A DNA stretch of 58,046 nt from Candidatus Poribacteria bacterium. GTDB lineage: Bacteria; Poribacteria; WGA-4E; PCPOR2b. Under the pieces are notes generated by a model. The model saw only the letters and a list, made by a program, of their open reading frames with translations, did not search any database and was not told the DNA's origin. The position numbers and the translations under genes are program-made. Each line of letters starts with the position of its first letter. Position 1 is the first letter of the stretch. This document shows, in pieces, positions 1 to 58,046 of the stretch. The stretch is taken from positions 1 through 58,046 of the forward strand of contig JAJECO010000093.1 of NCBI GenBank assembly GCA_022822005.1, given 5' to 3'.

Positions 1-377
1 TGCGGGCAGCATATACCTTCGAACAGAATACCGACCACCATCGAAAGCGACCAAAACTGTCCTCAAAGTGAAACGAGAAAACAACGGGGTCATGGGTTTA
101 TGGTGAACTTTAGAATTACTTATACACTTTCGATACACAACCAACCCCCTAAATCCCCCTTGTCAGGGGGACTTGGAAAACTCAGGGGGACTTCATGAGA
201 CTTCGATAAGGGGGCCTATTGGTGAACGTCTACATATTTATCTTGTTCACCATAGTAAAGACGAGTTCATTGGTTCAAGAGTTCATTAGTACATTAATGA
301 ACCAACAAAATGGACCAAGGGCGGAAACAACATCCTCACCAACTATCAACAAAGGTTATTAAGTATGGAGGGGGCTC
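1..377. other. left-edge gene-free stretch with repeats
   Basis: No gene is assigned here. Two plus-strand frames are open from the left edge, ending at TGA 69-71 and TGA 104-106. Either could be the 3' end of a gene cut by the window, but neither tail is recognisable. The rest holds the inverted-repeat element at 99-254 and, at about 261-302, degenerate 8-base units of the TTGGTTCA type. A strong GGAGG-type ribosome binding site at about 367-374 serves the next gene. Confidence 0.5.
99..254. repeat. MITE-like element with TATGGTGAA terminal inverted repeats
   Basis: The element starts TATGGTGAA (99-107) and ends with its exact complement TTCACCATA (246-254). It carries a C-rich/G-rich palindrome (CCCCCTAAATCCCCC ... 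AGGGGGACTTG) in the middle. A close relative with nearly the same outer 40 bases and the same inner end lies at 39238-39406. Others with different interiors lie at 22110-22333, 24608-24708, 47164-47353 and 55664-55800. No coding capacity is seen, so if mobile it would depend on an enzyme encoded elsewhere. Confidence 0.7.
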
Positions 378-932
378 ATGGACACTATAACGGTAGATTT
401 GCACATCTGCCTCTCTTCAGAAAGGTCAAGTGTAATGAACGACATATACAGATCTCCAAGGCATATCCTCTTCGCGCCGTTGGGTGGGTTAGTCGGCGCG
501 TTGCTTGGGGGTGCACTCTGGGCTAAATATATTCAGTGGACGGGACTCACCGCTGGGTGGGTTGCGCTCGCCATTGGTATTCTCGCAGGGATCGGTGTAT
601 TGTTGGTGGGCAGGTCGAGGCAGGTTTCTATTAGCCTCATTGCGGCGTTGTTCGCTGTGCTCGGTATCCTTGTCGGGAAATATCTCGATGTCCAGTGGAA
701 TTACCCTGAAACTGTCACGGTTGCAATTCTGGAGAAGCCTGATGCGCCGTCAGATGATCCAGACAGTATCGACGAGATGATCGAGCTGAGGGGAGCCGGT
801 ATGTCGGTATGGCAGCTGATGCGTCAACGGATGCAGTGGATTGACCTGCTCTACTATGTGGTTTCGGCATACATTGCATTTCGCGTATCCTACAGCAGAC
901 GTTTATATCACTTTTTCTTCAGGATGGGATGA
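378..932 (+). CDS. four-TM membrane protein of unknown function
   Basis: A 184-residue protein that I do not recognise. Hydrophobic segments lie at about residues 30-50, 57-77, 83-103 and 155-172. Between TM3 and TM4 is a hydrophilic acidic stretch (about 115-140) with a DAPSDDPDS run. The ATG at 378 is preceded by a strong GGAGGGGG site five bases upstream. A second ATG at 435 (MNDIYRSPRH) would remove a poorly hydrophobic leader but has no clear binding site. The stop codon lies 7 bases before the protease start at 940, so the two are probably co-transcribed. An inner-membrane protein linked to envelope proteolysis is possible, but that rests on neighbourhood only. Confidence 0.6.
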   Translation: MDTITVDLHICLSSERSSVMNDIYRSPRHILFAPLGGLVGALLGGALWAKYIQWTGLTAGWVALAIGILAGIGVLLVGRSRQVSISLIAALFAVLGILVGKYLDVQWNYPETVTVAILEKPDAPSDDPDSIDEMIELRGAGMSVWQLMRQRMQWIDLLYYVVSAYIAFRVSYSRRLYHFFFRMG

Positions 933-939
933 CGATACT

Positions 940-2409
940 ATGAAAGAACAGAAGTCGTATCAAGGTTATAGATTTGATTTACTGGGGTGTCTCACCGCTT
1001 TGGCTTTCCTCTTACTACTGCAACCCGCGGTCGGGCTAACACAGGGGGAGGGCAACAAGAAGGGACCCCTTGATGACGAACTATTAGAAAATATATCGTT
1101 GTTCTCAGAAGTGTTGGCACATGTCGAACAGAGCCATTTGGATTCCCCTGATTCTGAACCACTCATACATGGCGCGATTCGAGGGATGCTGCGGACACTG
1201 GATCCGTATAGCCAATTTTTCCCACCAGAAAACTATTCGGACTTTCGTTCCGAAAGTCGTGGGACCTACGGGGGACTTGGCATGGAGATTGGTATGCGGG
1301 ATGAGCGGCTCACAATTGTCTCGCCTTTCAAAGGAACGCCTGCCTATAAAGCGGGACTTCAGAGTGGCGATATTATTAGCCAGATCGAGGGCAAACCGAC
1401 AACACACATGACAACGATGGATGCCGTTGAGCTGCTGCGGGGCGAACCGGGAACACAGGTCACCATTACGATCTTGCGAGAAGGTGAACCGAGACCGCTG
1501 GAGGTACCGTTGACACGTGATGTTATTCAATTCCCGAGTGTCGAATCCAAGGTACTTAAGGGGGATATTGGATATATACGGATTAACCAGTTCCGCGATA
1601 ACACGGCTAACGATGTCGATACGGCGTTTGAAACCTTCAGTCAGCAGGAGATAGCCGGGCTCATTTTGGATCTTCGATCCAATCCGGGCGGTTTACTTCG
1701 ATCAGCGGTCGAGATTGCCAGCGACTTTTTGGCGCCGGGGGAATTGGTTGTTTATACACAGGGCAAAACCCCGCGCGAAGAGTACAATGCGGAGGAAGGC
1801 AAACAGCAGAAACGTTACCCGCTTATCGTGCTTGTGAACGGTGGCAGCGCGAGCGCGTCCGAGATTGTCGCCGGTGCGATCAAAGATCATGGGCGTGGGT
1901 TGGTTATGGGAGAAAAGACTTTTGGTAAGGCGTCGGTCCAGCAGGTTTTTCCACTGAGCAGCGGAGCAGCTGTTAAGCTGACTGTGGCGCACTACTATAG
2001 CCCCAATGGGGTTGACATTGATAAAATTGGCATCGTCCCCGACATTGAAGATCCGTGGTTCAGCCGTTCTGAGATTCAGATGTTGCGGAAACTTCAAAAC
2101 CACGAAGACATCAAGGACTTCATCGAGACAAATGGGGATGACATCCTCAGTCAGTTGGAAAAGGCGCAGCACGCCTCAAAAGAGGATACAGAAGCGGCGT
2201 CAACCCTGAGAAAATACCAACGGTTGGTCGATTCGTTCACAGAGGAAGGGATTATCTTGAGCGACGTCGGGTTGAAACTTGCAATCGCACGTCAGACTGA
2301 AAATGACCTTGATGAGTACGAATATGATCCGCGGATTATTCGGGCGATGGACCAGTTGCGCGTGTTCAAGATTTACCAGTCCTCCCTAAAAACTGACGGG
2401 TTAGAGTAA
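940..2409 (+). CDS. ctpA: C-terminal processing protease, S41 family
   Basis: A 489-residue serine protease that cuts unstructured C-termini of envelope proteins. A signal anchor covers about residues 12-32. A PDZ domain follows at about 115-190 ([11 protein letters not shown] through [10 protein letters not shown]), then the S41 catalytic core to about 360. By comparison with E. coli Prc and Bacillus CtpB, the catalytic pair is Ser305 (in GGSASASE) and Lys330 (in TFGKASVQQ), with Gln334 in the usual KxxxQ position. A further in-frame start at 841 would overlap the preceding gene by 90 bases and delay the signal sequence, so ATG 940 was chosen. The C-terminal roughly 110 residues are charged and helical. 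The gene follows the four-TM gene closely and hisF begins 25 bases after it, so a three-gene transcript is likely. Family assignment is firm; the substrate is unknown. Confidence 0.92.
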
Positions 2410-2434
2410 CCGATCGAGAATTGAGAACCGCTTC

Positions 2435-3214
2435 ATGATTACGAAACGAATTATCCCGTGTCTCGATGTTCGAGCGGGCAAGGTTACTAAAGGGGTCGCT
2501 TTCCAAGGCAATATCGATGTCGGCGATCCGGTAGCGATGGCGCGCGCCTACTATGAGGGCGGGGTAGATGAACTTGTATTTTATGACATCACCGCGAGCA
2601 ACGAGCGTCGCGACATTATGATTGATGTGGTATCAGCGGTCGCCGCGGAGATCTTTATCCCTTTCTCGGTGGGCGGCGGGTTACGGACATTAGATGATAT
2701 GCGTCGTGTCCTACTCGCGGGTGCGGAGAAGGTGAGCATCGACTCCGGCGCAGTGAGGAATCCGCAACTCCTCGCGGAGGGGGCAAAAGCGTTTGGGAGT
2801 CAGTGCGTTGTGTTGAGTATGCAGGTGAAGCGGGTCCCGAAAAGCGATGAGATTCCGAGTGGGTTCGAGATCTATATCGATGGCGGTCGTCGTCCGATGG
2901 GGTTAGATGCCCTTGCGTGGTCGCAACGTGGTGTGGAGTTAGGTGCCGGTGAGATTGTGGTCAACAGTATTGATCAAGACGGAACGAAGGCGGGATATGA
3001 TATAGAACTGACAAAGGCAATTGCTGATCTTGTTCCGGTTCCGGTAATCGCGTCTGGCGGTGCTGGGAATCCAGAGCATATCCGCGATGTGTTTGTTGAG
3101 AGCAATGCCGATGCTGCGATTGTCGCTTCAATCACGCATTATGGTGAGTTTTCGATTGAGCATATCAAACAGTATCTTGAGACGGAAGGGGTTCCGATCC
3201 GCAATACGTGGTAG
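2435..3214 (+). CDS. hisF: imidazole glycerol phosphate synthase cyclase subunit HisF, with Gln at position 130
   Basis: HisF joins with HisH to convert PRFAR and ammonia into imidazole glycerol phosphate and AICAR in histidine synthesis. The 259-residue length and (beta/alpha)8 pattern fit: [14 protein letters not shown] at the N-terminus, FSVGGGLRT near 78, [13 protein letters not shown] near 175 and VIASGGAG near 200 (phosphate-binding glycines). Asp11, one of the two classical acid/base residues, is present. The second, Asp130 in Thermotoga maritima numbering, aligns without gaps to Gln130 in the run [10 protein letters not shown]. An insert of about ten residues (PKSDEIPSG) follows. No other his genes are nearby. 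The gene lies 25 bases after ctpA on the same strand. The family call is secure; normal cyclase activity is likely but less certain because of Gln130. Confidence 0.93.
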
Positions 3215-3218
3215 GTCG

Positions 3219-3266
3219 TTGGTATATTGGTACATTGGTACATTAGTTCATTGGTTCATTAGCCAC
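3219..3266. repeat. degenerate 8-bp tandem repeat (TTRGTWCA)
   Basis: Six head-to-tail 8-base units directly follow the hisF stop: TTGGTATA, TTGGTACA, TTGGTACA, TTAGTTCA, TTGGTTCA, TTAGCCAC. Similar short arrays occur at about 261-302, 5120-5155, 10567-10585, 22790-22820, 39404-39440, 55575-55595 and 56672-56711. Eight is not a multiple of three, so the arrays are open in all frames only by chance. Confidence 0.75.
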
Positions 3267-3277
3267 CATTAACAGGC

Positions 3278-3391
3278 AACCCCCTAAATCCCGCTCCCGA
3301 TAAAGCGGGATGTACCACTTGTCAGGGGGACCTGATGCGTAACTCCCAATTAAAAACAACCCCCTAAATCCCCCTTGTCAGGGGGACTTGA
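3278..3391. repeat. two C-rich/G-rich palindromes, the first carrying an inserted hairpin
   Basis: The copy at 3358-3391 is a plain CCCCCTAAATCCCCC ... AGGGGGACTT palindrome. The copy at 3278-3330 has the same outer sequence but is interrupted after AAATCCC by 25 bases (3293-3317, GCTCCCGATAAAGCGGGA plus TGTACCA), after which CTTGTCAGGGGGA resumes. The plain form recurs at many places, including about 144-180, 8070-8104, 22153-22186, 25110-25143, 28514-28547, 33466-33500 and 55708-55741. Confidence 0.75.
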
Positions 3392-3396
3392 TGGTT

Positions 3397-5031
3397 TTAA
3401 CCGTTTGTTCGGAATGTTGGTGCGGCGGCGGCTTCGGTTGCGATGTTGATGCAGGCGGGCAATCCCGATGTTAGTGCGCGTTCAACCGCAGGGGTCAGGT
3501 CGTCTGGGTGCTGAACAAACTCGCCATACCCTCCCAATCCTTCAATCATTTTGTCGTAGCGCGACGGCAACAACTCACACCCAATCGTGCGCTCTTTCCC
3601 ATAATTCTGAATCTGTAGTTGGTGTTCTGCATTCCAACGCGCGTCGTTTCCTACGATCACGATGATAGGCAGATTGTAGCGTAGCGCGGTATCGAACTCC
3701 ATCGCGTGGTAGCCGAATGTGCCATCGCCGAGGAAGGCGAACACGGCTCGTCCCGGATGCGCGAGTTTTGCTGCGAGCCCCATCGGGATAGCGCTGCCGA
3801 TTGAGCCTGCGGGGCCGTTGATGAGGCGAGGCTCCGCCTCCAATCCTGCTTGTACCCACTGTCCAAACTCCCCGCCGTCGCTGACGAATATCCCACCATC
3901 ATCGAGGAACGGTTGAAGTGCCTCACATACCCGCAAAGGGTGAATGGGTTGGTCCGCAGAGCGACGCAGTGCTTCCCATTCGGGCGGGGTAGCCTTTCGC
4001 GCTGCCGCGACTTCCGCCTGCCAAGTAGCACGACGCTGATCTTGTTCTGCGGTGTGCGACCATTCACGGGTTTGTGCTGCGGCTGTCAACCCGCGTAGGA
4101 AATGCGCTGGTTCGGCGTGTATCCCTCGGACAGCGGGATTTTCTGGGCGCAGCTGCGCGGTGTCGGCCTCAATCTGTATGAATTGACACGCTTCGGAGAA
4201 AAATGGGGGTTGACCGAACCGTAGCGAGAAGTCGAGTTTTTTGCCCCCTAACAGCACAACGTCCGCTTTGCCCAAGCAGTTTGTCGCGTGATGTAGCCAT
4301 GGATCGTTGACTCCGCGCGGACTTTCCATCGGGAGGGCGGGGACACCTGTTGCTTCGGATAGCCGCTCCACCTCCGTCCATCGCACGGGACGTCCCATCG
4401 CGGGACCTACCAGAATGAGTGGGCAATCTGCTTGAGTCAGTTGGCGGAGTATATCGTCCAGATCGCTCGTTGGAGGCACGGCTTTGGGAGTTGTATCTGT
4501 GTCCGTGCGTTGAGGGGAACGGGAAGCAATGGTAGTTTCAAGGATATCGGCGGGCAGACTGACGTGCACTGGACCGGGCCGACCTTCGCAAGCCAGAGAG
4601 AGGGCGTCCGCGATTGTTTCGTCAAGACGGGAGGGATCGTCTGCCAGCCATGCGGCTTTTGTGACCGGCTTGGCGGTGGCGACCTGATCTATTTCTTGAA
4701 ACGCGCCCTCTCCGATCTGTGCGTGAGGGGCGTGTCCGCTTAACAGTACGACTGGCGACTCCGACATGAGTGCGCCGTAGAGCGCGGAGATTGCGTTGCA
4801 GTGGCCGGGTCCCGCGGTGAGCAGTGCGACGCCCGGTTGTTCGGTCAAGCGTCCCCACCCATCCGCCATGTGTACCGCTGCGGCCTCGTGGCGTGTGTGG
4901 ATCAGGTTAATATCGCGTCCGATGCACGCGTCGTATAAGGAGAGGATCTGGTTGCCGGAAAGGCTGAAGAGGTGTTTAACCCCTGCGGAAATTAAGGATT
5001 CGATTAGCAGTTCTGCGCCGGTTTTTGACAT
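3397..5031 (-). CDS. thiamine diphosphate-dependent enzyme, acetolactate synthase-like
   Basis: A 544-residue protein of the acetohydroxyacid synthase/benzoylformate decarboxylase superfamily. These enzymes decarboxylate or ligate 2-oxo acids using ThDP, Mg2+ and sometimes FAD. The N-terminal PYR domain carries the conserved Glu in IHTRHEAAAVHMADGWGR (about residue 50), which activates the cofactor. A central domain follows, and the C-terminal PP domain has the GDG...N motif (FLGDGTFGYHAMEFD ... IVGNDARWN, about residues 430-465) that binds Mg-diphosphate. The residues after the motif do not clearly match IlvB. There is no ilvN beside it, so a catabolic enzyme (oxalyl-CoA decarboxylase, 2-hydroxyacyl-CoA lyase, sulfoacetaldehyde acetyltransferase type) is as likely as acetolactate synthase. 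The ATG at 5031 has an AAAAGGT site upstream. It stands alone, flanked by repeats. Confidence 0.85.
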   Translation of the reverse strand: MSKTGAELLIESLISAGVKHLFSLSGNQILSLYDACIGRDINLIHTRHEAAAVHMADGWGRLTEQPGVALLTAGPGHCNAISALYGALMSESPVVLLSGHAPHAQIGEGAFQEIDQVATAKPVTKAAWLADDPSRLDETIADALSLACEGRPGPVHVSLPADILETTIASRSPQRTDTDTTPKAVPPTSDLDDILRQLTQADCPLILVGPAMGRPVRWTEVERLSEATGVPALPMESPRGVNDPWLHHATNCLGKADVVLLGGKKLDFSLRFGQPPFFSEACQFIQIEADTAQLRPENPAVRGIHAEPAHFLRGLTAAAQTREWSHTAEQDQRRATWQAEVAAARKATPPEWEALRRSADQPIHPLRVCEALQPFLDDGGIFVSDGGEFGQWVQAGLEAEPRLINGPAGSIGSAIPMGLAAKLAHPGRAVFAFLGDGTFGYHAMEFDTALRYNLPIIVIVGNDARWNAEHQLQIQNYGKERTIGCELLPSRYDKMIEGLGGYGEFVQHPDDLTPAVERALTSGLPACINIATEAAAAPTFRTNG

Positions 5032-5894
5032 CGGATACCTTTTATAATTAACCTTTGGTGCCAGTTAGTGAGAAAGTCGTTTCTACATTGTTCAAGTCGC
5101 TTTGGATCCCGATTGATTGGGGAATTCATTGGTTCATTAGTTGGTTGGTTCATTCTTCTTGCGTGCCTCCCTTCGGATACACATGTCGCCCCTCTGGGGC
5201 TTTAGGATATTTGTTTATCCGTGTACTATAAACATGTCGCCCCTCCGGGGCTAAATGAACCGATAAACCAATGATTTTCACGCATCACGTTATTAACAGC
5301 TGTAAACTAGCACCCGGTCAGATAAATGCTACGGGTCCTGCTCGTTGTGGATTCACAAAACCACACCACCGCCGCAAGTCGGGCTTGGATATGGCTATCC
5401 AAGCTGAGCAGGGCGTGGTTTGTCATATAAATTATGATAAGCACCTTCATTGCGATGTCCGGTGCGGTTACAAACCGCACGTACCGGGCCTGGAGAACAT
5501 CAAGAATTACCGATTTATGTTCTGAAGCCTTATACAGTTTGTGCTACATTTTTCTGACAATGTACTAGGGCTATTCAGTTTTAGGCTTATTACGCATTTT
5601 GTTTGAAAAATCGGAGTCGAGAAGTCGCTCTTAGAGCGACGTGTCGGGATTGGGAAATCCCTCCTACAGAAAAACTAGGGTCGGGATTGGAAAATCCCTC
5701 CCCGATAAATCCCCCGATAGGATCGGGGCAGGCCCGATGAATCGGGACTCCGACAAGCCGAGAGCAGGCAGGCGGGATGCAAGCACCTACAGAAAAACTA
5801 AATGACCCTAGTTCACAGCTGGTGATACACTCTCTGGTCAAAGACCAAAAGTGAAACGTGAAGCGGAAAATTGAATAGGTCGGGGGTTGCAATT
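5032..5894. other. 860-bp gene-free region packed with palindromic repeats
   Basis: No gene is supported. The region contains 8-bp repeats (about 5120-5155), a paired hairpin module (5180-5252), a hairpin at 5383-5404 (GCTTGGATA, loop, TATCCAAGC) that recurs inverted at 15951-15972, and a block at about 5455-5556 shared with 51712-51800. A further block begins at 5567 (GGGCTATTCAGTTTTAGGC) and is shared with 8176 and 35817. It runs into two hairpins, GTCGCTCT/AGAGCGAC and GGGATT/AATCCC with a CTCCTACA tail. A cluster of CCGATAAATC/GATGAATCGGG units lies at about 5700-5790. Confidence 0.7.
5180..5252. repeat. paired hairpin module (ACATGTCGCCCC type)
   Basis: Two hairpins of the form CATGTCGCCCCnnnGGGGCT are separated by about 50 bases ending in CTATAAACATG. 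The same two-hairpin layout is found at 7683-7761, 18098-18173, 35893-35968, 48665-48740 and 51412-51486. Versions with altered stems are at 18510-18580, 18784-18850 and 20903-20974. Confidence 0.75.
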
Positions 5895-6350
5895 TTAGTG
5901 GGATTTTATTTTTTCAAGCCCCAAGTACCGTGTGTCTGGAAATCCCGCCTCAAGGTCGTCCCAGAATTGGTTTTTCAGAACTGTAGGACGCACATCCAGT
6001 CCGTCCATGTCCATCTTGGAAAAGAAACGCGCATTGACGAGAAAGGTCTCTTCGGACTCTCTATTGGCGAGGGTAAGGTGCCCGTCGAACGTTTTACATC
6101 GAATGAAAAACTTGCAGAAGTGGTAGCCCGGTTCGGCATATTCGACGATATAGATGATACGATCTAACGCAACAGATAACCCTGTTTCCTCCATCGTCTC
6201 GCGTTGGGCACAATCGAAGATGGATTCATGTCCCTGTAATTTCCCGCCCGGTGGCACCCAAAAGTCGTACTGCCCGTTTTTTTTATGATTGACAAGGAGC
6301 AGTTCGCGCTGCTGTACAATCAATGCGGCGGCACTGATTCCGTATCTCAT
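5895..6350 (-). CDS. Nudix hydrolase
   Basis: A 151-residue hydrolase of nucleoside diphosphates linked to another moiety. The Nudix box is complete: Gly36, then E42, R50-E51, E54-E55 and G57 in GKLQGHESIFDCAQRETMEE. These residues coordinate the catalytic Mg2+. The fold begins directly at MRYGISAAALIV, so the ATG at 6350 is preferred. Longer in-frame starts run into the dioxygenase gene upstream. The start lies 29 bases after the PhyH-family stop, indicating co-transcription. The substrate cannot be read from the sequence. The pairing PPGGKLQGHE near residue 33 resembles small MutT-like housecleaning enzymes. Confidence 0.9.
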   Translation of the reverse strand: MRYGISAAALIVQQRELLLVNHKKNGQYDFWVPPGGKLQGHESIFDCAQRETMEETGLSVALDRIIYIVEYAEPGYHFCKFFIRCKTFDGHLTLANRESEETFLVNARFFSKMDMDGLDVRPTVLKNQFWDDLEAGFPDTRYLGLEKIKSH

Positions 6351-6379
6351 CGGTTTGGTCTCTGTCGCTGAACTTACTG

Positions 6380-7234
6380 CTATACGGCTGGCGGTCGTCG
6401 CGGTGGCATGGGTTCGATGATGGCGCGTCTTTCTGGGGTCAGACGGCCTAATAACCCTTCTGTTGCCTGATAGTTGAATCGTTCGCGCACATATTTTGGG
6501 GAGTAGCGGTAGACGATTGTTCGACGATAGCCGGGGTTGGTGCGTTCCGCGGAGCCGTGTGTGATTGCATCGGTGAACATCAACACATCGCCTGCTTTCA
6601 GGTACATCTCTTTGACAGCGAATGCGGTTCCTGCAGGTTTGCCGCTCACACCATCGTAGACCAACCCCTTGCCGTCCACATGCAGGCGCGGGTGAATTTC
6701 GGTGCATTTGTGGCTACCCGGTATGAGGACAGGCGGTCCGTCGCCTTCGCCGATATCGTTGAGCGCCATCAGGACGTTGATTTGACCGACCATCCACTCG
6801 CCGGTGTTGTTTTGGCGAAACGTCAGATAACTGAGCGGGACATGTCCGCCACAGTGGATGTGGATGAAACCGCCGGGACCTCGGACGTTAAGGAAGTTTT
6901 CGTGGATGGAGAGGCCGTTTACGACGGAGTGGATGTATTTCTTGACCAGGTCGGTCCACGCGGGATAATCGATCAGTCGCTCGAAAACGGCGCCGCCCTC
7001 AATGATATTCTGGAAGTTGACCCCATTTTCTTCGTTGTATGTGTGCGTTTCTATGTTCCCGATCCAGCGGCTTCGTTCACGGGGATTGTCGTTTGCGGTC
7101 CACGGTTCTTCGACATAGGATTTGTGGTCGTCGATCCATTGGTTCATTTCGCGCAGATCTTCGGGCGAGATTGCGTTTTCCAGGACCAGATAGCCTTGGA
7201 GGTCGAATAGATAGTCGTGTGTGCTTTGATCCAT
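6380..7234 (-). CDS. phytanoyl-CoA dioxygenase (PhyH) family protein with atypical metal motif
   Basis: A 284-residue member of the PhyH branch of Fe(II)/2-oxoglutarate oxygenases, which hydroxylate small molecules with loss of CO2 from 2-oxoglutarate. The ATG at 7234 (MDQSTHDYLFDLQGYLVLEN) has GGAG ten bases upstream; a longer frame to 7315 lacks such support. Family features seen are DGPPVLIPGSHK (about 165-176), AGDVLMFTDAITHGSAERT (His226, the distal iron ligand) and RRTIVYRYSP (Arg238, likely 2-oxoglutarate contact). The usual HxD is not visible; the matching place reads FIHIHCGGH (His125, His127, His131). Iron may therefore be bound by a different residue set. The gene leads into the Nudix gene 29 bases downstream. 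The substrate is unknown. Confidence 0.85.
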   Translation of the reverse strand: MDQSTHDYLFDLQGYLVLENAISPEDLREMNQWIDDHKSYVEEPWTANDNPRERSRWIGNIETHTYNEENGVNFQNIIEGGAVFERLIDYPAWTDLVKKYIHSVVNGLSIHENFLNVRGPGGFIHIHCGGHVPLSYLTFRQNNTGEWMVGQINVLMALNDIGEGDGPPVLIPGSHKCTEIHPRLHVDGKGLVYDGVSGKPAGTAFAVKEMYLKAGDVLMFTDAITHGSAERTNPGYRRTIVYRYSPKYVRERFNYQATEGLLGRLTPERRAIIEPMPPRRPPAV

Positions 7235-7399
7235 TATTTGCTTCTCCAGAAGTGTGGAGTTTCGGAGGTCTGTAGTCGGTCTGCTAATGTTGGGTTTCAC
7301 TCTACGCATTCGCAAGCGAGTGTTGTTGAACAGCGGTGCTGCTACTGTAGTTGATAGGATTTCGTGTCTAACCGTTCAACCCAACCTACATGCTTGATT

Positions 7400-7648
7400 C
7401 TATATTGATGTATCTACTGATTCCCTTCGCAGATGCGCGGAGATCGGTAATTGAAAAAGTTCCTGACGCAATAATCGAGTAGAAAAAAACAGGACCTCAA
7501 GATTTTCGATTTCGTCGGTTCCAGGGTTAAATCGTGCAATGACTTCATCCTCAAGTTCTTCGCTCTCCTGTTCTGGATACGGGGCACAGGTATTTATGTA
7601 AAGAATATCCGCTTCACGGTCATATTGAAAAGTTAGGTACGTTCCCAT
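7400..7648 (-). CDS. DUF2283 family small protein
   Basis: An 82-residue protein beginning MGTYLTFQYDREADILYI, which matches the YDxExDxLYI pattern of the DUF2283 family. Members are small proteins often found near toxin-antitoxin loci; their role is unknown. Acidic EESEELEDEVIARF follows at about residues 27-40 and the C-terminus is basic. A longer frame to 7687 would start inside a repeat element (7683-7761), so ATG 7648 is preferred, though no good ribosome binding site is seen. No partner gene overlaps it. Confidence 0.7.
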   Translation of the reverse strand: MGTYLTFQYDREADILYINTCAPYPEQESEELEDEVIARFNPGTDEIENLEVLFFSTRLLRQELFQLPISAHLRRESVDTSI

Positions 7649-8335
7649 AGAGATAGCCAATTTCTTCAAATTACACAAGCTGCACATGTCGCCCCTCTGG
7701 GACTTTTGGGGGTTGCTAGTGTGTCGCGTGTGCTATAAACATGCCGCCCCGCTGGGGCTAAAACGGAATCCGTGATTCATACAACTTCTCGATGCTGCCC
7801 TGCCCCGATAAAGTGAGACAAGGAGGAGACTTGATGCGTAACCCCTAAATCCCCATTATCAGGGGGGCTTAACATATAAAAGCCGTCTTTTCAGATACAA
7901 GAATGTCGATTTTGGAAAATCGACCTACAATCGGGCAATCATAAGTGCTTGCAGCCCGATTTATCGGGGGAGGTGCCCATGCAGGTTATCGGACATAACT
8001 CCCAAGTTCAGATGTTTGTAATCTATCGTGGGAGATTTTAGAACTGCTCAGACGCTACCGATGAAAAACCAACCCCCTAAATCCCCCTTGTCAGGGGGAC
8101 TTGGGAAACTGCTACTAGCTTGGGCAATTATAGTATGATAGTGAATATTTAGTCAAGAGGATAAGCAAAGGTGATAGGGCTATTCAGTTTTAGGCTTTTT
8201 ACCCGTTTTGTTTGAAAAGTCGGAGTCGGAAAGTCGCTCATAGAGCGACGTGTCGGGATTGGGAAATCCCTCCTACAGAAAAACTAAATGCCCCTACCAA
8301 GGTGAGTTATTGAGGAACATAATTCGACCTATCTT
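7649..8335. other. gene-free repeat region upstream of the DUF2283 gene
   Basis: The region holds a paired hairpin module (7683-7761), a C/G-rich palindrome (about 7840-7870), a GTCGATTTT/AAAATCGAC hairpin with a CTACA tail (about 7915-7934), another C/G-rich palindrome (8071-8104) and the shared block beginning GGGCTATTCAG (8176-8290). A strong promoter-like pair on the minus strand lies at 8127-8156. No gene is supported. Confidence 0.65.
8127..8156 (-). promoter_or_regulatory. sigma-70-like promoter with long leader
   Basis: On the minus strand, TTGACT (complement of 8151-8156) and TATAAT (complement of 8127-8132) are 18 bases apart. The start would fall near 8120. The first gene downstream is the DUF2283 gene at 7648, so the leader would be about 470 bases and include a C/G-rich palindrome and the paired hairpin module. 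It could instead drive a non-coding transcript. Confidence 0.5.
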
Positions 8336-10045
8336 TCACGGGGTATACTCGTGGTCGTAGCGGATGGTGTAGCGGTAGCCTTGCTCGGTGAGGAAGAGTT
8401 GGCGGTTGATTGCGAACTCTTGATCGCGGGAATCGCGGGTGACGATTGAGTAGAAGTGAGCGAGCGAGCCGTCGGTTTTGGGACGGAGGATGCGTCCGAG
8501 ACGTTGGGCTTCCTCCTGACGCGAGCCGAAGGTGCCGGAGATCTGAATTGCGACGTTAGCGTCGGGCAGGTCGATCGCGAAGTTGGCGACCTTCGAAACG
8601 ACGAGCAGTTTAATGTTTCCTTGTCGGAACTGTTCGTAGAGTTTGCCGCGCTCAAGGTTGGGCGTTTGTCCCATGATGAGGGGTGCATTCAGACTGGTGG
8701 CTATCCCCTTGAGCTGCTCGATGTACTGCCCGATAACAAGGATCTGATCGCCTTCGTGCCGTTTAATCAGTTCGCACACGATCGGGAATTTGTCCGGGTT
8801 CTCGGAAGCGATGCGGAACTTCTGCCTTGCACTGGCGACGGCATAGCTCATCCGTAGGTGTTCGGGCAGGTCAACGCGGATTTCGGTGCATTCGGCGGTC
8901 GCGATCCAGCCCTGCGCTTCCAATTCTCGCCAAGGGACATCGTATTTTTTGGGACCAATTAGACTGAACACATCGTCCTCTCTGCCATCTTCTCGGACGA
9001 GCGTAGCGGTCAATCCGAGGCGACGTTTTCCCTGGATCTCCGCGGTCATCCGGAAGACAGGAGCGGGTAACAGGTGGACTTCGTCATAGATAATCAAGCC
9101 CCAATCCATTTCGGAGAAGAGTCCGAGATGCACGAAGTCCTCGGATTTGCGCTTGCGATAGGTGAGGATCTGGTAGGTGGTGACGGTGATTGGTCGGATT
9201 TCTTTTCGGTCGCCGGTGTATTCGCCAATATCTTCGGGAGCAATGGTTGTCTTATCGAGAAATTCATCGATCCATTGACGCACAGCGATTGTGTTTGTGG
9301 AAAGGATAAGCGTGTGGCATTGGGTCTCGAACAGGATACCGAGCCCGACAATGGTCTTCCCTGCACCACAGGGGAGGACGATCACGCCGCTGCCGCCGCG
9401 CACGTCGCCGCCCAGATGGAAGACATCTGCTGCGTCGCGTTGGTAGTCGCGCAGGTCGAAGGGAGATCCGGATAGTGTTACGGGTCGGTGCGCGATTTCG
9501 AGATGGCTTCCGCTGACATAGCCGGCAAGATCTTCAACGGGAAACCCGATCTTGATGAGTGCCTGCTTGATGTGTCCACGAAGCTGATAGGGAACAGCAA
9601 TAGTCTGGGGATCAATCAGCTTCCCCAACAAATTTTTCACCGATTCATTGTGGGTAATTTCAGCCATGAGGACCGGGTCTTCAGCGTACAGGACGAGGTC
9701 GTTATCGTCGGCGCTGCAGGGTTTTAGGTCGACACCTTTCATCAGCTTCACCCGCCCGTAGCGTGAGACATAATCGGTTATCTCGGCGGTGATGTTTTGT
9801 GGCACATCATATTTGGTGTACTCATCGAGTGCGGCCAAGATCTCGCCGACTTCCATCCCCGCAGCGGCGGCATTCCACAGTGAAAGGGGTGTAATACGGT
9901 AGGTGTGGATGTGTTCGGGACTCTTTTCCAACTCGGCAAAGGTGGCAAGTGCGTCCCTCGCCCCTTCGTAAAGCGGGCTGTCCACTTCAAGGAGTACCGT
10001 CCGATCGCTCTGGACGATTAACGGGTTTTGTGGGTTGTATGGCAT
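8336..10045 (-). CDS. XPB/RAD25-type DNA helicase
   Basis: A 569-residue superfamily 2 helicase of the bacterial XPB group, a 3'-5' DNA translocase related to the eukaryotic TFIIH subunit. An N-terminal helicase-associated domain covers about 1-190. Motif I is LPCGAGKT (about 225), motif II DEVH in IIYDEVHLLPAPVF (about 320), motif III LTATLVREDGRED (about 345, including the RED motif) and motif VI QRLGRILRPK near 525. Length and order match bacterial XPB proteins. The start at 10045 has AAGGA upstream and lies 4 bases after the folK stop, so it is in an operon with folK. A role in transcription-coupled or nucleotide-excision repair is likely from family knowledge. No XPD or Bax1-like nuclease gene is adjacent. 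Confidence 0.9.
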   Translation of the reverse strand: MPYNPQNPLIVQSDRTVLLEVDSPLYEGARDALATFAELEKSPEHIHTYRITPLSLWNAAAAGMEVGEILAALDEYTKYDVPQNITAEITDYVSRYGRVKLMKGVDLKPCSADDNDLVLYAEDPVLMAEITHNESVKNLLGKLIDPQTIAVPYQLRGHIKQALIKIGFPVEDLAGYVSGSHLEIAHRPVTLSGSPFDLRDYQRDAADVFHLGGDVRGGSGVIVLPCGAGKTIVGLGILFETQCHTLILSTNTIAVRQWIDEFLDKTTIAPEDIGEYTGDRKEIRPITVTTYQILTYRKRKSEDFVHLGLFSEMDWGLIIYDEVHLLPAPVFRMTAEIQGKRRLGLTATLVREDGREDDVFSLIGPKKYDVPWRELEAQGWIATAECTEIRVDLPEHLRMSYAVASARQKFRIASENPDKFPIVCELIKRHEGDQILVIGQYIEQLKGIATSLNAPLIMGQTPNLERGKLYEQFRQGNIKLLVVSKVANFAIDLPDANVAIQISGTFGSRQEEAQRLGRILRPKTDGSLAHFYSIVTRDSRDQEFAINRQLFLTEQGYRYTIRYDHEYTP

Positions 10046-10049
10046 TTAG

Positions 10050-10562
10050 TCAGATCCTTGCGTCAATTTTTGGTGGTGGTTCCATGAGTTTGACGGTTTT
10101 CTCGTCATTTAGGTTGGAGAGGAGCGTTCGGATATTTCGTCCAAGGATTGGGTGGAGAACGTCCGGAGCAATCTCGGCAAATGGGATGAGGACAAAGCTG
10201 CGTTGGTGCATTTCGGGGTGTGGCACGGTCAGATTCGGCGTATTGATAGAACATTGGTCGTAGATTAGGAGATCGAGGTCTACCTCGCGTGGTCGCCAAC
10301 GCGCCCGGTGCTGTCGTCCGACCTTTCCTTCAACCTCTTTCAGCAGTGGCAACAATCTGTGGACGGATAGCCCTGTTTCGATAGCGACGACGCCGTTAAG
10401 GAACCAGCCCTGTTCCTCATAGCCGACGGGCTCGGTTTCGTAGAGTGAGGAGATTTTTATCAGCGAAACGTCATCTGCGGCTAACAACAGTTGTAGCGCT
10501 TGGGTGATATAGGTGAGGCGGTCGTCGATGTTGGATCCGAAACCGATGTATGCGTGTGCCAT
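10050..10562 (-). CDS. folK: 2-amino-4-hydroxy-6-hydroxymethyldihydropteridine pyrophosphokinase
   Basis: A 170-residue HPPK, which transfers pyrophosphate from ATP to the pterin in folate synthesis. Hallmarks are AYIGFGSNIDDR at the N-terminus, SLYETEPVGYEEQGWFLNG (pterin site, about 39-57) and the HPPK signature REVDLDLLIY (about 94-103) with two metal-binding aspartates, followed by VPHPEMHQRSFVLIPFAEI. The length is normal, with a short extra C-terminal tail. The ATG at 10562 lies in an 8-bp-repeat area without a clear ribosome binding site. It heads a two-gene unit with the XPB helicase. No other fol genes are in the window. Confidence 0.95.
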   Translation of the reverse strand: MAHAYIGFGSNIDDRLTYITQALQLLLAADDVSLIKISSLYETEPVGYEEQGWFLNGVVAIETGLSVHRLLPLLKEVEGKVGRQHRARWRPREVDLDLLIYDQCSINTPNLTVPHPEMHQRSFVLIPFAEIAPDVLHPILGRNIRTLLSNLNDEKTVKLMEPPPKIDARI

Positions 10563-10704
10563 TTTTATTAGTTCATTGGTTCATCTAACCCCCCTTGCCC
10601 CCCTTGTCAGGGGGGTAGGACGGCGATATAGTAGTGAAACGTGATGCGTGAAACGTGAGAATCATTGGTTCGTTTGTCAACAGAACTTCTCTTCCGTTTC
10701 CATA

Positions 10705-10733
10705 TTGTTCCTTGAAATATATTGTGTTATCAT
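10705..10733 (+). promoter_or_regulatory. weak promoter candidate for the gene at 10773
   Basis: TTGTTC (10705-10710) and TATCAT (10728-10733) are 17 bases apart in an AT-rich stretch 40 bases before the start codon. The -35 match is poor, so this is tentative. Confidence 0.3.
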
Positions 10734-10772
10734 TTAGGTGTATGCAGCGGTCACAGAAACGGAGGAATTGAG

Positions 10773-11423
10773 ATGCTTAGTAGAAATTTCAAACGTGGAC
10801 TGGTCGTTGGTATGTTAGCCTTTGTGTTTCTCGTTCTGGCATATCTCCTTAGTGTGAAGACATACGGAAGTGTGAAGACATACGGAGGTTGGTTTAATAA
10901 AAAGGGCCCACTCCAATTTTATCAGAGTACAAGTTCTGTTCATCCTACAACGGCAACTTCCCGTCTCTCCTCCTTTGAATCCAGCCTGAAAAAGCTACAA
11001 CAGTTTGGCGGCGGTGAGGTGATTTTTGCAGGAGGGAAGGGATTTGTCCTTTTTCGAGTTCGCAAAGATGGTAGCCTTGTGGCAATGGTTCCAGCATTTG
11101 CATCGGTTCCACATATCTCATCCACCACTCTGTTCAGACTTATTTCCTTATCAAAGCGATACTACACCGTTAGGCTAACCTCTTGGGAAAAGGAACAACT
11201 TGAGCAGATCGCGCCCTTCCACGACGCGGCAGAGCGGGAAGTCCCGTATCCGAAAACAGATCCGCATGTATTCCTTGCGGCAGAACTGGGAACGGATACG
11301 TCAGCCGCTGCCGAGTTAACGGAAGCAGTCTTGACAAAGGTTTTCGGTGTTAAGGAAGGCATGATAACCACGTTCGCTGGGGGGTACCGTAGATTCCGAT
11401 CGTCTGCTTCATTGGGTCAGTAG
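10773..11423 (+). CDS. membrane-anchored protein of unknown function
   Basis: A 216-residue protein that I do not recognise. The ATG at 10773 has GGAGG seven bases upstream. A single hydrophobic anchor covers about residues 8-28 (LVVGMLAFVFLVLAYLL), and the rest is predicted outside the cytoplasm. Just after the anchor, the six residues SVKTYG are repeated, from an exact 18-bp duplication (10851-10868 and 10869-10886). The outer domain has a beta-rich look (GGGEVIFAGGKGFVLFRVRKD, about 88-108). It is the only plus-strand gene between 3.2 and 39.5 kb. It converges with the OLD-like gene, and a hairpin lies between them. Confidence 0.6.
   Translation: MLSRNFKRGLVVGMLAFVFLVLAYLLSVKTYGSVKTYGGWFNKKGPLQFYQSTSSVHPTTATSRLSSFESSLKKLQQFGGGEVIFAGGKGFVLFRVRKDGSLVAMVPAFASVPHISSTTLFRLISLSKRYYTVRLTSWEKEQLEQIAPFHDAAEREVPYPKTDPHVFLAAELGTDTSAAAELTEAVLTKVFGVKEGMITTFAGGYRRFRSSASLGQ
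10851..10886 (+). repeat. exact 18-bp tandem duplication inside a gene
   Basis: AGTGTGAAGACATACGGA occurs twice in direct succession and encodes SVKTYG twice just after the membrane anchor of the unknown protein. The copies are identical, which suggests a recent duplication. Confidence 0.9.
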
Positions 11424-11436
11424 GGGACGGGGAGAT

Positions 11437-11458
11437 GGTGATAGGCTTACCTATCACC
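11437..11458. terminator. hairpin between convergent genes
   Basis: GGTGATAGG and CCTATCACC form a perfect 9-bp stem with a 4-base loop. The hairpin sits 13 bases past the plus-strand stop and overlaps the TAA of the minus-strand gene (11447-11449). There is only a short T-rich stretch afterwards, so it may be a weak bidirectional terminator. Confidence 0.5.
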
Positions 11459-13195
11459 TAGCGGTTTTGCTTGCTCCGCTATTTCCAGAATCCCATCGAG
11501 CACTTCGGACACCTCTGGATCAATCTGATCTGCGGGAACGTATTGGACGAGGGTGTGATAATTGGTTTTTCGCATCAGATTTTCCAATCTCAGTTTGTTG
11601 AAAAAGGAATCGAAAAGTGGATCCAGAAAATCATCGCTCACTTTGCTATCTGGGGACCACGGTGAGCCTTTACGAAGTGTAGTTAGGGCTTTTTCAATCT
11701 CGTCAATTGCTTCTTCCATTGTAGACAACCACTGATTCGTAAATTGATTAGCAAACAGTGGGCCTGCACTTTGTCTTTCTCCTTCTGCTTCTGCCCATGC
11801 CATTAACACCTCTTTTTGACACAGGTAATTCTCAATCTCGCGCCGTTTCCATTTATACTCCTTCAGTTCAGAGTTAGTTCGCAGATCACGTTCAATTCGA
11901 TCAACGAGACAAAATCCAACCAAATCGGCTTTCGCCTCACGCAACCCATAAAAGTGGTCGCGGGCTTTCTGCGGCTGGTTTTCAACGTAGTGTACATAGG
12001 GACGTTTCAATTTATCCGTCACAGGATGCTCCAGTTTTTCAGCAAATGCCTGTAAAATTGCGAGATCTGTTGAACCTTCAAGATAGAGTACCCACCCCTC
12101 CTGTTCCGCCTGATAATACTGCTCATAACCAATATTTTTAAGTGATTTCAAAAGTTGGCTCCCACGGTCGTCAATGCGATGTGGAGAACCAAGAAAGGCA
12201 ATAACGACATCGCGATTAGCTGCCTCGTTAAGAATGACCTCAGAATGACTGGCAGCGATGATTTGACTGTCGTGCTCCCTAGCGAGTTCGGTAAGTGTTT
12301 GATAAATCTGCCTTTGCCGCAGGATTTCAAGATGGGCGTCCGGTTCATCTAGCAGAAGGACTGATCCCGGATGCGCCGCAATATATGCAAGCAAAAGTAG
12401 CGTCTGCTGAAGTCCACGTCCCGATGAGGAGAGGTCGAGAGGTGTCCCCGATTCCTGATAGCTCATCTCAATTTCCCCACGCTCTACAATATAATTCGGC
12501 TTATCAAGGTCAACGCCGAAGAGTTCTTTAATCTGCCGGCGGATTGTGTGCCATTTTTCGTTGTCTTCTCGCTCCTGTAAAATCTGATAGCAGAGATTAC
12601 GGAGAACCTCTGCGGTCCGACCCTCCCCAACACGGACATTGATCGCCCCCGTATCAAGGCGGGTTTCATTGGACGCGAGTCCAGACATCGGCGGGAGGAA
12701 GGCAACATCAAGGTCTGCTGCCTCTTCAGGAACTACCATTCGTTCCAAAGTTCCATCATCCGCTGCCGGTAATCGCAAAGGCCGACAGTAAAAGGACTCC
12801 TGATTGGCAAAATCGAATTCCAAACCACATTTCCACTGCTTGTTGGCGGTAACGCCTTCAACGATAATATCCATACGGATGTTTTGTGTCTGTTGCTTGC
12901 CATCGACTCTCTGAACATCTCGGACTTGCAAATCTCGCCAGAGCAATCTTGCATTCGGCACTGGAAGGGAGATGAGGTCACGCCGGTTGACAGCAACGCC
13001 CGGTCGCTTTTCTGGATTTGGTCTCCCCCTACGGTGCTCGTTCCAACGTTTTAGACCGATATCCCACAGGGCGAGTGCCTGTAAAGCGGTTGTTTTGCCA
13101 GAATTATTGGGGCCAATAAAGACGACGGTTTCTCCCAATTCGACTTCAATTTCTCCAAAGCATTTGAAATTACGACAAATCAATTTTGTTAGCAT
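11447..13195 (-). CDS. OLD-like ATPase with TOPRIM domain
   Basis: A 582-residue ABC-type ATPase followed by a TOPRIM nuclease-like domain, the architecture of OLD-family (overcoming lysogenization defect) proteins. Walker A is GPNNSGKT (28-35), the ABC signature LSSSGRGLQQ (255-264), Walker B LLLDEPD (280-286) and the switch His SHS (316-318). The C-terminal part has YLEGSTD (Glu373, Asp377), then FCLVDRIERD (Asp432) and RREIENYL (about 451-458), which fit TOPRIM metal ligands. The ATG at 13195 has GGAG eight bases before it. It follows the type III res gene on the same strand after 112 bases holding a 34-base palindrome. A defence role is inferred from the family and from the neighbours; no GajB-like or other partner is adjacent. 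Confidence 0.82.
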   Translation of the reverse strand: MLTKLICRNFKCFGEIEVELGETVVFIGPNNSGKTTALQALALWDIGLKRWNEHRRGRPNPEKRPGVAVNRRDLISLPVPNARLLWRDLQVRDVQRVDGKQQTQNIRMDIIVEGVTANKQWKCGLEFDFANQESFYCRPLRLPAADDGTLERMVVPEEAADLDVAFLPPMSGLASNETRLDTGAINVRVGEGRTAEVLRNLCYQILQEREDNEKWHTIRRQIKELFGVDLDKPNYIVERGEIEMSYQESGTPLDLSSSGRGLQQTLLLLAYIAAHPGSVLLLDEPDAHLEILRQRQIYQTLTELAREHDSQIIAASHSEVILNEAANRDVVIAFLGSPHRIDDRGSQLLKSLKNIGYEQYYQAEQEGWVLYLEGSTDLAILQAFAEKLEHPVTDKLKRPYVHYVENQPQKARDHFYGLREAKADLVGFCLVDRIERDLRTNSELKEYKWKRREIENYLCQKEVLMAWAEAEGERQSAGPLFANQFTNQWLSTMEEAIDEIEKALTTLRKGSPWSPDSKVSDDFLDPLFDSFFNKLRLENLMRKTNYHTLVQYVPADQIDPEVSEVLDGILEIAEQAKPLGDR

Positions 13196-13250
13196 TTCTA
13201 GGTCTCCAAGAACGAATAAAGCAGTTCGCTCATGTTAAGAGATCGTGCAA

Positions 13251-13284
13251 AGAAACCGAGTTTTCAAGAAAAAACTCGGTTTCT
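13251..13284. repeat. 34-base palindrome, copy 1
   Basis: AGAAACCGAGTTTT and AAAACTCGGTTTCT form a perfect 14-bp stem with loop CAAGAA. An identical copy lies at 21212-21245, in both cases with GTGC just upstream. This copy sits between res and the OLD-like gene. Confidence 0.85.
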
Positions 13285-13307
13285 AATACCAATTGTCCCG
13301 TTACCCT

Positions 13308-15869
13308 TTAGCTATGCGAATATTCCGCCCTCAGTTGCTCGCCTATCGGTGAGAAATCGTGTTCGCTGAACACCAATCGAAAAATGCTATTGGGTGATTC
13401 GCCGAGTCTTATCGTGCCGGCGTCATTGAACACTCCTTCAAGCGCTTGCAACACCTTTCGTTTGTACTCGGTGTCAGGGTTGCCGATTAGGTGTTCACCT
13501 TTTGTCTCGAAAATTAGCAGACGCTCTTCGTTCGCCATCGCAACGAAGTCGGGGTAGATGCGGCCTTGTTTCCAGCCTTGCAGATAATACTCGCCCTGTT
13601 GACGCACCGCGACCCGATGCCACCATTGCACCGCCCTTTGTTCATCAAGATAGTACGCAAATCTCTTTTCTAATTCGGAATCGAATTCTCGTTCAAAGAC
13701 CGGTTCAAATAGGGTGAGCTGTACAGGTTCATAATTTCGTAATAACGGCTTTTCATCAGAGCTAACCTGTATTTCATAGTGGTGTTTCATACGGAAATTT
13801 GGTTCTCCGACTTCCAAGTCAAAGCGGATTTCACCCTGTCTCAGCTTTTCGTGAAAGATCCCCTCCGCCTGTTTTTCCACTTCATTCTTGACATGCTCCC
13901 GCAGTAGATGTGCAAGGTAAGCCCGTTGGTCGTAGATATCGGCGTCGGTGTCGCCGGTCGCTTTGAGATGGGTGATAAGTTGGTCTGCAATGCGGGCGGC
14001 CTGCCACGGATTGGGCAGAATGTCGGACAGATGGCGTGCGAAGTGGGAGACTTTGACTGTTTTGTCAATATCCAACGCTTGATCGGGGTGGAAAACTGGC
14101 GGTGTCTCATCCATATCAACCGTTGCGGATTGTCGCCTCGCGCTATTGGGGGCAGACGCTTCTGGATCGGGGGATTCGATTGCTGACCAATCTATATGGG
14201 GTAGGATATGAGATTGATAGTCGAGTTGCACCCAATCGTCGCCGTTTTTATGGGATACCACCGGCAGAAAGATATCCTGATCTTGAAATCGCTCGCGGCG
14301 GTGTACAGTCTGCTGCTGCATTTCTCCTTGTGGTAAGGAATAACGATCGTTATTCCCTACGCCCAACCCATCCATCACTTCGTCACCTAAACCCGTTAGC
14401 CCCTCCGCTTCCAAGCCATTTTTGACCTGCTCGACGACGGTGCCCACCTCGGCGTTATTGCAATAGACATAGCACTGATCAAGTAATTCCCTGCCAGTGA
14501 GTTGCGCGCCCGGTTGCCGCATTACCCGTCCCACCAGCTGCGTTATGGCTCGTTGCGCCTGCGTATTGTCCAGCATCACCAACAGATAAGCGAAGGGGCA
14601 ATCCCAACCTTCCATGAGTGCAGATTTTGTGATGATCCATCGCACCTCTGAAAATTCGGAGAGCAGATCTTCTCTGCCGAGTTCATCGTTTGTGGCGGAT
14701 TTGACGCGAACCGCATCTGAAGGCACGTTTAAGTTTTGCGTAAGATATTCACGCACATCCTCTGCGTGGATATGCTCATTATCTCTCTGATCGTTTCCCG
14801 TCCGTTCAACGCGCACAACAGCGATTGGACGGATATAACGCCCTGTGCTGTGCTCAAGGGACCTCGTTTCCGTCTCCAAGCGGTCCAGTTCTTCAAACGC
14901 ATCGCTTAATGTTGATTTCCAGTCAGTATTGGAAAATGATGTTACCTGCACAGGTAACTTAATCATCTCCTCTTTTTTTAGATCGGGTCCTTCGATATCA
15001 ACGAGCAAGTTGCTTATACCGCGGTTCGGGGTCGCAGAGAGTTCGATAACCAACTGAGGATTCAGACGGTTGATAGAACGAGCAAATTCTTCGTTTGCCT
15101 CCCTCTTTTTTGATCCATACGCTTTATGTGCCTCGTCGAGAACAACGACAGGACGCAGTATCTTGAACACATTAAACAGGCTGTGCTTAATTGTCCCGCC
15201 TGCAACATTGCACTCCAAATCGGGATAGGCCTCCATCATGCGACCGTCACTGAGGAGGTCATCGCCATCCGGGAAAAGACTCGGATAACGCCCCGCATCC
15301 TTAAACATACGCAGAAACTCTTTCCCCTTTTGGCGGTTGGTCGCCGGTAACATTAGCAGCATGACGCACAGGTAGTTGGCAACATCGTCTCTGTTGAATG
15401 GATCGTCCTTTTCTAACATCTTGATGCGGCCAGCACTCGCCCGCTCCAACATTTGACGATAGGGATGCTCCCGATTCCATAGAGCGGTTTTCGTCTGTGC
15501 GTAGATCGCCTTGCTTGGCACAATCCATAGTGTCAGCCCGGTTTGCCGATGGAGGCGTTCTAAGGCAGCAGCGGCGAGCAAGGTTTTACCGCCCCCTGTC
15601 GGCACTTTGAAGCAGATATGCGGAATCGGGCGATCCGCCCCATCGGTGCGGTTGACATATTCACCGGCGGTTGCCACGACCTCCCCGCTTTTCTTCAGTG
15701 TATCCCACACCGTTTGGGGATAATTCCGAATATCATTCGTAATGTCAAACCCTGCCTGCGTCAAGGTCTCTACCATTTTCTCGGATTTATCCCGTTCCGC
15801 GTTAAGGACTTCCAACCAATGACTAAAAGCGTCAAGGGCGCGGAGCTGATATGTTTTCAATTCCATCAT
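13308..15869 (-). CDS. res: type III restriction endonuclease, Res subunit
   Basis: An 853-residue superfamily 2 helicase-nuclease that translocates on DNA and cuts it together with Mod. Motif I is VPTGGGKTLL (90-99), motif II LDEAHKAYG (about 245), motif III SATPNRG (about 280), a helicase core motif near ALMEGWDCPFAYLLVML (about 430) and QLVGRVMRQP (about 460). The C-terminal PD-(D/E)xK nuclease has IYPDFVAMANEERLLIFETK near residues 770-790. The ATG at 15869 has AAAAGGTGATG upstream. It lies 107 bases after mod on the same strand, with two hairpins in the gap. The reading frame is intact, so the system may be active. The recognition site cannot be read from the sequence. Confidence 0.9.
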   Translation of the reverse strand: MMELKTYQLRALDAFSHWLEVLNAERDKSEKMVETLTQAGFDITNDIRNYPQTVWDTLKKSGEVVATAGEYVNRTDGADRPIPHICFKVPTGGGKTLLAAAALERLHRQTGLTLWIVPSKAIYAQTKTALWNREHPYRQMLERASAGRIKMLEKDDPFNRDDVANYLCVMLLMLPATNRQKGKEFLRMFKDAGRYPSLFPDGDDLLSDGRMMEAYPDLECNVAGGTIKHSLFNVFKILRPVVVLDEAHKAYGSKKREANEEFARSINRLNPQLVIELSATPNRGISNLLVDIEGPDLKKEEMIKLPVQVTSFSNTDWKSTLSDAFEELDRLETETRSLEHSTGRYIRPIAVVRVERTGNDQRDNEHIHAEDVREYLTQNLNVPSDAVRVKSATNDELGREDLLSEFSEVRWIITKSALMEGWDCPFAYLLVMLDNTQAQRAITQLVGRVMRQPGAQLTGRELLDQCYVYCNNAEVGTVVEQVKNGLEAEGLTGLGDEVMDGLGVGNNDRYSLPQGEMQQQTVHRRERFQDQDIFLPVVSHKNGDDWVQLDYQSHILPHIDWSAIESPDPEASAPNSARRQSATVDMDETPPVFHPDQALDIDKTVKVSHFARHLSDILPNPWQAARIADQLITHLKATGDTDADIYDQRAYLAHLLREHVKNEVEKQAEGIFHEKLRQGEIRFDLEVGEPNFRMKHHYEIQVSSDEKPLLRNYEPVQLTLFEPVFEREFDSELEKRFAYYLDEQRAVQWWHRVAVRQQGEYYLQGWKQGRIYPDFVAMANEERLLIFETKGEHLIGNPDTEYKRKVLQALEGVFNDAGTIRLGESPNSIFRLVFSEHDFSPIGEQLRAEYSHS

Positions 15870-15902
15870 GGCATCACCTTTTCATTTTCCGTTCCGGCGT
15901 GT

Positions 15903-15972
15903 GCCGTGGATTTGTCAATCCACGGCGAGCGATAGAGGACTCACCGCTCGGCTTGGATAGCCATATCCAAGC
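15903..15972. repeat. two hairpins between mod and res
   Basis: GCCGTGGATT/AATCCACGGC (15903-15926) is a 10-bp stem with loop TGTC. GCTTGGATA/TATCCAAGC (15951-15972) is a 9-bp stem with loop GCCA and is followed on the plus strand by CTTTTTA. The second hairpin is the inverse of the one at 5383-5404. They could terminate or stabilise the mod-res transcript. Confidence 0.7.
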
Positions 15973-15976
15973 CTTT

Positions 15977-17662
15977 TTACCTTTCGTGCAAGGCGTGGGG
16001 CAGTTGGCAGAATGTAATGCCCCTCCCTGTGAGCTCTCGCTGGCCCATGTATTTGCCCGGCGCGTAAACGATTGCCTTACCCCCGTTCTGACAACTGGCG
16101 TTGTGGATGCGTTCTGCCCGATCCAAGTTAAGCATCGCCTCGTTACTTTGTAGGTATTCAAGGTCGGGTTTGTAGAGCAGGTAATAGTCAATTTTGTCAG
16201 TACCGTGAAAGAGTCCCTCATCGTTTTTTTCCCCCAACGCATTCACCCCGACGGAAACGCCAGAAGTTGTATACAGTAGATAGGCAGCAAGCGATTCATA
16301 GGCTGGGAGGGCGTTACCGGTGAGCATCTCCTCTATTTCCATCGGTTCGCCCAATGCGCCGTAGGTGAAGGAACCGCCTAAGCCTTCGCGCAGTGAAGCG
16401 TCGCGTGCATTGGGAACGCCGTTGATGACACGGCGGACCCGTTCGGCGGTTATGGTGTCGGCGTAAGCTTCGCACTCAATGAGGATAAACTTCCGATTAC
16501 CGCCATCTTGTTTGTTCAATGCGAGGGCGGCGTGGGCGGTGGTGCCACTGCCGGCAAAGGAGTCAAGGACGATGTCATCAGGTCCGACGTTTGCAAATCT
16601 CAAGAGATCACTTATAAATGGAACGGCTTTAGGGAAGTCGAAAACGCGTTGGCTGTCAAAAATCGCTTTTAGTGTATTGGTGCCACTGGGGGTTGAATAC
16701 TCAGGTTTGTACCAAAGAGATCGAGGTTTTTTCGCTAGCATGTCCCCGATGTTGGGCCGCATTTTCGTAACGAGGGAAAAGCTGCCGTTGCTTCGAGGTT
16801 TAACGATAATCTCGGTTACGTTATTTGCAAAACGCTCTCTTGACCACATCCATCGCCCTTCTGTCCCATCGGTATGGATAGGCAATAATTCTATGTCGTC
16901 AGGTGAGCAGCGGGTTAAACTAACTGATCTGTTGGAATCTATAAACACGGGAAAGTACATATTGGGCCGGTCGTCTCGTCGCCCTCCTTCTCCGCGTTTA
17001 AGAAGTTCGCTGCCTTCCCGATAATACCCTATTTCATCCTGATCCCAATCAGAAGATGGATCCTCATCAGTTGGTATTGGTGCGAAATTAACTTGCTCGC
17101 CATCCTTCGCGAATACATGTACGTATTCAGTCACGTGGCTTAACCACTTGCCAGGGTAAGCACCAAGATTTTGTATAAACGTAAGGGTTGCTATAAAATT
17201 TCGCTCTCCGAATATTTCCTCCATAAGCCCCAAAAGTCTCCATTGCTCGTGATCATCAATGGAGACAAAAATAACTCCGTCGTCGGCAAGCAGTTCTCGC
17301 AAGAGATGTAGGCGGGGCCACATCATACACATCCATTTGTCATGTCGTTCAAGGTCTTCGTTGTCAACAGGGGTGTTTTCTGTGAGCCATTGCTGCATAA
17401 GTGGACTGTTTACGTTGTCGTTATAGACCCAAGCCTGACTACCTGTGTTATAGGGTGGGTCAATGTAGATGCACTTGATACGGTTCGCGTAGCGGGGAAG
17501 TAAGGCTTTGAGGGCGTGGAGGTTATCACCATGAATAATGAGATTGTCTTCGGCACCAGAGGGGTTGCAGGAGCGGCTTTCGTCGGTTTCAATCGGCCGG
17601 TAGGGGACGGTGAGGTGGTGGGCGTAGATGTGTTGTTTTCCTTTGAAGTCGAGAGTGGGCAT
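15977..17662 (-). CDS. mod: type III DNA adenine methyltransferase, Mod subunit
   Basis: A 561-residue adenine-N6 methyltransferase of the beta class, which gives site recognition and modification for the type III system. Motif IV DPPYNTGS is at 68-75 (catalytic DPPY), preceded by the IIHGDNLHALKALLPRY region. The target recognition part lies between about 150 and 330, and motif I LDSFAGSGTTAHA near 375 binds AdoMet. The order IV then I is typical of beta-class enzymes. The ATG at 17662 has AAAGGGA upstream. It is the first gene of mod-res-OLD-like, all on one strand. The reading frame is intact. Confidence 0.92.
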   Translation of the reverse strand: MPTLDFKGKQHIYAHHLTVPYRPIETDESRSCNPSGAEDNLIIHGDNLHALKALLPRYANRIKCIYIDPPYNTGSQAWVYNDNVNSPLMQQWLTENTPVDNEDLERHDKWMCMMWPRLHLLRELLADDGVIFVSIDDHEQWRLLGLMEEIFGERNFIATLTFIQNLGAYPGKWLSHVTEYVHVFAKDGEQVNFAPIPTDEDPSSDWDQDEIGYYREGSELLKRGEGGRRDDRPNMYFPVFIDSNRSVSLTRCSPDDIELLPIHTDGTEGRWMWSRERFANNVTEIIVKPRSNGSFSLVTKMRPNIGDMLAKKPRSLWYKPEYSTPSGTNTLKAIFDSQRVFDFPKAVPFISDLLRFANVGPDDIVLDSFAGSGTTAHAALALNKQDGGNRKFILIECEAYADTITAERVRRVINGVPNARDASLREGLGGSFTYGALGEPMEIEEMLTGNALPAYESLAAYLLYTTSGVSVGVNALGEKNDEGLFHGTDKIDYYLLYKPDLEYLQSNEAMLNLDRAERIHNASCQNGGKAIVYAPGKYMGQRELTGRGITFCQLPHALHER

Positions 17663-17751
17663 GGTGAAATTCCCTTTGGGTTTTTGAAATCGGAACGGGT
17701 GCGATTTGCTCTATATGTGAGATGTAATGAATGACATAAATTGTCTGAATC

Positions 17752-17782
17752 AGGATTTTCAGGATTCAAGGATTTTCAGGAT
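17752..17782. repeat. 14-bp direct repeat upstream of mod
   Basis: AGGATTTTCAGGAT occurs at 17752-17765 and 17769-17782, about 90-120 bases upstream of the mod start. It could be an operator, but nothing more shows this. Confidence 0.55.
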
Positions 17783-17888
17783 AGACGTTATGCGGTTGAA
17801 CGCTCAACGCCCGTCGGAACGCGCAATGAATCCCCGATAAATCGGGATTAAGAAATGCGCTACTACGAACTAAAGGGCGTAAGTCCTA

Positions 17889-18073
17889 TCATTGTTTTTC
17901 ATGTTGATCCGGATCAAAGGGCGAATCGAACTTTATAGGTATTTTTCCCTCTTCCATTGACCGGTGCAGTGCTTCAATGTCTTCATGGGTGAGATGTGGC
18001 GGTTTTTCTATCGCTGCGATTAGGCGTTGTGCAATCGGATTCTTTTTTGTTCCTGTTTCTGTTGTGATTCCAT
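17889..18073 (-). pseudogene. small gene broken by one missing base in an A-run
   Basis: ATG at 18073 follows GGAGGT by five bases and opens MESQQKQEQK, but this frame stops after 17 codons. One extra A in the AAAAAA run (complement of TTTTTT near 18042-18047) would join it to a long open frame ending TGA 17889-17891. The result would be a 61-residue protein reading on through NPIAQRLIAAIEKPPH and THEDIEALHRSMEEGKIPIK. The charged amphipathic C-terminus looks like a small antitoxin or regulator, but I do not recognise the family. The cause may be a real frameshift, a sequencing error in a homopolymer, or slippage on the A-run. The canonical A-AAA-AAG heptamer is in the wrong frame for a standard -1 shift. 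Confidence 0.6.
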
Positions 18074-18509
18074 GTGAGACCTCCGAGATATGCTATACAC
18101 ATGTCGCCCCGCTGGGGCTTTGGTTGCTTGGGGGTGTCGCGGTTCCTATAAACATGTCGCCCCGCTGGGGCTTTAAGACTTGGAGGAGACATCCGCTGCG
18201 ACACACATTGCGCTCTGCCCCGATAAAATCTCCGATGAATCGGGGCGGGATGCAAGCACCTACGGTTGGCTGCGTAAATCCTAAAAGTGTTAGATTTTGT
18301 TAGATTTTGCCAAGGGTGCCGTTAAAGTATAGAAATTAACTACACAGAATTTTGCTCTCTTTTGATGCGTTTATATTTTATCTAAAGCGAATTGAATGAT
18401 TATGCCAATCACATTCTAATATTTTACCATATTATCGGCGGATGCTGCATTGAAAGAATAAAGCCCGGCTGGCACTTTTGGAGCCTTGGGTTAGATATAC
18501 TCTGCTATA

Positions 18510-18580
18510 CACATTGCGCTCCGCTGGAGCGCGGGGTTGGACTATCGCCCTTCTATAGACATATCGCTCCGCCGGAGCGA
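18510..18580. repeat. paired hairpin module with GCTCC/GGAGC stems
   Basis: This is the same two-hairpin layout as 5180-5252 but with stems GCGCTCC/GGAGCGC and CGCTCC/GGAGCG instead of GCCCC/GGGGC. A near copy is at 18784-18850. Both arms changed together, so the stem is kept. Confidence 0.75.
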
Positions 18581-18704
18581 AAGAAAGACAGATCTAACGT
18601 TACCGATACGTCTATAATCGTAGAGGCACAGTCCACGCAACCGATGGATTGGGTCAACCCTTACACATTCAATTTCATGTTTTACGCATCACGTCTCACG
18701 CTGC

Positions 18705-18752
18705 CACATGTCGCCCCGCCCCGATAAATCGGGATTCAAAGCAACTGGGGCT
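18705..18752. repeat. hairpin with a second hairpin inserted in its loop
   Basis: CACATGTCGCCCCG ... CTGGGGCT is interrupted in the loop by 26 bases (18719-18744), CCCCGATAAATCGGGA followed by TTCAAAGCAA. The same arrangement, with loop bases changed to ACGAGT, lies at 23557-23604 (insert 23571-23596). Confidence 0.75.
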
Positions 18753-19251
18753 TTAAGACTTGGATGGGACATCCTCTGCGGCACACATTGCGCTCCTCCG
18801 GAGCGGGGGGACTATCGCCCTTCTATAGACATACCGCTCCTCTGGAGCGAAACGCTAAACTCTTGACGAGAGAGGGGACCTCGCCCCTACGGGAATATCA
18901 ATGACTTTTTAATAGCTGGGAAGTCGGGTTATGGTAAATTTTAGAATTACTTAGACACTCCCTATGTACAGTCAACCCCCTAAATCCCCCTTGTCAGGGG
19001 GACTTGAGGCATACCCCCCTAAATCCTGCCCCCGATACATCCCCGATGAATCGTCCGTTCCCCCGATAGATCGGGCTGAAGACACGAGACCAGGCAGGCG
19101 AGATCAGGATCGGACTGGATGCCTAACCCCCTAAATCCCACAACCCCCCTATCCCCCCTTGTCAGGGGGGAAACCATTGTCAGGGGGATTTTGTGGTGGT
19201 GCTGAAGATGACGGGCAATAAATTGCCCTACTACGAACGTCTGACAGCCCA

Positions 19252-20895
19252 CTAGTCCTCGATTGGCAATTGGACTGGCAGTTTGCCTTGCGCTTCCTGT
19301 GCGCCGAGAATTACGTCTACGGCTGCGGTCACGGAGGCGTGGTGGATATCGTAGGTGGCGATGGATGCGGAGACGGCGGGGCAGCGCTGGAGCGTGTAGG
19401 GCGAACCGAGGGCGATGACGATGACTGGGGTTGTTGTCGCTACACTCATCTGCTGAATAAATGCTGCCTGATCATTGTTCATAATTCCGGCGATAACGAC
19501 ATCGGCGTTTTTTATTTGCAGGGTCAGTTGTGGTAGGATATTCTCCGTTTCCGATTTCTCTGGGATGCTCGCCTCAACTGTGTTCGGGTGATGCGCTTTG
19601 AAATTCTCGAATAAGCTCGATGATGCACTCAGAATTAGGACAGAGGTCTCCGGCTCCAGTTTTAAGGGTAGGAGATTATCTCGATTTCTCACTACTGTGA
19701 TTGCCTGCGATGCAATTGTTTGGGCGAGTTGTTTATGTGCATCGGTCCCGACAGTCCCCCCCACCGCATCGACATCAACGAAACGGCGGTCAAATGCGCT
19801 CGTCGCCTTACTTTTCAGGATACGTTCAACAGATTGGTCCAACCGGGCTTGGGAGATGCGTCCGCTTTTGATGGCGGATAGTAGGGCGTCAAAGACCTCA
19901 ATCTGTTTTGTTAGTGTCCAGAGCACCATTACGATGTCCGCTCCGGCTTCAATCGCCATGACAGCAGCTTCGCCTGATCGGTAGCGGTCATCAATCGCTT
20001 TCATCTCCATGGCATCGGTAATGAGCAAGCCGTCAAAGCCGAGTTCCTTCCGCAAGACATCCGTTAAGATGCTCGGCGAGAGTGTGGCGGGTCGATCGGG
20101 GTCGAAGGCGGGGTAGACAATATGCGCCGTCATGATTGCCGCGACATCGGCATCAATCGCGGCGCGAAAGGGTTGCAGCTCCAGGGCGTGGATCCGCTCT
20201 CGGTCATGATTCACGGTTGGCAGGTCGAAGTGTGAGTCGACGGTGGTGTCTCCGTGTCCGGGGAAATGCTTTGCGGTTCCCAAGACACCGTTGTGTTGTA
20301 ACCCGCGGATGTAAGCGACTCCTAAACGGGAAACGAGTTCCGGCGATCCGCCGAAGGAGCGGCGCCCGATAACGGGATTCTGTGGATTGTTGTTGACATC
20401 CATGACTGGGGCGAAATTGAGGTTGACCCCCACCGCGGCGAGTTCAGCGGCGGTGATTTCTCCGGCACGCTCTGCCAATTCGGTCGAACCGGTCGCGCCC
20501 AATGCCATATTGCCGGGCAGCACGGTCGCCCCCTCTTTCAAGCGGATAACCCAACCGCCCTCCTGATCAATGCCAATAAACAGCGGGATCCGATGCGCGG
20601 TCGATTCAGCCAATTGCTGGAGTTGGTTCGTGAGTTCGGCGGTTTGTTTCGGGGACTGGATATTTCGGCTAAAGAGGACGATCCCACCGACAAACCGTTC
20701 CCGGATATGGGTTTCGATGGTCTCGTTGGCTTGTGTCCCGTCGAAGCCGACCATGATGAGTTGTCCGATTTTTTCTTCGATTGTCATTTCGGCTATCATT
20801 GTGTCAATTTCTGGATTGGTGAGGGCAGCAGTTTGGGGACAGATTCCTCCAATCAGAAGCGCTGCAAATAGGTATAAGAGTGGTGTTTGGTTCAT
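19252..20895 (-). CDS. glycoside hydrolase family 3, beta-N-acetylhexosaminidase-like
   Basis: A 547-residue GH3 enzyme, most like NagZ, which removes terminal GlcNAc from muropeptides or other sugars. A signal peptide covers about residues 1-25 (LLYLFAALLIGG then PQTAALT), so it is probably exported, unlike cytoplasmic NagZ of E. coli. Family motifs are FIGIDQEGGWVIRL (about 90), LNFAPVMDVN (about 145), GTAKHFPGHGDTTVDSH (about 195, the His-Asp loop that supplies the acid/base) and ITDAMEM with the nucleophile Asp (about 275). A C-terminal GH3 domain of about 180 residues follows. ATG 20895 is used; ATG 20907 four codons earlier has GGAG at good spacing. That site is supplied by a repeat element (20903-20974). 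It is a single gene flanked by repeats. Confidence 0.88.
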   Translation of the reverse strand: MNQTPLLYLFAALLIGGICPQTAALTNPEIDTMIAEMTIEEKIGQLIMVGFDGTQANETIETHIRERFVGGIVLFSRNIQSPKQTAELTNQLQQLAESTAHRIPLFIGIDQEGGWVIRLKEGATVLPGNMALGATGSTELAERAGEITAAELAAVGVNLNFAPVMDVNNNPQNPVIGRRSFGGSPELVSRLGVAYIRGLQHNGVLGTAKHFPGHGDTTVDSHFDLPTVNHDRERIHALELQPFRAAIDADVAAIMTAHIVYPAFDPDRPATLSPSILTDVLRKELGFDGLLITDAMEMKAIDDRYRSGEAAVMAIEAGADIVMVLWTLTKQIEVFDALLSAIKSGRISQARLDQSVERILKSKATSAFDRRFVDVDAVGGTVGTDAHKQLAQTIASQAITVVRNRDNLLPLKLEPETSVLILSASSSLFENFKAHHPNTVEASIPEKSETENILPQLTLQIKNADVVIAGIMNNDQAAFIQQMSVATTTPVIVIALGSPYTLQRCPAVSASIATYDIHHASVTAAVDVILGAQEAQGKLPVQLPIED

Positions 20896-20902
20896 TGCTA
20901 TG

Positions 20903-20974
20903 CACATTGCACTCCGCTGGAGTGCAGAGACTGGACATATCGCCCGTCTATAGACATGTCGCTCCGCTGGAGCG
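20903..20974. repeat. paired hairpin module with GCACTCC/GGAGTGC stem
   Basis: CACATTGCACTCCGCTGGAG plus TGC forms the first hairpin and CATGTCGCTCC/GGAGCGA the second, joined by CTATAGACATG. The first stem is a third compensatory variant of the family. It overlaps the start region of the GH3 gene and may supply its ribosome binding site. Confidence 0.7.
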
Positions 20975-21211
20975 AGGGACAGAAACAGATCCACCGCTAA
21001 TGACATAACTCTCGTCGTAGACGGTTGAGCCCGATACCGATGGGTTGAGCGACTCAACCCCTACGAATCTAATGTCATGCTTTGCACATCACATTTCAGT
21101 AATCAGATGAGGAAGTTCGACGTTTTAGGTCGAGATTCATATCTCGACACAGCACGTCGATTTTGGAAAATCGACCTACAAGCCACTCGAAGGATATTAA
21201 GAATAGTGCGA

Positions 21212-21245
21212 AGAAACCGAGTTTTCAAGAAAAAACTCGGTTTCT
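21212..21245. repeat. 34-base palindrome, copy 2
   Basis: Identical to 13251-13284: AGAAACCGAGTTTT, loop CAAGAA, AAAACTCGGTTTCT. It lies 25 bases past the stop of the RraA-like gene and could end its transcript, although the stem is not followed by a long T-run on the minus strand. Just upstream at about 21160-21184 is GTCGATTTT/AAAATCGAC with a CTACA tail. Confidence 0.8.
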
Positions 21246-21269
21246 GTGAGCGGGGATGCACTGATAGTG

Positions 21270-22013
21270 CTACGAGTCGTCTTCATCGTCTTTGGCGGCG
21301 TAGGATTGACCGGCGAAAGCGGCTCGGACGTCGGCTGCGGTTTTCGCAGTTTTTAGTGCGTTTATCCGTGTCTCTTCCTCTTGCAGTAGCAGTTTGACGT
21401 TGGTCAGGACCGCTTCTGCCTTGTCAGCCGGGAACTTGCACGCTCCATTCTCGTCCATGTGGATAAGCTCGCCGGGTGCGACGTCCATCCCGCCTACCGA
21501 GACGGGGACATTGACTGCCTGGACCGCCATATCGCCGTGTCCCGCTGTGATGCCACTGAGCATATACTGAAATTTCATTGGGCGGATTTCATCGATATCG
21601 CGTGAGGGACCGTTGGATATGGCACCGACACAGCCGACTGCTTTCATCGCAGCGGTCATATTTCCGCCTGCAAGTCCGGCTTTGGCATGGAGTTCGGGGG
21701 GCCATTTTTGTTCGAAGACAAGGACTGTGGGCTTCGGGGAGTCGTCGAGCGCATCAATGACATCCATGAAGCTCAGGCGTGAGTAGTTCGGGTCTGGTAG
21801 TCCATACACGCATGTGACTGCGTAACCAACGAGCCTGCCCAGTTCGGGATACATACAACGGATGGATTGGTCGGTGTACCAGTTCTCTGTCCACGGATTA
21901 TAGAGTCCAAGACAGAGGGGGTTTTTGGGGTAGGTGGCAACAACGTTGGTGATTGAGGGCGTATCGTAGTTACGCAATTCTTCTAAAATTTCTGCTTCGG
22001 TCAATTTTGCCAT
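21270..22013 (-). CDS. RraA-like / HMG-type aldolase family protein
   Basis: A 247-residue protein of the RraA superfamily, which includes the RNase E regulator RraA and Mg2+-dependent HMG/CHA aldolases and oxaloacetate decarboxylases. The conserved patch AGGNMTAAMKAVGCVGAI followed by NGPSRDIDEIR (about 118-148) carries the Arg-Asp pair used for substrate and metal binding in the aldolases. VAPGELIHMDENGACKFP follows at about 185-202. It is longer than E. coli RraA (161), with extra N-terminal 40 and C-terminal residues, and ends in an acidic tail (KDDEDDS). Many such homologues occur in organisms degrading aromatic or sugar acids. The start has GAGGA nine bases upstream. An aldolase/decarboxylase role is more likely than RNase regulation. 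Confidence 0.8.
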   Translation of the reverse strand: MAKLTEAEILEELRNYDTPSITNVVATYPKNPLCLGLYNPWTENWYTDQSIRCMYPELGRLVGYAVTCVYGLPDPNYSRLSFMDVIDALDDSPKPTVLVFEQKWPPELHAKAGLAGGNMTAAMKAVGCVGAISNGPSRDIDEIRPMKFQYMLSGITAGHGDMAVQAVNVPVSVGGMDVAPGELIHMDENGACKFPADKAEAVLTNVKLLLQEEETRINALKTAKTAADVRAAFAGQSYAAKDDEDDS

Positions 22014-22109
22014 AGGTTAGTTCCTCATAGGTGCAGTGTCAGATGGATAGGGATGAAACTGACAGTTGATCGTAGTACAATTCATTACATATCGGATAGA
22101 TGTATCAGT

Positions 22110-22333
22110 TATGGTAGATTTTAGAATTCGTTAGATGCTTCGAATGAAAAGCTAACCCCCTAAATCCCCCTTGTCAGGGGGACTTGGTACACCTAACCTC
22201 CTAAATCTCCCTTATCAGGGGACTTGGGAGGTAACCCCCTTATCAGTTCGTTCCGGGTCCAGGGCAGAACCTTGGTAACTTTGCGGAGGGCGGCGTTATT
22301 GGTAAATGGCTACTTACTTCTCTAATTCACCAC
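22110..22333. repeat. TIR element with C/G-rich palindromes, degenerate
   Basis: The left end reads TATGGTAGATTTTAGAATT and the right end CTAATTCACCAC, both imperfect versions of the 99-254 ends. Between them are a complete C/G-rich palindrome (22153-22186) and a damaged one (about 22196-22225). It fills most of the gap between the RraA-like and cupin genes. Confidence 0.6.
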
Positions 22334-22358
22334 GAACGCAAATGTTGAAACCGGCTCG

Positions 22359-22775
22359 CTACGGATTTGGAGGTGAGGTGCAGATGAGCACTTCCATCGT
22401 CTCATTCCCGGTGTTTTCGATGCCGTGTTCACACCATGGCGGCAGGTGGATAAAGGTGCCTTCTTGCACGTCGACTTTCTCGCCGGCGAGTGTCATGACG
22501 CCTTTTCCGCGCATAACAACGTAGCACTCTTCGGTGTGGTGGCTGCCCGGTTCCAAGACAACGTGCGGGGGGATATAAAACATGACCAGTCCCAGATTCT
22601 CAGCGGGTGCTTTTGGGTTGGCGGGATGGACGACTCGCACACCGATCCCTTCGCAATCGGGATATTTCACTGGCACACCATCCTGTGCGCTGACGACGTT
22701 TGGGAGTACCTTTTCTCTGGGTTTGGGGAATGGTGGCTCGCCTTGATAGCCTTTGAACATGGTAATTTTAGCCAT
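22359..22775 (-). CDS. cupin domain protein
   Basis: A 138-residue single-domain cupin. Motif 1 is GSHHTEECYVVMRGKG (about residues 77-92), with two His and one Glu as metal ligands, and motif 2 is HLPPWCEHGIENTG (about 109-122) with the last His. The roughly 40 residues before the barrel are polar and contain a PFPKPREKVLP segment. Function may be metal-dependent isomerase, dioxygenase or sugar binding and cannot be settled. ATG 22775 has GAGGT upstream. It is on the same strand as the RraA-like gene, 345 bases away, so co-function is only possible. Confidence 0.85.
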   Translation of the reverse strand: MAKITMFKGYQGEPPFPKPREKVLPNVVSAQDGVPVKYPDCEGIGVRVVHPANPKAPAENLGLVMFYIPPHVVLEPGSHHTEECYVVMRGKGVMTLAGEKVDVQEGTFIHLPPWCEHGIENTGNETMEVLICTSPPNP

Positions 22776-23121
22776 TGTTGATACCTCGCTTATTGGTTCA
22801 TTAGTTCATCGGTTCATTACGCTAATAAATCTCATACATTAGTAGGACATGAAACGTGATGCGTCAAAAGAACAGTGCGTAAGGCGTGATACGTAATGCG
22901 TAAGAAGCAATGGAACGCAGATCTGCGTTCCCTACGGACCAACAGCACGGGCAAGATGCCCGACCTACGGGTACGTGCACGGTTTACGGCATACGGCACT
23001 TAGTTATGGTAGCATAGATCTGTGGTATTGATCAATATAAAGCGGTAGAACATGAAGCGCGAGCATGGTTTCACTATGGTTACGGCATACGGAGTATGCC
23101 TACTACTTTGGTGACGCTCAC
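22776..23121. other. gene-free stretch with hairpins
   Basis: The stretch contains 8-bp repeats (22790-22820), GGAACGCAGATCTGCGTTCC (a palindrome with a CTACGG tail, about 22915), GGGCAAGATGCCC with a CTACGG tail (about 22948), and GGCATACGGAGTATGCC with a CTACTACT tail (23081-23107). No gene or clear promoter is seen. Confidence 0.6.
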
Positions 23122-23490
23122 TCAAGCTCTGATTGCTGCCCAGAGGAGACAAGCCCAGCCTATGATGAAGGCGGCTCCGCCGATAGGTGTTATCGCGCCG
23201 AGCCAACGGACCCCGGTTAGTGAGAGAATGTAGAGGCTGCCTGAAAAAATGACGATGCCAGTCACAAATAGCCATCCGGAGGCGGTAATTAGCTGACTGC
23301 TCCATTGGGTTGAAGCCCACGCCACGGCGATCAGTCCAAGTGCATGATACATCTGATAGCGCACAGCGACCTCAAAAACTTGGAACATATCGGGTGACAG
23401 TCTCGATTTCAGTGCATGGGCAGCAAAGGCACCGGTGATTACGGCGATCAGGGCGAAACCGGAGCCGAACGCAAGGAAAAGGCGAGGCAT
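23122..23490 (-). CDS. DUF423 membrane protein (YgdD-like)
   Basis: A 122-residue protein with four hydrophobic segments at about 4-24, 45-62, 68-88 and 96-116. The N-terminal signature GAFAAHALKSRLSP and the VRYQMYHALGL segment (about residues 43-53) are typical of the DUF423 family, inner-membrane proteins of unknown role. Start ATG 23490 has a strong AGGAGG site. It is downstream of the putative annealing-protein gene by 184 bases on the same strand; no functional link is apparent. Confidence 0.88.
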   Translation of the reverse strand: MPRLFLAFGSGFALIAVITGAFAAHALKSRLSPDMFQVFEVAVRYQMYHALGLIAVAWASTQWSSQLITASGWLFVTGIVIFSGSLYILSLTGVRWLGAITPIGGAAFIIGWACLLWAAIRA

Positions 23491-23556
23491 ATTTTGTCCT
23501 CCTGCAACCTTCTGTAGTGGAAGTTGTTAGTAATGCTCAAGACCGAATTCCCGACA

Positions 23557-23604
23557 CACATGTCGCCCCGCCCCGACGAGTCGGGATTCAAAGCAACTGG
23601 GGCT
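23557..23604. repeat. hairpin with inserted hairpin, second copy
   Basis: Outer CACATGTCGCCCCG ... CTGGGGCT is interrupted by CCCCGACGAGTCGGGA plus TTCAAAGCAA (23571-23596). It matches 18705-18752, and only the inner loop bases differ. Confidence 0.75.
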
Positions 23605-23674
23605 AAATACGACGCTGTTACGTATTTGGGTAAATACTCATCACGCATCATGTCTCGCCCTGATAAGGCGGGAT

Positions 23675-24541
23675 TCAAAATAGCTTGTCGGCTTCTGACT
23701 CCGAACCGGCGGTTGGTGCCTCGGTCGATTTGGCGGGTTCTGAGGCAACGTCCTCCGTATTGGGAGGTGGCTCAGGTGTTTCTGGAACCTCACTCGTTTG
23801 TGCTGCCGCGTCGAGTTGTTGGATGCGCCCCATCAACTCCTTGAACAACTCTGGCGCGGAGGCAGCAGCTTGCAACTCGGCAGAGAGTTGGGTCCACTGC
23901 ATCTCCGTCATATCGTTACGGGAGTCAACGGCGTAACGACGTTTCACATAGTTCCAAAAATCGGCCTTTGTCACGTTCTGTGCTTCGAGTTTGCCTTCGA
24001 GTTTGGTAGCCATCGAAAACGCGGCTTTCTGTGCGTTGGAAATCGTACTGGTTGCAGCTGCACTGGGCAGCCCCATCTGAGCGGTTTCGCCTCCCGCAGC
24101 TTGCCGATGTAGGTAGTAGTTAAGCACCTCTTTGATGACCGTGACCGGGAGCAGTTGTTTGACGGCGTTTCGCTGCGCTTTGTGGATTGCTTTCGTGAAG
24201 GCGTGGGGATCGTCGCGATTGCCCATCCGTTTTGCCTGCTCAAATGCGCCGTAGCGCGATGAACCGGTTACAGTATCGGTTGCCTTTGCTATGACCAACC
24301 AAGAGTGGTCCCGTTCTTCGTACTGCACATCATCGATCTGAATCCCGCCTCGTCGATTCGCGGCTTCGTTTATCCCCGCGAGCGTTAGCCCTTCGATGGT
24401 TTTTCCACCTTGTTTAAAGGAATAGACATAGTCTTGAATGGATTGTCCCGTCATCATTTCAACAATGGCTTGGTCATCAACCTGATCTAAGACCTCTAAG
24501 TCATCGACCGGAACAAGTTCATTTTTGGTATCTTCAGCCAT
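23675..24541 (-). CDS. putative single-strand annealing protein (Rad52/RecT/Erf-like)
   Basis: A 288-residue cytoplasmic protein. I recognise its general shape but not a definite family. The first 150 residues include GLTLAGINEAANRRGGIQID (about 51-70), then a beta-rich part ending AFTKAIHKAQRNAVKQLLPV (about 113-132). That pattern of a Lys/Arg/Asn-rich helix after a beta sheet recalls Rad52-type and Erf-type annealing proteins. A second helical domain covers about 170-230 (DFWNYVKRRYAVDS, LTxxQW-like). The last 55 residues are acidic, Pro/Glu/Thr-rich and disordered, ending DKLF, reminiscent of acidic tails of single-strand-binding proteins. ATG 24541 has GGAGG upstream. A consensus promoter lies about 300 bases upstream. 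No phage genes are nearby. Confidence 0.5.
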   Translation of the reverse strand: MAEDTKNELVPVDDLEVLDQVDDQAIVEMMTGQSIQDYVYSFKQGGKTIEGLTLAGINEAANRRGGIQIDDVQYEERDHSWLVIAKATDTVTGSSRYGAFEQAKRMGNRDDPHAFTKAIHKAQRNAVKQLLPVTVIKEVLNYYLHRQAAGGETAQMGLPSAAATSTISNAQKAAFSMATKLEGKLEAQNVTKADFWNYVKRRYAVDSRNDMTEMQWTQLSAELQAAASAPELFKELMGRIQQLDAAAQTSEVPETPEPPPNTEDVASEPAKSTEAPTAGSESEADKLF

Positions 24542-24607
24542 TTTCGTCCTCCAGTCTTTAGTGATATGCGTGCATATCGGATATTTACGTCAGTTCATTG
24601 GTTCATT

Positions 24608-24708
24608 TATAGTAGATGTTAGAATTAATGAGACGCTCTAAACCGGTGCGGTTGGAAACCGCACCTACCAGGAGCGAAAGCGTCTATTTATTTTTAGAAT
24701 TCACCATA
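24608..24708. repeat. TIR element carrying a GCGGTT hairpin
   Basis: The ends are TATAGTAGATGTTAGAATT and TTTTTAGAATTCACCATA, relatives of the 99-254 ends. Instead of the C/G-rich palindrome, the interior is GGTGCGGTT/AACCGCACC with a TACC tail, flanked by a second inner stem (AGACGCT/AGCGTCT). It lies in the leader of the annealing-protein gene. Confidence 0.7.
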
Positions 24709-24787
24709 GTAGATTGTTGGGTTTCGCTGTTGCTCTACCCAACCTACGGGGGTTACTGGTATTTTTTACGTTGGGTCCCTTTTAGGC

Positions 24788-24820
24788 GGTGTAGGGGCGG
24801 GGTTCCCCCGCCCCTACACC
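24788..24820. other. perfect 15-bp stem hairpin
   Basis: GGTGTAGGGGCGGGG, loop TTC, CCCCGCCCCTACACC. On the plus strand it is followed by GATGATTTTTTT, a terminator-like tail. On the minus strand it would lie about 25 bases after the start of a transcript from the consensus promoter at 24850-24878, forming a stable 5' structure. Confidence 0.75.
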
Positions 24821-24849
24821 GATGATTTTTTTGGGTGACAACCCATCAT

Positions 24850-24878
24850 ATTATAACATATGTTACAACAAGTGTCAA
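24850..24878 (-). promoter_or_regulatory. perfect sigma-70 consensus promoter
   Basis: On the minus strand, TTGACA (complement of 24873-24878) and TATAAT (complement of 24850-24855) are separated by exactly 17 bases. The transcript start would be near 24843. The first gene downstream is the annealing-protein gene at 24541, giving a leader of about 300 bases with the 15-bp stem hairpin and a TIR element. Confidence 0.75.
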
Positions 24879-25173
24879 CACATAATTCCGATTTGTTAAA
24901 AACCTTCTGTATGGTACTGGACTGTTGTTTAGCTGATGGTAGATTTTGGAGTTGCTTAGCTACTCCCGGCTCAAAGGCAACCCCCTAAATCTCGCCCCCG
25001 ATAAATCCCCGATGAATCGGGACAGGCGGGATGTACCACTTGTCAGGGGAACAGCTCCTGACTCGACAGCGGGCAACCACAAGGGTTGCCCCTACAACAA
25101 TCAAGGTAACCAACCCCCTAAATCCCCCTTGTCAGGGGGACTTGGGAAGCTTCACGCGGGTCGGCGCGGTTGC
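24879..25173. repeat. repeat cluster between promoter and membrane-anchored gene
   Basis: A C/G-rich palindrome starting at 24979 has a 46-base insert (24993-25038) of CCGATAAATC/GATGAATCGGG units and ends with TGTCAGGGGA. A hairpin GGGCAACC/GGTTGCCC with a CTACA tail follows (about 25062-25090), then a plain palindrome (about 25110-25143). No gene is present. Confidence 0.65.
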
Positions 25174-25734
25174 TTACCATCGCATTGCAGCCTCGCGGTA
25201 GAGTACAATCTGCTCCATGCTGCGGCGGATCTCAAGTTGGATCGCCTTCCGTTGTCGATTGGCATCTTTGATGATGATTGGGGCGCGGAGTATATTGGTC
25301 ATGGTTACTGCACCTGACTCAAAGAAGATCCACATCTGCTGCTCGGTGTAGGGGTTGACGATGTACTCCTGCCCCGGCTCGAACGGATCATACTTCGGGT
25401 ATTCCAGTCCTATTGTTTTGTCGTAGCCATCTAACACCAATTCCTCCGGGGGGATCTTGGGCGAGTAGCCGCTAAGTTTGCATCGCTGAATTCGGATTGG
25501 GCTACCAGATTTGTTGATGAGCCGCAGAGAAACAATGATTGCGATACGATGATTGTCATCACGGTTAATGAACCAGGTATCATCTGTAATGGCTTCGATC
25601 GTGAATCCGGGAATCTGACGTTTCTGATGATAGATCGCTGCGAACGCAATGACCGCTCCGATACCGATAAGGGTCCAGAGACCGGTGGGCGTGGATAGGA
25701 ATTCGAGCAGCTGTTTGAAGATTTGTTGTACCAC
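25174..25734 (-). CDS. membrane-anchored protein of unknown function
   Basis: A 186-residue protein with one N-terminal hydrophobic segment (about 16-36, TGLWTLIGIGAVIAFAAIY), followed by a soluble beta-rich domain (TWFINRDDNHRIAIIVSLRL, about 53-72). I do not recognise it. The start codon is GTG at 25734, chosen because AAAGGAGG lies five bases before it. The start lies 19 bases past the pcm stop and the gene is last in the order glycosylase-pcm-this gene, so co-transcription is likely. The C-terminal RQRKAIQLEIRRSMEQ is helical and basic. Confidence 0.65.
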   Translation of the reverse strand: MVQQIFKQLLEFLSTPTGLWTLIGIGAVIAFAAIYHQKRQIPGFTIEAITDDTWFINRDDNHRIAIIVSLRLINKSGSPIRIQRCKLSGYSPKIPPEELVLDGYDKTIGLEYPKYDPFEPGQEYIVNPYTEQQMWIFFESGAVTMTNILRAPIIIKDANRQRKAIQLEIRRSMEQIVLYREAAMRW

Positions 25735-25752
25735 CTCGCCTCCTTTAGGCTT

Positions 25753-26424
25753 TTAGTCCGGTGCGCCGGTCATCGGAACAAAGCGGACACCGCTAATGTT
25801 TTTAGTCTCAATACCGTGTTCGGTTCTGTTAATTTGAACCAGATCTTGGTGATAGTCGCCAATTGGAAGTATCATGAGTCCGCCTTCCGCTAACTGATTA
25901 ATGAGTCGATTGGGCAATTTTTTTGGCGCGGCGGTCACGATTATCCGGTCGTAGGGGGCGTATTTCCGCCAACCGTAATAGCCGTTCCCGTATCTTTGAT
26001 AGATATTTTGGTAGCCGAACTTTTCGAACCGTCTCGATGCGCTCTGCGCAAGTTCGGGCAGAATCTCGACGGTATAGACTTGGTCAACCATCTCCGCTAT
26101 GACAGCGGTCTGATACCCACAGCCGGTGCCGATCTCCAACACTTTGGACGATGTCTCCAATTCCAGTAACTCGGTCATCAATCCAACGATGTAAGGTTGA
26201 GAGATTGTCTGTCCACACCGGATTGGCATGGCATTGTCTTCGTAAGCGTTCTCTACACTATCCGGCTCAACAAATAGATGCCGGGGGACTTTCCGCATCA
26301 CGTCCAACACCTTTTTATCTTTAATCCCACGATTTCGGATCTGTTCCTCCACCATTTTTTCGCGCAGATCGGCATAGTGATTATCCATCGGCTTGCTTTG
26401 CGGACTTCTACGGAAGAAACGCAT
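25753..26424 (-). CDS. pcm: protein-L-isoaspartate O-methyltransferase
   Basis: A 223-residue repair methyltransferase that methylates isoaspartyl residues in aged proteins using AdoMet. Hallmarks are MVEEQIRNRGI (about 25), the VPRHLFVEP signature (about 45), CGQTISQPYIVGLMTELL (about 69-86, with the conserved Ser-Gln-Pro) and the AdoMet motif VLEIGTGCGYQTAVIA (about 95-110). APYDRIIVTAAPKKLP follows at about 155. The usual length is 205-220. An alternative ATG at 26388 would delete a basic 12-residue leader. It starts 46 bases after the glycosylase stop, so it is in the same operon. Confidence 0.95.
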   Translation of the reverse strand: MRFFRRSPQSKPMDNHYADLREKMVEEQIRNRGIKDKKVLDVMRKVPRHLFVEPDSVENAYEDNAMPIRCGQTISQPYIVGLMTELLELETSSKVLEIGTGCGYQTAVIAEMVDQVYTVEILPELAQSASRRFEKFGYQNIYQRYGNGYYGWRKYAPYDRIIVTAAPKKLPNRLINQLAEGGLMILPIGDYHQDLVQINRTEHGIETKNISGVRFVPMTGAPD

Positions 26425-26469
26425 TATGAATTGCCTGACCCTTTCAGGATGTTAACAGGAACGCACATC

Positions 26470-27138
26470 CTATTGGTGGATACGGGAACCATTTCCGGTT
26501 GGGCATTGGCTCTGCAACATGCACTTATCACATTGAGGTGTTTTCTGACATATCCTGGCACCGTGACGCACTATCAGGGCGTGGTATTGATTGAACAGAT
26601 GGCTGTCGTGTGGGAGGTTGTCCATGAAAATCTCCCGCAGTTTGCCGTAATGAAATTTGCCGCTGAACAGACCGATCCGTTCCAATAACCGGTAGGTGTA
26701 AGTATCAACGACAAAGCTCGGTTTTTGGGCGGCGTAAAGCAGGATTGTGTCAGCGGTCTCCTCGCCGACACCGTAGATGGAGAGCAGCTCTTCCCTAAGT
26801 GTCGGCAGCTCCCCCGCAAATAGTGAATCCAACTGATTATTGTGGTGCGCTTGTAGATGTGTGAGAAATGCGCGGACCTTTTTGGCTTTGGCTCGGTAGT
26901 AGCCCGATGGGAGGATGAGCGTTTCCAGTTCGTCTTGGGAAAGTTTGCTCATCTCCTCCGGATCCAGTACGTTTGCAGCTTTGAGGTTACCAATTGCCTT
27001 GGCGGCATTCCGCCACGCGGTCGCTTGTCCCAAGATTGCACCGATAATGATCTCGAACGGTGTTTCGGCGGGCCACCAGTGTAGGTCACCGTATTCGGCA
27101 TTGAGGTCATCGTACAGTTTAAGGATTTTCTTACGCAT
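26470..27138 (-). CDS. HhH-GPD DNA glycosylase with 4Fe-4S cluster, MagIII-like
   Basis: A 222-residue base-excision repair enzyme of the endonuclease III superfamily. The helix-hairpin-helix is LLSIYGVGEETADTILLYA (about 118-136), the catalytic Asp is Asp145 (FVVDTYTYR), and four cysteines (197, 203, 206, 212) form the iron-sulfur motif with spacing 5-2-5 instead of the usual 6-2-5. The Lys used by endonuclease III for lyase activity (GVGRKTA) is Glu127 here (GVGEETA). A glycosylase without lyase activity, similar to 3-methyladenine glycosylase III, is therefore favoured. ILGQATAWRNAAKAI near 35-49 matches that group. It heads the glycosylase-pcm-membrane protein unit. Confidence 0.88.
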   Translation of the reverse strand: MRKKILKLYDDLNAEYGDLHWWPAETPFEIIIGAILGQATAWRNAAKAIGNLKAANVLDPEEMSKLSQDELETLILPSGYYRAKAKKVRAFLTHLQAHHNNQLDSLFAGELPTLREELLSIYGVGEETADTILLYAAQKPSFVVDTYTYRLLERIGLFSGKFHYGKLREIFMDNLPHDSHLFNQYHALIVRHGARICQKTPQCDKCMLQSQCPTGNGSRIHQ

Positions 27139-27215
27139 TATATCTTCCTATCATAATCCAGAACCATTGATGATATCACAACCTAATCTGTTAACATAGA
27201 ACAGCAGGAAGATGA

Positions 27216-27470
27216 TTAATGAATCAGTTTATCATATTCAGCGTGTGTTCCAATCCAGAACCAAACTAGGTCTTCCTCGCCTTCCACAGCGACAGCCCGA
27301 TATTTGATTCCTACCCTTACAGACCAATACCTTTCAACTCTCTTCAAATGTAAGGATGGATGTCTCGGATTTCGCTTCAGCAATTTGAAATTGTCATCTG
27401 CCAAGTTTTGAATATTTCGCGGAAGCTTTCGATAACATTCCCAAAATGAAGGAGTTGTGAAGTGATTCAT
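27216..27470 (-). CDS. RelE/ParE-type toxin
   Basis: An 84-residue toxin of the RelE/ParE superfamily. The fold pattern is helix-helix-strands: PSFWECYRKLPRNIQNLAD (about 7-25), the HPSLHLKRV loop (about 37-45), YWSVRVGIKYRAVAV (about 48-62) and a final strand WFWIGTHAEYDKLI. Members usually cut mRNA on the ribosome or inhibit gyrase; which one cannot be told. ATG 27470 overlaps the antitoxin stop as ATGA, which fits translational coupling; ATG 27482 is also possible. It is the second gene of the pair. The single-copy pair lies between the glycosylase unit and ureG. Confidence 0.85.
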   Translation of the reverse strand: MNHFTTPSFWECYRKLPRNIQNLADDNFKLLKRNPRHPSLHLKRVERYWSVRVGIKYRAVAVEGEEDLVWFWIGTHAEYDKLIH

Positions 27471-27667
27471 AGCTGCTTGCATTTCCCAGCCTGAAAATCT
27501 GCGATTGCTTGATTAGCTAACTGATCTAATTTTCCAGATTTTGCATCTTCTTCAAACTGTCGATCCCATACTTCGGCATCGAATTTATCAAACCATTCCC
27601 TGAAACGGGCAAGTTCTTCCGCTGAAAGTTGGGAAACGACTGACTGAAGTTCTTGTACGGCTCGCAT
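27467..27667 (-). CDS. antitoxin partner of the RelE/ParE-type toxin
   Basis: A 66-residue acidic protein. The first half VVSQLSAEELARFREWFDKF (about residues 10-29) resembles the conserved N-terminus of small antitoxins paired with this toxin type. The rest, AEVWDRQFEEDAKSGKLDQL, is the likely toxin-binding helix. No classical DNA-binding domain is seen. Start ATG 27667 has AAGGGAG upstream. It overlaps the toxin gene by 4 bases and is transcribed first, as usual for such pairs. Confidence 0.82.
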   Translation of the reverse strand: MRAVQELQSVVSQLSAEELARFREWFDKFDAEVWDRQFEEDAKSGKLDQLANQAIADFQAGKCKQL

Positions 27668-27829
27668 GATTAAACTCCCTTATGGTATTTGCACTAGACC
27701 TTCTGGCTCCCCTTCTTAAGAGAGAACCTTGTAAACCTTATCTCAAAGTTAATACTTAATCCTCGTAGGATAAATTGATTCGGACTTGCTATAACCCTTT
27801 CATCGAACTTTAGTGTGTAGCGATACGGT

Positions 27830-28450
27830 TTAATTTGCTCCATTTGTCTCTTCAAAGAGCAATTCCCGTTGTATCCAAGCGATTACATCTTCCAACCCTT
27901 CCGATTTTCGCAGGTTTGTGAAGACAGCGGGTTTTTCACCGCGCATCCGTTTGGTGTCGCGTTCCATAACGGAGAGATCAGCACCGACATATTCTGCCAG
28001 ATCTATCTTGTTGATAATTAGGAGATCGGAGCGGGTGATTCCCGGACCGCCTTTTCGGGGGATCTTATCCCCGCCGGCAACATCAATCACATAAATGGCG
28101 GCATCGACCAACTCAGGACTGAAGAACGCGGCGAGGTTATCCCCACCGCTCTCAAGGAATAAAATATCAAGATCGGGAAATTCCGATGTTATCTGTTCGA
28201 CCGCCTCAAGGTTAGCGGAGATGTCCTCGCGGATGGCGGTATGTGGGCAGCCGCCGGTCTCGACACCGAGAATTCGTTCTTGTGGCAGTGCTTCAAGGCG
28301 CGTGAGAATCTCGGCATCTTCGCGTGTGAAGATGTCGTTAGTGATCGCGGCCAATTCGTAGGTGTCCCGCATGCTTTTGCATAACTTTTCGATCAGTGCG
28401 GTCTTGCCAGATCCGACGGGACCGCCGATTCCGATTTTTAACGGTTTCAT
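27830..28450 (-). CDS. ureG: urease accessory GTPase UreG
   Basis: A 206-residue SIMIBI-class GTPase that powers nickel insertion into urease. The P-loop is GGPVGSGKT (9-17). The nickel-binding Cys-Pro-His lies in [17 protein letters not shown] (62-78, CPH 68-70). [15 protein letters not shown] is switch-like (about 100-115), and [20 protein letters not shown] carries the base-recognition NKxD (about 143-146). ATG 28450 matches the usual start; the frame extends to 28492 without family support. It is separated from ureF by about 400 bases of repeats. Confidence 0.95.
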
Positions 28451-28492
28451 AGAGATTTTGCTTCTCAGGTTTGTGGTTGATTTTGGAGTCAC

Positions 28493-28854
28493 TTGGATAC
28501 TTTCAACTCGAAGGCAACCCCCTAAATCCCCCTTGTCAGGGGGACTTGATACATAACCCCTGAAACCCCTTTGTCAGGGACTTCAGAAATTTCCCTAGGG
28601 TCGGAGTTATTGGTGAATGTCCATTTTGAAGTTATTTAGATACTTCTAATCCACAACCAACCCCTCCGACTGCGCCGAGAGTCTACGACCTAAATCCCGC
28701 CCCCGATAAATCCCCGATGAATCCCCGATGAATCGGGACAGGCGGGATGTACCACTTGTCAGGGGGACAGGCCCCGACTCGACAGCGGGCAACCACAAAG
28801 GTTGCCCCAACAAGAATCCAGTCAACCCCCTAAATCCCCCTTGTCAGGGGGACT
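28493..28854. repeat. repeat cluster between ureF and ureG
   Basis: Two plain C/G-rich palindromes lie at 28514-28547 and 28824-28857. A degenerate copy lies at about 28553-28585, and an elaborate copy at about 28660-28771 has CCGATAAATCC/GATGAATCGGG units inserted plus an extra insert in its left arm. A GGGCAACC/GGTTGCCC hairpin with a CAACA tail lies at about 28788-28812. ureF and ureG are normally adjacent or overlapping, so this repeat block probably came in later. Confidence 0.7.
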
Positions 28855-29559
28855 TCAAGAGATAAATAGTCTTGAGTATAGCCTTTCGTGCTGCATACTG
28901 CGAATGTCAAGCCCGGGGGTAAAGTTGCTTAGATCGTCTATAGTTGCTCCTTCAGCGAATCGGGCGGTGTCGATGAGATCGGGACGAATATTTTGGATAA
29001 TTCCTTGTCCGTCCGTCGGCTTCAGTGGAATCAACCGCACCGCAGCGGAGACCTGCCCAACGACGTGGGCGTGCAGATAACCGAGTACCGAGGAGAACAG
29101 GTCAATCTTTGCGGTGGACGCAACCAAGCCGTAAGTAATTGCGTGGTGTCCTGCACATCTACCGGATTGGATTTGTTCGGCATATTCGTTTAGGAGCTCG
29201 TTTCGCTCAAGGATCGCGGTGTTCCGAAGAAACTGCTTACCAATTTTGATGCTGGCCTCCCGTGATTCACGCGCAACTTTCATCGCAGTGAGGCGTGCAT
29301 CAAGATCGACCATTTGTTGAATTTCGGTCGCCTTGTAGGTCAGTCCGATAGCAACCGCATCGCCATTTCGGAGGCCGTGATGGAGGGTTGACCGGAGAAA
29401 CCTCTCAAATGTCTCAGCGTCGTTGACAAGCTCACGCTGCACGTAGGTTTCCAGACCGAAGGAGTGAGCAAACGCACCCGTGGGAAAAAAACTGTTGGTG
29501 AGCTGCAGGAGCGTCAATAGGGATTTACCCTCTGGGGCGGTATCAGTGGACATGGGCAT
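28855..29559 (-). CDS. ureF: urease accessory protein UreF
   Basis: A 234-residue helical chaperone that bridges UreG and UreD/H on apo-urease. The N-terminal signature LLQLTNSFFPTGAFAHSFGLE (about 15-35) and ELLNEYAEQIQSGRCAGHHAI (about 125-145) are typical. YLHAHVVGQVSAAVRLIPL (about 160-178) and the C-terminal MQHERLYSRLF (about 222-232) also fit. ATG 29559 (MPMSTD) is used; ATG 29553 is an alternative. The longer frame to 29604 overlaps the 3' part of ureE. The start overlaps the 3' end of ureE, so the two are coupled. Confidence 0.93.
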   Translation of the reverse strand: MPMSTDTAPEGKSLLTLLQLTNSFFPTGAFAHSFGLETYVQRELVNDAETFERFLRSTLHHGLRNGDAVAIGLTYKATEIQQMVDLDARLTAMKVARESREASIKIGKQFLRNTAILERNELLNEYAEQIQSGRCAGHHAITYGLVASTAKIDLFSSVLGYLHAHVVGQVSAAVRLIPLKPTDGQGIIQNIRPDLIDTARFAEGATIDDLSNFTPGLDIRSMQHERLYSRLFIS

Positions 29560-29992
29560 GGGGCTGTGATTGTTGGGGGACACCTGTAAATATCCGTTCC
29601 TCAACGGTATAGGTGAATCCGAGTCGGGTTAATTGTCTTTCGAGGACCGGTTCGTAAGGAACAAGAATCGCGCCATCATCAAGTCCGATGGGACGATGCA
29701 GGTTTCCGATCTGATAGCAGGCGAGACCAAAGACCTCGCGTTTCTCAAGGTGAAGGACAAACACCTTCTCAGGTTTTCCTTCGACAACGATTTCAACGTC
29801 CACATCCCAATACAGAACGTCACCGGGCGATAAGCGGGTGCCGGTCGGGAGGGCAAGTCCAATCTCTCGTCCGCTTTCCGTTCTGAGTCGCTGCCGGCAT
29901 TTTTGGCGAGCCTCCCAATCGAGTCTTACTATATCGCGTTCGGAAGGGGACAACCCTTTTTGTGTTGTGACGATTTCTTCGACGACTATCAT
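29543..29992 (-). CDS. ureE: urease accessory nickel-binding protein UreE
   Basis: A 149-residue metallochaperone that delivers nickel to the UreG complex. The N-terminal domain is beta-rich. The C-terminal metal-binding domain has CYQIGNLHRPIGLDDGAILV (about 92-111), with the conserved GNxH nickel-binding His, and PVLERQLTRLGFTYTV. The tail ends HAHVH (145-149), a short histidine cluster as found in many UreE proteins. The start codon ATG 29992 has no obvious ribosome binding site. It is the first gene of ureE-ureF-(repeats)-ureG. The structural genes ureABC and ureD/H are not in this window. Confidence 0.92.
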   Translation of the reverse strand: MIVVEEIVTTQKGLSPSERDIVRLDWEARQKCRQRLRTESGREIGLALPTGTRLSPGDVLYWDVDVEIVVEGKPEKVFVLHLEKREVFGLACYQIGNLHRPIGLDDGAILVPYEPVLERQLTRLGFTYTVEERIFTGVPQQSQPHAHVH

Positions 29993-30050
29993 TGGTTAAG
30001 ATCTGTATGTAGGCACCCGCAATGGCTGGTACAGAAATAGTTTGTTCAAA

Positions 30051-30434
30051 TTAGAGTGGCTTTGAATGGTCGTTTACCCATTGAACAAATTCTTCACGGG
30101 ATAACGTTCCATCTGCTAAAGCTAATATTGTTCGTTCAGCCACATCAACGGTGGCGTCAAGTTCCCAATTATTGAGAACCAAAAAGGTCTCCATTGCGGC
30201 GTGGCCAACACGTTTATTGCCATCCACAAATGGGTGGTTCATGACCAGTGAAAAACAGAGCGTAGCTGCCTTTTCCTGAATTGTTTGATATAAATCTACA
30301 CCCCCAACAGTCATGTGGGGTTGAGCAACCGCAGATTCTAAAGCTCCCAAATCCCTTATTCCTGTGATTCCACCAGATTGCTCAAGCACGTATTCATGGA
30401 GTTTAATCACTTCGGCTAGCGATAGGGCGCGCAT
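30051..30434 (-). CDS. doc: Doc-type toxin (Fic family)
   Basis: A 127-residue death-on-curing toxin. The Fic motif is HPFVDGNKRVGH (67-78); the GNKR form, with Lys in place of Gly, is typical of Doc, a kinase that phosphorylates elongation factor Tu. The N-terminus SLAEVIKLHEYVLEQSGG and IRDLGALESAVAQP (about 26-39) are also characteristic. ATG 30434 overlaps the antitoxin stop codon by one base (TAATG). With its antitoxin it lies just upstream of ureE on the same strand. Active-site residues are intact. Confidence 0.93.
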   Translation of the reverse strand: MRALSLAEVIKLHEYVLEQSGGITGIRDLGALESAVAQPHMTVGGVDLYQTIQEKAATLCFSLVMNHPFVDGNKRVGHAAMETFLVLNNWELDATVDVAERTILALADGTLSREEFVQWVNDHSKPL

Positions 30435-30628
30435 TAGCTTAACCGTTTATATAATTCTTCGTTTTTTTCCAATACATAGCGAGCAGCTTGACTAAAATCT
30501 TCTGCTTGACGCAAGAGAAAATCATCAATCGCAGCGCGCACTAACTCTTGAGGCGGGATTGATAAAGATTTCGCAAGTTGCTGGAATTGTTCTGCCTGTT
30601 CATCGCTCAGGTCAACTGTCATCTGCAT
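30434..30628 (-). CDS. antitoxin partner of Doc, ribbon-helix-helix-like
   Basis: A 64-residue protein that begins MQMTVDLSDEQAEQFQQLAK, a beta strand then helix, followed by SIPPQELVRAAIDDFLLRQ (about 23-41). That layout suggests a ribbon-helix-helix DNA-binding domain. The C-terminus (about 42-64, VLEKNEELYKRLS) would bind and block Doc. The classical partner of Doc is Phd; this protein is shorter and of another type. A strong AGGAGG site precedes ATG 30628. It overlaps doc by one base. Confidence 0.8.
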   Translation of the reverse strand: MQMTVDLSDEQAEQFQQLAKSLSIPPQELVRAAIDDFLLRQAEDFSQAARYVLEKNEELYKRLS

Positions 30629-30722
30629 GATTCTGTACCTCCTAACGAAAAAGTTTAGTTTAAGCGACAGAAATCAAACCACCAGCCGCCATATTCCATG
30701 AGGTAGATATCACCGTTTCTAC

Positions 30723-31298
30723 CTACGCGGGACTATTCGTGTCGGGAATCCGGTTATTCTTGGGCATTGTGTTGTTAGACGCCCCTCCGAGTGGGAAGGA
30801 CTGCGCCCACCGCCAGTGTCCACTTGAGTTTTCATATAATTCGACAACATTGCAAACCGCATGGATTGGTCCTAACTCTTTCATTATCTCCGATAGTTCT
30901 GTCTCTGCGATAGCCGATAACTCTGCACTCCTATTCGCGACCGTCAGGTGCGGAACAATTTCGGTGAATTTCCCACCGTAAGGTGGATACTCAGGGAATT
31001 CACGCACAATCGCTTCGGTGAGCGAAATAAACGGTTCATTGGGTTCAGGTACGAGATAGAGGGATTCGGGAAATCGACCAATTTGCTCAAGTCTGAACTC
31101 AAAGGGTCGAAAACGCTGGAATGTTTCGGTGGCTCTATCAAGATCGTTATCTGTAACTGAATCGGGCGAAATAAACGGGAAAAGTACCGTGATGTGAGCG
31201 GGCACCCCAACCGCAGCAGTTGGATCGTAGCGTTCACGTAGGTCTTTTACCCAAGGTTCCGCTTCTGGAACAGTGACACCGAGTGCTGATTGTGGCAT
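30723..31298 (-). CDS. 2H phosphoesterase / 2'-5' RNA ligase-like
   Basis: A 191-residue member of the 2H superfamily. The two catalytic HxT motifs are HITVLFPF (His35 region) and HLTVAN (His116 region). GVPAHITVLFPFI and PPYGGKFTEIVPHLTVANR show the internal duplication of the fold. Members act on 2',3'-cyclic phosphates or ligate tRNA halves in vitro; the true substrate is unknown. The C-terminal 20 residues are polar and unstructured. It begins 9 bases after the DUF5069 gene stop, forming a two-gene unit. Confidence 0.85.
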   Translation of the reverse strand: MPQSALGVTVPEAEPWVKDLRERYDPTAAVGVPAHITVLFPFISPDSVTDNDLDRATETFQRFRPFEFRLEQIGRFPESLYLVPEPNEPFISLTEAIVREFPEYPPYGGKFTEIVPHLTVANRSAELSAIAETELSEIMKELGPIHAVCNVVELYENSSGHWRWAQSFPLGGASNNTMPKNNRIPDTNSPA

Positions 31299-31307
31299 AG
31301 TAGAATA

Positions 31308-31745
31308 CTACCCTTTTTTGGGGTTGGGAAATCTTCCCTCGTCCCAGTCGATGACATCGTAGAACGTCTGAACATCGGGATCGTCGCAGCCGGCGTAGAT
31401 GGTGTTCAAAGCCTCTTCAAACATCAAACGAGAACGCTCTCCATTAGATCCGAGAGAGGCGGCGAACTCGTTCCACTGAGTTATGGTCTCTGGCGTCACG
31501 CCCTCCAAGTTTAAAAACCATTCCTCAAGGTCTGTATCGGTCGAATGCTCCCCCACAGTGTCGGCGAGTTCGTCCATATCTATGTCAAAGAAATAGAGGA
31601 ACAGTCCATCCGTTGCACTGGGATTGCACAGATATTCCTGATACTCTTCGCCCAGAGTGCCTTCTTGGTCACGCCGAATTTTGTCAACAAGTCTTGCCAG
31701 CCATGTGCAGCCGGCAAGTTGGTCATAGGGACTGCGGATATTCAC
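31308..31745 (-). CDS. DUF5069 domain protein
   Basis: A 145-residue protein beginning MNIRSPYDQLAGCTWLARLVDK then IR, which matches DUF5069 (SPxDxLGGxxxLxRxIDKIR). Family members are uncharacterised bacterial proteins. The middle is acidic (FDIDMDELADTVGE), and a TITQWNEFAASLGS segment (about 90-103) follows. It is immediately upstream of the 2H gene and co-transcribed. No catalytic motif is seen. Confidence 0.8.
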   Translation of the reverse strand: MNIRSPYDQLAGCTWLARLVDKIRRDQEGTLGEEYQEYLCNPSATDGLFLYFFDIDMDELADTVGEHSTDTDLEEWFLNLEGVTPETITQWNEFAASLGSNGERSRLMFEEALNTIYAGCDDPDVQTFYDVIDWDEGRFPNPKKG

Positions 31746-31933
31746 TGGTTTCCTCCATTTCCTACGAAGCGCGTTCAGCCCTTCAATGAATCAGGCAAGC
31801 ACGACAGGTGTTTATTGACAACTCAAGCGACCCGCTCTTTCAGTTCACTTGGATGATCAGACCAATAGCACATATCGCCCCGCTGGGGCTAAATGAACCA
31901 ACGAACCTGTTCCCATGCCGTTCTGATCTTATG

Positions 31934-32752
31934 CTAGTCCGGCACGGCAAATCGATCGGGCGAAAGGTATAGGCGTGTGGCTTTGTGAAATCGGATTCCT
32001 TCAAATGCGTCCCGTCTGTGAAGGAAGTGTGCGTTATCGTAAATGAGCATATCTCCCATGCGCCAATTGTGCTGGTAGATGTGTTCAGATCGAAATTGAT
32101 GCGAGAGTAACTTATCTTTCAGGGCACGACCTTCTGAATCGTCCAGCCCCTCGAAACCGCGTGCGGCGGGACCGACGTAGAGGGTTTTGGCCCCGCTCTC
32201 CGGATTTACGAGGACAGCGGGATGGGTGACCTCAATATCTGGTACGCCGTGCGATTTACCCGGACTGTATCGGACCTTCATGTTTTCGAGGCGGTCTTTG
32301 AGTTCAGTCGGTAGGGACTCGTATCCCAGCCGAGTGTTAGCGAAACTTGTGCCCCCACCGGACTCCGGAGCAATCACGCAGAACAGGGTGGACAGGGTCG
32401 CTGGATTTTTCCGATACGCCTGATCGGAGTGCCACCCGCCATCCGTTTTCTCGACAAAATTTCCTTTGATGAGCCTTCCGTCGAGGCTATTGATGTTGGC
32501 AAGGTAGACAATCGACTTGAAACCGGGACTGTGGTTATCTTTGGCCGCGGGCGGCTCTTCGACTGGGCCGAGTGCCACGCTTAGTCGGTAGATGTCTTCA
32601 TCGTGCAGGGACTGTCGGCGAAAAAGCAGGATCGCGTGTTTGTGGACGGCGGATAAAACCGCTTCCGCCATGTCTTCGTCAATCTGCGTCAGGTCTGCAT
32701 CAAGGATTTCGGCACCGAAGCTCTTTGATAGGGGTCTCGTTTGAAAGTTCAT
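31934..32752 (-). CDS. TauD/TfdA family 2-oxoglutarate dioxygenase
   Basis: A 272-residue Fe(II)/2-oxoglutarate dioxygenase. The facial triad is His108 and Asp110 in GGWHSDQAYRKNP, and His245 in YDNAHFLHRRDAF. Arg260 (HKATRLYLSP) is the 2-oxoglutarate contact. HPAVLVNPESGAKTLYVGP (about 177-195) is typical of TauD/TdfA. Known family substrates include taurine, alkyl sulfates and herbicidal phenoxyacetates; none can be chosen here. It lies just downstream of a rhodanese gene (29 bases), which hints at sulfur metabolism, although this is only context. Confidence 0.92.
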   Translation of the reverse strand: MNFQTRPLSKSFGAEILDADLTQIDEDMAEAVLSAVHKHAILLFRRQSLHDEDIYRLSVALGPVEEPPAAKDNHSPGFKSIVYLANINSLDGRLIKGNFVEKTDGGWHSDQAYRKNPATLSTLFCVIAPESGGGTSFANTRLGYESLPTELKDRLENMKVRYSPGKSHGVPDIEVTHPAVLVNPESGAKTLYVGPAARGFEGLDDSEGRALKDKLLSHQFRSEHIYQHNWRMGDMLIYDNAHFLHRRDAFEGIRFHKATRLYLSPDRFAVPD

Positions 32753-32781
32753 AGGGATTTACTGCTGCTCACTGAACCCCC

Positions 32782-33138
32782 TTAACCGGTTTCGGTAGGG
32801 TAGCCATCGCGCTTCCACCAGTCCAAGCCCCCCATAAGTTCCTTCACACGAAATCCTAATCGTGTCATATTAAGCGCGCCTTTTGTTGACGCATTGCAGC
32901 CGATGCCGTCGCAGTATGTAACGTAGAGTGCCTCTCTGTCCAGATCTGCCGTTGAATCTTCGTTCATGGTTCGATGTGGGAAGCTGAGTGCGCCCGGAAT
33001 ATGTCCTTCCTCGAACGCTTCTGCGGATCGCGCATCGATTACGACAACGTTCTCTCCGTTCTGGATCGCTTCGTTGAGATCCCACGAGTCTGTTTCGTAT
33101 TTTAATTTATCTTCGTAGTGTTGGATATGGTCCTGCAT
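32782..33138 (-). CDS. rhodanese-domain protein
   Basis: A 118-residue single rhodanese domain, a sulfur-carrier or sulfurtransferase module. The N-terminus WDLNEAIQNGENVVVIDARS and FEEGHIPGALSFPHR (about 41-55) are typical. The active loop is YCDGIGCNASTKGA, with Cys76 the likely persulfide site and Cys81 an extra cysteine in the loop. ATG 33138 is chosen; an upstream TTG at 33162 lacks a binding site. It precedes the TauD-like gene by 29 bases. A promoter-like site lies about 130 bases upstream. Confidence 0.85.
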   Translation of the reverse strand: MQDHIQHYEDKLKYETDSWDLNEAIQNGENVVVIDARSAEAFEEGHIPGALSFPHRTMNEDSTADLDREALYVTYCDGIGCNASTKGALNMTRLGFRVKELMGGLDWWKRDGYPTETG

Positions 33139-33579
33139 TGTTTTCTTTCGACGTCTAACCAAGGAGAAGTAGTTCAGTTTGCCGCGTTGCGTTCGTGACT
33201 TGCCTCCCCGGTATTCCTTTCATCTGTATTTCCGGAATCAGGTTAAATTCCCGATTCGGAGAATTATTGATAATTATAGTATCACGGTGGGAGTTGCGTC
33301 AAGTTATACTTCCGTATTTGGGGAGTTTGTTTTACAAAATATCCGAGGGATCAATTTGGGAGAATCGACCTACAGAAGTCCGGCATTGTTTCCCATGTGC
33401 CCCGACATCTGGGGCGAGGGAACCTCGTCCGTACGAAGAGCTGTGGGTCTGTCCCCGTGCAGGGTTAACCCCCTAAATCCCCCTTGTCAGGGGGACTTGA
33501 TACGCAACCCCCTAAATCCCTCTTGTCAGGGGGGACTTGGATACGCAAGAACTATCCCTATAAGAGGATAGGAGGGCAG
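33139..33579. other. gene-free stretch with promoter and palindromes
   Basis: The stretch has a promoter-like pair (33273-33302), an AT-rich stretch, a hairpin fragment with a CTACA tail (about 33355), and two C/G-rich palindromes (about 33466-33500 and 33506-33541). No gene is supported. Confidence 0.6.
33273..33302 (-). promoter_or_regulatory. sigma-70-like promoter for rhodanese-TauD genes
   Basis: On the minus strand, TTGACG (complement of 33297-33302) and TATAAT (complement of 33273-33278) are 18 bases apart. The transcript would start near 33266, about 128 bases before the rhodanese ATG at 33138. Confidence 0.65.
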
Positions 33580-35580
33580 TTAGCCGTTTTGTGTTACCAG
33601 CCACGCTGTGATATCTGCGTCTGATAGGGATTCTGTCTCTACTCGTAACTGATCAGTGGCATTGATGGCACGATAGACATCCGTGATCCAATCGGTCTGA
33701 AAAGTGTTTCCAGTATTGTGGATAAGTAGATGTCGCGGTGCGACGAGTGTCCCCGCCGTACGAAAATCACCAACACGCCGAATGCTCGGAATGGGTAGGG
33801 TTTGGAGATATGCCTCGTCGTTATCAGTATTGAACTGGTTGGCATCGACAACGGTGCGGTCAACATTGGCAAACCCGGCAGCGAGGAGGCACCACAATCC
33901 GGCTTCCCCAAGCCCGATTAGGTTTACGGTTGACAACCCGGTTTGGGATTTGAGATGGGTCAATGCGGTCAAGATGTCCTGAACCCGTAGGGCGGCATCG
34001 GTGCGATTATAGGTGGTGAAGTATCTGTCACTCGTATCCCGTATCACTTTTCCGTCGTCGGAACTGTGCGCACCGGTTTTGAATACATCTATCCCCAGCA
34101 CCGATTCTCCGGCAGCGAGCAGGTCACTGATCAAGCGCGTGGGTTGACCAGTCTCCGGATTGATTAGATTTATCGCACCTTGGGGATGGATAATCAGTGT
34201 CGCCGAACTGTTCGCTGGGTCTGCCTTGGGTTGCCAGAACAGGGCGGGGAGTTGATCCTTTCCGCCGATCACAAGCGGTTGCGCGGTAAAATCGCCCCCT
34301 TCAACGGGGTTCGGGCGGGTTGCGTCGGGGGTAGAGATTGCCAACGAGCGTCGGAGCGCGGCGCCCATCTCCTCACGGAATTGGTCAAGTGATGCTGCGT
34401 CGGTTGGTTTGCGCACCGCAAGTTGATCCTCGGCGCTTTCGATCCGTGAACGGGTGAGTCCTTCGGCATCAAGTGCGTCCTCGGGCAATTCTCGGTTATG
34501 AAAGACGAGCAGGGCTTCGTCCCGTTCTACTTCAAAGGGGACCTCTTTGAATTTTGTGGGGTCCTCTTCACCCAGAAACCATTTGGCAAACCATCCGTAG
34601 ACCGCTTCGCGGCTGTCTTTGTTGTAGTTATGATCCGCATCGATTTGTATCTCGTGCAGCTTGTCCTCCGCATCGAAGTGTGCGTAGATGCTGCGGATCG
34701 CGGGATATTCGACTTTGGGGGTATCCTTTGTCCAGTCGCCCGTCGCGGAAACCAGCAGGAGCGGTTTGGGCGCCATCAGTGCACCGATCTCAATGTTGCT
34801 GATGTCCAGTCGTAGGTTTGGCGCGTTCTCGCAGAGGCAGCCGCCCTGCATGTGTGCGGAGATCATATTGACTGGTGCGGAAACCTTGATCCGATCATCG
34901 ATTGCTGTGAGCATAAACGTCTGTGTTCCTCCGCCCGATGCACCGGTACAGCCGATGCGATCAGTATCAACGTCGGGCAGCGATTCCAGAAAATCAACGG
35001 ATCGGACCCCGTTCCACAGTTGGAGCGCCATCAGACTCAAACCCCAGAGCGCTTCGCGTTCCGCGCCATAGGCGTGATCAATCTGCTCCCCGCTGTCAAC
35101 ACGCCCAACCATGTCGTAGGAAAAGATGATGTAGCCCTGTTTGGCAAAGTTAATACAACGCCCCGGCACCGAACCGGCTTCGCTGTTTTCCAGTCTGCCT
35201 CTCCCCCAATGTCCGTGCGGGCTGACAATCGCGGGAAACGGTCCTTTCTTTCCTCTTGGCCGGTAGAGGTTACCGGTTGTGAAAAAGCCGGGATAGGCTT
35301 CAAAGTAGACCTTTTCGACGGTGTAATCCTCGCGTTCAACCCGTCCGAAGATGTGGGTGTTGAGCGGCGTTTTTTCAGGCATCGGGGTCAATCCGTTGCT
35401 GACCAGAATATGTTCCCGAAGCTCTGCGGCTTTCGCTATCCATTCCGTTTTGGTGTAGCCGGGGAATGTGTAGACCGTGTGGACGTTTCGGGTTTGATAG
35501 ATTCGGGGATCGGCCACCGTTTGAGAGACATCGGTGAACAGGTTTGCAAGTTCGCTATGATGTTGATCGGTGTTTGGCAT
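33580..35580 (-). CDS. tandem alpha/beta-hydrolase, acetyl xylan esterase-like
   Basis: A 666-residue protein. The first domain (about 60-340) is an alpha/beta-hydrolase of the esterase/dienelactone hydrolase type: SPHGHWGRG (about 120), GCTGASGGGTQTF with nucleophile Ser215, and DADHNYNKDSREAVYGW with catalytic His317. The second half (about 430-640) has the same fold pattern, but the nucleophile elbow reads IGLGEAGLW (Gly instead of Ser, 556-561), so it is probably inactive. No signal peptide is seen, so it may be cytosolic. ATG 35580 has GGAGA upstream. Likely substrates are acylated sugars or polysaccharide fragments. Proteins annotated as acetyl xylan esterase or hydrolase of unknown function match this plan. 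Confidence 0.78.
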   Translation of the reverse strand: MPNTDQHHSELANLFTDVSQTVADPRIYQTRNVHTVYTFPGYTKTEWIAKAAELREHILVSNGLTPMPEKTPLNTHIFGRVEREDYTVEKVYFEAYPGFFTTGNLYRPRGKKGPFPAIVSPHGHWGRGRLENSEAGSVPGRCINFAKQGYIIFSYDMVGRVDSGEQIDHAYGAEREALWGLSLMALQLWNGVRSVDFLESLPDVDTDRIGCTGASGGGTQTFMLTAIDDRIKVSAPVNMISAHMQGGCLCENAPNLRLDISNIEIGALMAPKPLLLVSATGDWTKDTPKVEYPAIRSIYAHFDAEDKLHEIQIDADHNYNKDSREAVYGWFAKWFLGEEDPTKFKEVPFEVERDEALLVFHNRELPEDALDAEGLTRSRIESAEDQLAVRKPTDAASLDQFREEMGAALRRSLAISTPDATRPNPVEGGDFTAQPLVIGGKDQLPALFWQPKADPANSSATLIIHPQGAINLINPETGQPTRLISDLLAAGESVLGIDVFKTGAHSSDDGKVIRDTSDRYFTTYNRTDAALRVQDILTALTHLKSQTGLSTVNLIGLGEAGLWCLLAAGFANVDRTVVDANQFNTDNDEAYLQTLPIPSIRRVGDFRTAGTLVAPRHLLIHNTGNTFQTDWITDVYRAINATDQLRVETESLSDADITAWLVTQNG

Positions 35581-36080
35581 ATCTTTCTCCGTAAGGGTTG
35601 ATTTCTGGAATCAGTAGAACACAGGGCAACCACAAGGGTTGTCCCTACAAAATAGAACCGAATGTAGTTGCCCAACTGTAAGCGTCGAGATATCGCTCTT
35701 AATCTACAATTTACTCAACCTGTATGGTTGACCACATTGGGACCGGTCGAGGGGACCTCGCCCCTACGATTAGGGACACACTTCGCATAGATGCCAATAC
35801 GCCCTAGTTGGTATCATAGGGCTATTCAGTTTTAGGCTTTTTACCCGTTTTGTTTGAAAAATCGGAGTCGGTTCGTCTTCTACCCTTTGGCTGCACATGT
35901 CGCCCCTCTGGGGTTTTTGGGTATTTGTTTATCCGTGTACTATAAACATGTCGCCCCGCTGGGGCTAAAGGCACCAAAGATCCAATAGTTTTCACGTTTC
36001 ACGTTATCAGCAGCTGCAAACTAGCACCAGTGGTTATTATTCAAATGTATCAGTAATGATAATTTTTACCATAAATGACC
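35581..36080. other. gene-free stretch with repeats
   Basis: Contents are a GGGCAACC/GGTTGTCC hairpin with a CTACAA tail (about 35621-35648), GAGGGGACCTCGCCCC with a CTACG tail (about 35749-35769), the shared block GGGCTATTCAGTTTTAGGC (35817-35871) and a paired hairpin module (35893-35968). A TTTCACGTTATCAGCAGCTG segment is shared with about 5278-5300. No gene is present. Confidence 0.6.
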
Positions 36081-38045
36081 CTAGTTGGTATCAATTCGAG
36101 CGATAGCGTAGGGAAGCAGGTTTAATTCGACTACTCCATCGACGGTCTGCGTGAGTTCGCCGGTTTCCGCACGGAACGTTTCAGGCGATGTCATTGCGGC
36201 TTGTACGTTGGTTTCGTCCAAGCGGCGAACCCGGACATTTTCCGGCAAGTTACCCACACCGATTCGCTGTGAATCGGGGATCAAATTTGCGAGGAGTATG
36301 CGGGTTTTTCCGTCCTTGCGGAGTGCGATTCCCTCTACTTTCAAGGTATCGCTCGATTTTGAGGGTAGGATCTCTCCTCCGGCAAATTCGCCCACATCAG
36401 CGAGCACGTGATAGAGCGGAAAAACCGCGCTGGGGATCGAACGGAATTTGTCTGGCAGCGGCGAACCGGTTGCCGTCTCCATCACGCCGCGCCACCCGGT
36501 TGTTTCGTAGTAGGTTACGCTCGATGCGCCGCTTTCCGAAAGATATTTGATGCTGCCGAGCGTCCAGCCCGCACCGAACAAAGACATCTGGCGTACGTCA
36601 ACCTGTGAGGGCAACTCGCCCGGCGCGGGTTCGAGTTCGGGTCCGGTGGCGTTGGGATTGAAACGCGCCAAGAGGGTGACTGGCGTAACTACGATGGGCA
36701 ATCCATCGGTGAATTGGCAGGCACTGTCAACGGTTATCGCCTGCGCCTCCAAGGTTTCGATCAACGAAGAATTGTCGAAGGCGTGGACCTGTGGATTAAT
36801 CGAATAGCAAACGAGGTCTAACAGGGCCACGGGGGGCCGCCCCCGATTCAGGTCTGTAAAATAGGCGTTGGTGCCCGCCCCTATCTTTGCGTTGGAGAGG
36901 TAGTGTCGTGCGAGGTCAACCCATTGAGCAGAGGTGGAAGCCTCTGCTTTATGGAAGATGAGATATGCCTCGACCGGCGGCTTCACCCGGTTGACTGCTT
37001 CGGCGAAAACCGGTAATTCCTCCACTGCTGCATCGGTCAGGAACAGGGCAAGTTCGAGCGATACGTCCAACGCCCGCGCTTCGTCGGTTGCTTGGCGCAG
37101 TGTGGATTCATAATTGGGTTCTGTCAAGTCGATATCCGCTCGCAGGTGCGATAGGTTGAGCAATTTGAGGCGTTCCAATTCCCCCGCACTGAGTGGATCT
37201 CCGTGTGAGGCAACGCCCAATCCAATGTGGGGGATCGGTCGAGGGTCGGCAGATGAGACCTCGAAGGCGAGTGGTTGAAGCGTTCTGTCTTGCGGCGTGG
37301 TGCTCGACTCACGCTGAGTTTTGAGGGTAAGGGTAATCCGCTGGGAAATCTTCGCCCCCGCAGGGACTTCGACCGGGAAGGGTTCGCTCAACGGCGTGCC
37401 GTAGGTTTTGTAGGAGGCATCGGTCCAGTTGCGTTGATCTTCCATCTCAAAGATTTCGCCCTCAAATCGCACCTCCGCCTCGACTCCAGCGGTGACCTCG
37501 TAACTGACCGCTCGCATATTGTTGAACGGTGCGACCGGCTTGATTTCGCCATCGATTATGTGTTGAGGCGCAACGGCAGTGGGATAGGTGCTCTCTTCAA
37601 CTGTCCCGTCTACCTTCTCAATGCGGCAAGGAACACCTGCACAGCCCAGTGGGTGTAACACGCAGAAGCCAATTCGGCTGCGACGGAAGGTTGACCGTGC
37701 CTCTCCGTCCATCGAGAAGACGATGGTCCCATCTGCGTCTCCTGTGATTGTCCCCTTCCAAAAGAAATTAGCATCGGCACTCTGGTTCTCTACATCGTAG
37801 GTGATGCGAAACCTGTCGCTCTCCCGTTCGACCTGGACGTTTGAGAGTTGGGGAAGTATTGTGTCCCAGTTGTGGTCACGGATAGCGACATAGACCCGCC
37901 TGAGAATTTCTTGATCGCCGAACCGAATGTAGCGCAGGTCACCTGCCTCGAACATCATGGATAAGGGACCCGCGGAGAGTTGTGTACCTTCCGGCAACGG
38001 TTCATCTTTTCCGTAATGTAACACGCTGCGTGGCAGTTGGCTCAT
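36081..38045 (-). CDS. apnL: D-apionate lactonase-like protein
   Basis: A 654-residue protein. From memory it matches the large three-domain D-apionate lactonase (ApnL) family, which opens D-apionolactone in apiose breakdown. Supporting segments are SAGPLSMMFEAGDLRYIRFG (24-43), IGFCVLHPLGCAGVP near 125-139, and EMEDQRNWTDASYKTYGTPL (200-219), the most diagnostic stretch. A TIM-barrel-like middle (about 250-550) follows. ATG 38045 has GGAAGGA upstream; the frame extends to 38237 but that part runs through two repeat hairpins. It lies 142 bases downstream of the 2-hydroxyacid dehydrogenase on the same strand, probably in one unit. No other apiose genes are recognised, so the substrate is inferred from family only. 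Confidence 0.68.
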   Translation of the reverse strand: MSQLPRSVLHYGKDEPLPEGTQLSAGPLSMMFEAGDLRYIRFGDQEILRRVYVAIRDHNWDTILPQLSNVQVERESDRFRITYDVENQSADANFFWKGTITGDADGTIVFSMDGEARSTFRRSRIGFCVLHPLGCAGVPCRIEKVDGTVEESTYPTAVAPQHIIDGEIKPVAPFNNMRAVSYEVTAGVEAEVRFEGEIFEMEDQRNWTDASYKTYGTPLSEPFPVEVPAGAKISQRITLTLKTQRESSTTPQDRTLQPLAFEVSSADPRPIPHIGLGVASHGDPLSAGELERLKLLNLSHLRADIDLTEPNYESTLRQATDEARALDVSLELALFLTDAAVEELPVFAEAVNRVKPPVEAYLIFHKAEASTSAQWVDLARHYLSNAKIGAGTNAYFTDLNRGRPPVALLDLVCYSINPQVHAFDNSSLIETLEAQAITVDSACQFTDGLPIVVTPVTLLARFNPNATGPELEPAPGELPSQVDVRQMSLFGAGWTLGSIKYLSESGASSVTYYETTGWRGVMETATGSPLPDKFRSIPSAVFPLYHVLADVGEFAGGEILPSKSSDTLKVEGIALRKDGKTRILLANLIPDSQRIGVGNLPENVRVRRLDETNVQAAMTSPETFRAETGELTQTVDGVVELNLLPYAIARIDTN

Positions 38046-38187
38046 ATCTGCAATTTCCTTCCGATTAGGCTCAGTGTTTTGGGCAGGCACAAGACCTGCC
38101 CCTACGGTTTCTGTTGCACGATTTCTTAACATGAGCGACAGTATTGTGTCGAGATGTGAATCTCGACCTACGGGGTCTTGTGACGCA

Positions 38188-39219
38188 TTATCCATATCGG
38201 TGCAATTTTTCTTGGAAGCGTGGGTTGTCCAGGGCATCGCGGTTCACTATGTTATTTGGAATTCGTCCCACTGCGACGTCCAAGATACTTTCGCACGCGC
38301 TTCGTCCATTGCCGAGGAAGCATTCGTCCGTCCAGCAGATGCCGTGCGGTGTGACAATGACGTTATCCAGCGTTAGGATTGGGTCGTTGGGATCTACTGG
38401 CTCCTGTTCAAACACATCGAGTGCGGCTCCCTGAATGCGGTTCTCACGCAATGCGATGGTGAGTGCAGCTTGATCGACGATGGGCCCGCGTGCGGCGTTG
38501 ATTAGATAGGCGGTCTCTTTCATCAGCGCAAGTCGTTCAGCATTAATCAGGTGGTGCGTCTCTGGGGTCAGAGCGCAGCAGATGGAGACGAAATCCGATG
38601 TACGGAGCAGGGTCTCCAGATCGACGAGTTCCACCCCCGCGTCCTCTGCTTGCTCCGGCGTTGCGTAGGGGTCATACGCCAAATGACGCATCTCAAAGGG
38701 TTGGGCAAGTTTGAACACTTCACGCCCAATATTGCCGAGTCCGACCAGTCCGAGGGTCCGTCCGGTGACCCCCAGTCCCATATAGTCCAGTTTTTCGTCC
38801 CAACGTCCATCACGGGTGAGGCGGTCCTTGATCAACAACTTCTGGCTGAGTGCCAAGATGAAGGTGATAACGGCTGCTGCCACAGGTCGGCGTACACCGT
38901 CGGGCGTGATGGTCAGTAGGACACCGTTCTGGGTGCATGCGTCCACGTCCACAGTATCGTAACCGACGCCGAACCGCGCCAAGATTGTCAGACGGTCAAC
39001 CCCTTCCAAGGTTTCGGTAGTTATTGATGGTCCCAGTACGAGCAGGGCATCATAATTTTGCACCTGATCGCGGCGCAACGGCGACGTATTTTCCGCCATG
39101 ACCTCCCACTCCACCCCTGCTGCCTCGTCGAGCAGATTCAAACCGATGTCACCGAACCCGATTGTTCCGTCCGGTGCCAGGATGTCGCGGGTAAGGCCCA
39201 CGCGAAATGTTTGGTTCAT
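38188..39219 (-). CDS. D-isomer specific 2-hydroxyacid dehydrogenase
   Basis: A 343-residue NAD-dependent reductase/dehydrogenase of the PGDH/glyoxylate reductase group. The nucleotide motif is GLVGLGNIGREVFKLA (about 157-172). Catalytic residues are Arg in INAARGPIVDQ (about 240), Glu in ALDVFEQEPVD (about 268) and His in VTPHGICWTDE (about 290). The start has AAAGGA nine bases upstream. It is followed by the apionate-lactonase-like gene. A sugar-acid role is likely from the neighbour, but phosphoglycerate or hydroxypyruvate are also possible substrates. Confidence 0.9.
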   Translation of the reverse strand: MNQTFRVGLTRDILAPDGTIGFGDIGLNLLDEAAGVEWEVMAENTSPLRRDQVQNYDALLVLGPSITTETLEGVDRLTILARFGVGYDTVDVDACTQNGVLLTITPDGVRRPVAAAVITFILALSQKLLIKDRLTRDGRWDEKLDYMGLGVTGRTLGLVGLGNIGREVFKLAQPFEMRHLAYDPYATPEQAEDAGVELVDLETLLRTSDFVSICCALTPETHHLINAERLALMKETAYLINAARGPIVDQAALTIALRENRIQGAALDVFEQEPVDPNDPILTLDNVIVTPHGICWTDECFLGNGRSACESILDVAVGRIPNNIVNRDALDNPRFQEKLHRYG

Positions 39220-39237
39220 AGATTTATCCTTTCTTAT

Positions 39238-39406
39238 TATGGTGAATTCTATAATTACTTATACACTTTCGATACACAACCAACCCCCTAAATCCCCAAC
39301 CCCCCTAGCCCCCCTTGTCAGGGGGGAAAATTGGCAGGGGGACTTGATAAGGCTTCGATAAGAGGCACTATTGGTGAACGTCTACATATTTATATCGTGC
39401 ACCATA
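39238..39406. repeat. TIR element, close relative of 99-254
   Basis: It starts TATGGTGAATTCTATAATTA and ends TGCACCATA (one mismatch). The interior shares TTACTTATACACTTTCGATA and the GGTGAACGTCTACATATTTA segments with 99-254. Its palindrome (39282-39343) contains a nested second palindrome. It sits directly upstream of the dehydrogenase gene start. Confidence 0.7.
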
Positions 39407-39477
39407 GTTCATTGGTTCATTTGGTCATTAGTTCATTAATGTGCCAGTGAGTCGATGCACTCTTGAAACCCTTTTGG

Positions 39478-39507
39478 TTGACAACCCCCAAGGGTGTAGC
39501 ATAGAAT
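39478..39507 (+). promoter_or_regulatory. sigma-70-like promoter for the repeat-protein gene
   Basis: TTGACA (39478-39483) and TAGAAT (39502-39507) are 18 bases apart. The start would be near 39514, 60 bases before the ATG at 39576. A GGGCAACC/GGTTGCCC hairpin with a CTAC tail (about 39529-39552) lies in the leader. Confidence 0.6.
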
Positions 39508-39575
39508 TAAGATGTCGCTTGATAGAGAGGGCAACCACGAGGGTTGCCCCTACTTTTCAACGGGGGTATACAGAG

Positions 39576-40205
39576 ATGTCAGAAACATCCAGTTTTGAAC
39601 AGTTCAAGGAAACCTTTGATGCCTATTTTGCAAAATGGTGGAAAGTTACTGGCGTTCTATTCGTACTCGCCTATCTATTGGCTTTTGGTCTCTACACAAT
39701 CGCAATTTGCGACAAACACTTAGATTTAGCCCTTCCATCGTTTCTCCGTGCGATAATCACTTTTGAATATTGGTCTTGGATGAATGACACGGTAGTTGAC
39801 GCAATCGGTATTGGCTTTATTGCTGTTGGTGCATTAACTATAGGTGTCGTTTCTATCGGTGCATGTTCCGTCGGTGTGATTGCTATGGGTGCATGCTCCG
39901 TCGGTATCGTCGCGGTCGGTGCGTTTTCTGTTGGTATTTTTGCGTTTGGCGGTAATTCGTTTGGGATCATCGCTATCGGGGCAGGCACCCGTCATGGGTA
40001 CGCGGTCGGTCCTAGGGGACGGTTCGACATCGGCAGAGCGGTTGGCGTTATCGCCATCGGTCCCAAAGCCTGCGGTGTCTACGCGCTATCTTACGAGGGT
40101 AAAGGACGCCATGTGTTCTCACCGGACCGCCAAGATGCGGAGGCGGTTGCATTCTTTAAGAGGTGGATGCCGAAGTTCGAGGTAACATCGTCTTCCGCCT
40201 TTTAG
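39576..40205 (+). CDS. membrane protein with decapeptide Gly-rich repeats
   Basis: A 209-residue protein. An N-terminal hydrophobic segment covers about 22-45 (GVLFVLAYLLAFGLYTIAIC). Residues about 74-145 are tandem 10-residue repeats of the form SVGVIAMGAC, SVGIVAVGAF, SVGIFAFGGN, SFGIIAIGAG, with a further pair near 155-175 (AVGVIAIGPK). Gly at positions 3 and 8 of each unit and small or aliphatic residues elsewhere suggest a stacked beta-solenoid or a membrane-buried sheet. The C-terminus (about 175-209) is soluble. The DNA of the repeats is itself near-repetitive. ATG 39576 is chosen because the longer frame runs into a hairpin element. Function unknown. Confidence 0.7.
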   Translation: MSETSSFEQFKETFDAYFAKWWKVTGVLFVLAYLLAFGLYTIAICDKHLDLALPSFLRAIITFEYWSWMNDTVVDAIGIGFIAVGALTIGVVSIGACSVGVIAMGACSVGIVAVGAFSVGIFAFGGNSFGIIAIGAGTRHGYAVGPRGRFDIGRAVGVIAIGPKACGVYALSYEGKGRHVFSPDRQDAEAVAFFKRWMPKFEVTSSSAF

Positions 40206-40217
40206 GAAGCCAATGGC

Positions 40218-41471
40218 TTACTCCCCTGCGTAGCCCATCTCGTTCCAGACCTCGCGGGCATAGGCGAGGGCGTCATCGCTTGGTGGATTGTATCCGTTGA
40301 TGCTGGGCGGTGGCTGACCGGGACCTTCGTGTTCGGGCCAGGGAGACCAGTTATCGTCCTCGTACTCCTTACGGACGGATTCACGGCTGAAATCGGGAAT
40401 TTCGTAAGGTGTACCGTTTTCCAGACATGAACGCCACGCTTGAATTCCGACCATCGCCATTTCCAACCCACGATAGACATCGAAATAGGGCGTTTCGTTT
40501 TTGCGGATGGCTTCGGCGAAATGGTAGCTGGTAAAGAAATCGCCACCGCCATGTCCCGCTTCTCGCGCTTTTTCAGCGTCGTGGGGGAAGTCTGGCGTGT
40601 AAATCTTTTCGGGTTCATCGCCCTCTCGCAGATCCCACGGTTCGTGCATCACCCGTAGAGAGCCGGGGGCTCCAGTTCGCAAGTTCTCCATTAAGCCGCG
40701 TGCGCCGTGAATCCGATACCAGACGCCGTGTCCGCGCATTTTGAGTCCCATAATCCTGACAACCGCGCCGTTGTCCATACGGCAGAGGATGATGCCGCCG
40801 GGATCGCCTCGTTGGACGCTCAATTTTTCGGTGTCGTTTTCGGATCGGGAGATTGATAGTGCATTCACACTGACGGGATGGGTGTCGGTGATGTACATGA
40901 CCGGTGCGAGTGCGTGGGAGCAGTAGTAGGTGGACGGAATCCAGTTCCGCCAGTGGTTCAGTCCCGGTGAGAGCCGATTGTATCCCTGTGAATCGAAGGG
41001 GTGGTTATATTCTCCCTCGGCGTACTGGAGCTCGCCGACCTCACCGTTTTGGTATAGGCGACGCATCTCTTGGTTGTAAGCGAAATAGGGATAATTCTCA
41101 GCGAATAGGTAGATCTTGCCGGACTTGTCTACCGCTCGTGCCAACGCTACACCCTCTGCCGGTGTCCCACACGCCGTTGTTTCGCTCATCACATGTAAGC
41201 CTGCCTCAAGGGCTTTGACGGCAAAGGGTGCGTGCTGATGGAAGTAGTTTGCGAGGACAATCGCGTCCATGTCGTGGGCGAGGAACTGATCGTAATCGGT
41301 GTATGTCGCGACGTTCAGCTTTTTTCCTGCCTCGTTCAGCTTTTCTTCCCACGTATCGCAAAGGGCGATCAATTCCATGCCAACAAAGGGGGCTCCCTGT
41401 GCGAAACTCATTCCGCGTCCGACGCCAACGACGCCAACGCGGATTTTATTTCTGTCGGTATTCTTTGCCAC
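40218..41471 (-). CDS. Gfo/Idh/MocA oxidoreductase
   Basis: A 417-residue NAD(P)-binding oxidoreductase. The Rossmann motif is VGVVGVGRGMSFAQGAP (about 12-28), followed by LCDTWEEKLNEAG. The usual EKP motif with catalytic Lys is replaced by SETTACGTP (about residues 95-103). TYYCSHALAPVMYITDT (about 181-197) carries an active-site-like His. The C-terminus (about 335-410) is rich in Pro and acidic residues. The start is GTG at 41471 with AAAGGAG eight bases before it. It is convergent with the decapeptide-repeat gene. Substrate is probably a sugar or cyclitol; the missing Lys makes normal dehydrogenase action uncertain. Confidence 0.82.
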   Translation of the reverse strand: MAKNTDRNKIRVGVVGVGRGMSFAQGAPFVGMELIALCDTWEEKLNEAGKKLNVATYTDYDQFLAHDMDAIVLANYFHQHAPFAVKALEAGLHVMSETTACGTPAEGVALARAVDKSGKIYLFAENYPYFAYNQEMRRLYQNGEVGELQYAEGEYNHPFDSQGYNRLSPGLNHWRNWIPSTYYCSHALAPVMYITDTHPVSVNALSISRSENDTEKLSVQRGDPGGIILCRMDNGAVVRIMGLKMRGHGVWYRIHGARGLMENLRTGAPGSLRVMHEPWDLREGDEPEKIYTPDFPHDAEKAREAGHGGGDFFTSYHFAEAIRKNETPYFDVYRGLEMAMVGIQAWRSCLENGTPYEIPDFSRESVRKEYEDDNWSPWPEHEGPGQPPPSINGYNPPSDDALAYAREVWNEMGYAGE

Positions 41472-41729
41472 GAACGTACTCCTTTCGATTCGGTATGGCG
41501 TTGGGTTTCACGGTTCGCGTTCAACCCAACCTACTGCCCCGCCAGAGTTATCTCTCTCGATTTATCGCGCATTATTCCAACCCTATACACATGTCGCCCC
41601 GCTGGGGCTTGAAAATCGGGATGCAGAACCCACGCTGTCAGCCATCAGGGGGAGACAAGCAGTTTGACCAGTTGTCGTACAGCGGTTACGGCATACGGAG
41701 TATGCCTACTACTATGGGCTTGAGTTATC

Positions 41730-43325
41730 TTATGTTTTTCGGAGGACATGGCCGCTGCGCTCGCCGGTCAGTTGTCTATCTTTCACAGCTATCTTGCCGT
41801 TAACGATGACGTGGTGCATGCCGATAGCGGTCTGGTTCGGTTCAAAGGTGGTGCCTTGCTCCGCGAAGGTCATTGGATCGAAGATTGCCACATCCGCCCA
41901 CGCTCCCACCCGAAGGACACCCCGATCTGTTAAACCGAGTCGGTTGGCGGGTAGTGATGTGATACGGCGGATTGCCTCTTGTGGGCTGAGCGTCTTTTTA
42001 TCGCGCACAAAGTGTCGGTAAAACCAGGACGCCCATGTGTATGCACCGTGGAACGATGTCGCAGCCAGCGGTCCGTCGGTCGCCAGCGCGGTTGCATCAG
42101 AGCCGACCATACAGCTGGGGTGCTCGAAGGCGAGGCGAATATCATCTTCCCGATAGGTGAATGCAAGGATCATCAGGCTGTGGAGGTCGTCAATCTCATT
42201 GAGCAGGAGGTTGTAGATAGCGTCGAACGGGTCAACGCCCATCACCTCACAGACTTCAGCGATGCTCTTTCGGGCGAATTCCGGGTGCGCTTTACAGTTG
42301 AAGAGGACAATATTGTTCCAATCGCCCCGCGCCAAGGCGGTGATAATACTTGGATAGGCTTTCAGCTCTCGACGGGTAGCGGTAGACTGTAACCTCGCAG
42401 CGATGGCGGCTTTGTCTCCTTCGAGTGCCGACGGCGGCAGGGCAGCGCTCAGATTGGTCGTTCCGAACAGCCGTGTGTGCATATCAAAACCGACATCTAA
42501 CCCGCTTTCCTGCGCCTCGTTCACCTGTCTAAGCGCATATTCAATTGCCCACCGCCCATCTTCAGCAAGTCGAGAGACCACGGAAATGTGGGAAATCTGC
42601 AAAGGCAGATCCGATGCGCTGCCGGTCCGGATTGCTTCCGCGATGGTTTCCTGCGCTTCGCCCTCCCGATTGCGGGTATGCGTCGCATAGAATCCACCGG
42701 CGTCAGCTGCTACCCGACAGAGTTCGATGATTTCCGTTTCTGTGCAGTCCCTTTCGGGCCCGTATTCGAGACCTGTAGAAAAACCGAACGCGCCCTCCTC
42801 CATGCTCTGCGCCAGCAGGGACTTCATGTGGTTAAGCTCATCCGGGGTTGAGGGACGATCTACCAATCCAGCGACAGCGAGGCGGAGGTTACCGTTCGGA
42901 ACGAGGGACGCGACATTCACCGTTGGCTTGCCAGCTTCAACGGCATCAAGGTATCCAGCCATGGTACGCCAACCGATCTCATGCCCCTCTTGATGACCGT
43001 AGATGTTCATCTTTGCCAGTTCCGGGTCGCCGATGGGCGCGCATCCGTGCCCGCAGTTTCCAACAACCTCAAGGGTTACGCCTTGGGTTATGGAACTCAT
43101 CGCCCGCGGATCGACGATCACCGTGAAATCGGAATGGCTATGGATATCGATGAAGCCGGGTGCGACGAAAAGACCGTGGGCATCTAAACACAGAAGATCT
43201 TCCTGTTTTTCGATCCTTCCAATCTCAAGGATTTTGCCATCTTTTATCGCTACGTCCGCACGGAGAGGTGGGGCGCCTGTGCCGTCGATAATGGTCCCAT
43301 CGTGAATCAGTAGGTCGGCTTGCAT
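41730..43325 (-). CDS. N-acyl-D-amino-acid deacylase (D-aminoacylase)
   Basis: A 531-residue amidohydrolase-superfamily zinc enzyme that removes the acyl group from N-acyl-D-amino acids. The metal-binding HxH is GFIDIHSHSDF (about 57-67), and Cys in VVGNCGHG (about 93-100) is a ligand typical of D-aminoacylases. A second His motif is FYATHTRNREGEA (about 215) and another is LQISHISVV (about 245). The Asp motif is VGSDATALATDGP (about 430-443). ATG 43325 has AGGGA upstream and lies 11 bases after the dehydrogenase stop, so it is in an operon with it. It may act on D-amino acids from peptidoglycan or natural products. Confidence 0.88.
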   Translation of the reverse strand: MQADLLIHDGTIIDGTGAPPLRADVAIKDGKILEIGRIEKQEDLLCLDAHGLFVAPGFIDIHSHSDFTVIVDPRAMSSITQGVTLEVVGNCGHGCAPIGDPELAKMNIYGHQEGHEIGWRTMAGYLDAVEAGKPTVNVASLVPNGNLRLAVAGLVDRPSTPDELNHMKSLLAQSMEEGAFGFSTGLEYGPERDCTETEIIELCRVAADAGGFYATHTRNREGEAQETIAEAIRTGSASDLPLQISHISVVSRLAEDGRWAIEYALRQVNEAQESGLDVGFDMHTRLFGTTNLSAALPPSALEGDKAAIAARLQSTATRRELKAYPSIITALARGDWNNIVLFNCKAHPEFARKSIAEVCEVMGVDPFDAIYNLLLNEIDDLHSLMILAFTYREDDIRLAFEHPSCMVGSDATALATDGPLAATSFHGAYTWASWFYRHFVRDKKTLSPQEAIRRITSLPANRLGLTDRGVLRVGAWADVAIFDPMTFAEQGTTFEPNQTAIGMHHVIVNGKIAVKDRQLTGERSGHVLRKT

Positions 43326-43336
43326 CCGTATGTTCC

Positions 43337-44095
43337 CTATCTCGCAGTCCAGCCCAGATCTATTGCCCAATCCGCACCGGTGATAGCGCCTGCCGCGTCC
43401 GAGCAGAGGTAGACGATAAGGGACGCGACCTCCTCTGGCGTTATCAGTCGCTTGACAGCGGCGGGTTCCAGCATGACCTTTTCAACGACCTCTTCTGTAG
43501 AGATCCCACGTGTCCGCGCTTGATCGGCAATTTGGCTCTCGACCAGCGGTGTACGGACATACGCCGGGCAGATAGCGTTGACAGTGATCCCGTTTTCGCC
43601 GCCTTCAAGTGCTGCTGTCCGTGTGAGCCCGATGAGACCGTGTTTGGCTGTGATGTAAGCACTCTTGAAAGGCGAGGCGACCCGTCCATGAATGGAGGAG
43701 ACGTTGACGATGCGTCCCCACCCGTGCGCTTTCATTGCGCCCCAGACGTATTTGGTCAGTAGGAACGGGGCGGTGAGCATTACGGCAAGCATTTTGTCCC
43801 ATGTATCTTCGGGAAAGACCTCGATCGGGTCGATATGCTGGAAACCTGCATTATTGATTAGAATGTGCACCTCGCCGTAGTGAGTGAGCGCCTCGTCCAC
43901 AAGCTGCTTGCAGTTCGCCCGTCGCGAAAGATCGACCTTTACGAAGTGTCCACGGATTGTGTCGGCAAACTCTTTCCCGTCAGCTTCGTTCAGGTCTGCG
44001 ATGACCACTTTATCTCCGCCGCCCGCAAGTGCTTCGGCAACAGCTTTGCCGATACCGCTCGCGCCCCCGGTGACAATGGCGACTCTTTCGCTCAT
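43337..44095 (-). CDS. 3-hydroxybutyrate dehydrogenase-like SDR
   Basis: A 252-residue short-chain dehydrogenase/reductase. The NAD motif is [16 protein letters not shown] (about 8-23). Asn in [20 protein letters not shown] (about 82-101) and the active site Ser-Tyr-Lys ([20 protein letters not shown] about 138-158) are present. The long shared run [20 protein letters not shown] (about 180-199) and the [12 protein letters not shown]-like segment match the D-3-hydroxybutyrate dehydrogenase subgroup (BdhA) closely. Its product would be acetoacetate. It is followed by the D-aminoacylase gene. Confidence 0.87.
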
Positions 44096-44135
44096 TTTTC
44101 CTCTCCTCGCTGTTATTCGCTGGCTTTGGTGCGAT

Positions 44136-44552
44136 TCAGAGAGGGGAATCTTTCAAAGCCGGTGTGTTGGGGACCTCAAGAGAAAGTGAAGTGCATTCAA
44201 TTTCCCAATCAACCCATGACATGGGTTTCTCCAAAACTCCCTCAAGGCCAAAGATAAAATGTGCTTCATTATTGTGTGGAAATGGTCCATCTTTCACTTT
44301 TCGGGCACTTTTGAACTGACCTTGAACGGGATCTCCAATGTATTCAAAAACAGTTCGCTCAGATCTAACCACTCCCTCAAAAATCATCGTACAGTCTTTC
44401 AAATATAGGAGTCGATCCGATGGATTTAGTGGGTGGTCTGGCATAATGCCCAAGTTATGAATTGCAACTATCAACCGGTTACCTTCTACAAGTGGAGACT
44501 GAAGGTGACATTCAAAAAAATCATAATAGTTATGATAGTCTATTATTTTCAT
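44136..44552 (-). CDS. unknown protein paired with methyltransferase-like gene
   Basis: A 138-residue soluble protein that I do not recognise. It begins [18 protein letters not shown] and is acidic overall, with [20 protein letters not shown] (about 93-112) and a final strand-like [13 protein letters not shown]-type segment. Its ATG overlaps the stop of the preceding gene as ATGA (44549-44552), so the two are translationally coupled. The small acidic downstream partner of a domain that resembles a toxin domain suggests an immunity role, but this is only inference. Base composition is more AT-rich than the neighbours. Confidence 0.55.
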
Positions 44553-44977
44553 CGTATCTTTTTAAATATTGTTGTTCTGACTGCCAAACTTGGAATAGGA
44601 ATACCATTAGTCAAGCGAAAAACGAGAGGCGAAAACCTTTCAGGCAGCTTCCCAAATCGTTGGATAACAGACAAACCCATTCGGTCCAGATCTTGTTGAG
44701 AAGGGAATCTTCCATCTCTTGTCCCGAACCGAAAACCGTTGCGTTCAGTAGCATTTATAAAAACTTTTCCGCCTGTTTTCAGCACACGAGCAGCTTCCTC
44801 AAGAAATACGGCGCGTGGTCCACTTGCAATGATTGCATCCACTGACTTCTCATGGAAGGGCAAACTTATGCTAATATCGGTCCTAATACCTTGTGCGGCT
44901 ATCTTATCTACGTTTATTGCCCCAGGAATTTGTGAGGTAAGACCACCAAAAAGGTCCAATATTACTGTATTTTTCAA
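44549..44977 (-). CDS. methyltransferase-like small protein, possible toxin domain
   Basis: A 142-residue protein resembling a class I methyltransferase domain but without a clear GxGxG motif: LDLFGGLTSQIPGAINVDK (about 7-25), VDAIIASGPRAVFLEEAARV (about 46-65) and LKTGGKVFINATERNGFRF (about 66-84). From memory similar domains occur at the C-termini of large polymorphic toxins, which would make this a detached toxin domain. It starts 28 bases after the hydantoinase B stop and overlaps the next gene by 4 bases (ATGA). An orphan methyltransferase remains possible. Cofactor-binding residues are incomplete. Confidence 0.5.
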   Translation of the reverse strand: MKNTVILDLFGGLTSQIPGAINVDKIAAQGIRTDISISLPFHEKSVDAIIASGPRAVFLEEAARVLKTGGKVFINATERNGFRFGTRDGRFPSQQDLDRMGLSVIQRFGKLPERFSPLVFRLTNGIPIPSLAVRTTIFKKIR

Positions 44978-45005
44978 GGAAAAGCTACTCTTTGATTATC
45001 GACCT

Positions 45006-46742
45006 TTATTTTGGTCTGCCAGCGTACGTCTGCTGACGAAGTGCTGTGGTGGCGGCTTCGTCCACTGTTAGCGTTGTTTCGTTGAGGACCACGGCATACG
45101 CTTCGTGCGCTGCTTCGAGCGAAACTTTTCCGTTCTTGACATCGCGTGCCACATCGGTTGGAGGGCGCTGCAGTGGGTCGCCCCAACCTCCACCGCCTGC
45201 CTGACGATGATAGATCCGCTCTTCAGCCTTCATCGACGTGGATATCATGGTCTGCAATACCTCTTCGTCTCCGTCGGTGTGATGGAGGACATTAATGGAG
45301 CCTCTGCCCGACTCTCCGCCGTAGAGACCGTAGGGGAGATGATCTCTTCGATCAGAACGGATGGCAAGATGTGCTTCACCGGAGAGTAATCGCCACTCCC
45401 GCTCAAGCCCGAGACCGCCGCGGAATTTGCCAGCACCGCCGCTATCCGTTACATATCCGTAGCGTTCGATATGCACCGGGTATTCGGATTCCGCCTGTTC
45501 AATCGGGATATTGCTGGCGACGTTGGCGGGGTTACACAGACCATCAATCCCATCGCGGTCAGGACGTGCGCCCCATGTGCCTGACATCAGTTCGTAATAG
45601 ACATACGGCGTTCGGTCTTCCCGCTGCCCACCGATAATCACCAAGGAATTGCCCCCTTCACCGGCGGCTAAGACTTGGTCTGGCAGTAAGCCCGCCAATG
45701 CACCGAATACGGTATCTGCCAATCGAAACCCGGTGATCCCACGCATTGAAGATGCAGCTGGCATGACACCGTGAACGACCGTTCCTGCTGGGGCTATGAT
45801 TTCCAACGGCTTGAACATGCCCGCTGTATTCGGGATGTCTTCACGGATCACCGAACGGACGCACAGTGCAACCACCGATGCAGTGAAGGAGAGGGTATTA
45901 TTGATGGCACCGCGGACCTGTGGGTTCGTGCCTGTGAAATCAGCGGTGAGGCTATCCCCTTCTACGGTCATCGTCACTGTTAGGCGCACAGGCGGACCAC
46001 CGACACCGTCGCTGTCCATGTAGTCTGTGAAGGTATGGCTCCCATCGGGCCAAGACGCGATTTCCGCGCGGACAAGCTGCTCGGTATAGTCGATGAGTGA
46101 GTTAGCACAGGTGGTGAAGGTATCCACTCCGTAACGCTGGATAAGTGTGTGGATTGCACGTTCCCCGATATGACAGGCTGCGAGCTGCGCTCGCAGGTCG
46201 CCGATCGCCATCTGGGGCACTCGGACGTTCGCACGCAGCAGCGTGAAGATTGACTCATCGGGTTCGCCGGCGCGATATAGCTTGAGCCACGGGATGCGGA
46301 AGCCGTCTTGGAAGATTTCGGTGTTATCACACGCGGAGCTGCCGGGCAAGCGACCGCCCAAATCAAGGTGGTGGGCGGTACTGACGGCGAATCCAACGCG
46401 CTCCTCCTCCCAGAAGATCGGTTTCACGATGAAAATATCGGGGATATGCATTCCGCCATCAAAGGGATCGTTGAGGATGAAAACGTCACCGGGGTGTATA
46501 TCCCCGTCGAATTTCTTAAATAACGTTTCCATGGCGAAGGGAACGGAGCCGAGGTGGAGGGGTATGGTGATGCCTTGCGCGATCATTTCGCCTTCGGCGT
46601 TACAGAGGGAGGTTGAGTAATCGAGGCAGTCTCGGACGATGGTTGAATAGGCGGTGCGGTAGAGTGCCATTGCCATTTCGTCAGCAGCTGACGCTAAGGC
46701 GTTCTGCATGATCTCGCGCGTGATTGGATCAATTTTAGGCAT
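45006..46742 (-). CDS. hyuB: hydantoinase B / oxoprolinase beta subunit
   Basis: A 578-residue HyuB subunit, which with HyuA hydrolyses hydantoins or 5-oxoproline using ATP. Conserved runs are MALYRTAYSTIVRDCLDYS (about 25-43), PGDVFILNDPFDGGMHIPD (about 84-102), VSTAHHLDLGGRLPGS (about 119-134) and GAINNTLSFTASV (about 283). The C-terminal YGLYGGESGRGSINVL and GGGGWGDPLQRPP motifs are also typical. GGAG lies seven bases before ATG 46742. No hyuA is adjacent, unusual because A and B normally sit together. Acetone or acetophenone carboxylase subunits belong to the same family, so the exact reaction is open. Confidence 0.88.
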   Translation of the reverse strand: MPKIDPITREIMQNALASAADEMAMALYRTAYSTIVRDCLDYSTSLCNAEGEMIAQGITIPLHLGSVPFAMETLFKKFDGDIHPGDVFILNDPFDGGMHIPDIFIVKPIFWEEERVGFAVSTAHHLDLGGRLPGSSACDNTEIFQDGFRIPWLKLYRAGEPDESIFTLLRANVRVPQMAIGDLRAQLAACHIGERAIHTLIQRYGVDTFTTCANSLIDYTEQLVRAEIASWPDGSHTFTDYMDSDGVGGPPVRLTVTMTVEGDSLTADFTGTNPQVRGAINNTLSFTASVVALCVRSVIREDIPNTAGMFKPLEIIAPAGTVVHGVMPAASSMRGITGFRLADTVFGALAGLLPDQVLAAGEGGNSLVIIGGQREDRTPYVYYELMSGTWGARPDRDGIDGLCNPANVASNIPIEQAESEYPVHIERYGYVTDSGGAGKFRGGLGLEREWRLLSGEAHLAIRSDRRDHLPYGLYGGESGRGSINVLHHTDGDEEVLQTMISTSMKAEERIYHRQAGGGGWGDPLQRPPTDVARDVKNGKVSLEAAHEAYAVVLNETTLTVDEAATTALRQQTYAGRPK

Positions 46743-47012
46743 CCGCAGTCTCCATCAAGGAAAGGTACGGTTATTGGAAATGCGTGATCATTAGCTTAAG
46801 TCAAACGCACGGACGCGAGCGTGCCCAGCGTTTAGGGGGTGTACAGATGAGGTCGGGATTGCCTAAGCTGTAGGGACCACAGGTTAGGAAACCCCGATAC
46901 GTTGAGGGCAGGCTGCGCGGCTACGATTAGATTGCCGTTGTCGTGTGTCGAAGTCTCACACACTATTTTATCCGTTCGGGGGTCTGTTCATCATTATTTC
47001 TTATTACGGCTT

Positions 47013-47117
47013 TTAGCGTGCTTGCTTCAGTGCTAATTTTTTTCTCTTGAGACGGCGTTTTTGGCGTTGTCGAATCTGTGTTCGTCGACGGGATTGTCCA
47101 ACTTTCGATCGTGCCAC
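47013..47117 (-). CDS. 34-residue highly basic protein with anti-SD-perfect binding site
   Basis: A 34-codon frame starts GTG at 47117 and ends TAA at 47013. The binding site AAGGAGGTGATT (complement of 47120-47131) is a near-complete match to the anti-Shine-Dalgarno end of 16S rRNA, with normal spacing. The product has 16 Lys/Arg and no acidic residue, starting MARSKVGQSRRRTQIRQRQK and ending LALKQAR. The size and composition recall tiny ribosome-linked proteins such as the AURKAIP1/COX24-domain family, but I cannot place it. Its C-terminal half resembles the basic N-terminus of the next upstream gene (KSKRKQLAFQKQRA). It is preceded by a TIR element (47164-47353). Confidence 0.68.
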   Translation of the reverse strand: MARSKVGQSRRRTQIRQRQKRRLKRKKLALKQAR

Positions 47118-47163
47118 GGAATCACCTCCTTATAGTGGATTGTTTTATGGTAGATTTTGGACT

Positions 47164-47353
47164 TATAGTGGATCTTAGAATTAATGAAACACCCCAAACC
47201 GGTGCGGTTGGAAACCGCACTTACCGGTCCCGATACATCCCCGATACATCCCCGATGAATCGGGACAGGCGGGACTCCGACAAGCCGAGAGCAGGCAAGC
47301 GGGATCGAAACCGAAGGGGCGAAAGTGTCTATTTATTTTTAGAATTCACCATA
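47164..47353. repeat. TIR element with GCGGTT hairpin and inserted units
   Basis: The ends are TATAGTGGATCTTAGAATT and TTTTTAGAATTCACCATA. The interior has GGTGCGGTT/AACCGCACT with a TACC tail, as in 24608-24708, but also about 80 extra bases of CCCGATACATCC/GATGAATCGGG and a GGGACTCCGACAAGCCGAGA unit. It lies between the 34-residue gene and the 348-residue gene. Confidence 0.65.
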
Positions 47354-47383
47354 ATAGGCAAATGTAGGGACTAATGTCTCATT

Positions 47384-48430
47384 TTATGTATCGTCAACTG
47401 TTCGTGCCAGATAGAATATCGCCTCATCACACAGCGCCTCGACCTCTACCATTGCAGCATCCAGTAGTTTTTTCGAGGCACATTGCAGGAGCAGCCGCTC
47501 CGCGGTAAGCGTGATATAACGTTGCCCGTCTGTATGTGCGAACTCTACCTGCGCGTCGGAATCCTGAACGATCCGGTATCCATTTCCGAACTCGATTGTT
47601 TCCCGAATATCGAGACCGTCAATGTTTTTGTATAGTGCTTTAGCCGTGAGTGTTTCCAGCGCAACCTCGGGAGCGGACGGAGCAACTTCGGGCTCGGTCG
47701 TGCGATGTTCTTTTGGTTTAGCGGCCGATACCGGCTCGCTTATAGGATCAGCAGTTTCTTCTTCGTCAGGATCCCCTGGTGTTTCTGGTTGATCCTCGGT
47801 CTCTGTCGCTTCACTTTCCTCAAACACCTCGGAGAGTACGTTGGCGACAGCGTCAGACTCTGGTTCTGGGTCTTCCAATATCCCCTTAAGGGTGCGCACA
47901 CAGATATTGAAGATTAGCGGATGAAACGCGAGTGTATCTGGATCGGCATATTCAAAGAGCGATCTCGCAACGAACGCGATTTCTGCCTCTTCTCTGGATC
48001 CCCTTCGTTTGAGGCGTGTTTCACATGCTTTGAGCGCATACGAAACAGAATTGATAAATTCTACCGTAATCAACTGGCGCAACACCTCAAAACGAAAGAC
48101 TTCGCTGATGCTATCGGGACCTTCGTCCCCCTCAAGCGTTCCCTCCTCAGTCTCTTGAACCTCGTCAGTGAACACGCCTGACTCATAGGCTTCCATCGTT
48201 TTCTGCCGCAACAGATCAGGATCAAAGGTGAGATTTTCAAATTCTGGCTCATCAAGTAACAGCTTGCTCTTCACAATTTTGTCCTGTAACAACTCTTCAT
48301 CGGACTTGGCTGTTTCTAACGCCCGCTGCTTCTGAAAAGCCAACTGCTTGCGCTTGGACTTCTGATTCTGCTGACGTTTTGCGCGTTTACGCGCAATGTT
48401 GAGGCGCCGATTTTTCTTTTTTTTCGCCAT
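47384..48430 (-). CDS. 348-residue protein with basic N-terminus, unknown
   Basis: I do not recognise this protein. The first 35 residues are extremely basic (MAKKKKNRRLNIARKRAKRQ and on), then Glu-rich helices. Residues about 110-190 (ISEVFRFEVLRQLITVEFIN, LFEYADPDTLAFHPLIFNIC) form a helical domain. An acidic Pro/Glu/Thr linker covers about 195-260, and a C-terminal domain (about 265-345) follows with DGQRYITLTAERLLLQCASK. The basic leader suggests RNA or ribosome contact. A strong promoter-like site lies 64-92 bases upstream of ATG 48430. The 34-residue gene downstream on the same strand may share the transcript. Confidence 0.65.
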   Translation of the reverse strand: MAKKKKNRRLNIARKRAKRQQNQKSKRKQLAFQKQRALETAKSDEELLQDKIVKSKLLLDEPEFENLTFDPDLLRQKTMEAYESGVFTDEVQETEEGTLEGDEGPDSISEVFRFEVLRQLITVEFINSVSYALKACETRLKRRGSREEAEIAFVARSLFEYADPDTLAFHPLIFNICVRTLKGILEDPEPESDAVANVLSEVFEESEATETEDQPETPGDPDEEETADPISEPVSAAKPKEHRTTEPEVAPSAPEVALETLTAKALYKNIDGLDIRETIEFGNGYRIVQDSDAQVEFAHTDGQRYITLTAERLLLQCASKKLLDAAMVEVEALCDEAIFYLARTVDDT

Positions 48431-48493
48431 CTTTGACTCGATTTACAATTGTTGTTGGGTGAAATCGTTCTGAGAGGCATTCGTGTTTAGAAA

Positions 48494-48522
48494 AGTATAC
48501 AGAATCATTTTGGAATTGTCAA
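48494..48522 (-). promoter_or_regulatory. near-consensus sigma-70 promoter
   Basis: On the minus strand, TTGACA (complement of 48517-48522) and TATACT (complement of 48494-48499) are exactly 17 bases apart. The start would be near 48487, 57 bases before the ATG of the 348-residue gene. Confidence 0.75.
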
Positions 48523-48530
48523 CACCGATC

Positions 48531-48767
48531 CGGGAATATAGGAAGAATAGCAGAAACGTGTGGTATCTCTTTCTAGTATTTGCCTAGACGTTCATACGGA
48601 AAGCGTGAGATGTGAAAACCATGTCTACTGATGAAGCATGGAAACGGAACCCACGAATCGCTGTGCACATACCGCCCCGCCGGGGCTTTAAGAGATAGGG
48701 TATCTTGGTGCTATATACATGTCGCCCCGCTGGAGCTATACTATGGAGGTGGTGCGGGTTGACGTCC
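48531..48767. other. gene-free stretch with paired hairpin module
   Basis: It holds a paired hairpin module at 48665-48740 whose second stem is damaged on one side (CCCC pairing with GGAG). A CGTGAGATGTGAAAACC stretch is shared with several other gaps. No gene is seen. Confidence 0.55.
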
Positions 48768-51263
48768 CTAATGTGGGATCCCTAACTGATGCATCCGTCG
48801 ATGGATTGCTTCCTGTGCCTCGATAAATGGGCGTTCAAGGAACGCTTGATGGTCATTCTCGCCGTGATGATGCGTTACGGTTCCCGGTCGGTGATGTCGG
48901 GCAGTTTTTCGGATATATGACAGTCCACCCTCAATGAGTGTCAGCATATAGTTTGCGGTTTCTGAATCGAACATCCACCATTCACCGCCAACGGCGATGT
49001 AGACAGGGGAGGTATGGGCAATAATGCCACGACCCCAGCCGTCATAATGCGGCACAGCTTGGGTATAACCGGGTCCGCCGCAGCGGGCTGCAATCCATGA
49101 ATGTCCATCGACCTGCAGCTTTGCTTTCAGATGGAGCGTGCGCGCCCCGTTACTTTCCGCGGTCGAAGCGACAACCTGCCCCGCTTGGACGATTTCCAGC
49201 GTATGGATCGGAAATATAGACTCGGCAGACGCTTCGACCTCTACTGTGCCGCCGTTTCCCGGCAGGTTGATGGTGCTCCCTATCGGTTGTCCGTTGACCG
49301 TCAACCGAATGATGGGTCCGCCGCTGAGGAACGTGTTTCCCGCGCGGAGATATTTGCACCAATTATCGTAGTTGAATTCCTGATCATCGGGGATGTGGAC
49401 ATAGGTGCGATATACGCCGACGGGGACATCGCTGCTCATTTTGTCCGTTCCGCCGACCAGTGGCAGTTTGTAGCCACAGTTAAGATAGCGGTAATACTCG
49501 ATGTGGCCGTACATCGCTTCGGTCAGGTACTCGACAGCGTCCACACGATCTGTAGCGATTAGTGCAGCGGGTTCACCGTTGGGATTTGGGATGTGGGGCA
49601 GGACGACGGTGCCGCCCTGTGCGCGACAGGCATCCGCCCAATGTGAGAGCGTTATTTCCATGTTACCGCCGAGTTCTGCTTCGCCCGGACCATCGGAACA
49701 CCACGGACTCACCTGTTCTTTCAAGCCGAGCAGCGTGAGATGTCCGAGCAGATGCTGACGATTCTCTTGCGTGGCGTAGACGATGCTCCGACCGTCGTCG
49801 GAAACGGTTGGACGACCGATAAATTCCTCTGTATTGGTGAAGAGGTGTCCCCATTGGGAGAGGAGTAGATTGACGACGTTGAGGTCTTCTCCTCGTGCCT
49901 CTGTGTGGGCGCCTTGCGTTGAGAGGAAATGGACGTGGGTATCGCCGCTGAAGTATCTTTCGGCGTTCATGTTACACCAACGCTTGAGCCGCAGCGTGAG
50001 TTCGCGTTGTCCCGGTTTGATTTCTACTTTTGTTCGCAACGGCTCGTACTCGTAGCCTCGCGCAACATCAACGATGACCTCGCCGCGTGGGAGCCAGCCT
50101 TGGCATGTCCCGTCGGTGTAGGCGTAGGAGATCTGCCCCAACCTGACATCTCCACCGACATCGACATGCCAGGTGCCGTTGTTTGAGTTGACGTGTGCGT
50201 GATGCCCGTGCGGTGCATAAGGCACACCTTTCGGCGAACGGAAGTGGAGGCGGCACGGGATCGGCTGATTGGTCTCATCATCGACTACCGTTGTGTGAAC
50301 CCAGTTCCTGCCTGTGTCAACGAGTTCGACCTGTACCCGCTCGTTTGGTGTAATTGTTCCTTTCTCCTCCAGCTCTCCCCATTTTACTGAGCCTAATGTT
50401 TCATCGTGGTTCTTGACCGTCACGGTTGCCGACGGGGTCGCCGTTACTTCTACATAGGCGGGGCTGCTGTTGTTATTCTGTAGCTCGCCCCAACCCTTCC
50501 GTTCGTCATCGATAAATTCGTCCGCGGATTTCTCGGGTAGTGGATAGGGATAGGATGCCAGTCCACGATCCACTTCAACTTCCATGCGGAACGGCTTTTC
50601 GGCGTCCTCCTCCTGTGGCAAGGTAATCATGACATCACGCATTGCTTTTCTTGGGACTGGATCTTCATCGAGGTTTCCCAATGTGACAGCCGCGATGATA
50701 AACGTCGGTCCTTCCGGCATGACTTGGAGGGATTCGACGGGCTCGGATGGGTTCGGATTCTCCCATACCCACAGGTAGTAGTTTGAGGGCCATGCTTGGG
50801 TGGCTTCGGTCTGTCGGTTACCCGCTGCGCTCCAACTTCCTTCGTAGCGTGGGTGGAGTCCGTCCTGCTGGTCTGGCCATGCGAGGAAGGGCAGTTGTCC
50901 CCAACCCGGTGGGACGACAGCGATCTCGAAACGTTCTCGTATCGGCACAGTGACCGCTTCACCGTTTGCATAGCGGAAGATGTAGTTCGCAATCAGACGT
51001 CCGACGGGATCGCCTTCAAAGATCTGCGATTCGAGCAGCCGATGTGCGACAATGACCCGTTTCGGCGTTGCGTTGAGTGGTATGGTAATCGGTTCTGCGT
51101 TCACTTCGTTTCCGAAACCGATAAAACAGTCGCCGTCCGCACTGATCTGGAAGGGGAGTCCGTGGAAGGTTTGTTCACCTATTGTGGGATTGGCGTTTTC
51201 ACCGATAATTTCTGCGCCAACGTTACAGAGTGATGAGAGATTGAGCGATTGGTAGTCTGGCAT
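48768..51263 (-). CDS. CehA/McbA family metallohydrolase
   Basis: An 831-residue protein. The C-terminal half carries a PHP-type metallohydrolase domain as in CehA/McbA (carbaryl hydrolases and relatives): RYFSGDTHVHFLSTQGAHTE (about residues 455-475, metal-binding HxH), GGTVVLPHIPNPNGEP (about 570) and LVGGTDKMSSDVPVG near 625 (Asp ligand). The N-terminal part (1-440) is beta-rich, with two or three carboxypeptidase-like or Ig-like modules. No signal peptide is apparent. The C-terminal 50 residues have HHRPGTVTHHHGEN, histidine-rich. Family members hydrolyse esters, carbamates or phosphoesters. A single gene, not in an operon. Confidence 0.85.
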   Translation of the reverse strand: MPDYQSLNLSSLCNVGAEIIGENANPTIGEQTFHGLPFQISADGDCFIGFGNEVNAEPITIPLNATPKRVIVAHRLLESQIFEGDPVGRLIANYIFRYANGEAVTVPIRERFEIAVVPPGWGQLPFLAWPDQQDGLHPRYEGSWSAAGNRQTEATQAWPSNYYLWVWENPNPSEPVESLQVMPEGPTFIIAAVTLGNLDEDPVPRKAMRDVMITLPQEEDAEKPFRMEVEVDRGLASYPYPLPEKSADEFIDDERKGWGELQNNNSSPAYVEVTATPSATVTVKNHDETLGSVKWGELEEKGTITPNERVQVELVDTGRNWVHTTVVDDETNQPIPCRLHFRSPKGVPYAPHGHHAHVNSNNGTWHVDVGGDVRLGQISYAYTDGTCQGWLPRGEVIVDVARGYEYEPLRTKVEIKPGQRELTLRLKRWCNMNAERYFSGDTHVHFLSTQGAHTEARGEDLNVVNLLLSQWGHLFTNTEEFIGRPTVSDDGRSIVYATQENRQHLLGHLTLLGLKEQVSPWCSDGPGEAELGGNMEITLSHWADACRAQGGTVVLPHIPNPNGEPAALIATDRVDAVEYLTEAMYGHIEYYRYLNCGYKLPLVGGTDKMSSDVPVGVYRTYVHIPDDQEFNYDNWCKYLRAGNTFLSGGPIIRLTVNGQPIGSTINLPGNGGTVEVEASAESIFPIHTLEIVQAGQVVASTAESNGARTLHLKAKLQVDGHSWIAARCGGPGYTQAVPHYDGWGRGIIAHTSPVYIAVGGEWWMFDSETANYMLTLIEGGLSYIRKTARHHRPGTVTHHHGENDHQAFLERPFIEAQEAIHRRMHQLGIPH

Positions 51264-52189
51264 TGATTACTCCTTGAAGTGAGGATTGTAATGGATTGTT
51301 GAGAGAGTGGTTCCGATTTATCATCAACGTAAGCTGCTGGATAGTCTGTAGGTCAGATTTCCATACTCGACACCTGATAGCTCGTCATATTCAGCAGAGT
51401 AACGCAAGCTGCACATGTCGCCCCGCCGGGGCTTGGGATAATTGGTTTGCCGATGTTCTATAAACATGCCGCCCCGCTGGGGCTATCAGACAAATTGAAA
51501 ATCCAGCGTAGCGTGGAGGTTACACCTACGGGTATAGGGTTTAATTTTATCATCCCACACATAACAAGCATCTTGGATCATTATTAGTTCATTAGTTCTA
51601 GGACTTACACAGTTAAACACTCAAAGCCTCGTAGTTCGGGCAATCTGGCATAAGTAGCGTCCCGACCTGTTGGGATTAGTTTGCGAATTCGGTAATTTCT
51701 GAGTGATGTCCGGTGCGGTTAGAAACCGCACCTACCGGGGATGGGGGAAAATATAGAATTACCGATTTATTTTCTCAAACCTCATACAGATTGTGATACA
51801 AAAGCCCACCTTTACGCCTGACGCATCGGAACGGAACCGATAAAATTAGGGCTGAAGTGCGTAACTCCTAAGTTCATTAAACTGATGACTTTTATCCACT
51901 GCTGCCCTCCCTGATAGGGCTGGAATTCAGAGCGACTGGAGCGAAAAGCGCGTGGCGGGGAAACCAGATGCCCCGCCTACAGGGAATGACACCACTGCAT
52001 AGCATACAGGGGAGGATACCACTGCATGGCACACGAGATGCCCTGCTTACGGGGAAGGTATTGCTGCATGACCGAGCAAGATATTTGACCTACAACCGGG
52101 CAACCTCAAGGGTTGCCCCTACAGGAGTCGGACCATACCGCGCAAACCTGTCAGTAATTTGGGGGCATTATACCATACCGACATGCAAT
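51264..52189. other. 900-bp gene-free region
   Basis: Contents are a paired hairpin module (51412-51486), a GAGG/CCTC-type remnant with a CTACGG tail (about 51515) and the element at about 51698-51800, whose GGTAATT/AATTACC ends enclose GGTGCGGTT/AACCGCACC with a TACCGGG tail, shared with 5455-5556. A GGGCAACCTCAAGGGTTGCC hairpin with a CTACA tail lies at about 52097-52122. The frames that open across it are low-complexity repeats without family features. Confidence 0.6.
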
Positions 52190-52219
52190 AAAAAAGCCCC
52201 ATGCACAGTGCACAGGGCT
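52190..52219 (-). terminator. rho-independent terminator after the second Gfo/Idh/MocA gene
   Basis: On the minus strand AGCCC ... TGCA/TGCA ... GGGGCT is followed by TTTTTTATTG. The stem includes the palindrome GTGCAC. It lies 28-58 bases past the stop at 52248, the right place for the oxidoreductase gene. Confidence 0.8.
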
Positions 52220-52247
52220 GATGACTTTGACACGGATCGGAAGCTGT

Positions 52248-53369
52248 TTAGGTTTGACGCTTCCCTTGAATCTGTGGCATGTATGTTTCTCTGCCCATCT
52301 GAGGTTTCTTGTTATCCATCCGCGAACTTTTTGGGAAGAGTCGAAGGCTCCGGTCTTCAAGGGGTAGCCTCACTGGCACGTGTCCGCGTCGGTGTGACTC
52401 TCGGAGCGCAATAGCCATCTCGAGGACCTTACGTCCGTTGTCGCCGCTGCCTCTCGGCTCAATGTTCTTTTCAAGCGCATCAACAATGGACTGGACGGAT
52501 GCAATGTTTCGGTCTCCTGGCCATCGCCACCCTTCTTGATCGTAGTCGCCGCTCATTCTGCCGTAGACACGGCCTTCGGGAAGCACTCCTTCCACTTTAC
52601 TGAGTGTTTGCCATGTCGGCCGGTCCACATCGTCGGCCGCTTTCCAGAGACTAAGATGGCCGTCACTGCTTCGGAATACGCCCCGCGTGCACGAGACTTC
52701 GAATCCGTTTCCTCTCGCATCGGTCTCGCGGTGCATGAAGCCTTCAATGCCGTTTGTGAAACGGAGATAACCCGCTACGCCTTGGTCGTGATCGCTCTGC
52801 GGGTCGTCGGCTACCCAACCGATCGCCCACGCGACATCCGCATCTCCGGCGAACAGACGCATCAGACTGAAGAGTTGGCAGCCGCCGCCTGACATCTCTG
52901 TGCCACTTCCTCCGTTGAAGTTGATACTTTTGACCTCGCCAAGCTCGCCAGACTCAATGATTTCAAGGGCTTGCCAGTATTGGGGCAGATTTCGGTCAAG
53001 GTCACCGGCACCGAATTTGATTCCGCGTGATTGACAGGCTGCGACCATTCGGTCCGCATCTGCAAGACTTGCGGCGATAGGTTTCTCACAAAGAATGGCT
53101 TTTACGCCCGCTTCGGCACACCCAACGACGACTTCTGGGTTCGGTCTGACCGGTAGGATAGGTGCAGCGATGTCGACGGCTTCCTTCTCAAGCATTTCTC
53201 GGTAGTCGCTATATCCCGGAACACCGTAGTATTTACAATACAATTCCAAGTTCTCAGGATCGGTGTCAGCAAATGCGGCGACTTCGGTCAAGGGGTTGAG
53301 CGCGTACGCTCGTGCGTGCTGCCCGCCCTTTCTTCCGCAGCCGATGACTCCGACTCGATATTTGGCCAT
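52248..53369 (-). CDS. Gfo/Idh/MocA oxidoreductase
   Basis: A 373-residue NAD(P)-dependent oxidoreductase. The Rossmann motif is VGVIGCGRKGGQHARAYALN (about 6-25), then FADTDPENLELY. The catalytic motif CEKPIA (about 93-98) keeps the Lys. DLDRNLPQYWQALEII (about 124-139) and GGGCQLFSLMRLFAGD (about 162-177, in place of the usual ggG..iD..H motif) follow. The C-terminus (about 335-373) is basic. The start has AAGGA upstream, and a clear terminator follows it, so it is transcribed alone. The substrate is unknown; this is the second such gene in the window and, unlike 40218-41471, it keeps the EKP motif. Confidence 0.85.
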   Translation of the reverse strand: MAKYRVGVIGCGRKGGQHARAYALNPLTEVAAFADTDPENLELYCKYYGVPGYSDYREMLEKEAVDIAAPILPVRPNPEVVVGCAEAGVKAILCEKPIAASLADADRMVAACQSRGIKFGAGDLDRNLPQYWQALEIIESGELGEVKSINFNGGSGTEMSGGGCQLFSLMRLFAGDADVAWAIGWVADDPQSDHDQGVAGYLRFTNGIEGFMHRETDARGNGFEVSCTRGVFRSSDGHLSLWKAADDVDRPTWQTLSKVEGVLPEGRVYGRMSGDYDQEGWRWPGDRNIASVQSIVDALEKNIEPRGSGDNGRKVLEMAIALRESHRRGHVPVRLPLEDRSLRLFPKSSRMDNKKPQMGRETYMPQIQGKRQT

Positions 53370-53468
53370 TTAAGGTTTTCCTTGTTTGACATGATCGGCT
53401 AAATCCACATCGGAATTGATAATTTATAGTAGATTTTAGGATGACTTAGACACTTATAGTGTAGGGCT

Positions 53469-53603
53469 AACCCCCTAAATCCCGCCCCCGATAAATCCCC
53501 CGATAGGATCGGGGCAGGCCCGATGAATCCCCGATGAATCGGGACAGGCGGGACTCCGACAAGCCGAGAGCAGGCAGGCGGAATGTACCCCTTGTTAGGG
53601 GGA
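53469..53603. repeat. multiply nested palindrome
   Basis: The outer C/G-rich palindrome (AACCCCCTAAATCCC ... CCCCTTGTTAGGGGGA) is interrupted by CCGATAAATC/GATGAATCGGG units. Those are further interrupted by a GATAGGATC unit and a CTCCGACAAGCCGAGAGCA unit. The whole is 135 bases and shows at least three levels of insertion. A GGCACACGGAGTGTGCC hairpin with a CTACTACT tail lies just beyond at 53623-53650. Confidence 0.7.
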
Positions 53604-53674
53604 CCTTGGAAACTTCGCGGAGTTACGGCACACGGAGTGTGCCTACTACTTTTAATGATCGCAAACTCATATTC

Positions 53675-54523
53675 CTAGACGTTCACATATCTTCGTATCG
53701 GTGCGATGCTACCGAGTAATCCGAGCAGAACACCGCCGATCAGGATTAGTCCGAGCTGATCGAACGGAATGAATTGCATGTCGCTAACCCTCGGCACGAA
53801 TATGCGATACAGGGTATAAAAACTAAGTATTCCGGTTAAACTTCCGATAAATCCAAGAAACACGCCTTGGGCAATCAGAGGGACACGGATGTACCAATAG
53901 GTAGCCCCAACCAACCGCATGACTCGGATCTCCTCACGACGGAAGTATGCAGTCAACATAATAGAGAAGCAGACGATAATCACTGAAGCTCCACCCATTA
54001 GCCCGGCCAATCCGAGGAGTACCGTTTCCACCTTGTGGATAAACTCAGAGGTATCCTGCTCATGCGTAACGTCCTCCACCTGAGGAAACGACTTGAGTTG
54101 AGTAACAAGTTGCGACAATTTTTCTGGAGGCAGTAACGTCTCTGTAATGTAAATATCCAGTGAGGCGGGGAATGGATTACTGTCAGCGAACCCGTCCGTG
54201 AGGGTCTTTCCGAATTCACCAAACATTCGCTCACCTTTTTCCAAGGCTTGCTCTTTAGACACGTAAGTCACTGCCGCAGCCCACTCAATTTTCTCAATTT
54301 GGCTGCGAAATTCCCGCCCTTCGGACTCACCGACACTGTCTTTAATATAGACAATGATCGCTGGCTCCTCTTTAAGATCTTCAATTTGCCCGCGTAGATA
54401 GTTACCAATCAGGATTAGCGCACTGCCAATTGTGACTGTTAGGGTAATAATCATGACACTCAGCAAACTAACAAAACCGCCATGTCGAATATTAGAAAAC
54501 GATTCTTCGAATAGATACCACAT
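53675..54523 (-). CDS. ftsX: cell division protein FtsX
   Basis: A 282-residue inner-membrane protein of the FtsEX complex, which links septation to peptidoglycan hydrolase activation. Membrane segments lie at about 18-42, 166-190, 212-236 and 252-274, with the large periplasmic loop between the first two (SVGESEGREF, SKEQALEKGERMFGEF). FSIMLTAYFRREEIRVMRLV (about 187-206, cytoplasmic loop, with RREEIRVMRLVGAT) is the FtsX signature that contacts FtsE. No ftsE lies beside it; upstream is a MoxR gene. The ATG at 54523 has no strong binding site. Length is normal. Confidence 0.93.
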   Translation of the reverse strand: MWYLFEESFSNIRHGGFVSLLSVMIITLTVTIGSALILIGNYLRGQIEDLKEEPAIIVYIKDSVGESEGREFRSQIEKIEWAAAVTYVSKEQALEKGERMFGEFGKTLTDGFADSNPFPASLDIYITETLLPPEKLSQLVTQLKSFPQVEDVTHEQDTSEFIHKVETVLLGLAGLMGGASVIIVCFSIMLTAYFRREEIRVMRLVGATYWYIRVPLIAQGVFLGFIGSLTGILSFYTLYRIFVPRVSDMQFIPFDQLGLILIGGVLLGLLGSIAPIRRYVNV

Positions 54524-54579
54524 AGATAGATTTCAATAGTAATAGTTAAGATGTAAAAACTGCTCTAAATTGCAACAGT

Positions 54580-55554
54580 TTATAAGGAACTCAGAATATT
54601 CTCGATAATCTCATCGGTCTGGATCCCCTCACCCTCGCCTTCAAAGTTCAAAATGATACGGTGGCGTAAGGCGGGTAGGGCAACAGATTGTACGTCTTCA
54701 AAAGCGACATTGTAGCGCCCATCAAGTATTGCCTTAATTTTCGCTGTCAATGTAATTGCCTGGAGTCCGCGAATACTTGCACCCAATTCAACGTACTGCT
54801 TCGTCATCTCTGGACTGTTAGGGTTATCTGGATGCGTCCCTCGGATAAGCTGAATAATATAGCGTTCTACATGTTCTGCAATCAGGACACCCCGAACCAA
54901 TTGACGCATCGACTGGATGGTCTCTGCATCGCTGATTTCCTCGATAGCGGTCTCGGTCTCCGATGTTGTTCGTCTCAAAATTTCGCCGAGCTCATCTTCA
55001 TCGGGGAAGGCTATCTGGAGCTTGAATAGGAACCGGTCGAGTTGTGCCTCTGGCAAACGGTACGTTCCATCCATCTCAATAGGGTTCTGTGTCGCCAACA
55101 CACAGAAGGGCTCGTCGAGCTTATAACTGGTCCGTGCCACACTTACGGTCCGTTCTTGCATCGCCTCCAGTAGGGCAGACTGCGTACGGGGTGTCGCCCG
55201 ATTAATCTCGTCTGCAAGGACAACCTGTGCAAAGATAGGTCCCGGTTGAAACTCAAACTGCTTTCGTCCGTGGTCATCTTCGACAAGCAGCATAGTGCCT
55301 GTGATGTCCGAAGGCATCATGTCTGGCGTGAACTGAATGCGATTGAACGACAGGCTGAGCGCTTCGCTGAGGGTGTGAATCAGGTGTGTTTTGCCTAAGC
55401 CGGGGACGCCCTCAAGGAGTACATGCCCATTGGCAAAAAGACAGAGCAGTACCCCTTCAATTATATCATCCTGCCCAACGATGCGCTTGTGAATTTCTGC
55501 CTCGACTCGGTTGAAGTTTTCCTTAAACTGCTGTACTTGAGTTTCCAGAGGCAT
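54580..55554 (-). CDS. MoxR family AAA+ ATPase
   Basis: A 324-residue AAA+ ATPase of the MoxR family, chaperones that assemble or activate metalloproteins and membrane complexes. Walker A is EGVPGLGKTHLIH (about 48-60), Walker B LADEINRATPRTQ (about 111-123) and sensor 1 ATQNPIEMDGTYRLPEAQLD (about 148-167). QLVRGVLIAEHVERYII and PALRHRIILNFEGEGEG belong to the C-terminal lid. Usually a DUF58 gene follows moxR; here ftsX follows after 56 bases on the same strand, so the usual partner is missing from this place. Confidence 0.9.
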   Translation of the reverse strand: MPLETQVQQFKENFNRVEAEIHKRIVGQDDIIEGVLLCLFANGHVLLEGVPGLGKTHLIHTLSEALSLSFNRIQFTPDMMPSDITGTMLLVEDDHGRKQFEFQPGPIFAQVVLADEINRATPRTQSALLEAMQERTVSVARTSYKLDEPFCVLATQNPIEMDGTYRLPEAQLDRFLFKLQIAFPDEDELGEILRRTTSETETAIEEISDAETIQSMRQLVRGVLIAEHVERYIIQLIRGTHPDNPNSPEMTKQYVELGASIRGLQAITLTAKIKAILDGRYNVAFEDVQSVALPALRHRIILNFEGEGEGIQTDEIIENILSSL

Positions 55555-55663
55555 GATTGAGACCTATTTATAAAGTTCATTGGTTCATTGGCTCTGGGTC
55601 ATTCAACGAGTAATTTACGTTATCGTTAGCTGTTCAAGAAACACCGCAAAGTAAACGCTGTAT

Positions 55664-55800
55664 TATAGTAGACTTTAGAATTACTTGGACACTCCAAAGG
55701 TACAGCCAACCCCCTAAATCCCCCTTGTCAGGGGGACTTGGGGCACTGCACGAAGGTTGGAGTACTGGTAAATGGCTACTTATTTTTCTAATTCACCATA
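55664..55800. repeat. TIR element with C/G-rich palindrome
   Basis: It starts TATAGTAGACTTTAGAATTA and ends CTAATTCACCATA, with a plain C/G-rich palindrome at about 55708-55741. It is 137 bases long and lies just past the stop of the DUF6807 gene, in the gap before moxR. Confidence 0.7.
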
Positions 55801-55813
55801 ATTCGGCGATTTG

Positions 55814-56671
55814 TTACCAACGTGGTGGCGTTTCAACGAACTGGTTGTAGTAATCCCCAACCTTTGCTTCAGTAGCATCCCCTTCGTGGATGAGAATGCG
55901 AAACCGCTGCGTCAAGCGTTCACCGCGCGCAAGTTGATACTTGTCCAGCAGGGTAAAGTTCGTTAGAAACGTGCCGTAATTCCGGGTAAAAAAAGCCGAT
56001 GGCGGATTTGATGGGTGGTTCATCAGTGTGACACCGACTGTTTTACCGGCAACTATTCCACTATAGTCTGTCCAATCGGCGGATTGCCGCATCGTCTCTT
56101 CTTCGTTGCGTTGACCATTGGCGTTAAGGATTGTTCCGCCATCTTCCACATCGATCGTATCGGCAACACGCACACCGAGGAAGGCGTGATTGTCTTGTCC
56201 AAATGTCAGATCCGTGTCGCTGGCAATCAGCGTGCTTGTCAGGTCAATGATATGGGCAGCCTCACCAAGAATGACCGTGAAGTTGCGTTCCTCATCCACC
56301 ATGCGGACACCCGCCTTCGTTATCCATCCGTTATGCGTCATGAGGTGAATACTGGTTTCATTAACCTCATGTTGACTCTTTTCCAGTACGATGTCACCGA
56401 GGTCTGATCGGGTCGGGTTATTGTCGTGGAAGAAGTTAATTCCGTTCACGTCCGCATGACCGATAAAAATCGATTTGTGATGATTAAATCGGTAGGCGCA
56501 GGTAGCTGTTACTTCGCGTCCGCTCGGAGAATACACAGGATAAAAATCGGGCCGCGATTTGTACATATCGCCGTATTGAGTATGCCCCGTATTGTAGGCG
56601 AGACAAAATGCGTCCGCGTTATAGAATTTGAAACGCAATTCTTCTTCGATAATCCTTGGAATAACAGTCAT
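55814..56671 (-). CDS. DUF6807 (PmoA-like) family protein
   Basis: A 285-residue protein that matches, from memory, the DUF6807/PmoA-related family of proteins found in planctomycete- and Poribacteria-like genomes, often near oxidoreductases. Supporting stretches are TYxHHKSIFIGHADVNGINFF-type text at about 60-80 and HLMTHNGWITKAGVRMVDEE (about 108-127). DNHAFLGVRVADTIDV (about 157-172) and VTLMNHPSNPPSAFFTRNYG (about 212-231) also fit. No membrane segments are seen. Four in-frame ATGs in an 8-bp repeat precede it; ATG 56671 at MTVIPRIIEEE is used because the longer N-terminus is only repeat DNA. Confidence 0.65.
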   Translation of the reverse strand: MTVIPRIIEEELRFKFYNADAFCLAYNTGHTQYGDMYKSRPDFYPVYSPSGREVTATCAYRFNHHKSIFIGHADVNGINFFHDNNPTRSDLGDIVLEKSQHEVNETSIHLMTHNGWITKAGVRMVDEERNFTVILGEAAHIIDLTSTLIASDTDLTFGQDNHAFLGVRVADTIDVEDGGTILNANGQRNEEETMRQSADWTDYSGIVAGKTVGVTLMNHPSNPPSAFFTRNYGTFLTNFTLLDKYQLARGERLTQRFRILIHEGDATEAKVGDYYNQFVETPPRW

Positions 56672-56711
56672 TGGTTCATCAGTACATTGGTTCATTGGTT
56701 CATTAATCAAC
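56672..56711. repeat. 8-bp tandem repeat at a gene start
   Basis: Units TTGGTTCA, TCAGTACA, TTGGTTCA, TTGGTTCA, TTAATCAA lie directly before the DUF6807 gene on the minus strand. They create extra in-frame ATG codons (MINEPMNQCTDEP) that are probably not the real start. Confidence 0.6.
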
Positions 56712-56817
56712 GAGTGAACTCAGGCATTCGATCGGTTGCTGCTGCACGATTTCTTAACATTAACTATTTTTGGCAGCATGTGTGAGGAACTCGATACAGC
56801 TTTTGAACGGTAAAAAC

Positions 56818-58046
56818 CTATCCGACAAAACTCATTGACGAAGTTTTCTCGGTAACACGGGTGGTTCGATTGCTCGGTTTAACGGAGTCGCTGCCGAAGA
56901 GCCCTTCGATTTCCGATATCGTTGGAGACGGAAATGAAACGCTGTAGCGTGAGCTGCATTGTGCGATGACCTCACCATACTTGGGAGTTAGCAGGCGTAT
57001 GATAAGATCATGATCACCCTTTTCCTTGGCACAGATACTCTGCAATGCCTCCAACTTCTTTTGATCTGCGGCATCCCTTTCAGAGATTGTGACCTCCACC
57101 GCCGATGTTAATCGCTCGACAACCGCATCAATGGGCAAAATCTCTTCCGCCAGAATCTGATGGGTATCCTCCTCGATTTCGTCATCGCCCGCACCATTTC
57201 TCCGTCGATTCTCACCGACATTACCACGAATCCACACAACCGCGTCCTCCTCTATGGCATCAACTGAGTTCTTGTATGCCTCTGGGAAAACGACAACATC
57301 TGTCGTTCCCTCCAGATCCTCGACAACGAGAATTGCCATCGGATCGCCCTTCTTCGTTTTCGTAAGACGGAGCGATGCAATCTGACCGGCGGCATATACC
57401 TCTGTCCCACTGGGAGGTTCGCCGAGGGTTTGTGAAGTGACGGTGGTATAGTATTTCATGATGTCGCCATACTGCTCCAGCGGGTGTCCAGAAAGATAGA
57501 AGCCGAGTTGCTCTTTTTCGTTCCGCAGTATGTCGGCATGCGACCACTCTGGGGCATGAACCAGTTCCACCTGTGCCATCGGCATCTCTTCAACCGCACC
57601 GAACAATCCCATCTGTCCCTTTTCTCGATCTTGCTGGGTGCTTTGCGCGGCCTTCATAATTTGCTCAAGGCTTTCGAGTTGTTGTGCCCGATGTCCATCA
57701 AGTCCATCAAACGCACCTGCCATAATCAGACTTTCGATTGCCCGCTTATTGACCACTTTCGTATCGACCCGCTCGCAGAAGTCTTGCAGTGAGGTGAAAG
57801 AACCGTCCTGCTCACGCGCTTCGACAATTGCTTCAAGCGCAATATCGCTGACATTTTTAACTGCGGTAAGGCCGAATCGGATATCGTCGCCAACGACAGT
57901 AAAATCTTTGCTACTGCTGCTGATATCGGGCGGGAGGACTTGGATTGGTGTTTCGAGGTGTGCTGCGAGTTCGCTACACTCAGCGATGTACTTTCTGATT
58001 TTGTCGCTATCGGCAGATTCACCGGTCATCATCGACGCCATGAACT
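56818..58046 (-). CDS. dnaE: DNA polymerase III alpha subunit, C-terminal part (cut by window edge)
   Basis: The 3' part of the replicative polymerase gene, at least 408 residues, open through the right edge. The first visible segment MASMMTGESADSDKIRKYIA is inside the enzyme and not a start. YNP-like FGLTAVKNVSDIALEAIVEA and CERVDTKVVNKRAIESLIMA belong to the tandem helix-hairpin-helix region. EKEQLGFYLSGHPLEQY is a conserved linker that lies just before the OB-fold domain (VYAAGQIASLRLTKTKKGDP through VVVFPEAY). The C-terminus ends with a poorly conserved tail. The polymerase active site lies outside the window. Confidence 0.92.
   Translation of the reverse strand, partial: FMASMMTGESADSDKIRKYIAECSELAAHLETPIQVLPPDISSSSKDFTVVGDDIRFGLTAVKNVSDIALEAIVEAREQDGSFTSLQDFCERVDTKVVNKRAIESLIMAGAFDGLDGHRAQQLESLEQIMKAAQSTQQDREKGQMGLFGAVEEMPMAQVELVHAPEWSHADILRNEKEQLGFYLSGHPLEQYGDIMKYYTTVTSQTLGEPPSGTEVYAAGQIASLRLTKTKKGDPMAILVVEDLEGTTDVVVFPEAYKNSVDAIEEDAVVWIRGNVGENRRRNGAGDDEIEEDTHQILAEEILPIDAVVERLTSAVEVTISERDAADQKKLEALQSICAKEKGDHDLIIRLLTPKYGEVIAQCSSRYSVSFPSPTISEIEGLFGSDSVKPSNRTTRVTEKTSSMSFVG

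Follow-up and report, generated by a model that had tools for sequence, protein, structure and literature searches.

The means by which REP hairpins spread have long been in question, and to our knowledge the transposition of a single REP has never been caught in the act. TnpA-REP enzymes (RAYTs) act on folded single-stranded REPs, and those of group 3 tolerate changes to the GTAG tag (PMC8266576). REP dimers lie inside palindromes in A. variabilis (GTAG-15), T. roseum (GTAG-23), and H. neapolitanus (CGTC-1) (PMC3733652). Palindromes inserted within palindromes are known from Volvox organelle DNA (PMC2670323), and the insertion sequences IS1397, IS621, and ISPpu9/10 target REP sequences (PMC1525189). 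The literature that we searched, with partial coverage, held no report of 20- to 26-nt hairpins inserting recursively in bacteria and none on repeats of Poribacteria.

Here, we analyzed a stretch of 58,046 nt (the window), which is one complete contig (C6) of the 6.0-Mb, 97-contig genome of a Candidatus Poribacteria bacterium (G000). Tiny hairpins have been inserted exactly and recurrently into other hairpins of this genome (Table 1). Unless given otherwise, counts cover ~1.9 Mb of the genome, taken in stretches. The comparison set held six genomes of the genus and 34 relatives outside it; the sister genome G003 is 91.5% identical to G000, and G002 is ~84% from both. Among named genomes, one of the repeat units had exact matches only in Candidatus Poribacteria MAGs.

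The initial annotation had reported hairpins inside the loops of other hairpins, and every site that it named reads as described. Allowing up to 2 mismatches, the window contains 25 copies of the host arm CCCCCTAAATCCC, where 1.28 would be expected. The two 26-base units each interrupt GCCCCG^CTGGGGC at exactly this bond and are distinguished from each other by three inner bases, and the C/G-type inserts announced within 19125-19188 and 39282-39343 are both present. What it overlooked is the frame of these structures: most C/G hairpins are the centers of MITEs.

Table 1 Host hairpins, inserts, and MITEs located in the window
Position	Strand	Feature	Size	Context
98..254	+	MITE1 copy, TIR TTATGGTGAA...TTCACCATA		A hairpin at center
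3293..3317	+	U3-type insert GCTCCCGATAAAGCGGGATGTACCA	25 nt	In A hairpin 3280-3329; G003 ortholog also filled
5700..5785	+	Nested U4 insert, tail ATGCAAGCA		3' of GGGATTGGAAAATCCC hairpin; empty copy directly upstream (about 5644-5676)
7684..7715	+	Empty B-type hairpin		G003 ortholog filled with CCCCGATAAATCGGGATTCCAAA
7842..7867	+	Empty A hairpin		G003 ortholog holds nested U3 insert
17832..17855	+	U1 unit CCCCGATAAATCGGGATTAAGAAA	24 nt	Loop of REP5 hairpin (GCGCAATGAAT^TGCGCTACTAC)
18719..18744	+	U2 unit CCCCGATAAATCGGGATTCAAAGCAA	26 nt	Loop of B hairpin (GCCCCG^CTGGGGC)
19140..19173	+	Type III insert (C/G hairpin ...CCCCCCTATCCCCCCTTGTCAGGGGGGAAA)		In A hairpin 19127-19186
23571..23596	+	U2 unit CCCCGACGAGTCGGGATTCAAAGCAA	26 nt	Loop of B hairpin (GCCCCG^CTGGGGC)
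24994..25038	+	U3+V insert	45 nt	In A hairpin 24981-25050; V at 25007-25026
About 28665-28688		Second insert, TCCGACTGCGCCGAGAGTCTACGA		Same A hairpin as 28699; splits outer 5' C-run arm
28699..28754	+	U3+V insert	56 nt	In A hairpin
39298..39329	+	Type III insert AACCCCCCTAGCCCCCCTTGTCAGGGGGGAAA		In A hairpin of MITE 39237-39406
53471..53602	+	A hairpin with nested insert		Host arms CCCCCTAAATCCC and CTTGTTAGGGGG
53484..53590	+	U3-type insert, tail ATGTACC		In A loop; CCCGATAGGATCGGGGCAGG, V, and CTCCGACAAGCCGAGAGCAGG hairpins inside
53529..53548	+	V unit CCCCGATGAATCGGGACAGG	20 nt	One of four identical window copies
55663..55801	+	Typical MITE1	139 bp	Center is an empty A hairpin

C/G and REP-like hairpins both exist in empty and filled forms. 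The C/G hairpins (A type, AACCCCCTAAATCCCCCTTGTCAGGGGGACTT) mostly form the center of a MITE, either MITE1 (~139 bp, TTATGGTGAA ends) or a second MITE (TAGGACTTACGCA ends). MITE1 has terminal inverted repeats TTATGGTGAA...TTCACCATAA and a TA duplication (IS630/Tc1-like). A 136-nt copy at L190 (4436-4571) in G003 is absent from the same site of contig C3 here, where a TA target is found, and MITE1 has therefore moved recently. At C3:42011-42171, MITE1 ends enclose a different center (GGTAGGTGCGGTTTCTAACCGCACC) with no C/G hairpin, which suggests that MITE centers are exchangeable. Degenerate 8-base-periodic TTCATTGGTTCATTAG repeats (3219-3260, 39406-39446, and 56668-56704 in the window) are intergenic and scattered through the genome.

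About 68 A hairpins have the plain core CCCCCTAAATCCCCCTTGTCAGGGGG (25 to 26 nt) and ~48 are filled, carrying additional bases from AAATCC(C) to (C)TTGTCAGGGG; because this search fixes both ends, it is blind to inserts elsewhere in the hairpin. The window inserts at 3293, 24994, 28699, and 53484 lie between AAATCCC or AAATCTC and CTTGTCAGGGG (for the last, CTTGTTAGGGGG beginning at 53591, with the insert ending at 53590 or 53589, an edge ambiguous by one C). Genome-wide, CTTGTCAGGGGGA is present in 158 copies versus 1 for its reversed control and CCCCGATNNATCGGGAT in 101 copies versus 0. The B hairpins (CATGTCGCCCCGCTGGGGCT) comprise 109 plain and six filled copies, and all six share the exact loop bond, five with 26 nt and one with 23 nt. 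Host sites include GCCCCAG^CGGGGC (B), GTTGCCCG^ATTCATCGGGC (REP4), TAGCGCA^ATTCATTGCGC (REP5), GGGCAAG^ATGCCCC (REP1), CCACAAG^GGTTGCC, and CTGACAAG^G (A).

Read on the G-rich strand, the mobile unit U is T-linker-AT-CCCGATNNATCGGG-G, 23 to 26 nt long, with the linkers U1 (TTCTTAAT), U2 (TGCTTTGAAT), U3 (GGTACAT, in A hairpins), U4 (GCTTGCAT), and others besides. Unit V (CCTGTCCCGATNNATCGGGG, 20 nt) lands inside the U loop at CCCG^AT at several sites. The ends of the units are constant (T...GGGG). These 20- to 26-nt units have no terminal repeats, and the GTAG tag is absent from U and V (none among 13 linker types), the unit hairpin being preceded on its 5' side by T-linker-AT. U1 was found in at least five unrelated families of host hairpins, and three different units share a single insertion bond in the loop GTAGGGGCAACC^CTTGTGGTTGCC. 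Filled hairpins also act as hosts, giving three or more levels of nesting. Every one of the six genus genomes contains U (36 to 111 copies per genome), as do only 2 of the 34 relatives outside the genus. On the closed chromosome of G001 (OY282444), four CCCCGATNNATCGGGA hairpins follow one another at 24-nt spacing (4260868-4260955), which is a tandem or repeated insertion of the unit.

The REP dimers of other bacteria are likewise hairpin elements within larger palindromes; they are, however, dimers and mostly lack empty targets (PMC3733652), whereas this genome has filled as well as empty hairpins, several host families, recursive nesting, and polymorphism at orthologous loci. The Volvox palindromic repeats, like mitochondrial double-hairpin elements and GC clusters, are organellar, average 50 nt, and have no known enzyme (PMC2670323), whereas the elements described here are bacterial, 20 to 26 nt long, and accompanied by candidate transposases.

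An RNA-level function, such as that of terminators or mRNA ends, might maintain and lengthen hairpins, with nesting being selected stem growth. The elements are indeed strong hairpins that lie mostly between predicted ORFs. An Rfam search of the whole window gave no match to known RNA families, though, and the C/G hairpins are unbiased with respect to the direction of neighboring genes (53/108). Furthermore, stem growth would not put the same foreign unit into unrelated hairpins, and we regard this as the least probable of the explanations considered.

Because a pattern search favors its own pattern, 2.1 Mb were searched on both strands, without reference to hairpins, for every exact pair of X12+Y12 (empty) and X12+insert+Y12 (filled) with an insert of 14 to 89 nt. 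This recovered many exact insertions without target duplication, and short hairpin units dominated the output. Among 170 distinct site/insert combinations, 28% of insertions fell in a predicted loop and another 32% within 2 nt of one, compared to 24% and 12% for random positions in the same sequences. Insertion points are thus not scattered over stems as often as loops (60% versus 36% at or near a loop). Rejoining the flanks produced a stem of at least 7 bp for 31% of 124 unit copies, whereas mispaired flanks and a shifted junction each gave 5%.

G stands immediately before the unit in 112 of the 124 copies and A in the other 12, and CAAG precedes it in 40. The preferred site is RG^T on the G-rich strand, with CAAG commonest and the unit itself starting at the T, which indicates that sequence also sets the site, not the loop alone. 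The initial annotation placed inserts always near the apex. This holds for the inserts that it listed but not throughout: the second insert in hairpin 28660-28771 lies in the outer C-run arm, and foot insertions occur in some families (GG^CTTGGATA) and in an A hairpin at C22:46618. Since CAAG sits at the foot in the foot cases, the target would be an unpaired or fraying CAAG within a hairpin rather than the loop as such.

A non-Y1 recombinase that targets REP loops (IS110-type IS621 or IS3-type IS1397), with the units as its miniature derivatives, could also give fixed insertion sites. REP centers are known IS targets, and such elements take a fixed position in REP hairpins, sometimes at the axis of symmetry (PMC1525189). 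These elements are, however, full-length, carry transposase genes, and usually generate target duplications, whereas the units here are far smaller, at 20 to 26 nt, and have neither terminal repeats nor target duplications. We consider this origin very improbable.

At least six loci differ in filling between G000 and the sister genome G003, with orthologous flanks that are 83 to 97% identical. An A hairpin at C3:41714 carries a 44-nt insert here and is empty in G003, the locus near C4:59275 holds a type III insert here versus U3 in G003, and a REP1 loop on C58 is empty here and contains 24 nt (GTCCGAGAGGATCCCGCGACCGGG) in G003. All three genomes (G000, G003, and G002) have U at C58:215677, whereas V occurs there in G000 only. 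With G002 as the outgroup, this pattern indicates that V was gained in the G000 lineage and, judged from these sequences, that the filled form is younger than the unfilled one. No polarization was obtained at window position 7842 or at C3:41714, because these intergenic repeats are missing from the outgroups.

Filled hairpins might instead be few in origin, each having arisen once and been copied as part of a whole MITE or REP element without repeated insertion. Consistent with this, filled copies of one host family share a unit (REP4 with U1 at 8 or more loci). On a tree built from MITE1 arms, with the interior excluded, filled and empty copies are intermixed with at least 14 filled/empty changes, a pattern that could also stem from recombination between copies. 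Near-identical MITE1 sister pairs differ in filling, and AU tests reject a single-clade origin for both U3 (p 1.4e-32) and type III (p 2.9e-5), and copies of one filled founder were rejected on these tests. As one host loop also contains different units and orthologous loci differ by the insert alone, the single-origin explanation is already contradicted and has very little probability left.

The main rival to a transposase is template switching or recombination between hairpins, by which loop contents would be moved with no transposase at all. In one version, a polymerase that stalls at a hairpin switches to a second one, copies it, and then returns; in the other, gene conversion over short homology spreads filled loops among repeat copies. 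Several observations fit. C/G tracts and AAAT spacers are common to the hosts, conversion would likewise intermix filled and empty MITEs on the tree, same-unit tandem or nested repeats exist (as in G001), and the RAYT whose REP matches U is sporadic, as described below. At L157, a unit with its left half in a REP4 host and its right half in a REP5 host is a recombinant of two filled hosts, which demonstrates that recombination also reshuffles loops. In contrast, the ends of the units are fixed, all 124 copies have G or A as the flanking base, the same unit occurs in hosts without shared sequence, and V entered U at an orthologous locus with only ~12 to 20 nt of homology per side. Both versions therefore seem unlikely to us, if well short of negligible.

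A process that inserts into folded or single-stranded DNA, carried out by a RAYT or IS200/IS605-type enzyme, had been proposed from the window alone. The insertion process is borne out by the empty/filled pairs, the multi-insert loop, the polymorphism, and the MITE tree, all of which point to exact recurrent insertion at loops. With regard to the enzyme, the genome contains three intact Y1 genes, all of them RAYTs with their own hairpin family alongside (L001, L002, and L003; NF047646 scores of 125, 200, and 88 bits, cut-off 80). Across the genus, at least five families of host hairpins flank their own RAYT or IS200/IS605 transposase. REP5 lies on the flanks of the L204 RAYT (93 bits, same model and cut-off), and B hairpins stand on both sides of the IS200/IS605 TnpA in L207, L208, and L215 (the last scoring 76 bits with NF033573, cut-off 55). 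GTAG-tagged REPs adjoin L001, L002, L204, and L206, with inverted copies at L001, L204, and L206, and the hairpins adjoining L003 are untagged. Both GTAGGCGGGGCATCTTGCCCCGC at L001 and the hairpins around L003 serve as insert hosts.

The RAYT of L206 is flanked by REP4 (GTAGTTGCCCGATTTATCGGGC), and its REP is GTAGTTG-CCCGATTTATCGGGC. The stem-loop of REP4 is identical to the U core CCCGATTTATCGGG, which gives the units the appearance of REP4 hairpins that have lost GTAG and use different 5' linkers. This RAYT scores 73.7 bits against the curated cut-off of 80, contains the HxH motif and the Tyr, and has E. coli TnpA-REP (4er8, 1.6e-8) as its best solved relative. It is intact in G003 only and broken in G005, and G000 has a distant remnant at most; an L206-type RAYT may possibly have been lost after use. 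RAYTs are common inside and outside the genus, including in related families without U units. The L003 RAYT was rejected as the mover of U, as its close homologs were found in G008 and G009 and not in the other genus genomes.

Replication-strand bias was not detected for U (26/52) or V (23/40). Although 86 of 108 A hairpins fit one replication strand (p 4e-10), the independent units are contigs, of which ~10 of 14 agree, and the per-copy p was therefore set aside. Strand bias was likewise discarded as proof of single-strand insertion, given this contig-level support and the opposite direction of the B hairpins on C58, and 3-kb local skews were too noisy to guide replication direction. A hairpins of one contig share a direction (window, 18+/0-; C4, 21+/1-; C58, 6+/20-), as was seen in the window (C6), C4, C20, C25, C51, and C58. 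B hairpins are oriented independently of A (33+/4- in C58). Replication direction accounts for the orientation of A and B hairpins in part only.

We conclude that the genome carries non-autonomous hairpin elements nested within one another, that their exact and recurrent insertion is well supported, and that a Y1/RAYT-type mechanism is the best explanation of the insertions, with a probability of roughly 0.58. The hosts are the REPs (GTAG-tagged, belonging to several RAYTs), IS200/IS605-type hairpins (B), and C/G hairpins in MITE centers (A). U and V, with the stem-loop CCCGATNNATCGGG, enter these hosts exactly and without target duplication, 3' of G or A on the G-rich strand and in most cases at the host apex. 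The enzyme may be a RAYT-type Y1/HUH transposase, the likeliest candidate having GTAGTTG-CCCGATTTATCGGGC as its own REP. It would excise the unit as a folded single strand, which would then be joined into the exposed loop, or another unpaired CAAG, of a second hairpin. Counting against a RAYT as the mover are the units without GTAG, the sporadic L206 RAYT, intact only in G003, the lack of U and V strand bias, and the foot and arm inserts. A further proposal, which we put forward tentatively and hold with some doubt, is that the 20- to 26-nt single hairpins are self-propagating, using a REP-type transposase without GTAG and landing in folded hairpins, including their own.

Like the REP/RAYT system (REPtrons, TnpA-REP), the Poribacteria elements include high-copy intergenic hairpins, GTAG-tagged hosts that flank HUH tyrosine transposase genes, and a U core equal to the stem-loop of one putative RAYT's REP, with enzymes of a kind that acts on folded single strands. 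Unlike REPs, U and V carry no GTAG and occur singly, not as REPIN pairs, and they enter the loops of other REPs as well as their own. The IS200/IS605 family has in common with them the B hairpins flanking its TnpA, the absence of target duplication, and perhaps insertion 3' of a preferred short sequence, although CAAG precedes only 40 of the 124 units. In contrast to that family, the units are an order of magnitude shorter, consist of one hairpin instead of two ends, and are unbiased, whereas IS200/IS605 insertions are biased to one replication strand (lagging-strand template).

If the units do propagate as single hairpins, no smaller transposable units would be known, and they would provide direct natural evidence for the transposition of single REP-like hairpins. 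Sister genomes differ by exact 20- to 45-nt hairpins at hairpin loops, and one gain is polarized by an outgroup. The candidate enzymes with matching hairpins would make the spread of REPs testable in vitro with short oligonucleotides. The findings also caution that loop-rich repeat arrays in such genomes arise by insertion, not by random palindrome drift.
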